Positions 1 through 37,729 of a DNA stretch of 37,729 nt are shown piece by piece (the stretch's first letter is position 1; each line of letters begins with the position of its first letter). The position numbers and the translations under genes are program-made. The stretch comes from Thermoplasmata archaeon (GTDB lineage Archaea > Thermoplasmatota > E2 > DHVEG-1): positions 1-37,729 of the forward strand of contig DQIQ01000013.1 of assembly GCA_003942085.1 (NCBI GenBank), read 5' to 3'. Below the pieces are notes generated by a model. That model had not been told where the DNA came from. It worked only from the letters and a program-made list of their open reading frames with translations, and did not search any database.

Positions 1-2
1 TA

Positions 3-1412
3 AAGCCAAACCAAAATAAGACCTTTCCGATAGGAACCATACAAACCGTCCAACACATTTTCAATGAACTTCAACTCCCGCCACTCCTAGACCGCCTCAA
101 ACACTGCGGTCATCAACTCACCGGACTAGTGGCCGGGCTTGTCTCCTATAAAATGACCGAAAACCTGTCGGTCATCAGATGCCATCAATGGATGACCACC
201 AACCCTTTACTTCTGGAACACCTCCACCTCTCCATCTTCGGAGACGATGCACTCTACCGCTGCCTGGAAAAAATAGGGGAAAACCGACAGATCATCCTCC
301 GACATATCCTGCAGATCCTCAAAAAAGACCATGATGTCGGACTTGACATGGTCTTCATGGACTGGACCAGTTCCCACTTTGAGGCCAAGCCAACAGAGCT
401 CATCAAATACGGGTATAGCCGAGACCATCGCCCAGACCGGCCACAGATCACCATCGGTCTGGCACAGGATCAACACTCACAGCTCCCGGTTGGACTCAGT
501 ATACAACCCGGGAACATCAACGATCAACAGCATTTCAAAACCACCTACGAACAGATCAAACCAGGACTCCGAGCAGGGAGCGTCCTGGTTTTCGATGCCG
601 GTGCCACCGGCAACCCCAACCTCGATCTTCTCGTAGCAGACAAGATGAAATATCTCTCCCGCATGAAACTCAACACCAGTGACATCACACAACACCTGGA
701 CACGTTCAGCAAAGAGGAATGGACACCGATCATGACTGGAAACCAGGATGAACAGGTGTACGGGAAACAACTAGTGTTCCCCAGCAGAACCAAATACCTG
801 TATTTCTCCCAGAAACTCCACGATGATACCCTGGCGAACCGACGGAAACACCTGCAACAGGAATACGACGAGGCACTCAGCCTCTGGAAGACCATACAAG
901 AGCAGAGACGGCCGCGTCAGAAATACCGCAACAGCAACCACTTCATCCAAACACACCTCTCCTACACCTTCCCCCTCACCGGTCTCACCCGTGAGGAGGC
1001 CATAGACTGTGCGTTGCAGCTGTCCATCAACGGAAAAGAAGGATTTTTTACACTCGTTTCAAATAAAGATTTCTCACTTCACGAGGCACTCCAATACTAT
1101 CGTGAAAAAGACAGTGTGGAGAAACTATTCAACAGCATGAAAAACGAACTACATATCCGTCCGACACGCTGCTGGACACAGGAGGCGATCAACGGATCCA
1201 TCCTTATCGCGTTCCTTGCTCAGTTGGTCATCAGCATGCTACGGTACAAACATGACGAGTTGCGTCATGTTTCCACGAAATTCATCATCCAAAGCCTCGG
1301 TAATTTCGCAGTTACCATCATTATTGAAAAAAACGGGGTGAAAAAACGTGTTTTTTCCAATTTCGATTCGATCAATACCCTGATTTTTTGTGGAAACACA
1401 CCAGGATCATAG
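3..1412 (+). mobile_element. IS1634/IS4-type DDE transposase, 5'-truncated by window edge (ORF track starts at internal GTG 129, but the frame is open back to base 3)
   Basis: Motifs MVFMDWTSSHFE, YGYSRDHRPDRPQ, SVLVFDAGAT and YREKDSVEKLFNSMKNEL (D, D and YREK-like E region typical of IS1634/IS4 transposases); in-frame codons 3-128 without stop (KPNQNKTFPIGTIQTVQHIFNELQLPPLLDRLKHCGHQLTGL). Confidence 0.92.
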
Positions 1413-1442
1413 GTTTTTCAGCATTTTTTGCTGCTGAAAACC
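1412..1442 (+). terminator. Hairpin directly after transposase stop (TTTTCAGCA-8nt-TGCTGAAAA)
   Basis: 9-bp perfect inverted repeat 1415-1423/1432-1440, flanked by GG/CC that can extend it with a one-base bulge. Confidence 0.5.
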
Positions 1443-1624
1443 AGAAAATAATGTGAAGTGCGAAATGTGTTCTAATCAAGAAAAGAACGATCACCTGCGA
1501 AAGTCAGGTACCTAACTTACCGTTAGTGTGAATGAGAGTTGCATAATCATCTGTTTTTGCTTCGTTTTGGATATAAATATAAATACATGATATACTTTAT
1601 CATTCTGTAAGGAGGAAATAAATC

Positions 1625-2062
1625 ATGAAGAAAATTATTCCACTACTGATTGTAGGAATGTTAGTCCTGACTGGACTTGGGGCAGCAGCAATACCTATTG
1701 AAAAAAGTACAATATCTCAGCCAGAACTGCTTATAAAAGTTAGGGGTGGGTTTGGACTCCATTTAGTTATTGAAAACATTGGAGATGCACCTGCTACCGA
1801 TGCTGACTGTGTGATAGTTTGGTGTAATATATCTGATTATAGAAGTTGGGAAGGTCCGTTTCCAAGTTCAGATTCATTTCAGTTAGGTACTATTGCTCCA
1901 GGTCAATCTGTAAAAGTTTGCTTTAGACCAGTTGGATTAGTATTTAGGCTTTTTTCAGACCGTAATAACATAGAGGTTGAAGCAGGTTGTGCTGAACATT
2001 CATATTCTAGGGTTGATATAAAACACACTATTTTATTATGGAGACTAATAATATTAACATAG
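1625..2062 (+). CDS. Small secreted protein: signal peptide plus CARDB-like C-terminal module
   Basis: MKKIIPLLIVGMLVLTGLGAAA signal peptide; GGFGLHLVIENIGDAPATDADCVIVW matches the C-terminal module of the 12789-14561 protein; RBS ggagg upstream. Confidence 0.8.
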   Translation: MKKIIPLLIVGMLVLTGLGAAAIPIEKSTISQPELLIKVRGGFGLHLVIENIGDAPATDADCVIVWCNISDYRSWEGPFPSSDSFQLGTIAPGQSVKVCFRPVGLVFRLFSDRNNIEVEAGCAEHSYSRVDIKHTILLWRLIILT

Positions 2063-2221
2063 CACAATCTCAACCATTACGAACATATCAAAAAAATTGC
2101 TCATAGTTGAAAAACAAAGTTAAAACCGTGTTAATGCTTGACCTCAATTGAAGTTTCTGAGGATATGTTTTTAAAGAAGAATGCAAAATAAAAAATCAAA
2201 TGATTATTTAGAAATCAAATT

Positions 2222-2536
2222 TCAATATGATGAGGACACAAAACCAATTATTAACCAAAATCCATTTATACCAAGCCCTATACCTGACAGTAAAAATGCA
2301 TATCGTCTAAATCTATCCTCTTTTGAGATTTTTCTTGTTAATGCATACAATATCATTCCGAATAAACATAATAATACAAAAATCAAGAAGAAAACGAAAA
2401 TTGTCCAATTAAGTGGTATTTCGCCTTGTAATGTAGTATATATAATATCTGGTATTGGTACGAGGAATCCTCCAGAAAAGCCAATTATTGAAATGAAAAG
2501 AATAATCTTACTCTTAAGGGTATGTTTCTTTTCCAT
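2222..2536 (-). CDS. Small integral membrane protein (about 3 TM helices)
   Basis: MEKKHTLKSKIILFISIIGFSGG... with multiple hydrophobic stretches and positive-inside N-terminus; preferred over the antisense ORF 2181-2834. Confidence 0.7.
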   Translation of the reverse strand: MEKKHTLKSKIILFISIIGFSGGFLVPIPDIIYTTLQGEIPLNWTIFVFFLIFVLLCLFGMILYALTRKISKEDRFRRYAFLLSGIGLGINGFWLIIGFVSSSY

Positions 2537-2571
2537 TTGTTTTAATTATCTTTTTCGATTTTTTAACATTT

Positions 2572-2596
2572 TCGGGTTCAAATCCCTTCCCCTGCA
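2572..2596 (+). tRNA. tRNA 3'-end fragment only (T-arm plus acceptor strand), no body
   Basis: TCGGGTTCAAATCCCTTCCCCTGCA followed by CTTTTTTT; T-loop GGGTTCAAATCCC and acceptor-like CCCCTGCA; no GCAGGGG 5' strand or anticodon arm upstream. Confidence 0.5.
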
Positions 2597-2655
2597 CTTT
2601 TTTTATGCTGACAAAGGTTTAAATAACTCAGGGTGTTTTTATTTAATATGGAGGA

Positions 2656-5121
2656 ATGACGTTGTTTCGAAAAGGATTAGTTATTTTAACTATTCTCTTG
2701 TTCGTTGGAACCTGCATCATTCCAACGACTGCACAAAATATTTTGAAACCATGTCCAACATCAAGAGGAGATTGGTTGTATGTCGGTGGTGGTGGACCGG
2801 GGAATTACTCAAAGATTCAGGATGCAATAGATAATGCAAGTGACGGGGACACTGTTTTTGTCTATAGTGGGACCTACCCAACGTCTGGCATTTATATAGA
2901 AAAAGCGATTCAACTCATAGGAGAGAATAGAAATACAACAAACGTTGAATCATCATCAAATGTTGGGATTTACATAAAACCAAATTCACATAATGTGGCA
3001 ATAAATAATTTCACGTTTCAAAACTTTGCTGTCGAAACTCATTATAATAATAATATCAGTATCAGTGACAATATATTCTTGACCACTGTTTATTATGGGA
3101 ATCCTTCAGTTATAGACTCGTCTGGGTCGTACAATACATTCAAAGGAAACACCATCATTCTGAGACATACGACTGAAGAAGAAATTGGTCCAAATGAATG
3201 TATGGGATTGAATGAATATCATTCCACCATTGTGAATAACACCTTGGTCGGAGCAACATATACCGGATTATCCCTCGGGGGGAGACCAACTGAAAATGAG
3301 CAGTATGGCCTGAACATAATCTCCAGGAACACCTTCTCAAATAATGAAATAGGCCTTTATTTAAGCACCCTTGTAACAACCATAGGAAGGAACAATATCA
3401 CACAAAACAATTTTATCAATAATAGCGACCATGCGGGATTTACCATAAGTGTCTTAAATCCGTTTGATTTGATTCATGTGTTTTCATCCCTGCATAGGAT
3501 TCCTTTTTCACAGTGGGATGGCAACTATTGGGATGATTATACGGGTCATCTTGGTCGGAAGATTCCTGGAAAAATACAGTTCTTTTCAACAAGATTTGAA
3601 ATTCCTGTAAGGAATGTTGATCGTCATCCTGCCCCTGAGCCCATATACCTGAACAAGAAGTCAGGTTCGGCAACATCATTGGACACTATTTCTAATGTAA
3701 TGGAGAGATATAGTGATAGTACTATGACCTGGGGTGATTGGTGGCCTGATTTTCCAGGGAGATATGAATCATTCTTTGAAGTCAAAGATATTATTGATTT
3801 CGGTCAGACTGCCTGGGGGTTGACCACCGCTGATTTTAACATGGACGGTCTGATGGATTTCGCAGTCTCCTGGGCAACAAATCCTTGGACACATTCGACA
3901 ATCTCCATTTTCTATAATGATGGGGATGGTGGTTATACGCAGGATGATGTGTATACGACCACATTCTATCTGAGATATATCGAGGATTTGAGTTCAGGTG
4001 ATTATGACAATGATGGTGATATTGATCTTTTGTTTACCTACTCTGAAGCTACGGGTCCTCAGAAAACGAATGGTGTTGTGGATCTTTTATTAAACGATGG
4101 ATCAAATCATTTTGTTGATTGTGTAATGGTCACTCGGCTTCTTCCAACAGATGGTGGAGAACGACGTATTAACCCTCAGGTGAGTTCAGCGGATTTTGAT
4201 GACGATGGTGATATTGATTTCCTGGTAGGCGATAACAGTGGCCTGGTTGAGTTCTATCGGAACAACGGGTCCGGTGTCTTTACTGGTACTGGCATCTATG
4301 ATTTCGGTGAGGAGATGAGCTGGGGTCTTTCTTCCGCTGATTTCGATGGCGATGGAGATATTGATTTTATTGTGACTCAATCAAAAAATATTGATGCTGG
4401 TCGTGTTCTTTTAGTGCCTAATGATGGAACAGAGGAGTGTTTCAATCAGTCTAATTATGTTCAAATCGCAGTTCTCCCCCCAAGACTATCATTTTTTGCA
4501 GGGCCTGTTGCAGGTTTCGGATGTTTATGTACCATGGATTATGATGATGATGGACGGATGGATTTCCTTTTTTCAGGGGGTGACTCTCTATTTCTCTATA
4601 TGCAAAATGAAACCGGGGGTTTTGATTATTTTCACGTCTGCCGTCTTCCAGCGGTTAACGTTGGAAATGGTACGTTCTATGCAGATCAATTACGTGTAGG
4701 GGCCATAGCCACTGGTGATTTTAACGGAGATGGTCTGGATGATTTGGTTGTCGGTGGTGTTCAAGGAGTGGTACGGTTATTCATCAATCAAAGGATGCTT
4801 GTGGATATTATCTTCCCGGACCGAGAGGGCATAATAATTCATAACGAGTATAAAATGGATCTATTGCCGTTTTATTTTGCTTTTAAGCATGGAACTTCCT
4901 TCGCATTCGGAAGGATAACCGTTATTGCAAAAGAGCTTGAGCCGCTTCAAAAAGTTGAGTTCTACCGTGGGAACAAACTGATGTACACCGATGACGCGGC
5001 GCCCTATGAGTGGAATTGGACTGGTTTTTCTTTTGGTCGCCATATCATTAAAGCAGTGCCCTATGACCTTGATGGAAAACAAGCAGGGTATGATACTGCT
5101 GTAGTCTGGAAGTTCTTTTAA
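2656..5121 (+). CDS. Secreted NosD-type beta-helix plus FG-GAP/VCBS repeat protein with C-terminal Ig-like domain
   Basis: Signal peptide; GNYSKIQDAIDNASDGDTVFVYSGTY; NNNISISDN; NYWDDYTG; repeated DFDGDGDIDF / DFNGDGLDDL Ca-binding loops; C-terminal KVEFYRGNKLMYTDDAAPYEWNWTGFSFGRHIIKAVPYD. Confidence 0.9.
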   Translation: MTLFRKGLVILTILLFVGTCIIPTTAQNILKPCPTSRGDWLYVGGGGPGNYSKIQDAIDNASDGDTVFVYSGTYPTSGIYIEKAIQLIGENRNTTNVESSSNVGIYIKPNSHNVAINNFTFQNFAVETHYNNNISISDNIFLTTVYYGNPSVIDSSGSYNTFKGNTIILRHTTEEEIGPNECMGLNEYHSTIVNNTLVGATYTGLSLGGRPTENEQYGLNIISRNTFSNNEIGLYLSTLVTTIGRNNITQNNFINNSDHAGFTISVLNPFDLIHVFSSLHRIPFSQWDGNYWDDYTGHLGRKIPGKIQFFSTRFEIPVRNVDRHPAPEPIYLNKKSGSATSLDTISNVMERYSDSTMTWGDWWPDFPGRYESFFEVKDIIDFGQTAWGLTTADFNMDGLMDFAVSWATNPWTHSTISIFYNDGDGGYTQDDVYTTTFYLRYIEDLSSGDYDNDGDIDLLFTYSEATGPQKTNGVVDLLLNDGSNHFVDCVMVTRLLPTDGGERRINPQVSSADFDDDGDIDFLVGDNSGLVEFYRNNGSGVFTGTGIYDFGEEMSWGLSSADFDGDGDIDFIVTQSKNIDAGRVLLVPNDGTEECFNQSNYVQIAVLPPRLSFFAGPVAGFGCLCTMDYDDDGRMDFLFSGGDSLFLYMQNETGGFDYFHVCRLPAVNVGNGTFYADQLRVGAIATGDFNGDGLDDLVVGGVQGVVRLFINQRMLVDIIFPDREGIIIHNEYKMDLLPFYFAFKHGTSFAFGRITVIAKELEPLQKVEFYRGNKLMYTDDAAPYEWNWTGFSFGRHIIKAVPYDLDGKQAGYDTAVVWKFF

Positions 5122-5133
5122 TCTATCGAATGA

Positions 5134-5187
5134 ATTTATGTGCAAATTTTGATTCTGCACATAAATCCCCCCATTTGTGTGCAAAGC
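5134..5187 (+). repeat. 54-bp repeat copy 1 (ATTTATGTGCAAATTTTGATTCTGCACATAAATCCCCCCATTTGTGTGCAAAGCC)
   Basis: Aligns without gaps to the reverse complement of 20062-20115 with roughly 8 mismatches; internal perfect 11-bp inverted repeat 5134-5144/5156-5166 plus a third half-site 5173-5186. Confidence 0.85.
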
Positions 5188-5810
5188 CTTATGAAGGTAT
5201 CCTTCTTTTTTATTCATCCAGCAATACCATCAAGAGGAATACAATCTCACGATACCCTAATTGCATTCAACTTATTGCTTCCAGCTTCAATGTAATCTAT
5301 AAAAACACAATTATGAATAAATTGATCATCTCAAGTATTTCAACTTTTAACCAAATCACTCAAAACCATATCGAAGGTGGAGTTGAAATGCAAGGTGGTT
5401 GCCGCTCCAATGCCTTTAGGTACAATGATATCTCCAATGGTAATCGAGGAATCTGGCTCGATCTTCTTTGTAATTCGAATAGTTTTGTCAAAAACAATAT
5501 AACAAACAATGAGGTTGGTGTTCAGGTAATGCCCTGTCAATTGAATACTTTTAAAAGAAATAATTTCATAAATAATACTCTTCATGCATATTTTGAGGAT
5601 ACCCTATTGTCAAGTATTTTACCTGATTTCTGGTGGAGGAACTATTGGGATGATTGGGATGGAACCATCCCGAAACGTATTGAGGGAAAAATGATTATTA
5701 ATCATTTATCTTTTGATCCTGATTATCCAGTTCCTCCGACAGTTAAACCATGGACGAATTTCGATTGGTTTCCGGCAAGAGAACCCTATAACATCCCAGG
5801 GATTGTGTAG
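5188..5810 (+). pseudogene. 5'-truncated NosD-type beta-helix gene (ORF 5130-5810), lacking signal peptide and N-terminal repeats
   Basis: Homology-like sequence starts at YEGILLFYSSSNTIKRNTIS just after the 54-bp repeat and ends with the typical RNYWDDWDG..PKRIEGK..FDWFPAREPYNIPGIV tail. Confidence 0.65.
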
Positions 5811-6656
5811 ATGAAACAGGGTCTGATGAAAGAAGTGTTGGTTGTTGCTGTTATCCTTTTGTTCATCGGTGTCGCAATCGCCCCAAGCATCAACTTCAGT
5901 GTCGTCAAAGCATCCGATGACAACGACCTGGTTGAAGTCACCACACAAGCGTGCGGCATCAAAGGATTTGGGAATACCACGGTGAAACTCACCAGAGAAC
6001 AATATCAGAATCTGGAGCAGTATCTGGTTGAATTCAGGGAACGATTGAATCAGACATCAACCAGGGAGGAAGCGGTTCCTATTTTCAAGGAAGCGGTGGT
6101 GGAGTTGGATAAGTATGGGTTGTTGCCGAAGGGGATGAGTGTTGAACGGGTACAGAAGTTGGTTACGACAAATCAAGCTCATCCTGATGTTGAAAAACTG
6201 ATGAACTCCCCAAAGCTATCTCTTTCTCATTTAGAGTTTAACAATGTCTTTTGTTTGTTGTCCATGCTTTCGGTGGTACCTGGTAGTGACGTAACATTTG
6301 GGTTGCTTACTTTACCTAGTGTAATTCTTTTCATGATTTTTACCATGGGTATGTTTCATTTTAATAATCTTGAACTTGCAATGTTGGTGGCTATTCCATT
6401 ATTACTGTCAGTTATCGTAGGGATTCCTTCGTTGATTTTTAATTTGTTAAGTCCTCTTTTACTTTGGGCGGTGGTAATAATTAACTCTGGTTACCAGGGG
6501 TTGTCTTTAGGATTAAAAGGATTGCAACCAATAAATCAAAATTTTCAATTTCTAATTGGTTTTAAAGGGCTTCGGATTTGGCTCCCTATTAGCCAGTATG
6601 ATAGAATAAGTTTTTACCTTGGTCAAGCTCTTGCGACAGCATCATATGTTCCCTAA
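5811..6656 (+). CDS. Secreted/membrane hypothetical protein
   Basis: Signal-like MKEVLVVAVILLFIGVAIAPS, soluble helical region, several hydrophobic stretches; start codon directly abuts preceding TAG. Confidence 0.75.
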   Translation: MKQGLMKEVLVVAVILLFIGVAIAPSINFSVVKASDDNDLVEVTTQACGIKGFGNTTVKLTREQYQNLEQYLVEFRERLNQTSTREEAVPIFKEAVVELDKYGLLPKGMSVERVQKLVTTNQAHPDVEKLMNSPKLSLSHLEFNNVFCLLSMLSVVPGSDVTFGLLTLPSVILFMIFTMGMFHFNNLELAMLVAIPLLLSVIVGIPSLIFNLLSPLLLWAVVIINSGYQGLSLGLKGLQPINQNFQFLIGFKGLRIWLPISQYDRISFYLGQALATASYVP

Positions 6657-6761
6657 TAAGAATCGCTATAAAAAACTAGAAAGAGAACGTCTGAAATTGT
6701 AGATGTGAGACTTTACCCTCCAGATTCTTTCAGTGTATCCGGATTTTCAATTGATGTTTAG

Positions 6762-7103
6762 TTACAGTTTTTCTTTTACAATACGATAAATCCTGATGTT
6801 TTTACCCCTGTAAAACTCAAGTACGCCATATTCAACCAACCTATTTACAGCCTTGTAAAGTTGTACACGGTTCAGAGGTATTTCTTGTTGTGTGTTTTTC
6901 GTTAATTTGAGGTAATTTTTATTCGTTGTTTTCAAAAAATCACACAACACAGTAATGTGGTTCATTGAATCGCATAATCGAACTTCAAAGTGAAAAGATT
7001 TAGCGCGTGCTATCATGATTATTTTTCGTTTAAACATTGAAATAACGGGGATATAGCGATGAACGCATCCTTCTTGGTATGAAACCATTCTTTTCATTAA
7101 CAA
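6762..7103 (-). CDS. Winged-helix (HTH) transcriptional regulator, start uncertain
   Basis: NHITVLCDFLKTTNKNYLKLTKNTQQEIPLNRVQLYKAVNRLVEYGVLEFYRGKNIRIYRIV resembles a wHTH fold. Confidence 0.55.
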   Translation of the reverse strand: MLMKRMVSYQEGCVHRYIPVISMFKRKIIMIARAKSFHFEVRLCDSMNHITVLCDFLKTTNKNYLKLTKNTQQEIPLNRVQLYKAVNRLVEYGVLEFYRGKNIRIYRIVKEKL

Positions 7104-7588
7104 TCGTTTTAAATGATGTGAAACCTGACGATGAAATAATTAAAAACAAAATAGGGGATGAATTTACAGACTCAATAAAGACTATCCTTAATGATATTGC
7201 TGAGCTGATTGAATATACATCAGCATTTATTCCCCCTTTATTCTCTTAACTTACAATAAAGCCATACAAGTAAAGCCCCTATACCCTATGGGATAATTGG
7301 TAATATTGGTTAATTGGTATATACGGGGAAAAAAGTTGTAGAAATATGTTTGAATAAAATCCATCAACTATTTTTTTGTGATACCATCTAGTAACCCTTC
7401 TAGTGGAGGTTACTGAATTACTTGAATATTTTATATGAATAAAATATTAGTTAGATGAAAAAGGATGTTCCTCCGATTTTCCTTATAGTTATAGATAATA
7501 GGTGAAACTGGGAAGGCTATTCGAAACCCCCCGAAATCATTGAACATAATTTCTCCTCTAATCATCCCAGAAGTGATATCAAAATTTT

Positions 7589-7630
7589 GTTAATATTTTC
7601 GTCGATATTTTTAACGATTCTATAGAAGAA
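7589..7630 (+). repeat. Direct repeat copy 1 (GTTAATATTTTCGTCGATATTT core)
   Basis: 22 nt identical to 8463-8484 and similar for a further 20 nt. Confidence 0.75.
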
Positions 7631-7735
7631 ATTAGTTCTATATTCTCCCAGAAGCGTAATGACTTTTTCATTGGTGACAGCACATTTTTATAAACAACTT
7701 GTATTTCGTGTTTCTGAGGAGACCGGGAGACATTT

Positions 7736-8263
7736 ATGAATGAACCCAAGAAATTAAATAAAATGACAATTTCTATTTTTTTGTCGTTCATTTTGATTAT
7801 TCTCATATTTGTTCTCACATTTCAAAACGATGACCTCCTCGTATACGGCCATGTATTCGCTGGCGCGGTCACCTTAGCCTTTGCCTTAATTGGCGTCATT
7901 ATTGGTGCGATGATAACAGGGCGGATAAAGAAAAATACCCTTGGAAATCTTCTGAAAATACATCTTGTGGTAAACGGATATGTCAACTTTCTTATCATAG
8001 GTACGTTTCTATATGGCATCTGGGCGCGGGTAGCACACGGTGAACCTTTGTTTTTCCAAAGTGGTGATTCGCTGATGACGATGTTAAAAGGGTGGTTAGG
8101 AGTAGTTCTCATACTAGTAGCGATGATTCAAATCCTTCCTTGTATCATAGTAAAAAATAAACAACGGAAGAAACAAATTCATATGGTTTTTGGATATTTA
8201 TTATTACTTTTATTGATAGCACAGACATTACTTGGAGTGGTCGCGACATTATCTGGTGCCTAA
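7736..8263 (+). CDS. Four-TM integral membrane protein, possibly cytochrome b561/DUF420-like
   Basis: Four hydrophobic helices with His in or near TMs (VYGHVFAG, LKIHLVVNG, QIHMVFGYLL). Confidence 0.65.
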   Translation: MNEPKKLNKMTISIFLSFILIILIFVLTFQNDDLLVYGHVFAGAVTLAFALIGVIIGAMITGRIKKNTLGNLLKIHLVVNGYVNFLIIGTFLYGIWARVAHGEPLFFQSGDSLMTMLKGWLGVVLILVAMIQILPCIIVKNKQRKKQIHMVFGYLLLLLLIAQTLLGVVATLSGA

Positions 8264-8340
8264 AAACGGCAAAAAATGGGCACATCATTAGATAAACGAG
8301 GAGTAAGTAGCATCATATTTTCTTATTTTTTTCAAAAGGT

Positions 8341-8439
8341 TTACAACTTCCTTGCCAGAAATATCGTAATAGTTTCGATAGACTTGTGCATCATCAAACC
8401 TGTAGCAATTCCATCATCGACTAAGATGATTGTTTTATT
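8341..8439 (-). pseudogene. Phosphoribosyltransferase remnant (PRPP loop)
   Basis: Minus-strand translation NKTIILVDDGIATGLMMHKSIETITIFLARKL* contains the ILVDDGIATG signature; no start or N-terminal domain in frame. Confidence 0.65.
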
Positions 8440-8462
8440 AAAAAAAGATTGGGAAAAAAATC

Positions 8463-8503
8463 GTTAATATTTTCGTCGATATTTCTGACGATTTTATAAG
8501 AGA
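8463..8503 (+). repeat. Direct repeat copy 2 (GTTAATATTTTCGTCGATATTT core)
   Basis: See 7589-7630. Confidence 0.75.
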
Positions 8504-8679
8504 TTTTTAAACGCTAACCACTTTGTTAACCGCCCAGCCTCCTGTTCGATTTTTGTGAATTCAGTCAATAGTCTTAATGGTTTTGGTTCGATAGATTTTC
8601 GTTCCTGACTTTTTCTCGTCGGTTCATATTCAAAGTTGTTTAAAGGTTCTTTATGCAACTGACAGTAAGTGTCTGACAT
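8494..8679 (-). CDS. Short hypothetical protein
   Basis: 61-aa ORF with ggaaag RBS-like sequence upstream of ATG; no recognised domain. Confidence 0.35.
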   Translation of the reverse strand: MSDTYCQLHKEPLNNFEYEPTRKSQERKSIEPKPLRLLTEFTKIEQEAGRLTKWLAFKNLL

Positions 8680-8843
8680 GGAATTTCTTTCCTTCGAATC
8701 ACATTAAACCGTACTAATCCCGGCACGTCGATAGGGAGAAACCAAAGGCTATTTTTATACTCCTTGGGAGTTATACTGAGAGTATACAAACATATTTATA
8801 GAAGATGCGCCTCTTTATTATTAACAAATAAGGGGTATTAAAT

Positions 8844-10814
8844 ATGAAGATGAAAATCGCAGCGTATTTTGTAGTTGTACTATTCTTGATCGGTAGTATA
8901 ACTGCAGTAGGCATAGGAAAGCAGTTGACCGCTAACGAAAAAACTATCGCTGTACAATTTTCAGCGCCAAAAACAACTCTGTCAGCCATCGAATCAAACA
9001 CGTATATTCAATTAAATATTGGAAACGCTGATCAGGCGTTGTATACCGCAGGGGAGCCAATTCTGCCAATGTATACGACAGTTCTGGAATTCCCTCTGGG
9101 GACAATTATAACAAGCGTTGAATGTATTCCTCAAGAAATACAAACAATGACGTTGCCGTATAAGATAATGCCTGCTCCTGAGCCGATTGCGTTGAACTCT
9201 GAAAATCCTGTCGCGGTGTACTCAGCAGATCAGGCCACGTATAACTCTGCACAATACTTCCCTGACAACTGGGTTGATTACTCCACTGGTGGTGGGCTCA
9301 ATAGTAATAATCAGCATACCACTTTTTTATCAATACGGACATTTCCCGCACGATATAGTCCTGCGACAGATACCATTCAATACATGAAGAATGCAGAAGT
9401 GAAGGTGAGCTATAAAAACCCAGAGAAGACAATGACTTTTGGGTCAGGATATCAATTAGTCATTATCGCTCCAGCTGCCTTCTCCAGTGAATTAACAAGA
9501 CTCGTGGATCATAAGATAGCCAAGGGCATCAATACAACACTGATGACCATTGAAGATATCTATAATCAATACACCGGGTATGATTCCCCTGAACAAATTA
9601 AATACTTCATTAAATACGCGTTAGATACCTGGAATACACAATATGTCCTTCTTGTCGGTGGTATGAACGGATACCTGTTCCACCAAGGCGGAAAAGATGA
9701 TGCAAATCAGGGAACAAAGGATTGGTACCTTCCGGTACGGTACACAAACCTCGACGAGGGCGGAACAGAGCATGATCCCGGATATATCAGCGATCTGTAC
9801 TATGCTGATATTTATGACAGTCATGGTAATTTTTCATCCTGGGATTCAAACAATGATCATATCTATGCAAAATGGAGAGGCGGGGGAAAGGATATCATTG
9901 ATCTGTATCCTGATCTAGCTGTCGGTCGGTTACCCTGTCGAAACACAAAAGAGGTAAAACTCATGGTTGATAAAATTATCACCTATGAAAGCACTGCTGC
10001 TGATCCGTCATGGTTTAATAAAATAGTTCTTGTGGGTGGGGACTCCTTTGACGATCGACCCGGAAGTAATATGCCGGAAGGGGAAGTTTCAACGGAGTTT
10101 GTCTACAATGAATCCATGGCAGCATCATTTACTGATGTGCAACTCTTTGCAACAAACAGAAATATCTCTAATGATTTCACACCGACCCCAAAGAATATCG
10201 AGCGTGTAGTTTCTGCCGGCTGTGGTTTCTTATATTATGATGGACATGGAAGCCCGGCATCCTGGAATACCCATTGGGTCGACGAGTTCACCTGGGCAAA
10301 CGGAAAAACACCTGGTGGAACAAACGCGTATGGACTCATTAAATTCAGGAATGGAGATAAACTGCCGGTCTGCGTTGTTGGTGGCTGTCATAACAGTATG
10401 CTCAATGTCTCGTTTTTCTGGACATTGGACAAAAGCCATACTCAAACCTGGACCTATGGGGTGCCTCTCCCCCGATCCTGGAGCGAATGGATGATAATGA
10501 AAAACAATGGTGGAGCGATTGCTTGTATGGGGAACACCGGTCTTGGTTACGGATTTGTAGGGACTATTGACGGAGAACCTGCTTGTTATCAGGGTCTTGG
10601 TGGGTATGTCGAAAGGACATTCTTCAAATCCTACAACGAAAGCAGCTCGAAAACCCTGGGTGATGCCTGGGTTGGCGCAATCACCAAGTATCTGGTGACC
10701 TGGCCTGGGATGTTACAACAAGCAGATTGTAAAACCGTTGAAGAATGGATTGTCTTTGGGGACTCGAGCCTCAGGATAGGCGGGTATTCCGCAGTTGAAG
10801 GGATCCTGAACTAA
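8844..10814 (+). CDS. Secreted gingipain-like cysteine peptidase (family C25)
   Basis: Signal peptide; C25 prodomain-like N-terminus; catalytic His motif FLYYDGHGSPASW and Cys motif VCVVGGCHNSMLN; DLAVGRLPCRN. Confidence 0.88.
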   Translation: MKMKIAAYFVVVLFLIGSITAVGIGKQLTANEKTIAVQFSAPKTTLSAIESNTYIQLNIGNADQALYTAGEPILPMYTTVLEFPLGTIITSVECIPQEIQTMTLPYKIMPAPEPIALNSENPVAVYSADQATYNSAQYFPDNWVDYSTGGGLNSNNQHTTFLSIRTFPARYSPATDTIQYMKNAEVKVSYKNPEKTMTFGSGYQLVIIAPAAFSSELTRLVDHKIAKGINTTLMTIEDIYNQYTGYDSPEQIKYFIKYALDTWNTQYVLLVGGMNGYLFHQGGKDDANQGTKDWYLPVRYTNLDEGGTEHDPGYISDLYYADIYDSHGNFSSWDSNNDHIYAKWRGGGKDIIDLYPDLAVGRLPCRNTKEVKLMVDKIITYESTAADPSWFNKIVLVGGDSFDDRPGSNMPEGEVSTEFVYNESMAASFTDVQLFATNRNISNDFTPTPKNIERVVSAGCGFLYYDGHGSPASWNTHWVDEFTWANGKTPGGTNAYGLIKFRNGDKLPVCVVGGCHNSMLNVSFFWTLDKSHTQTWTYGVPLPRSWSEWMIMKNNGGAIACMGNTGLGYGFVGTIDGEPACYQGLGGYVERTFFKSYNESSSKTLGDAWVGAITKYLVTWPGMLQQADCKTVEEWIVFGDSSLRIGGYSAVEGILN

Positions 10815-10827
10815 TCTAAAAAACTGT

Positions 10828-10890
10828 GCAGTTCCTTGAAAAAACCGTACTGCAAAGCTGTGAGCGGTCAATACCGCACCAGGGAACTGC
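10828..10890 (+). other. Structured intergenic element downstream of C25 peptidase gene
   Basis: Outer arms GCAGTTCC (10828-10835)/GGAACTGC (10883-10890) enclosing hairpin GCGGT-CAAT-ACCGC (10864-10877). Confidence 0.45.
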
Positions 10891-10954
10891 CGTCTTATTC
10901 TTTAAACATAATGAATATATCTTTTTGTATATCTTTTACTGCATGAAATGATTG

Positions 10955-11137
10955 CTATACGTCCTTGGATATCCTACTAATCAACATTCCTGTTTTTTTT
11001 CGTAGTCTCAATATAATGACGAGCAGAAGGATAAGTTGCAATCCCACGAACACGACAGACGATCCAGTGGTGCTCGTGACTGGGAAGATAGCCACATTGA
11101 CGATGTTAAAGAGGTAGTGTTGTTCATTAGACGAAGG
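10955..11137 (-). pseudogene. Possible C-terminal TM-anchor remnant of a secreted protein
   Basis: Stop-to-stop frame reads ...LFNIVNVAIFPVTSTTGSSVVFVGLQLILLLVIILRLRKKTGMLISRISKDV* without a start codon. Confidence 0.3.
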
Positions 11138-11289
11138 TTACCAGTCTTTTTTTTATATACAGTTTGGTCAATGATTATCTAGCGGAAGGAAGAATTTTTT
11201 CTTTGATGTTTTCGGTGATATTTTTGAGCGAGCTATCAAGCGTCATTTTCTTTTTTGAAAATCACCTGAACAATCTACGAGATATACCA

Positions 11290-11748
11290 CTAGAGTCCGT
11301 CATATCTTCCTAAGATGAAGGTATCCGTATACATTCCTTTAAACCCGGGAAACTGGCCGTATCTCAACTGGAGGTCGCGATTTTTTATACTGATAAAGGC
11401 AGGTCCAGATCCAAACCCATAGTAATGACCGATCAAGAAAACAGTGATTGCTCTGCAGTTGAGTAAGGTCGTGCCATATTCGTTTACTTCTATCTGGGGA
11501 TTGGCTATCCTTCCAAACAGCGTTCCTCTGACCCATACGGGATCATAGCTTGGTATGTTCTCTGATTGGGTTAGTTTTTTTGTCGCGGAATGCAAAGAGG
11601 CGACCTCTACTAGGTTTCGACTTGTGGTTCTACTTTTTAGGGGATGATCAAAAAGAGATGGCAGATTATTTTTAATTGCTCCTGCAGCTATTACAAATCC
11701 ACTGAGGACTAAAATCCCGACGATTGATATCGGTATAATTTTGTTCAT
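11290..11748 (-). CDS. Small secreted hypothetical protein
   Basis: MNKIIPISIVGILVLSGFVIAAGA signal peptide similar to that of the 1625 gene; aggagg RBS upstream of ATG 11748. Confidence 0.7.
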   Translation of the reverse strand: MNKIIPISIVGILVLSGFVIAAGAIKNNLPSLFDHPLKSRTTSRNLVEVASLHSATKKLTQSENIPSYDPVWVRGTLFGRIANPQIEVNEYGTTLLNCRAITVFLIGHYYGFGSGPAFISIKNRDLQLRYGQFPGFKGMYTDTFILGRYDGL

Positions 11749-11903
11749 GTATTTCCTCCTCAATCTATGATATTATAACAACCATCTCTTTTTAAAAACA
11801 TATCATTGCAACGATATTTATCAGACAAACTTTCACACGGTTTATGGGCAAAGAATTTTAATATGGTTACTTTATTGTTACATAGAATTGGGAGGCGTAA
11901 AAA

Positions 11904-12062
11904 ATGCTACAAGGAAAGGTAATTATAAATTTTAATTATGATGAAGCCAAAGAAAAATGCAGTTGGGATCTGAGACAGGAAGGTAAAGACACCCTCAATA
12001 AAGATGATTTGATTTCCTTATTTGAACATATCATTGGAGAGTTCATGTCAGATTCACAATGA
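11904..12062 (+). CDS. 52-aa small acidic protein (below ORF-track cutoff)
   Basis: ATG 11904 with ttgggaggcg RBS; MLQGKVIINFNYDEAKEKCSWDLRQEGKDTLNKDDLISLFEHIIGEFMSDSQ*. Confidence 0.6.
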   Translation: MLQGKVIINFNYDEAKEKCSWDLRQEGKDTLNKDDLISLFEHIIGEFMSDSQ

Positions 12063-12093
12063 CACAGTAGTATCAGGGATCATTAAGCAGGTT

Positions 12094-12621
12094 TTATAAA
12101 ATGTTCTTCGCTTTTAATGAACCAGGGTTGATGATGTAATGGTTCCGTGGAGAGTAAAGAATCTGTGAAAGCTCTACTTTTTCAAATACTCCAGGATATT
12201 TCTCCATTAATAAATTGACGAATTTTTTTGCATGGACTAGATCTTTTGCGGTAAAAATGATAATCCAGTCATATTGACCATGGATTTTGTAGCTACTTTC
12301 AATTTTAATTCCAAGATATGTGTAATCCTCAAGGATTGAATCTAAGTTGATTTCCTCAGCAGCTTTTTTATCTAATCGCTGCATCATTGTTTTAAAGGAC
12401 ATAATATATTTTTCAAGATCTTGTTTTTGCTCATCAATGATAGCAGTGTACCCCCAGATCATGCGACTCTCTTCTAGTTTTTTAATGATTTTCCATACTT
12501 TCTGTCTTGAAAAACCATAATGTTTTGCGATCGTGTCTATATTTTCCTTGGCGTTTTTCTGAAGCTCAACAAGAATCTTCATTTCATCTACTTGAATCTG
12601 TTCTTTAGAGTTTTTAGCCAT
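12094..12621 (-). CDS. Lrp/AsnC-family transcriptional regulator
   Basis: N-terminal HTH ENIDTIAKHYGFSRQKVWKIIKKLEESRMIWGYTAIID plus AsnC-type ligand domain (YDWIIIFTAKDLVHAKKFVNLL). Confidence 0.85.
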   Translation of the reverse strand: MAKNSKEQIQVDEMKILVELQKNAKENIDTIAKHYGFSRQKVWKIIKKLEESRMIWGYTAIIDEQKQDLEKYIMSFKTMMQRLDKKAAEEINLDSILEDYTYLGIKIESSYKIHGQYDWIIIFTAKDLVHAKKFVNLLMEKYPGVFEKVELSQILYSPRNHYIINPGSLKAKNIL

Positions 12622-12788
12622 AACTCTTTTACTCCCTATGTATCACAGTTTTGTAACAATTCCTTATTTAAGAACATATTCTTGGAACGGATTTTTGTGC
12701 GAAACAATGGTAAAAAATAAAAAAAAGAAAAAAGAAGGCGGTGGTCTTCTCTGGATGATCTTGATGTGCACGAGAGATTCTGTGTGGA

Positions 12789-14561
12789 TCATAATCTGAT
12801 GAAAAACAAAAGAATCGTTCCATTCTGAGACCGTTCGGTTGCGCTATCTAGGACCTCTGCGGTAACCGTGACAACTGTTTTACCAAACCCAAGGATAAGC
12901 TTCGAGCTGATCGTGCGTTCTTCACCTACACCAAGAGATATTATTTTTCCGGTGGTGACTTTACCGATCCAGGCACCACCAACCAGGGTGATGCTCCAGT
13001 TAATATTTGTTGCTGGGGCGTCACCAATGTTTTTGATGGATGTTTTTACCTTAAATAGTCCGCCAGTGATGGTTTGTATCTCAAGAATCGGTCGTTGGGC
13101 AATGGTGATGGAATGTATCGCTGACCAGTTACTTTCAGCACCGAGCGTATCTTTTGCTTTTACTTTTACCGAAAAGTCTCCTGCAGCAGTCCAAGTATGT
13201 GATGTGCTTGCCACAACACCGGAGGGATAGGGTCCAAGCCAGCTGCTGTTGGTGTCATCACCCCAGTCAAAGAAGTAGAAGACGTCATCTCCATCATTGT
13301 CAGTGGTGTTCGTACTAAAATTATATTCGATATTCATAAATCCGTTCTCAGGTCCATTCGGTGCAGCTGGTGGATTTGGTGGGGTATTTGGGTCCATAAA
13401 ACAGTACACTTTATGGTCACCTGAACCGATGTAGACCCGTCCTTCAGCAACCGCCGGGGAAGCCCAGACGATATACCCAGAGGTATGGCTCCATATCGGT
13501 GCCCCTGTTTCAGCATTAAAACAATAAATCTTATGGTCAAACGATCCAGCGTAGACCTTTCCATCGGCAACAGCAGGGGAAGAATAGAAGAAGTCTGCTG
13601 CCTGGAAATCCCAGATCTTGTCACCTGTTGCTGCATCAAGGCAATAAAGTGTATTGTCAAAGGAACCAACGTAGACTTTCCCATTGGCTACCGCAGGGCT
13701 AGATTCAATAGAGGCACCAGTTGCATAGTCCCAGAGCTTTGCACCAGTGAGCGCGTTTAGGCAGTATACTTTATTGTCACTGGATCCGATAAAGACGTTA
13801 TTGTCTGCAGTTGCTGGTGATGAATAGATGTCATTGCTGGTCGTATAATCCCAAATCCACACCCCGTTGCTCGCATTCAGACAGTACACCTTGTCGTCCC
13901 AGGAACCGATGTAAACCATCCCGTGATAGACTGCAGGGGACGATATGATATCATCACCGGTTGCATACTCCCAGATCTTCGTCCCACTATTAGCATCGAG
14001 ACAATACACCTTATGGTCCCGTGAGCCGACATAGACTTTTCCTTCGAAAACAGTTGGAGAAGAAACAACATCTGATCCAGTTGTATAATTCCAGATTTTT
14101 CCTCCGCTCATCGCATCCAGACAATAGAGCTTGCCATCGTTTGAGCCGATGTAGACTTTTCCTTCGGCAACCGCAGGGGATGAGGTAATCTCAAGACCTG
14201 TCAAATACTCCCAGAGTTTCGAACCTGTGTTCGCATCGAGACAGTAGATCTTTTTATCCCATGAGCCGACGTAAACCTTTCCATCGACAACCGAGGGAGA
14301 CCCACTCATCTCAAGGCCAGTATTGAATGTCCATAACACTGTATTTGTGTTGGGTGCTGTTGAGGTTGAATATCCTGTGTGACCAGGGTCATGGTGGAAC
14401 ATTACCCACCAATCGGTTGTTAAAGCCAATGACGAGATGGGTTCGTTTGTCCTATTGCTTTTATTGTCCATGTTGTTTCCAAGACCGACCCCATAATTTA
14501 CTCCGAAGAGTAAAAGCATGATTCCAAAAATCAATAGTTTTTCTATGATGTTTTTTTTCAT
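12789..14561 (-). CDS. Secreted PQQ-like beta-propeller (8 repeats) plus PKD domain plus CARDB-like C-terminal module
   Basis: Eight SPAVADGKVYVGSxDxKVYCLDAxTGxxxW repeats of about 40 aa; PKD-type FDWGDDTNSSWLGP...SHTWTAAGDFSVKVKAKDTLGAESNWS; C-terminal GGLFKVKTSIKNIGDAPATNINWSITLVGG. Confidence 0.92.
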   Translation of the reverse strand: MKKNIIEKLLIFGIMLLLFGVNYGVGLGNNMDNKSNRTNEPISSLALTTDWWVMFHHDPGHTGYSTSTAPNTNTVLWTFNTGLEMSGSPSVVDGKVYVGSWDKKIYCLDANTGSKLWEYLTGLEITSSPAVAEGKVYIGSNDGKLYCLDAMSGGKIWNYTTGSDVVSSPTVFEGKVYVGSRDHKVYCLDANSGTKIWEYATGDDIISSPAVYHGMVYIGSWDDKVYCLNASNGVWIWDYTTSNDIYSSPATADNNVFIGSSDNKVYCLNALTGAKLWDYATGASIESSPAVANGKVYVGSFDNTLYCLDAATGDKIWDFQAADFFYSSPAVADGKVYAGSFDHKIYCFNAETGAPIWSHTSGYIVWASPAVAEGRVYIGSGDHKVYCFMDPNTPPNPPAAPNGPENGFMNIEYNFSTNTTDNDGDDVFYFFDWGDDTNSSWLGPYPSGVVASTSHTWTAAGDFSVKVKAKDTLGAESNWSAIHSITIAQRPILEIQTITGGLFKVKTSIKNIGDAPATNINWSITLVGGAWIGKVTTGKIISLGVGEERTISSKLILGFGKTVVTVTAEVLDSATERSQNGTILLFFIRL

Positions 14562-14830
14562 AATTTTTCCCCCTGTCTACAATTTTATAACGATGTTCCC
14601 CTTTAAAAACATATCTTTGGATCATGTTTGTCGTATGATAAATATCAGAAGGGACATATGTCAGGTCCTAACACTTATCCAATGCCGATTGCACCACCGG
14701 TGATCAATATGGTATTTCCACTTATTTTCATCTTTAGACCGCACCTCCAGAAAACCTGATACAAAGAAAACCACTCGCATCTTCGCTATTTAGTGATTTT
14801 TATCCTTTGATACGCACACGATCTTTACTG

Positions 14831-14956
14831 CTATTCTAACTGCTCCAGTATTGTTTCGTCATCAATTTCTTCCGTAAGGTAGAGTATCTCGGTAAAAGGA
14901 TAGACCAATTGTCGTTCAGGTGCTCGAGGCGGATCTTTCTTTGTTAAGTCGTTCAT
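14831..14956 (-). CDS. Short hypothetical protein (41 aa if started at internal ATG)
   Basis: MNDLTKKDPPRAPERQLVYPFTEILYLTEEIDDETILEQLE; protein-like composition only. Confidence 0.3.
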   Translation of the reverse strand: MNDLTKKDPPRAPERQLVYPFTEILYLTEEIDDETILEQLE

Positions 14957-15157
14957 CAAAGCTAACGATGAGGTTTGTTTTATATCAATATGATTGAAAA
15001 ATAGATGAATGATGGGTAAAAAATAATTAAGATTGAATGTATAATAAGGCAATCAAGATATCGTGATTGGCTCATCCTTCCGTTAGGTATCAAGGCAGAA
15101 ATTTTCTTTTTGATTTTCCTGTGGTGATCGCCAGTGTCAGGTGTGGTATGCGGGGAT

Positions 15158-15571
15158 TTATTCTATGGTTATTTCTTTTTTCAATAGTATGTCGGTAATA
15201 CGTATTTTTTTTCCATCAGGTAATAAGTCTAACGGAGGTTGTATCCCCTGTATAAAAAGCTTATAATTCGCACATTGAGCATATTTTAATTCTGATGTGC
15301 AATATTTCTCCGCTATCTCTTTAAAGAGTTTTATGGTTTTGTCATCTTCAACAAAGTATTTTACTAAGAGAGGGATATTTTTAACAGCGTCATCTACACA
15401 GCGTTCGAGATATTTGCATCTAAATTTTTTTTGTAAGACATTATATACTAAGCAGTCGACATAGTGCTCTGATTCACAAGTCATAAAGCTCATATGATTT
15501 CTGATATGTGGAAAACTCGTAATGCATATTCTGGTAAAATCTTCATAATAAGGGCAACTCATGCATTCCAT
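15158..15571 (-). CDS. Cysteine-rich hypothetical protein (possible metal/Fe-S binding)
   Basis: MECMSCPYYEDFTRIC...TCESEHYVDCLVY...FRCKYLERC...YC...QC: nine cysteines in 137 aa. Confidence 0.7.
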   Translation of the reverse strand: MECMSCPYYEDFTRICITSFPHIRNHMSFMTCESEHYVDCLVYNVLQKKFRCKYLERCVDDAVKNIPLLVKYFVEDDKTIKLFKEIAEKYCTSELKYAQCANYKLFIQGIQPPLDLLPDGKKIRITDILLKKEITIE

Positions 15572-15766
15572 CCTTCTTTTTTTTCCTTATTTTGTATCTT
15601 TTCTTGCTTTAATATCCTTTCTTAACCATATAAACGGTCTGAATGAATGTTCAGTTTGGGGTTGCAGCCTCATAGGAAAAGATCTACGAATGAATGGAGT
15701 GTTATATGGAAAAAATGGAACAATGGTCATAAACTATGCTGTGGTTATCAGGAAATAAATAGGTAA

Positions 15767-16246
15767 TCACGATCCGTTCTCTTTTCGCATCAGGTTTATC
15801 GCAAACTCTTCTGCAGCTTTGAGGTCTTCAGCATTTGGTCTTCCTCTGTTCATTCCCCCGAAGAGCTTAAGGAAACTATTGGTGTTAAACCCTTTACAGC
15901 TAAACTCATCGACGATCACATACCCTTTTGATTGCAGTTTTTCCCGAAGCTTTCCGTGGTCTTTGGCGACCTTTTCTTTTCCCATGATGGCACTCGTTGA
16001 GAAGATGAATGCTTTCTGGTTTTTTACTTGTGGGAGTGAGTCGACGAGGTCAAAGAGGGATGTGTGGTGCTGTGCACTATATATTCCTGAGCCAAATCCT
16101 ATTAGGTTGTACTCTTGAAGTGCGTCAGGGTCTATCTGCTGCGGTGTTTTTATCTGCGCATCAAGGACTTTTGCAAAGGCGTTTGCGATTTTCTCGGTGT
16201 TATGGTGATGATATGAAAATACGATTACGAGAGATTTCATTGCCAT
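15767..16246 (-). CDS. Flavodoxin-family protein
   Basis: MAMKSLVIVFSYHHHNTEKIANAFAKVL (FMN phosphate loop region), YNLIGFGSGIY, AFIFSTSA; ATG 16246 preceded by aaggag, preferred over ORF start 16369. Confidence 0.85.
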   Translation of the reverse strand: MAMKSLVIVFSYHHHNTEKIANAFAKVLDAQIKTPQQIDPDALQEYNLIGFGSGIYSAQHHTSLFDLVDSLPQVKNQKAFIFSTSAIMGKEKVAKDHGKLREKLQSKGYVIVDEFSCKGFNTNSFLKLFGGMNRGRPNAEDLKAAEEFAINLMRKENGS

Positions 16247-16574
16247 GTTTTTTTCTCCTTTTTTGTTTTCTGTTGTGAAATACCAAAACAGATGGTTGTT
16301 AATAAAAACAGTGAAAATACAAAAACGACTAACGATGATAATGACATTCAAACTCTTAGCAGAAAACATAATGCTTATCTAAGTTGCTCATAACTACATC
16401 ATGATTATTGATCCTGCCTTCAATGATGGATTCTTACTAACAAGACTAACTGCTCTCATATGTGCAATTGTTTTTAAATCGTTTTACAGGTGTTATTGCC
16501 TTAATTTCTTATACTTTCAGACACTCTGATGCATATCTCTTGAAGAAATGTAAAAAAAATAGGAGTTGAAAAAT

Positions 16575-16880
16575 ATGGAACAAATGTATGACGCATTGCA
16601 CGCAGCACCAAACGTGTATAAGCTACTTATGGAAAACGACCGCGTACGGGTATTTGACGCCCGGTTTAAACCCGGTGAAAAAGCAGCGATGCATACGCAC
16701 CCTGATCATATCGTCTATGTGTTCAACGATGGGAAACTAAAGCTGTCGCCATCGAAAGGCAAAACCCAGGAAATGGATCTCAAAGCTGGGCAGACAATCT
16801 GGATGGATGCCGCATCGCATGCCGCTGAGAACCTTGGACGGACCGATGCCCATCTCCTGGTCGTCGAATTGAAAGAATAG
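16575..16880 (+). CDS. Small cupin-domain protein
   Basis: PGEKAAMHTHPDHIVYVFNDGKLKLS...GQTIWMDAASHAAENLG; ATG 16575 with aggag RBS. Confidence 0.85.
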   Translation: MEQMYDALHAAPNVYKLLMENDRVRVFDARFKPGEKAAMHTHPDHIVYVFNDGKLKLSPSKGKTQEMDLKAGQTIWMDAASHAAENLGRTDAHLLVVELKE

Positions 16881-16949
16881 ATCACCCTCAATGTAGGAGC
16901 GCTGGATGATTCGTAAACCTTAATAACCAAATCAATCGTATGATTACGT

Positions 16950-17312
16950 ATGAAAAAAGCGCCCAAAGACGTCGATGCGTACATCGCAGCAGCTCCAAAC
17001 GAGGTGCAAGCCAGCCTGAAAGAGCTTCGGGCAGTGATCAGGAAAGCTGCACCGACTGCAAAGGAGCGCATCAGTTACGGAATGCCTTATTATGATTACA
17101 AGGGACGATTGGTTTACTTTCGGTTCGCCAAAGCCCACATCGGACTGTATATCCCCCCGCCGATCATAGAGGAGCACAAAAGCCAACTAAAAACCTATGA
17201 GACCGCGGAGGCGACCATCCGATTTCCGCTGGACAAAAAACTCCCGGTAACGCTCATAAGAAAACTGATCATCGCGCGAATGAAAATAAACGACGCAAAA
17301 CAGAAAAAATAA
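16950..17312 (+). CDS. DUF1801 / YdhG-type protein
   Basis: VDAYIAAAPNEVQASLKELRAVIRKAAPTAKERISYGMPYYDYKGRLVYF...HIGLYIPP. Confidence 0.88.
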   Translation: MKKAPKDVDAYIAAAPNEVQASLKELRAVIRKAAPTAKERISYGMPYYDYKGRLVYFRFAKAHIGLYIPPPIIEEHKSQLKTYETAEATIRFPLDKKLPVTLIRKLIIARMKINDAKQKK

Positions 17313-17336
17313 TTTTTTCCTGACAAAGATCTTCCC

Positions 17337-17873
17337 TTATTTGTTTCGTAGAACTGTGATAAAACCATCCAGTATGTCATGGCTGACCACAAACCCTTTT
17401 CGTTGATAGAACTCCAAGGCATCGGTATTGCCGTTTGAGACAAAGACGAAATAATCCGTCACGTCATCGAATTGATGCAGCCAGGTCATGGACCTGTTGA
17501 AAAGCACTGATCCGATCCCTTTCTGTCTGTACCCCTCTTTTATATAAAACTGGGATAGACAGCCGACGTTCTTTCCACTGACCGAAGATAGATCGAAAAA
17601 GGTGGCAAAATCATTTGAATAGGTTTCTTTGGGAGAAACGTTCGCATAGACATACCCGACTTTTTTAGACCCATCTTTGACGACCACAATGTAATTTTGC
17701 AGGGCGCTTTTCACGGAAGGGATCATCCGTGACTCGAAATTCATGGTGTCAAATAGCTCAGGTGTGATTGTTGCCTTTGACTTCTGAAAGACCATAAGCT
17801 CATTGCAAAGATCCCTGCAGTATTCAATGTTCTTCTCTGTGACAGTCTCGTAGGTTATAGTCACGGGTTTCAC
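17337..17873 (-). CDS. GNAT-family N-acetyltransferase
   Basis: VGCLSQFYIKEGYRQKGIGSVLFNRSMTWL and C-terminal NGNTDALEFYQRKGF; GTG start 17873 overlaps upstream stop (GTGA). Confidence 0.8.
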   Translation of the reverse strand: MKPVTITYETVTEKNIEYCRDLCNELMVFQKSKATITPELFDTMNFESRMIPSVKSALQNYIVVVKDGSKKVGYVYANVSPKETYSNDFATFFDLSSVSGKNVGCLSQFYIKEGYRQKGIGSVLFNRSMTWLHQFDDVTDYFVFVSNGNTDALEFYQRKGFVVSHDILDGFITVLRNK

Positions 17874-18205
17874 TCCTTTTTCGCGTAGCGGTCCTTCTGA
17901 TTGAAAAACATGATACAGGAATATCCAGCATGCACGGTCGCGCCATGTTTTTTTCCTTTGGGGATGAAGAACCGGTCTCCTTTCCGGTAGACCTGTGTGG
18001 CACCATCCATGGTCAGATGCACTTCTCCTTCGAGCACGATCTCCCACTGGCTGTCATGGGAATGCTCGGGAACCTTAACGGTCTGCTCAAACTCCATGCA
18101 CACCACTTGCTCATGGTCCCCTTGCAGGAGATACCCGGTTGCTCCTTTGACGGGGATGCAAACCTGTGGAAGGGTGCTTATCTGCTCTGGAAAAATACTT
18201 CTCAT
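17870..18205 (-). CDS. Cupin-domain protein
   Basis: VPEHSHDSQWEIVLEGEVHLTMDGATQVYRKGDRFFIPKGKKHGATVHAG. Confidence 0.85.
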   Translation of the reverse strand: MRSIFPEQISTLPQVCIPVKGATGYLLQGDHEQVVCMEFEQTVKVPEHSHDSQWEIVLEGEVHLTMDGATQVYRKGDRFFIPKGKKHGATVHAGYSCIMFFNQKDRYAKKE

Positions 18206-18381
18206 ATGCTTCGTCCTCATAACAAGTGCGAAATGCAACGTTGATATTTTAGCATTATCCCCTATAACGCGATCTAATCATAGCGATTCCTCAAGAGTCA
18301 AAAAAAAAAATGATTGAGGCATTCTGTCCCCAACTCAAATACGAAAGAACACTGATAAAAAAATGAATGAACGAAAGAAGG

Positions 18382-18702
18382 CTATTCTTGTTCTCCTTCG
18401 CCTTCGCTGAAGATCTCCATCATCTTTTCTTTCATTTCCATCTTCTTTTTCCAGAACTCTTTTTTGGCTTTCCGCATTTCCATCTTTGCTTCGACAAGCA
18501 TGTTTGCTATTTCATCAAGCTTTTTTCCTTCAACTGCTTCAAGCCTCTTTTTGATCTTTTCTTTGAGGAGCTCTGCTTTTGCTTCTTTGACAAGATGCCA
18601 CATCATTGCCTTGTGGTCACCATGTTCCCAGCCTCTTCCATAGGGGTCAGGTCCACAATTTTCCTTTGTTTCTTCCATGATTTTCACCTTGGGACGATTC
18701 AA
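18382..18702 (-). CDS. Charged helical hypothetical protein
   Basis: 106-aa ORF, NCGPDPYGRGWEHGDHKAMMWHLVKEAKAELLKEKIKKRLEAVEG..., coiled-coil-like Lys/Glu-rich C-terminus. Confidence 0.65.
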   Translation of the reverse strand: MNRPKVKIMEETKENCGPDPYGRGWEHGDHKAMMWHLVKEAKAELLKEKIKKRLEAVEGKKLDEIANMLVEAKMEMRKAKKEFWKKKMEMKEKMMEIFSEGEGEQE

Positions 18703-18946
18703 TGGTCACGAGATATTAAACAATGATGGAAGATCATATTAAAAATAATTAAAAAACGACTATTCTCTGTTTCGTCCCCATCGTGAATCGTTTTGTCGGA
18801 GGAAAACATCAATTATCCACACCAATAGACATTACATATGTAGTCTTATTGTAATTTCATCATTTTGACTTTTCGACAAGATATGTAGTTATATCATCAG
18901 ATAGAAAGTATAACTTGACAATATTTGTCACTGAAAGTGATTTCTC

Positions 18947-19351
18947 ATGAAGAACCCCAAAATCAAAAAAAAACCAACAAGCGAAGTAAAATCCAGACGG
19001 ATAATGATCGTGGATGACGAACCAGATCAAAGAATGATGATTAAAATGATTCTAGACAAAGAGGGGTATGAAACGATGCTGGCTGAAAATGGTTCACAAT
19101 TCCTGGAAAAACTCGACACATTTGACCCGGGCCTTGTCATTCTCGATGTGTTAATGCCGGGGCTAACCACTGAAGAAATCCTTAAACAACTCATAAGTAA
19201 AAAAAGTAAACATAAAATAATACTCCTGACGGTGGTGAAGTACTCTGAGGAAGCCTTAAAAGAGATTTGGAAAAAAGACAACATCGTTGCGTATATAACA
19301 AAGCCATTTGATCTAGACGATTTAATCAATACCATCAATGAATTAGTCTAG
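18947..19351 (+). CDS. Stand-alone response regulator receiver domain
   Basis: RIMIVDDEPDQRMMIKMILDKEGY, phospho-Asp VILDVLMPG, LLTVV, ITKPFD. Confidence 0.9.
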   Translation: MKNPKIKKKPTSEVKSRRIMIVDDEPDQRMMIKMILDKEGYETMLAENGSQFLEKLDTFDPGLVILDVLMPGLTTEEILKQLISKKSKHKIILLTVVKYSEEALKEIWKKDNIVAYITKPFDLDDLINTINELV

Positions 19352-19394
19352 GGGCATTCGAAAATCCGCTGGAAAAGTATGGTTCTCCCTTTGA

Positions 19395-19886
19395 TTATTC
19401 AAAGATTTTCTCCATAAGAGCAACATCGAGCCTTCTGCCGAATTTCACACCAACCTCTTTCATCACCCCGATATGGAAAAAACCCATGGACTCATGCAGG
19501 GAAACACTAACGGAATTTCCCTCAGTGATCCGTGCGATCACCACATGCAGACCCTGCCTGCCTCCTTCCTCTAAAATCCTTTTCATGAGTTTCTTTCCAA
19601 TACCTTTCCGTCGGTGTTCTTCTTTGATATACAGGGAGATTTCCGCGGTATTCGTATACGCGCAACGGTCGGACCATTTGCTTAAAGAGCCCCATCCGAC
19701 GACCTGGCCATCCAGCTCCGCAATCATGATCGGATTCTTTGTCCCATGGTCCTCAAACCAGGTATTTTGTTCTTCAATGGTTTTCGGTTGCGTATCAAAC
19801 GTAGCAGTCGTCGTCATAATCGCTTCATTGTAAATCTCAGTAATCTTCGGGATATCCTCTCTCTGAGCCTTCCGAATATATATCAT
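19395..19886 (-). CDS. GNAT acetyltransferase, phosphinothricin-acetyltransferase-like
   Basis: IRKAQREDIPKITEIYNEAI...TTATFDTQPKTIEEQNTWFEDH...AEISLYIKEEHRRKGIGKKLMKRIL...LHESMGFFHIGVMKEVGVKFGRRLDVALME. Confidence 0.88.
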   Translation of the reverse strand: MIYIRKAQREDIPKITEIYNEAIMTTTATFDTQPKTIEEQNTWFEDHGTKNPIMIAELDGQVVGWGSLSKWSDRCAYTNTAEISLYIKEEHRRKGIGKKLMKRILEEGGRQGLHVVIARITEGNSVSVSLHESMGFFHIGVMKEVGVKFGRRLDVALMEKIFE

Positions 19887-20061
19887 ATCTCAACAGTCCC
19901 CCAAGTGCACGTTTCGTCGAAATCAAGTTCGTAACAATGAAAGAATGCACTCTTACATAAAGATAACCGCTGTCTAACTAAAAAAAAAAAGAAAACGAGG
20001 GAAAAATATGATCCTCTCTCAGCTATTATTTTAATATACATATTAATGATTATAAAAATAG

Positions 20062-20115
20062 ACTTTGCACACAAATATGGGGATTTATGTGCAGAAATTA
20101 ATTTTGCACATATAT
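20062..20115 (-). repeat. 54-bp repeat copy 2 (inverted relative to copy 1)
   Basis: ACTTTGCACACAAATATGGGGATTTATGTGCAGAAATTAATTTTGCACATATAT on + strand; reverse complement aligns to 5134-5187 over 54 nt. Confidence 0.85.
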
Positions 20116-20196
20116 CATAGAGATATACGAAGATATATATTATAATATATACTATTATTAAAAATAACTAAATAAAAAGGTGGTTAATATTCGGCT

Positions 20197-22386
20197 CTAT
20201 ACCTTCAATAGGTGTCGTAGTATCGGGAATGCATGCGGGAATCGTTCTAGGAGAGATGTGAAAAAGTTAAACGGTATCGCTGTCGGCATCTTGACATTGA
20301 GTTCCGACCAGTTACTTTCAGCACCGAGTGTATCTTTTGCTTTCACGCGTATGGTAAACATCCCTTTCGTAGACCATGTATGGTTCGCATACACAATATC
20401 ATTAGATGCAGCCGGTCCAAGCCACCCCGTGTTTGTCCCGTCACCCCATTCGAACCAATAGAAAACGTCGTCCCCCTCAGGATCAGATGCATTGGCAGAG
20501 TAGGTGTATTTTTCGTTGATGTGTCCTTGCGCTGGACCTGAGATGATAGGTTTGTAGGGAGGGGTGTTTTGCTCCTGTATCAGCGCCCAGGTCGAATCAT
20601 GGACGACGACACCGTCGTGATCAGTCACCGTCAACACGACTGTATTGTTTCCGATCGCTACATAAGCATGTGTTGGGTTTTGCTCATTAGACGACCCACC
20701 ATCGCCAAAATCCCAGGAAAATGCGTACGGCGGCGTCCCATCTGTCGCTGACCCTGTGAATTGGAGAGGCTGGTTCACCAGCCCCTGGTAGGGACCGTGT
20801 GCATCGACTGAAAAGCCTAGGATGCTGAAATCCGATGATGACAGGGCAGATGCACTCGAAGACGACGTGGAAACGATGACCTTCATGCGACATAGATCAG
20901 ATCCGCTCCCATCGACCAACCATTGATAGCACCCGTTGTTCGGCAGCTCGTCAGCAATCGTCGTCCAAGGACCTGACGTCCCATGGACTGACAACTGGAT
21001 CTTGGCCGTAGCAGCACCCTCTGATGGCGGTACAGCCGCGAGCCATTTTACAGTTCGGATGGATCCAACCCGGTATGTCTCTCCTCCATGCGGTATGGTC
21101 ACCTGGGCGGTAAGATCCATCGGCTCGACCCACGGGGAGTACACCCGCAGCTGGTTGGAACTCTGCGTTGCCTGAACAACGATATCCTCCCGTCCATCAT
21201 GGTCGATATCGCCATCAACAAGCAAGTCTGAATAATCTCCGGGAGACGGCATCGTCCATGAACCGCTCAGCATCCAATTGCCGGTCCCATCACCAACATA
21301 GATGTAACCTTGCGGGCCGATGTAGCAGACAATATCGAGGAATCCGTCACCGTTGATGTCCCCGAACTGGGCGTGATACGTCCCGGATGTCGGCAGACCT
21401 GTTGAGATAGACACCCAACCGTTCGTATCCACATCATACGTATAGCAGCGAATACCAGATGACTCTAGACCGAACACGATGTCATCGCAACCGTCGCAAT
21501 TCGCATCCCCGCAATCCATCCCTTTGTACTGTCCCGTGGGAAGATTATTCTGGCTAAGATTGAACCCGAACGATCCATTCCCAAGGAATACATACTGACT
21601 ATCTGTTGAAGTAAAAATATCTGGAAATCCATCGGCGTTTGCATCCCCGGTCTCAAGGTTATTATCTGAGAACAAGTACGTGCCATCGACACTCCAAGCA
21701 TGACTCCAGTTCCCATCTCCATGGTTCTTATACACATGCACGCCCTGGCCCATACCGAACGATTGAGACACGATGTCCAGCAGTCCGTTGCAGTCAAAAT
21801 CAGCAAAATCAGTGGCAAACATACCCCACCATTCATCATCGGTCGCAAGACCAGTGGCATAGGGAATCCAATTATACCCGGTCCCATCGCCTAACGCGGC
21901 ACCGATCAAGGTATCCCCCCACCCTGGCACCCCGCTGTAATCATGATGAATGCCCCAGGCGACATCAAGGATCCCGTCATTGTTAATGTCACCAGCAGCA
22001 ATGCCTCCATACCCAAACTCCCCGTTTTGATGCACGGTCCAGGAGCCCTGGCCATCACCGAACCATACCATGATCCCATGTTCTTGACAATTGACGTAGG
22101 GAGAGCCATGATCACCGACCGAGATGATGTCCACGTTTCCGTCGTTATTCAGGTCAGCCATCTCCATTTCGGTTTTTCCTATTTCTTTTGACGGGGTTTC
22201 AAGCCCTGTCGATTTGGAAATCAGTACAATATCGCGAGGAATCGTGGCAGCAGATGCGGTCTTTTGGAGTATTTCTCCCTTTGTGGAATTATCAGGGGTA
22301 GTAAACATCGATGAAAATGCTAAGGAATGGAGTAAAATCAAGCAAACCGCAAGGACAAAAACGTTCATTCTTTTGTTCTTTTTCAT
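20197..22386 (-). CDS. Secreted FG-GAP/VCBS plus PKD repeat protein
   Basis: Signal peptide; DLNNDGNVDIISVGDHG, DINNDGILDVAWG, DFDCNGLLDIVSQ, DANCDGCDDIVFG, DINGDGFLDIVCY; PKD FSWDFGDGGSSNEQNPTHAYVAIGNNTVVLTVTD; C-terminal FNFFTSLLERFPHAFPILRHLLKV. Confidence 0.92.
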   Translation of the reverse strand: MKKNKRMNVFVLAVCLILLHSLAFSSMFTTPDNSTKGEILQKTASAATIPRDIVLISKSTGLETPSKEIGKTEMEMADLNNDGNVDIISVGDHGSPYVNCQEHGIMVWFGDGQGSWTVHQNGEFGYGGIAAGDINNDGILDVAWGIHHDYSGVPGWGDTLIGAALGDGTGYNWIPYATGLATDDEWWGMFATDFADFDCNGLLDIVSQSFGMGQGVHVYKNHGDGNWSHAWSVDGTYLFSDNNLETGDANADGFPDIFTSTDSQYVFLGNGSFGFNLSQNNLPTGQYKGMDCGDANCDGCDDIVFGLESSGIRCYTYDVDTNGWVSISTGLPTSGTYHAQFGDINGDGFLDIVCYIGPQGYIYVGDGTGNWMLSGSWTMPSPGDYSDLLVDGDIDHDGREDIVVQATQSSNQLRVYSPWVEPMDLTAQVTIPHGGETYRVGSIRTVKWLAAVPPSEGAATAKIQLSVHGTSGPWTTIADELPNNGCYQWLVDGSGSDLCRMKVIVSTSSSSASALSSSDFSILGFSVDAHGPYQGLVNQPLQFTGSATDGTPPYAFSWDFGDGGSSNEQNPTHAYVAIGNNTVVLTVTDHDGVVVHDSTWALIQEQNTPPYKPIISGPAQGHINEKYTYSANASDPEGDDVFYWFEWGDGTNTGWLGPAASNDIVYANHTWSTKGMFTIRVKAKDTLGAESNWSELNVKMPTAIPFNFFTSLLERFPHAFPILRHLLKV

Positions 22387-22657
22387 TGAGTAAACCCCCT
22401 ATACGGAAGTAATAAAGTCCGACCGATATATAAACATTTCATCATCATTTCATCATGGTTTTTGGTTATTGGGTGGTTCATCTACGGCAGAGAGATTTAT
22501 GTGGATGTGCAGTTGAATGTCCAACCGGAGAAAAACTACGGTATCGTTGTTCTATGATGCAGGAAAACGTGTACCGATTTTTTGTTCGGGTGTTCCAAAA
22601 AGATATGCTCTTGACCATCTTTTTATATGAGAACCGAATTGTCTGTTCAGTGAGAAA

Positions 22658-23083
22658 ATGAAGGTTGTCATGGTATATTGGTCACGATTCGGGAACAACA
22701 AAAAACTGGTTGATTCCTTAGCGTTACTGTTGAATGATAAAGGATCGGAAACACAGATTTTCACAACCGATGAAGTAGACCCCACCGCGATGCCTACAGC
22801 GGACGTGTATATATTCTCCGCCGCATCTGAGTCATTCAACCTCCAGCAGAATATGAGGACATTCCTTAAGGAACTGTCAGGGATGGACGGGAAAAAATAT
22901 GGGATTATGAACACCCATTGGAGTCCTAAAAACCGTCTTGAGAAGATGGAAAAACTTCTGTCCCAACACAATATGAAAAAGATTGCAGAAGCAGACTTCA
23001 GGGTAGAAAAAGACGGACATGGTGAGTTTAGGCTCCTGGACAAATGGGAAGTAAAGCTTGGTAAGTTTGCGGAAAAACTGTAA
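22658..23083 (+). CDS. Flavodoxin-like protein
   Basis: MKVVMVYWSRFGNNKKLVDSLALLL; ADVYIFSAASESFNLQQNMRTFLKEL. Confidence 0.75.
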   Translation: MKVVMVYWSRFGNNKKLVDSLALLLNDKGSETQIFTTDEVDPTAMPTADVYIFSAASESFNLQQNMRTFLKELSGMDGKKYGIMNTHWSPKNRLEKMEKLLSQHNMKKIAEADFRVEKDGHGEFRLLDKWEVKLGKFAEKL

Positions 23084-23176
23084 TACTCGTTTTTTTCCAT
23101 ATTGTTATTTCTCTGGCGAATTTATAGTGAGAAATAAAAAATTATATACATATGAATCCTGCTTACAATCTTGGCC

Positions 23177-23674
23177 ATGACCGAAAAAGAAAATCCTGAC
23201 GAAGCAGAAAAGAAAACCAAAAAAGGAGCCTGGCGCTCTCGATACGATCCCTACGGGCGGGGAAAGGAAACACTCCCTTTTTTTGTAAAAGTAAAGCCCC
23301 GGTCCGTGATGGGTGACTACATCGCTTTGCATGGTCTGGTTCCCGAGAACGAATTGCCTGTCCATCTGCGACACAAGATACCGGAAAACGAAATCTGGAT
23401 ACGAAAGGACGTCTATGAGAACCCCAAAAGACGGGAGCGGATTCTCCAGGGCCATGAGAAATTTGAAATAGGGCTCATGGAGACAAGGGGACTATCCTAC
23501 AAACAGGCGCATCGCAGGGCAGAGCTGCATGAAAAGCTGTTTACGATAATAGAGGAGATACGGCAGGAAGAGCGGAACCTGGGGGTCATTCCTTATGATT
23601 CTGTAAACGTGATCGAAGAGCCACAGAAGTCCCCCTCAGCAAAAAAGAAAACAACAAAAAAACAGAGGAAGTAA
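23177..23674 (+). CDS. Basic hypothetical protein
   Basis: 165-aa ORF, ATG 23177; IPENEIWIRKDVYENPKRRERILQGHEKFEIGLMETRGLSYKQAHRRAEL; Lys-rich C-terminus. Confidence 0.7.
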   Translation: MTEKENPDEAEKKTKKGAWRSRYDPYGRGKETLPFFVKVKPRSVMGDYIALHGLVPENELPVHLRHKIPENEIWIRKDVYENPKRRERILQGHEKFEIGLMETRGLSYKQAHRRAELHEKLFTIIEEIRQEERNLGVIPYDSVNVIEEPQKSPSAKKKTTKKQRK

Positions 23675-23698
23675 TCGAGAAAAAAAACTATGTTTATT

Positions 23699-24169
23699 TT
23701 ATTCGCTAACCGTCCCCGATGTTTTCTCTGTGTGTTCTGAATGTAAAACCATGTCTTTGCGGTACACCCTCCATTCAAACGTGTAATACAGGACGTTCAG
23801 GATAGCGACCGTTGCGATAAGGAGTACATATTTGTCCATGTGTAGGGAGAAGTCATATCCATTCCATTGTGTCGTCATCACCAGTCCGCCGCCCAACAGA
23901 CCAAACATCCAGATCATAGTTGCGACGGTAAATCCGATATTGAGAAGAAATCGTTTCAGGTCTCCTCTCTGATAGCGTGCGCTCAGTTGTGCAAGAATGA
24001 CGATGACCGTTGATGTTGGAATTATCCAGTAGATGCGCATGATGAACCGGTCTTTCGGAAGCTCCGGGTATGACTGCAGAATAAGAAGAAGAGCGCAGAG
24101 CGGGATGATGAGATACAAGAGTAACGCAAGAAGGGTTTTTGGTGAGATGCTTGGTTTCTTAGCTGACAT
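23699..24169 (-). CDS. Integral membrane hypothetical protein
   Basis: MSAKKPSISPKTLLALLLYLIIPLCALLLIL... four hydrophobic segments; start overlaps end of upstream gene. Confidence 0.7.
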   Translation of the reverse strand: MSAKKPSISPKTLLALLLYLIIPLCALLLILQSYPELPKDRFIMRIYWIIPTSTVIVILAQLSARYQRGDLKRFLLNIGFTVATMIWMFGLLGGGLVMTTQWNGYDFSLHMDKYVLLIATVAILNVLYYTFEWRVYRKDMVLHSEHTEKTSGTVSE

Positions 24170-24986
24170 ACTGGACTCCGACCCCCTGAACTTTAAACAC
24201 GAAACCTCCTGCTTCAAATCCCACGAGAACGGATGCCGTGAATTCAAAGCAGCCCTTGATCACGAGTAATGGGACGATGACATGACAGGTGATGTTTTTT
24301 AAGGTGTCTGAATAATTTGAAATGGTAAGGGAAAACGAAAACCCGTTCTTAGTGGTAAAGTTGATCTGTGGTAAAGAAAACAAGGAAAGAATATCGGAAA
24401 ATGTGGCACTTGATGTGTTCGATGCGACGTCTAAAATGGTAGAGATGCCGTGTACCCCAGCCTGAATCGTGGAATTATCGGAGAGGTTCAGAGGAGGCTG
24501 GGACCAGGGGATATCGATAGCTTCGTTCGCGGTAAACTCGATCAGACCAAACATGTAGAGTGCATCGATGTCCAGCAGTAAGTGCAGTGTCGTATTTTTG
24601 TATATGAGGCTGAACCAATCAAGGACTGATATCTTGTCAAGATCAAGAGGGATAAGCAGATCAAAGGTGGTGTTGCTACCCCGTAAGACCACGAGATCTT
24701 TTTTTTCAAAAGAGAAAAGAGGCGTGCGGTCGTCTTTAACCAATCGCGCGGAGATGTCGATATCTCGAATATCGTAGACGCCTTGGTTTTTTACCGAAAA
24801 ATTGGTGCGAAACAGGATTTCTTTTTGCAGCGGGTCAACGGACCAATGGATGTCTTCTTCTTTGGGAAGATCAACAGAGATGCCTTTCGTGGCAATGGTA
24901 AAAAGGTTCCCGATGGTAAGTGTGGCGACAAGACCAGCCATGATGAGGGCAACGACTCTAAAATAGGTGAGTTGTTGCCGATTCAT
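24159..24986 (-). CDS. Membrane-anchored extracytoplasmic protein, LEA14-like domains suspected
   Basis: N-terminal TM; FRTNFSVKNQGVYDIRDIDISARLVKDDRTPLFSFEKKDLVVLRGSNTTFDLLIPLDL. Confidence 0.65.
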   Translation of the reverse strand: MNRQQLTYFRVVALIMAGLVATLTIGNLFTIATKGISVDLPKEEDIHWSVDPLQKEILFRTNFSVKNQGVYDIRDIDISARLVKDDRTPLFSFEKKDLVVLRGSNTTFDLLIPLDLDKISVLDWFSLIYKNTTLHLLLDIDALYMFGLIEFTANEAIDIPWSQPPLNLSDNSTIQAGVHGISTILDVASNTSSATFSDILSLFSLPQINFTTKNGFSFSLTISNYSDTLKNITCHVIVPLLVIKGCFEFTASVLVGFEAGGFVFKVQGVGVQYVS

Positions 24987-25421
24987 TACTCCTCTGCCTC
25001 TCCCGTAGTTTGTGCGTCTACATTTGAGAATTCTTTCAGGATATGTTCTCTGGCTTTATTATTCCTCCCAGATGTTGAAGGTCCTCTCCTTTCCTTTTGT
25101 AACAAAAATAGATTGGATAATGTCCCGATGAATAAACAGGATGCACAGCAAATTTTTTTGCTGGCGAAAAAAGCAGAATCATTGTAGTTCGTCGTATACA
25201 ACAAGTACGTCAGCCTCCCTTTCAATTCTATAATATTATTTATCATTCCCTGTATTAAGACGTATCGAGTAATGTTTACAAAACGATAAAATGACGACGA
25301 TAAAAATATTCGTTCATATTTTTTTTAAAATCTTACCATCAAGTATGAGTCGATTTCACGGCGGAGCTTTACATTAAAAATCCTTAAATAGAATTCACTG
25401 TTTCCTCACCGCGGGGAGACT

Positions 25422-26879
25422 ATGAGTGGATTATTTGGCGTCGTGAGCAATAACAACTGCATCTCTAGCCTGTATTATGGGACCGATTACCATACCCATC
25501 TAGGGACAGAATACGGTGGGATTGCATTCATCGAAAAAAATGGGATGCCGGTAAAGAAGATCCATGACATAAAAAATTCTCAATTTAAATCGAAGTTCTA
25601 TGAGGGTTCTGATAAGATCAAGAGTCATCTGGGGATAGGGGTTATTTCTGATAAAGACCCTCAGCCATTGACGTTTGAAAGTAAGTTCGGTGCGTTTGCG
25701 ATATGCTGTGCCGGTCTTGTCGCAAACAAAGAAGCCCTGACTCGTGAGCTCATCGAAAAAGGGGTCTCCTTCAGTGAAATAGATCGGGGCGACATCAACA
25801 CGACAGAGCTTGTCGCTCATTTGATCAATCAAGGGAACAGCATATCTTATGGGATCGAACGGATGTACAACAAGATCATTGGATCGATTTCTTTGCTGGT
25901 GTTGACCAAGAAAGGGATCTATTGTGCCCGGGATCGTAATGGAGTCACGCCCTTGGCGATCGGGCAGAAAGAAGGAGAAGTCGCAGTCGCCAGTGAAACC
26001 TGTGCGTTTCCCAATCTGGGATTTTCTGTTAAAAAATATATAGCGCCGGGGGAAATCGTCTTCATCAGCAAGAAAGGAATCGAGGAAAAGAAGAAAGGTC
26101 GCCATCTCAGTAAGATTTGTGCATTCTTATGGGTCTACACTGGTTTTCCCGCGTCATCATACGAGGGTATTAACGTTGAAAAAGTTCGGGAAAGCTGTGG
26201 GAAGTTTTTGGCAAAGCGTGATTCGGTGAAAGCGGATCTGGTTTCAGGGGTTCCTGATTCGGGGGTCGCCCATGCGATCGGGTATGCGATCGAATCAGGG
26301 ATACCATACCGGAGGGTGTTAATCAAATACACTCCAGGGTATGGCCGGAGCTATACGCCACTCTCCCAGGAGCTGAGAGACCGCATCGCATTGATGAAGT
26401 TGATCGCAAACGATGCCATAGCACACGGAAATAAGATCGTACTGTGCGAGGACTCCATTGTGCGGGGGACGCAACTGAAGAACTATACGGTTGCAAAGCT
26501 GATGCAGGCTGGTGCAAAAGAAGTCCATGTTCGGCCAGCATGTCCTCCTTTGATGTTCCCGTGTGTGTATAATCTATCGACCCGAAGCATCCAAGAGCTG
26601 GTCGCCCGAAGAGCCATCCGAGCACTTGAAGGAAAAGATATCGAGGATGTGTCAGCATATGTGGATCCCAGTTCTGAGAAGTATAAGAAGATGGTGGAAT
26701 GGATAGCAAAAGACCTCGGGGTCACCTCTTTGCAATATCAGCTGATCGATGATATGGTAAAAGCAATCGGGCTGCCGAAGGAGCGACTGTGCCTGTATTG
26801 CTGGATCGGACGAGGGGTGCAGAAAAGCCTGCAATCGTATCAAGAAGACATTAACCAAGACCTGCTCGCCTGTAAGTAA
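25422..26879 (+). CDS. Amidophosphoribosyltransferase (PurF)-like protein with Cys-to-Ser at the N-terminal nucleophile position
   Basis: MSGLFGVVS N-terminus; GVPDSGVAHAIGYAIESGIPYRRVLIK; PRPP loop IVLCEDSIVRGTQL; ICAFLWVY and LCLYCWIGRG Cys positions resembling PurF Fe-S ligands. Confidence 0.85.
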   Translation: MSGLFGVVSNNNCISSLYYGTDYHTHLGTEYGGIAFIEKNGMPVKKIHDIKNSQFKSKFYEGSDKIKSHLGIGVISDKDPQPLTFESKFGAFAICCAGLVANKEALTRELIEKGVSFSEIDRGDINTTELVAHLINQGNSISYGIERMYNKIIGSISLLVLTKKGIYCARDRNGVTPLAIGQKEGEVAVASETCAFPNLGFSVKKYIAPGEIVFISKKGIEEKKKGRHLSKICAFLWVYTGFPASSYEGINVEKVRESCGKFLAKRDSVKADLVSGVPDSGVAHAIGYAIESGIPYRRVLIKYTPGYGRSYTPLSQELRDRIALMKLIANDAIAHGNKIVLCEDSIVRGTQLKNYTVAKLMQAGAKEVHVRPACPPLMFPCVYNLSTRSIQELVARRAIRALEGKDIEDVSAYVDPSSEKYKKMVEWIAKDLGVTSLQYQLIDDMVKAIGLPKERLCLYCWIGRGVQKSLQSYQEDINQDLLACK

Positions 26880-27019
26880 TGATCCCAGCTGCTTTTCATC
26901 GTTATTTTTAAGGCAACGACCAACCGACATCCGCCCTGGAAGAAACTTTAATAATAAACCATGTCGTTTCAGGAATGAGGAAAAAAACACTTCTTTGAGA
27001 TATCCTGAAAGGAGCTTTG

Positions 27020-27790
27020 ATGGGAAACGAATCAAAATATTTTCGAATATTCTTTCCTTTGATGGTACTACTAATCATTGTGATATCACTGGCGCCAGCA
27101 CTTCAAGCAGTGGAGTATTACGCGGACCTCACCATCACGGTGGATTCTTCTGGTTTTGTCAGCATTGACGGACTCACCAATTACCCGAACCTAACCATAA
27201 AAAACACTGAGCAGTACACCTCCAAACAACAAAGCATCTGGGCGTTAAACATTTCTAAGAACGGAACGTTTACGGGGTTCGTATACAGCCTCATGTTACC
27301 CGCGGGCTCCTCGATCAATTATATTAAAACATCAGGGGCCATCCGCATCGAAGAAAACCTTGGACGCCTAATCGTCAGAGGATTTGGGGAAAACGAATCG
27401 CTGTCCATTCTCATCCAATATCAGACTATAAAAGGGGAAAATTCCCTGCTGGCGGACAACATCGTCTATCTCTTCTTATTGCCTGCCATCATCATCGTAA
27501 GTATCCTCCTCCTGTATCTCTTCCTTAGGGAGAAAAAAATCAAAGGAATTCCGGTAAAAGAGGATGCAACAAAACCACTTGATGATATCAAAGGTCTGAA
27601 TCACCGACAAAAGCAAATCATGAAGGTCCTCCACGAGAGAAACACTCCCCTCACACAGACCGACATCCAGAAGGAATTGCAGATACCCAAGGCATCTATC
27701 TCCAGGAACATCCGGGGGCTGGAGCGAAAAGGCCTCATCGAGAAAGAATCTATTGGGATGTCTAATCTTATCCGCTTGAAAAAATCATGA
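27020..27790 (+). CDS. Membrane-anchored regulator: extracytoplasmic domain, TM helix, C-terminal winged HTH
   Basis: Signal/TM at N-terminus; second TM NIVYLFLLPAIIIVSILLLYLFLREKK; wHTH LNHRQKQIMKVLHERNTPLTQTDIQKELQIPKASISRNIRGLERKGLIEKES. Confidence 0.85.
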   Translation: MGNESKYFRIFFPLMVLLIIVISLAPALQAVEYYADLTITVDSSGFVSIDGLTNYPNLTIKNTEQYTSKQQSIWALNISKNGTFTGFVYSLMLPAGSSINYIKTSGAIRIEENLGRLIVRGFGENESLSILIQYQTIKGENSLLADNIVYLFLLPAIIIVSILLLYLFLREKKIKGIPVKEDATKPLDDIKGLNHRQKQIMKVLHERNTPLTQTDIQKELQIPKASISRNIRGLERKGLIEKESIGMSNLIRLKKS

Positions 27791-27873
27791 TTGTTTTCGT
27801 TTCTGTCTCGGGTTGTTCCGCTTTGTTCCGGTGAGATTAGATAAGCTGTTTCATCCCATACTGGTCTAAGGCC

Positions 27874-28782
27874 ATGATGAAATGGCACACAAAAGGTGTT
27901 ATGATTATGAAGAAATTAATGAATCTATTGTTGGTGCTGATGCTGATGACGTCTGTCGTCTCCTTTGCATTAGCAGTGAAGGCTGATGACCATAACCAGG
28001 GAAACTCTGATGATGAGCAGGGAACATATGATCAGAACAACGAGACAGGATCACAGAATGAAACTCATTACCAGGACAACGAATCAGAAGCAGCACACAA
28101 TGGTTCCTTCGATAATGAAACAGAACATGAAATCGAAATCATGAACAACTCCTTAGGAGCAAATATCCGGTTACTCCAGCTGGAAAAAGCACTTATCACT
28201 AACATTCTGAAAGGAGCAATGGCTGTGCAGGTTCTCAAAGGACTTGATGTGAATACCACCAAACTAGAGTCAATCCTTAGAAATCTCAGCGATGTCCTTG
28301 ATGCAGTCAGGGCAGCAGACCCCGCTGCAAATGACTCGGTCCTGATCTTCGTTCAGCTAAAGAATGAAACAAGAAATCTCACCAAACAGTTCCGAGATAC
28401 CATACAGTCTTTACTTGACAAGGAGACGATCAAGATGATAAAAGAACAGCTCAGAAATATGTCCAGCACTGAGCTGCAGAATTGCAGTCAAAAGCTCAGA
28501 CATCAGATAAGGCAGTTCAACAGAAACCAACTCTACCGATTATATGGGATCATCGGAGAGACAAACACCTCCCTCCTCAACGAATACCTCAACGGCACCA
28601 TCTCCTTAAATCAGACAAAAATCCAGCTCCACAAGATTGTTAATCAGATGACCAAGGAAAAACAGCATATGATTTTCTCTGAAGTCAAAGAAGAGAACAT
28701 CAAGAAAAAGGTCCATGCACATGAATCCATGGATGACATGGAGCACCATGGGGGCGGAAATGGTCATGGGAAACACTCATAG
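27874..28782 (+). CDS. Secreted helical protein with acidic N-terminus and His-rich C-terminus
   Basis: Signal MKKLMNLLLVLMLMTSVVSFALA; many N-x-S/T sequons; HHGGGNGHGKHS end. Start may be the internal ATG at about 27904-27910. Confidence 0.7.
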   Translation: MMKWHTKGVMIMKKLMNLLLVLMLMTSVVSFALAVKADDHNQGNSDDEQGTYDQNNETGSQNETHYQDNESEAAHNGSFDNETEHEIEIMNNSLGANIRLLQLEKALITNILKGAMAVQVLKGLDVNTTKLESILRNLSDVLDAVRAADPAANDSVLIFVQLKNETRNLTKQFRDTIQSLLDKETIKMIKEQLRNMSSTELQNCSQKLRHQIRQFNRNQLYRLYGIIGETNTSLLNEYLNGTISLNQTKIQLHKIVNQMTKEKQHMIFSEVKEENIKKKVHAHESMDDMEHHGGGNGHGKHS

Positions 28783-28809
28783 GAGAATCCTCGCCGGATG
28801 TGATATGAT

Positions 28810-29016
28810 ATGAATAAAAAAATTATCTCCCTTGTTTTCCTGCTGATCCTTTTGGTGACAGTGACCGTCTCCTATGCCTACTTCAATCAGTCAACAAACG
28901 GAGACAATACTGCCTCAAATTCTGGTGGCGATATAAATCCAGACACCGTGAAAAGCGCTATTGATTCGACGCTTCTTGATGAAAACCAGGAGATAGTAAT
29001 CGGGGAAATGATATAA
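28810..29016 (+). CDS. Small secreted hypothetical protein
   Basis: MNKKIISLVFLLILLVTVTVSYAYF signal; short acidic tail; same strand, 27 nt after preceding gene. Confidence 0.6.
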   Translation: MNKKIISLVFLLILLVTVTVSYAYFNQSTNGDNTASNSGGDINPDTVKSAIDSTLLDENQEIVIGEMI

Positions 29017-29124
29017 TCCTGTCGAGTACCATCCTTCTCTATCTTTTTTTTTTGAATTATTCGGTGGAAAGTAGGACTGCGACTGCTACGACTTATTTTC
29101 ATCAACAGAGAGCAGTCTGTCCAT

Positions 29125-29970
29125 CTAGGTGTCCAGGGGTTTTACCCCCATGACTTTTATACTGACAAAAGACCCTCCTAATTTCTTGAACTCTTCTTGC
29201 GTAATACCGGTCTCATCCATCAGAGCCTGTGTCCTTGGCTTGGTAATCACGACATCAAGCTGATAGGATGACTCATTGGTCACGGTGATATCGATAAAGC
29301 CTGCATCCTTGAGTAATTGGAGATAGTGGTCTTTGAGGATGGCTCCTGAGATGCATCCAACGTAAGCCTCGATTGAATTTTTTATTTTTTCAGGAAGATC
29401 TTTAAGCAGGACGATATCGGACACCGCAAGCCTGCCACCTGGTTTGAGGACCCTAAACGCTTCCTGGAACACCTTTTTTTTATCAGGAGAAAGGTTGATC
29501 ACACAGTTTGAGATGACCACATCGACGGTGTTATCTTCAACCGGGAGGCTTTCGATTTCCCCGCGTCTGAACTCAACGTTGGTATACCCGCTTTTTTTTG
29601 CGTTTTCTTTGGCTTTCTTCAGCATCTCTGGTGTCATGTCGACGCCTATTACCTTTCCGCTGCTCCCGACCTTGTTTGCCGCAAGAAAACAATCAAAACC
29701 AGCCCCGGAGCCAAGGTCAAGGACGACTTCGCCTTTTTGTAGCGAAGCAAGCGCTGTCGGGTTTCCGCAGCCAAGTCCAAGGTTCGCTCCATCTGGAACC
29801 GATTGTAATTGTTCATCGGTATATCCTATTGTTTTACTAATCTGCTCCGGTGTGTTTGCTGACCCGCAGCACACATCGATCGATCCGCAGCAGGATGACT
29901 CTTGTTTGGCGATTTTTGCGTATCCTTCCCGTACTTTCTTTTTTATTATTTTCTCTTCCATAACTCTCAT
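29125..29970 (-). CDS. arsM: Arsenite S-adenosylmethionine methyltransferase (ArsM)
   Basis: [96 protein letters not shown] (three conserved Cys). Confidence 0.93.
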
Positions 29971-29982
29971 CTCTTTTTTTTT

Positions 29983-30258
29983 TTAAAGCATATCTTTCAT
30001 TAGTGGACCAAGCATTTCTTTGACCATGGGCTCGATATCGTTTACCTTGATCAATGATAAACAGCATACTTTTCCGTCCTTTTCCATGGCGATGACTGCG
30101 AGTTTATCACCTGCTTTGATGTTGGCTTTCTTTCGGAGTTCCTTTGGGAGCACCATCTGTCCTCGCTCGTCTACGCTTACGACGGAGTCCACCCTGCAGC
30201 ACCTCGGTGGTTGATCCTTCAGAGGGTCGCAGGATCCTGTTTTATTTTGTTTCGGCAT
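29983..30258 (-). CDS. AbrB/SpoVT-type regulator, Cys-rich, resembling the HgcAB-associated protein family
   Basis: CCRVDSVVSVDERGQMVLPKELRKKANIKAGDKLAVIAMEKDGKVCCLSLIKVNDIEPMVKEMLGPLMKDML; ATG 30258. Confidence 0.8.
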   Translation of the reverse strand: MPKQNKTGSCDPLKDQPPRCCRVDSVVSVDERGQMVLPKELRKKANIKAGDKLAVIAMEKDGKVCCLSLIKVNDIEPMVKEMLGPLMKDML

Positions 30259-30286
30259 TTTTCTTACCTTACAACCTACAATATAA

Positions 30287-30320
30287 TTCAGAATATTTAA
30301 ACTTTTCTGATAAATCAGAA
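30287..30320 (-). promoter_or_regulatory. Promoter/operator region for AbrB-arsM operon (TTCTGATTTATCAGAA palindrome plus TTTAAATA TATA-like box)
   Basis: Perfect inverted repeat TTCTGAT-AA-ATCAGAA at 30305-30320; additional TTCAGAA at 30287-30293; minus-strand TTTAAATA lies between palindrome and start codon. Confidence 0.55.
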
Positions 30321-30410
30321 TATGCTGAAAATTGATTGCTTGTGACGACATACCTATTCCAACTATAATACTAAGTTATTTTAAACAGAGACAATGTACC
30401 TTCCCTTCAG

Positions 30411-31154
30411 ATGAAAAAAGAGATCAATCTGAAATTTTCCAATGTCTATGAAGATTCAAAACGAGCAGAAGCCTACTCAAAACTCAAGTTTGACAAAACC
30501 TACTATTTAGCATACAGGGATCTGCCAAAAATAATCTCCGAACATACGTGCGGAAAAAACGCTCTCGATTTCGGTTGTGGGACCGGCCGATCGACGCGAT
30601 TTCTCCAGAAACTCGGATTTACAACCGTTGGAATCGACATATCACAGGAGATGATCACCATCGCAAGACAACTTGACCCGGCAGGAAATTACCAGCATAT
30701 TGATGATGGAAACTTCAGCCGATTACCACCTGAATCCTTTGACCTGATCCTCTCTGCATTCACGTTCGATAACATCCCTACTATGGACAAAAAAATCGCA
30801 CTCTTCACCGGTTTATCAACGCTTCTAAAGCAAAACGGAACCATCATCAACCTTGTCTCCTCACCAGAGATATATACCCATGAATGGGCATCCTTCACCA
30901 CAAAGGATTTCCCAAAGAATGCAGCAGCAAAAAGCGGCGATATCGTTCGCATCATAACGACCGATATTATCGATAACCGACCCTGTGATGATATTCTCTG
31001 GTCTGAGGAAGATTATAAAAAAGTCTATACCTGCTCTAACTTACACCTCATGAATACCTATAAACCATTGGCAACAGAACACGAACCCTATCGTTGGATC
31101 AATGAGACAAGGATTGCGCCCTGGACCATTTATGCCTTGAAAAAGAAAACCTAG
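30411..31154 (+). CDS. Class I SAM-dependent methyltransferase
   Basis: NALDFGCGTGRSTRFLQKLGFTTVGIDISQEMITIAR; FDLILSAFTFDNIP. Confidence 0.88.
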   Translation: MKKEINLKFSNVYEDSKRAEAYSKLKFDKTYYLAYRDLPKIISEHTCGKNALDFGCGTGRSTRFLQKLGFTTVGIDISQEMITIARQLDPAGNYQHIDDGNFSRLPPESFDLILSAFTFDNIPTMDKKIALFTGLSTLLKQNGTIINLVSSPEIYTHEWASFTTKDFPKNAAAKSGDIVRIITTDIIDNRPCDDILWSEEDYKKVYTCSNLHLMNTYKPLATEHEPYRWINETRIAPWTIYALKKKT

Positions 31155-31184
31155 TTTTTTCTGCTCTACAAGAAATCTCCCTGT

Positions 31185-31979
31185 TCACAGTCCATAACCG
31201 GTTTCTAACAGCTCTGTCAGCCGTGAGATGAACCGCGCCAAGGGACCACCGTCAACAATGCTGTGATCAGCGGTGATGGTGACGTGCAGATAGTCACGGA
31301 TTTGGATTTTATCGTCAACCACCCCTGGTTTTCTCATGATCCCACCGACCGCAACTAGCGTTGCGATCGGGCCACCCATCCCAATAACCCAGCCGGGGAA
31401 CCGGCCTTTCATCCCGATTGCAGTGACCCCGACTGTTCCAAGATGCTTCTTTTTTAACAACCCCTGCCGTCTTAACAGCCGGACTCCTATTTTCTTTAAC
31501 CAAAACGGCGCATGGATCACCCATTTCTCCAAGCGAGTGAGATCCTCGCCCAGGACCTCTGTTGTCGCATCAATCGTCTGCTGCTGAACCATACGGATTT
31601 CCTTGGTGATCTCTGTAACGGTTTTTTCATTTGCTTTACGAACGATATAAGCAAGCGGTCGTTGCTCTCCATCAACGACCCGCTCCACCGGGATTGGGAT
31701 GTCGACATCATCGAAGAACACGATTTTTTTGCGGCCTAATCGATAGGCGTTCAGCTGTTTATGCTCATGGGCTGCTTGACCGACACATTTAATGATCCAA
31801 CCCGTGAACGAAATGTCCTGTTTTCCTTTTAAAGCTAGGATTGTCTCACGAGCCTTGGTCACATCGATCTCCAGCAACGCATGCACATTCAACCGTCGTT
31901 TCCCCTCCTGGGATATGACCGTGATATCCTGACGAGCTTTCGAAAACGGTTGGATTTCGTAATTCCCTATTTTATCCAT
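31185..31979 (-). CDS. Stand-alone 2-oxoacid dehydrogenase acyltransferase (E2/CAT-like) catalytic domain
   Basis: SFTGWIIKCVGQAAHEHKQLNAYR; VTITADHSIVDGGPLARFISRLTELLE (HxxxDG motif); no lipoyl domain; ATG 31979. Confidence 0.88.
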   Translation of the reverse strand: MDKIGNYEIQPFSKARQDITVISQEGKRRLNVHALLEIDVTKARETILALKGKQDISFTGWIIKCVGQAAHEHKQLNAYRLGRKKIVFFDDVDIPIPVERVVDGEQRPLAYIVRKANEKTVTEITKEIRMVQQQTIDATTEVLGEDLTRLEKWVIHAPFWLKKIGVRLLRRQGLLKKKHLGTVGVTAIGMKGRFPGWVIGMGGPIATLVAVGGIMRKPGVVDDKIQIRDYLHVTITADHSIVDGGPLARFISRLTELLETGYGL

Positions 31980-32067
31980 AGCACCACACCATCGATATTT
32001 ATCAGATTCAAATACTTTTTCGCAGGAACCATTATTATCTTCATTTCCCCTACCCATTTTACGCTTT

Positions 32068-32637
32068 ATGAAAAAACAACCACTGCTCATCATTGAACAC
32101 TGCGAACCAGCACTTTCAGATTGGCTACTCCTTGAATACAAACACGTTGTGAAAATCTGGAAGGGAAACATTGTCTTCACAAGGGTTGCTGACAAAAAAA
32201 CCGCACAAGTCCTTCAGAAACTTGGTCGAATCCAAAAAAAGAAGGCAAAAGACATATTTTCAACAAAAAAATGTATCGTGCTTGATCCTCAGGCAAAAAA
32301 ACCTCTTACCCCAAAGGATTGTTCCAACGCGGATGCAATCATCATCGGAGGACTACTCGGCTACGAAAAACCGCAGGGTAGGACAAAAAAACTCATCAGT
32401 AACACATCAGGTTTTGAAACACGACACCTTGGGAGCCTCCAGCTATCCATCGATGGTGCGGCGTTTGTCACCAAAGCAATCTGCCTTGGTCTGAACCTCA
32501 AAGACATCGAAATCGCCTCAGAAATAGAAATCATTCATGACTCAGTCCATTCGACCATTCTGCCGTTTGGATATCCCATCATTGCAAATAGACCAGTCAT
32601 TACACCTGGGCTTATTAAGTACCTAAATCGATTATGA
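32068..32637 (+). CDS. SPOUT-superfamily SAM-dependent methyltransferase (DUF431/COG2428, SFM1-like)
   Basis: LIIEHCEPALSDWLLLEYKHV; CIVLDPQAKKPLTPKD; IIIGGLLGYEKPQGRTKKL; ETRHLGSLQLSIDGAAFVTK; ILPFGYPI. Confidence 0.85.
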   Translation: MKKQPLLIIEHCEPALSDWLLLEYKHVVKIWKGNIVFTRVADKKTAQVLQKLGRIQKKKAKDIFSTKKCIVLDPQAKKPLTPKDCSNADAIIIGGLLGYEKPQGRTKKLISNTSGFETRHLGSLQLSIDGAAFVTKAICLGLNLKDIEIASEIEIIHDSVHSTILPFGYPIIANRPVITPGLIKYLNRL

Positions 32638-32742
32638 ACCACGTTGTCATTATTTTTTTTCACGGTCAATTCTTATTAATTACTACAATGTTTAAATAAT
32701 ACTGCAACTATTATCTATTACAACTCAAGGGTGAGGTAGATT

Positions 32743-33525
32743 ATGAAAAACGAACATAAAATATTCTCAATAGGCTTGGTACTTGCAATGGTCATAGGTG
32801 CTGTTGCATTATCAGGATGTACGCAAGAAAAAACAAATAAAATCATCGTGGGAACCTCGTCGGATTTTGCCCCTTTTGAATATAAAGCCGCCAATCAAAC
32901 CATTATAGGTTTTGATATTGATTTGATTAAAAAGGTCCTTACTGACCAAGGATACATCGTTGAAGTGCAAGATATCGGATTTGATTCCTTGATACCTGCA
33001 TTGCAAACAGGGAAAATCGATGTCATTGCCGCGGCAATGTCGATTACTGATGCACGTAAATTAGAGGTTGACTTTAGCGCTCCGTATTATGATGCAAATC
33101 AGGCAGTGCTTGTGAAAGTAGGTGCAAATGTAACAGTAAAGACAATCGAAGATCTGAAAAATTATTCGGTTGGTGCTCAAACCGGAACGACAGGATGGTC
33201 GTGGGTGAACGATACGCTCGTTGCCACCGGGAAATTGAGCAATGATAAATTTAGGAGCTACGATCTGTACACCGACGCAGTCGCTGATTTGATCATAGGA
33301 CCTTCACGGGTTGGTGCTATCGTCATCGATTCACCAGTTGCAAAGGCATTTGAAAAGAATGGTGAGGTGAAAATTGTGCTGAACATCACAACCAATGAAT
33401 CCTATGGGTTTGCGGTGAAAAAAGGAAACACAGAGTTAGCAACCAAGATTAGCACAGGATTAACCGCGGTTATGGGATCGACCTATTGGGAGGAACTTAT
33501 TGAGAAATACTTTACCACAACATAA
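32743..33525 (+). CDS. Amino-acid ABC transporter substrate-binding lipoprotein
   Basis: Lipobox LSGCTQ; IIVGTSSDFAPFEYKAANQTIIGFDIDLIKKVL; SBP_bac_3 features. Confidence 0.93.
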   Translation: MKNEHKIFSIGLVLAMVIGAVALSGCTQEKTNKIIVGTSSDFAPFEYKAANQTIIGFDIDLIKKVLTDQGYIVEVQDIGFDSLIPALQTGKIDVIAAAMSITDARKLEVDFSAPYYDANQAVLVKVGANVTVKTIEDLKNYSVGAQTGTTGWSWVNDTLVATGKLSNDKFRSYDLYTDAVADLIIGPSRVGAIVIDSPVAKAFEKNGEVKIVLNITTNESYGFAVKKGNTELATKISTGLTAVMGSTYWEELIEKYFTTT

Positions 33526-33545
33526 CGTGAATAAGGAGTGATCAG

Positions 33546-34220
33546 TTGGCGCTTGAAACGCTGATAGAATCACTCCCCTCACTCCTTGATGGGCTTATAG
33601 TAACCCTTCTTCTCACCGCAGTCGGTATCTTACTTGGGACGACTCTCGGGGTTGTGCTTGCAGCCGGTCGCTCCTACGCATCACGACCGATTGCCTATTT
33701 AATTTTAATTTATGAGAAAGTCCTTCGAGGTATTCCCCTCCTTGTCTTGTTTTTCCTTATCTATTTTGGTTTTCCTCAGATTGGAATCAACCTTGATGCG
33801 TTTACTGCTGCCGTTCTCGGTCTGGGGCTTCGGAGTTCAGCGTATCAAGCGCAGATATATCGCGGGGCGATCAACTCCATCCCTGAAGGTCAAATCCATG
33901 CCGCCTTCTCCCTTGGAATGAGTAAGCTCAAAGCGATTCGCCATGTGATAATACCTCAGATGCTCCGGCTTTCCATCCCTGGATGGTCCAACGAATTTAC
34001 GATCCTTCTGAAGGATACTTCTCTTGCGTTTGGAATCGGTGTTATTGAGCTGATGCGGCAAGGTCGATATATTCAAGTCAGGGACTCAAGCCTTGTTCTT
34101 ATCGTGTTTTTACTTATCGCTCTCATTTATTTCATTCTTGTTTTTTCTGCAAATAGAATCATGCGTGTTGTTGAGAAAAAATATCAGATGGCGGGATATC
34201 AGGCGGAGGCCCATCGATGA
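33546..34220 (+). CDS. Polar amino-acid ABC transporter permease 1
   Basis: His/Glu/Gln-type permease motifs: VLRGIPLLVLFFLIYFGFPQIG; AYQAQIYRGAINSIPEGQIHAAFSLGMSKLKAIRHVIIPQMLRLSIPGWSNEF. Confidence 0.92.
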   Translation: MALETLIESLPSLLDGLIVTLLLTAVGILLGTTLGVVLAAGRSYASRPIAYLILIYEKVLRGIPLLVLFFLIYFGFPQIGINLDAFTAAVLGLGLRSSAYQAQIYRGAINSIPEGQIHAAFSLGMSKLKAIRHVIIPQMLRLSIPGWSNEFTILLKDTSLAFGIGVIELMRQGRYIQVRDSSLVLIVFLLIALIYFILVFSANRIMRVVEKKYQMAGYQAEAHR

Positions 34221-34239
34221 AACAAAGGAGGAACCATCA

Positions 34240-34995
34240 ATGGCGATGTTAGAGGTAAAGGATATTTACAAATCATATGGGAAAGTTCCGATTCTCAAAG
34301 GCGTCTCATTTACCATGGAAAAAGAAGAAACAAAGGTCATCATCGGACCCAGTGGAACAGGGAAAAGCACGCTGTTGCGCTGCATCAACCAACTCAGCCC
34401 TCCTGATAAAGGCCAGGTGTGGCTCGATGGGGAAGAGATTACCAACCCGAAGACAAACATCAATAAAATGCGGGAAAAAATAGGATTTGTGTTTCAGGAC
34501 TTCAATCTGTTTAATCATCTGACCGCGCTACGCAACGTCAGCATCGGGCTGGAAAAAGTAAAAAAAATAGAAAAGGACGCCGCACAAAAACGAGCGCTGC
34601 AAGAGCTCACCAGGGTAGGTTTGGAAGCCCAAGTCGGCCAATACCCTGCACAGCTTTCAGGCGGGCAGAAACAACGAGTCGGGATCGCGCGGGCATTAGC
34701 AATGGACCCTGATGTCATCTTATTTGATGAGCCCACCTCTGCATTAGACCCGGAGTTGATCGGTGACGTCCTTGATGTGATGAAATCGCTCTGCGGAAAA
34801 GTTGCGATGCTGGTCGTGACTCATGAGATGGGGTTTGCCCGAAACGTTGCTGATGAGATCATCTTCATGGAAGGTGGCATTATCGTTGAACAGGGTTCGC
34901 CAAAAGAGATGTTTACGAATGCTAAAATGGCGCGAACAAAAGAGTTCCTAGGACGAATCGGTGCACTTTATGGCGAAGATGAGACCGGAGGGTAA
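34240..34995 (+). CDS. Amino-acid ABC transporter ATP-binding protein
   Basis: Walker A GPSGTGKST, signature LSGGQKQRVGIARAL, Walker B VILFDEPTSALDPE; ATG 34240 with ggagg RBS. Confidence 0.95.
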   Translation: MAMLEVKDIYKSYGKVPILKGVSFTMEKEETKVIIGPSGTGKSTLLRCINQLSPPDKGQVWLDGEEITNPKTNINKMREKIGFVFQDFNLFNHLTALRNVSIGLEKVKKIEKDAAQKRALQELTRVGLEAQVGQYPAQLSGGQKQRVGIARALAMDPDVILFDEPTSALDPELIGDVLDVMKSLCGKVAMLVVTHEMGFARNVADEIIFMEGGIIVEQGSPKEMFTNAKMARTKEFLGRIGALYGEDETGG

Positions 34996-35691
34996 ATGGC
35001 AGCTGATTTTGCCCAGTTCTTTTTAAATTCATTGCCAGATCTCTTCAATGGTTTAGGATATACGCTTCTCCTTACCTTTATCTCAATAACCGCTGGTTTT
35101 TTCTTAGGGATCTCCCTTGCGCTTGGCCGGGTCTACGGGAACAAGATCGTCAACGGCTTCTGTGTCGGATACATCGAACTGATCCGTGGCACCCCGCTCC
35201 TTGTTCAACTGTTCATTATTTATTTTGGTCTTCCTTCGATCGGTATCATCTTTACACCGATTCAAGCAGCATTGCTTGGGCTGTCTCTCAACAGTGCGGC
35301 GTATCAAGCTGAATATCTCAGAGGCGCCATACAATCTGTTGAATCCGGCCAGATGAGCGCAGCTCGCTCTTTAGGGATGAATAAGCTTCAATCGATCGGT
35401 CATGTCATCCTCCCTCAAGCCTTGCGTATCTCCATTCCTGCCTGGTCAAACGAATTCATCTATCTTTTACAATATTCATCGATAGCCTATATCATCCAGG
35501 TCGCGGAGTTGACCGCGGAAGGGAAATTCATCGCAGCGCACACCTTCCGATATCTTGAGGTGTTTGCAATGATCGCAGTCATCTATCTGGTCTTAACGAT
35601 TGTATCAACTGAAATCATAGACCGGATAGCAAAACGTCTGAGCATCCCTGGGATCGGTGCGGCTAAACAGGTCAGTCTTAGAGAAGGCTGA
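34996..35691 (+). CDS. Polar amino-acid ABC transporter permease 2
   Basis: ELIRGTPLLVQLFIIYFGLPSIG; AYQAEYLRGAIQSVESGQMSAARSLGMNKLQSIGHVILPQALRISIPAWSNEF; starts immediately after ATPase stop. Confidence 0.93.
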   Translation: MAADFAQFFLNSLPDLFNGLGYTLLLTFISITAGFFLGISLALGRVYGNKIVNGFCVGYIELIRGTPLLVQLFIIYFGLPSIGIIFTPIQAALLGLSLNSAAYQAEYLRGAIQSVESGQMSAARSLGMNKLQSIGHVILPQALRISIPAWSNEFIYLLQYSSIAYIIQVAELTAEGKFIAAHTFRYLEVFAMIAVIYLVLTIVSTEIIDRIAKRLSIPGIGAAKQVSLREG

Positions 35692-35752
35692 CTATTTTTT
35701 TTATAAAAAAATCCTTTCTTCTGGGTAAAATAAAGAGCCATGCTCAAGACGT

Positions 35753-36751
35753 TTATTGATCGACCATTTCAGGAAAACTTGTATTGATGCGAGACTCGGT
35801 AAGTGACAATAAAAACCCTATAAATCCTAGGAAAAGATCAGTGACAATAAAGCCGACAAGGGACAACACCAGGACCTGTTCCGCTGTGACTTGGTAAAGG
35901 CTCGTAAAAATAAGAATGGCGGTGAACTCTCGTGTTCCTAATCCGGCAAAGGTAATAGGGATAAAACCAGCGACATTGGCAATCGGAAACAGTACGAGGA
36001 ACGCCAAATACGGGATCTGAAGCCCTAATCCCATCAGGATCAGATACTCTTGTGAAAACACGATGATCCAGGTAATGATACCCAGGATATATGGGGGGAT
36101 CATTGCTTTAAAACTGGGGAAATCAACGTAGAACGTATCGACGAATGCGTTAAAATGAGGTTTTACCTTTTTTGGTATAAGATAGTTGATGAGGATTCTG
36201 AAGAATTTCTCACCGCGATCCTTTCGTGTAAAATAAATTGCTAAAACGGTAAAACCGAGCACCCACGCAACTGTTATCGGAAGTAATTGCGGGAGGGTTC
36301 CGCTCACCAGTACAGCCCCGATAATCATCATTCCGTAGAGGGAGAACGAATGGATGAGAGTCTCAATAATGGTGTTAATGAAGAGTTTCCCGAATGGTTC
36401 TCCGGTTTTTTCTTTGAGGTATGGCACGCGCATCAGCTGCCCGTAATATCCTGGGGTGATGCTGCCGTAGAACACACCGATGAGATAGATTTTCAGGGAG
36501 ACGAAAAACCCGACGATTATCTTTTGTTCTTTCAGAATGATCTGCCATGTCGCATTTCTGATGATAAGAAGCGGAATGGTAAGAAGCAGGGCGTACACGA
36601 TAAATACCGGTTCAATAGAGATGAACGCGGTGATGATTTTATGCACGTCAAGAGAATAGATGATGTACGCAAGAATCCCTAGTCCAATGAATGGAAGAAC
36701 GAGTTTTAATTTGTTAATGGGGTCCTTTACCATGGCAGGTAGGTGAATCAC
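35753..36751 (-). CDS. Lysylphosphatidylglycerol synthase TM-region/UPF0104 family membrane protein
   Basis: Multi-TM with IKITFAGLGTREF-like segment FIPITFAGLGTREFTAILIF and GVFYGSITPGYYGQLMRVPYLKEKTGEPFGKLF. Confidence 0.85.
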   Translation of the reverse strand: MIHLPAMVKDPINKLKLVLPFIGLGILAYIIYSLDVHKIITAFISIEPVFIVYALLLTIPLLIIRNATWQIILKEQKIIVGFFVSLKIYLIGVFYGSITPGYYGQLMRVPYLKEKTGEPFGKLFINTIIETLIHSFSLYGMMIIGAVLVSGTLPQLLPITVAWVLGFTVLAIYFTRKDRGEKFFRILINYLIPKKVKPHFNAFVDTFYVDFPSFKAMIPPYILGIITWIIVFSQEYLILMGLGLQIPYLAFLVLFPIANVAGFIPITFAGLGTREFTAILIFTSLYQVTAEQVLVLSLVGFIVTDLFLGFIGFLLSLTESRINTSFPEMVDQ

Positions 36752-36851
36752 AAGGGTACTTTTATGGTTTTTTCACCGAATCACTGAAAGGGCGTTGAAA
36801 AAATAAAAAAAAATGAGAGAGATTCTCTCTGTTTTTCCTCTGAAGGATTTC

Positions 36852-37729
36852 CTAGCAAATACGGAAGATGCGCATGACAAACGGACCAAGGACAAATCCA
36901 CTGCCGTTCCAATCCTCTGCGTATTTGACGTGGACCTGTAGGGAGATTTTCCCGAACCCAAAAATGGTCTTTTCTGGTTGAATGGCCGTGGTATTTCCGA
37001 TGGCAAGCGATGCAAAGGAGCCTTCTGAGGATATATTGATGAACCCGAACAGTCCGCCACTCACCGAAATACTCCAGGGGATGTTGCTCACCGGTATTTC
37101 TCCTTCATTAACGATGGATGCTTGGATTCCTTTGCCTCCGTTCACACCGGTGATGCGCAGGGATGGCTTCTGTCCGGTTGCGTTCATGAATCTGACCGCG
37201 GGGTCCCCGAACAGGTTGGTCTCATAATAGCACCAGCGCATGCAAGACCGTTGTATAAGGAAAAGATTATCTTCTTTGGAATCATGGTTCGCCCGTCCGA
37301 TTTCTCTGATGTTTTCTCCAAACACTGCGTCCCAGAACTGTCGGTGGAAGCGCTGCGAGTCCCCATCGGTGCTGTAAGACCAGAAAAATCCGTAGCGTGC
37401 GTTCCATATGCCTGCGAATGCACCCGTGGTGGTTTTTGCCGTGAAATACTCAGCGATGCACTCAACGCCCTCCGGATTGTCAAACCCGCCTGACATGCAT
37501 CCTTGTGAATACACAAAACAAAAATTGTTCGTATTGGTAAGAGCGCTGGCATCACCGTTGCTCATCCTCATGTTATAGTCATAGTAGGCATGTCCGTCGT
37601 GGTTGATGAGATAGACACCTTGGTTGATCCGGTTGATTATCTCCTGTTTTGGCCATCCGGTGCCCCAGGGGTTGTTCGGATCAAAACCAGGGTATAGCTC
37701 GTCGTAGAGTTGGTCGATGGTATATAGAC
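36852..37729 (-). CDS. C25 (gingipain-like) peptidase, 5'-truncated by window edge, with CARDB-like C-terminal module
   Basis: Frame open through 37729; upstream codons give INHDGHAYYDYNMRMSNGD, then FVYSQGCMSGGF (His/Cys pair), LFGDPAVRF, then GGKGIQASIVNEGEIPVSNIPWSISVSGG module. Confidence 0.82.
   Translation of the reverse strand, partial: LYTIDQLYDELYPGFDPNNPWGTGWPKQEIINRINQGVYLINHDGHAYYDYNMRMSNGDASALTNTNNFCFVYSQGCMSGGFDNPEGVECIAEYFTAKTTTGAFAGIWNARYGFFWSYSTDGDSQRFHRQFWDAVFGENIREIGRANHDSKEDNLFLIQRSCMRWCYYETNLFGDPAVRFMNATGQKPSLRITGVNGGKGIQASIVNEGEIPVSNIPWSISVSGGLFGFINISSEGSFASLAIGNTTAIQPEKTIFGFGKISLQVHVKYAEDWNGSGFVLGPFVMRIFRIC

Follow-up and report, generated by a model that had tools for sequence, protein, structure and literature searches.

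Related insertion sequences and transposons

IS903B ends with GGCTTTGTTGAATAAATC and is associated with a 9-bp repeat (PMC10569121). Members of the ISAba12 group end with GGCTTTGTTGCAYAAA and their target duplications are mostly 9 bp; in Acinetobacter, ISAba12 with its 9-bp duplications is accompanied by MITEAba12, which shares its ends and is a short, non-autonomous derivative (PMC6382973). The IS903B copy of plasmid Rts1 (L232) has GGCTTTG ends (GGCTTTGTTGAATAAATC), the duplication gacacaacg and NF033579 (IS5_2) as its best NCBIfam model. In MIC231 of Bacillus, which belongs to the IS4 family, a passenger gene lies between IS ends without a transposase and is presumably mobilised in trans. 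Tn7-like transposons duplicate 5 bp of their target.

The window in this study is a stretch of 37,729 nucleotides from a Thermoplasmata archaeon (contig DQIQ01000013.1), in which a 54-bp repeat with three half-sites occurs twice. This repeat is very probably the cargo-side end of an IS5-family, IS903-like DNA transposon in one Thermoplasmatota family. Among the three origins proposed in the earlier note, a mobile-element terminus is retained on the evidence, described below, of empty sites, a linked transposase, inverted repeats at the termini and perfect duplications of 9 bp in the target, and a recombination scar and a family of intergenic protein-binding or RNA elements are not. New features are the asymmetric end with three half-sites, the cargo of surface or restriction genes and a pair of private accessory genes.

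Similar to IS903B, the Thermoplasmatota units have GGCTTTG ends containing ATAAA, a 9-bp duplication and a transposase whose catalytic D, D and E residues align with those of IS903B and whose best model is NF033579. The terminal inverted repeats of the unit on contig 37 of the source genome (C37) and of the G011, G025 and G038 units all begin with GGCTTTG. The transposases scored 116–128 bits, below the 140-bit cutoff, versus 356 bits for the IS903B control; they were about 17% identical to the IS903B transposase with no significant pairwise match, and the profile E value of 5e-9 was obtained against three sequences. Different from IS903B, an element of about 1.06 kb that has one gene and simple ends of 18 bp, the Thermoplasmatota units possess the inner end sequence GCACATAAAT, a three-half-site end, cargo and extra genes. 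The organization of the IS903 group, a single-gene element of ~1.05 kb with simple ends, was not found among them. Given that the units range from 38 bp to 11 kb, carry cargo and have a three-half-site end, the element works like an IS903-group member, yet it is a variant in its cargo, size and complex end rather than an ordinary IS of this group.

Distant relatives of the transposases were found in Acinetobacter plasmids. ISAba12, however, is bacterial, about 1.04 kb long and without cargo, and its ends are simple; MITEAba12 is 113 bp long, whereas the smallest Thermoplasmatota unit is 38 bp. Similar to MIC231, the G011 unit consists of a passenger between IS ends with no transposase and with a target duplication, CCTTTTTGC. 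MIC231 belongs to another IS family, whereas the passengers of the Thermoplasmatota units are archaeal surface-protein genes and the ends are asymmetric. Large cargo, asymmetric multi-site ends and accessory genes beside the transposase also resemble Tn7-like transposons by analogy only. Unlike those, the Thermoplasmatota units have an IS5-type transposase and a 9-bp duplication, and no TnsA/B/C/D or TniQ-like protein was detected by Pfam, NCBIfam and PADLOC among the scanned unit genes.

Architecture and distribution of the repeat

The positions of the repeat copies, complete units and associated genes are given in Table 1. All three half-sites of copy 1 were exact matches within the spans placed in the earlier note, the first pair forming the perfect 11-bp inverted repeat described there, and the outer terminus of copy 1 is AAAGCC (5183–5188). 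The reverse-complement recurrence of the 54-mer was also found, at 20060–20115 with ~86% identity. Copy 2 has ATATATGTGCA as its outer half-site and GAC at 20061–20063 as its outer terminus. The source genome contains a third copy, C37:9703–9758 (−), and the identities of copy 2 and the C37 copy to copy 1 were 86–88% over 56 bp. The overall architecture of the element is [TTTATGTGCA]-11-[TGCACATAAA]-8-[TTTRTGTGCA]AAGCC; ten copies aligned gap-free and their spacing was invariant.

Table 1. Features of the window, complete units of the transposon and loci of the accessory gene pair.
Feature	Position	Strand	Basis or remark
Copy 1, cargo-side transposon end with three half-sites	5133..5188	+	architecture matches proven ends
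Internal half-site 1, ATTTATGTGCA	5134..5144	+	exact match
Internal half-site 2, ATTTATGTGCA	5156..5166	-	exact match
Terminal half-site 3, ATTTGTGTGCAAAGCC	5173..5188	+	exact match (5173-5183) plus terminus
Copy 2, cargo-side end, slightly decayed	20061..20116	-	similarity to copy 1, model match
FG-GAP/Big_7 secreted-protein gene, putative passenger of copy-1 unit	2656..5121	+	placed by end orientation
TTATGAAGG, expected right copy of 9-bp target duplication	5189..5197	.	predicted; left copy not found
NosD remnant without 5' end	5190..5810	+	Pfam NosD; homologues longer upstream
FG-GAP/PKD gene, putative passenger of copy-2 unit	20197..22386	-	placed by end orientation
C37 unit, 5,301 bp	C37 9703-15003		inverted ends; perfect 9-bp duplication TACTTTAAT
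G011 unit, 945 bp	C42:835-1779		perfect 9-bp duplication
G038 unit, 38 bp	L089, C1:99542-99579		perfect 9-bp duplication TATCTGTCT
G025 unit, 11,063 bp	L158 (C91) 224-11286		perfect 9-bp duplication CCCTTTATC
G024 unit, 1,523 bp			perfect 9-bp duplication GGTAGGATA
G027 unit, 1,924 bp			perfect 9-bp duplication CCCTTTTTC
wHTH-like + 450-565-aa adjacent gene pair	L018 7617-9666; L158 1636-3481; L157 1784-4014		
wHTH-like + 450-565-aa adjacent gene pair, continued	L229 2467-4694; L230 4143-5988		

Single half-sites were not enriched in the window, where a loose search (≤2 mismatches) returned 28 matches versus 26 expected by chance. The whole array was far above chance, the other two copies of the source genome having E values of 1.7e-12 and 7.6e-14. 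Thus, the signal resides in the whole array.

When 84,980 prokaryote genomes were scanned once with an exact pattern, ten loci matched, seven of which were from Thermoplasmatota and had an identical 48-bp span. The three bacterial matches (L035, L037, and L038) had other spacings and were taken as chance. A covariance model identified the element at E ≤ 0.1 in 18 of 45 genomes belonging to the family of the window, typically in few copies each; the seven genomes from two other families of the same order had no match. The DNA pattern was not found by the scan of viral contigs. The third genomic copy and the copies in relatives exclude the case, considered in the earlier note, of only two copies without conservation in relatives. 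The flanks of the copies in relatives were mostly unrelated to each other, and many of these copies were solo ends. The last half-site followed by AAAGYC had 33 matches in the 45 genomes versus about seven for a reversed control pattern, including isolated copies that face the array.

Complete units and target duplications

Complete units bounded by target duplications were found in the source genome and in relatives. In the C37 unit, the end facing the array lies 5.3 kb from it, and the boundaries read TACTTTAAT followed by GGCTTTGCACACAAA at one side and TTTATGTGCAAAGCC followed by TACTTTAAT at the other. Starting from the array, the unit contains genes for an FG-GAP surface protein, a wHTH-like protein, a 506-aa protein and a DDE transposase. 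The transposase frame continues past the plain end into host DNA. The homology, to proteins in G022 (72%) and G044 (63%), stops at query residue 364, the start of the terminal repeat, and GTTTATGTGCAAAGCC/T comes next in both homologs. In four congener loci (L185, L187, L188, and L189) the sequences align contiguously across the joined flanks of the C37 unit, so the C37 site is empty there.

The unit sizes varied substantially. The G011 unit contains one ORF for a 197-aa protein with a surface-protein-like tail and no transposase, and the G038 unit consists of two half-sites only, near the smallest imaginable non-autonomous element. The search for a shared mobile gene and target duplications in the flanks, which the earlier note had proposed, thus yielded a linked DDE transposase and six units with perfect 9-bp duplications. 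All nine positions matched in 6 of 58 end pairs at the true boundary versus 9 of 6,960 shifted comparisons (~80-fold), and eight of the latter nine matches were at one single offset. The target duplication was absent from the G022 end pairs. The G027 unit and a looser G023 pair adjoin other ends, which makes the CCCTTTTTC duplications of both less independent and weaker. Junctions of the form AAAGCC-CCCTTTTTC-GGCTTTGC were observed at L092 (G027 C129, about 5830–7830) and L165 (G023 C239, about 8610–14800), which suggests that these units were inserted beside pre-existing copies.

The two ends of the units differ. The array end is on the cargo side and the other end adjoins the transposase gene, with one half-site in C37 and two direct half-sites in G022, G044, and G025. 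In the transposase-less G011 unit, the other end has two half-sites. The cargo-side end has two extra half-sites in its interior, of which one is inverted and the other direct, and no internal half-site has the AAAGCC terminus. The 10-bp half-site TTTATGTGCA forms the inner portion of the terminal repeat and, by analogy with IS903, would be the part bound by the transposase; the predicted cleavage end is the outermost GCC, which reads GGC on the opposite strand. The transposase would thus be expected to bind the half-sites, and the extra ones presumably have a role at the cargo-side end. In the proposed mechanism, the transposase would join both ends and cut the target with a 9-bp stagger. The inserted DNA would be whatever sits between the ends: the transposase plus cargo, only cargo or, as in the 38-bp unit, hardly anything. 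Units without a transposase are probably mobilised in trans.

The duplications and the empty site also bear on other roles of the repeat. As an RNA hairpin or terminator in 3'-UTRs, its inverted half-sites would fold after the stop codons of surface-protein genes; all three copies of the source genome lie about 12–80 bp after an FG-GAP stop and are oriented alike, an 11-bp stem forms when the copy-1 strand is folded (−12.4 kcal/mol), and the G027 copy has paired changes in both arms. However, the orientation varies in relatives, where the G005 and G004 copies are opposite to or between unrelated genes, no Rfam match was found in the window, and a hairpin leaves the conserved AAAGCC beyond it unexplained. 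Given that transposition is required by the target duplications and the empty site, a hairpin role is largely refuted and very unlikely.

Half-sites 2 and 3 can also be regarded as 10–11-bp arms around a 6–8-bp spacer, a geometry for which a dif/pdif-like or attC-like site was considered, with a tyrosine recombinase shuffling surface-gene cassettes; single genes are often adjacent to the repeat. This candidate was dropped once the 9-bp target duplications appeared. They are perfect and abut GGC/GCC at both ends, whereas spacer exchange would leave none, and the other end is linked to a DDE transposase, which renders site-specific recombination extremely improbable. We give hardly any credence to a transcription-factor operator before a regulon, despite the palindromic arms and the AT-rich, promoter-like DNA that follows some copies at a distance of a few tens of bases, as the downstream genes are without evident common function, the copies are few per genome and patchy, and the duplications and empty site show insertion; variable orientation and the lack of an Rfam match led to its rejection together with the RNA element. 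Within a transposon end, an internal autoregulatory role of the array for the transposase is possible.

The repeat copies in the window

The two copies in the window are end-only, and their assignment to the transposon is drawn from their identity with ends proven elsewhere. As stated in the earlier note, copy 1 starts 12 bp past the stop codon of the FG-GAP gene (at 5121), and NosD-like coding sequence follows directly: the NosD frame begins at 5190, one base beyond the last GCC (5186–5188). Most NosD homologs in congeners reach about 150–440 residues further upstream, which agrees with the reported loss of the NosD 5' end at the repeat, the extension being at least 150 residues. Given these longer homologs, insertion of the copy-1 unit most likely split the NosD gene and removed its start. 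Copy 1 would be the right end of a unit inserted in NosD, with the FG-GAP passenger ending 12 bp inside the unit, and copy 2 an older end whose passenger is the FG-GAP/PKD gene. The transposon end explains the truncated NosD gene as well as end-only repeats that otherwise resemble intergenic regulatory elements.

For copy 1, neither a second end nor the missing NosD half was found in the contig, and the unit may leave the contig. For copy 2, no partner end was found within 17.6 kb, and no empty site could be assigned to it, as congener synteny breaks beside a GNAT gene. Neither copy in the window has a paired target duplication. The copy-1 unit extends to the left of 5188 and the copy-2 unit to the right of 20061, and the intervening 14.9 kb is outside both; since the outer ends face each other, the pair was rejected as two ends of one 15-kb element. 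A transposase gene at 3–1412 was also rejected as the partner. Its 469-aa product belongs to the IS1634 family, scoring 238 bits at a cutoff of 100, and matches the C37 transposase weakly over 36 residues only; the gene lies at the contig edge, which is an assembly break. In addition, a secreted C25 (gingipain-type) peptidase with a propeptide is encoded at 8844–10814.

Cargo and accessory genes

The cargo of the G025 unit includes a TdeIII-type restriction enzyme (Pfam 2e-53) and a type II methyltransferase (PADLOC 1e-148), together with a PD-(D/E)XK nuclease and an HD-domain protein. Thus, in uncultured Thermoplasmatota, surface-protein and restriction-modification genes are movable by an IS-like transposase, and the exact, searchable end signature makes cargo elements findable in fragmented genomes.

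The C37, G025, and G044 units share a common gene order of wHTH-like protein, 450–565-aa protein and transposase. The wHTH-like proteins ranged from 170 to 187 amino acid residues. The large protein was found at five loci only in 80 genomes of the class, three of them beside a transposase, and searches with Pfam, NCBIfam and PDB profiles returned no convincing match. A resemblance of this ~500-aa protein to tRNA-guanine transglycosylases, noted by eye, was dropped as the same profiles were unconvincing. The accessory protein was detected neither by a scan of viral contigs nor by a search of plasmids. We tentatively consider, as a possibility that is rather doubtful at present, that the wHTH-like and orphan 450–565-aa proteins work with the IS5-type transposase in a new multi-gene family of archaeal transposons, for instance by choosing targets or assembling the asymmetric three-site end, letting an IS-type enzyme carry kilobases of surface or restriction-modification cargo. 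Should these two genes function in transposition, a simple insertion sequence would have become a cargo transposon by an independent route.

Finally, the passenger genes of the window (20180–20215, −) and of C37 (about 9759–9795, −) share ~35 nearly identical nucleotides across the stop codon (..CACCTATTGAAGGTATAGAGCCGAATATTAAC) and diverge after it, which suggests recombination between cargo 3' ends.
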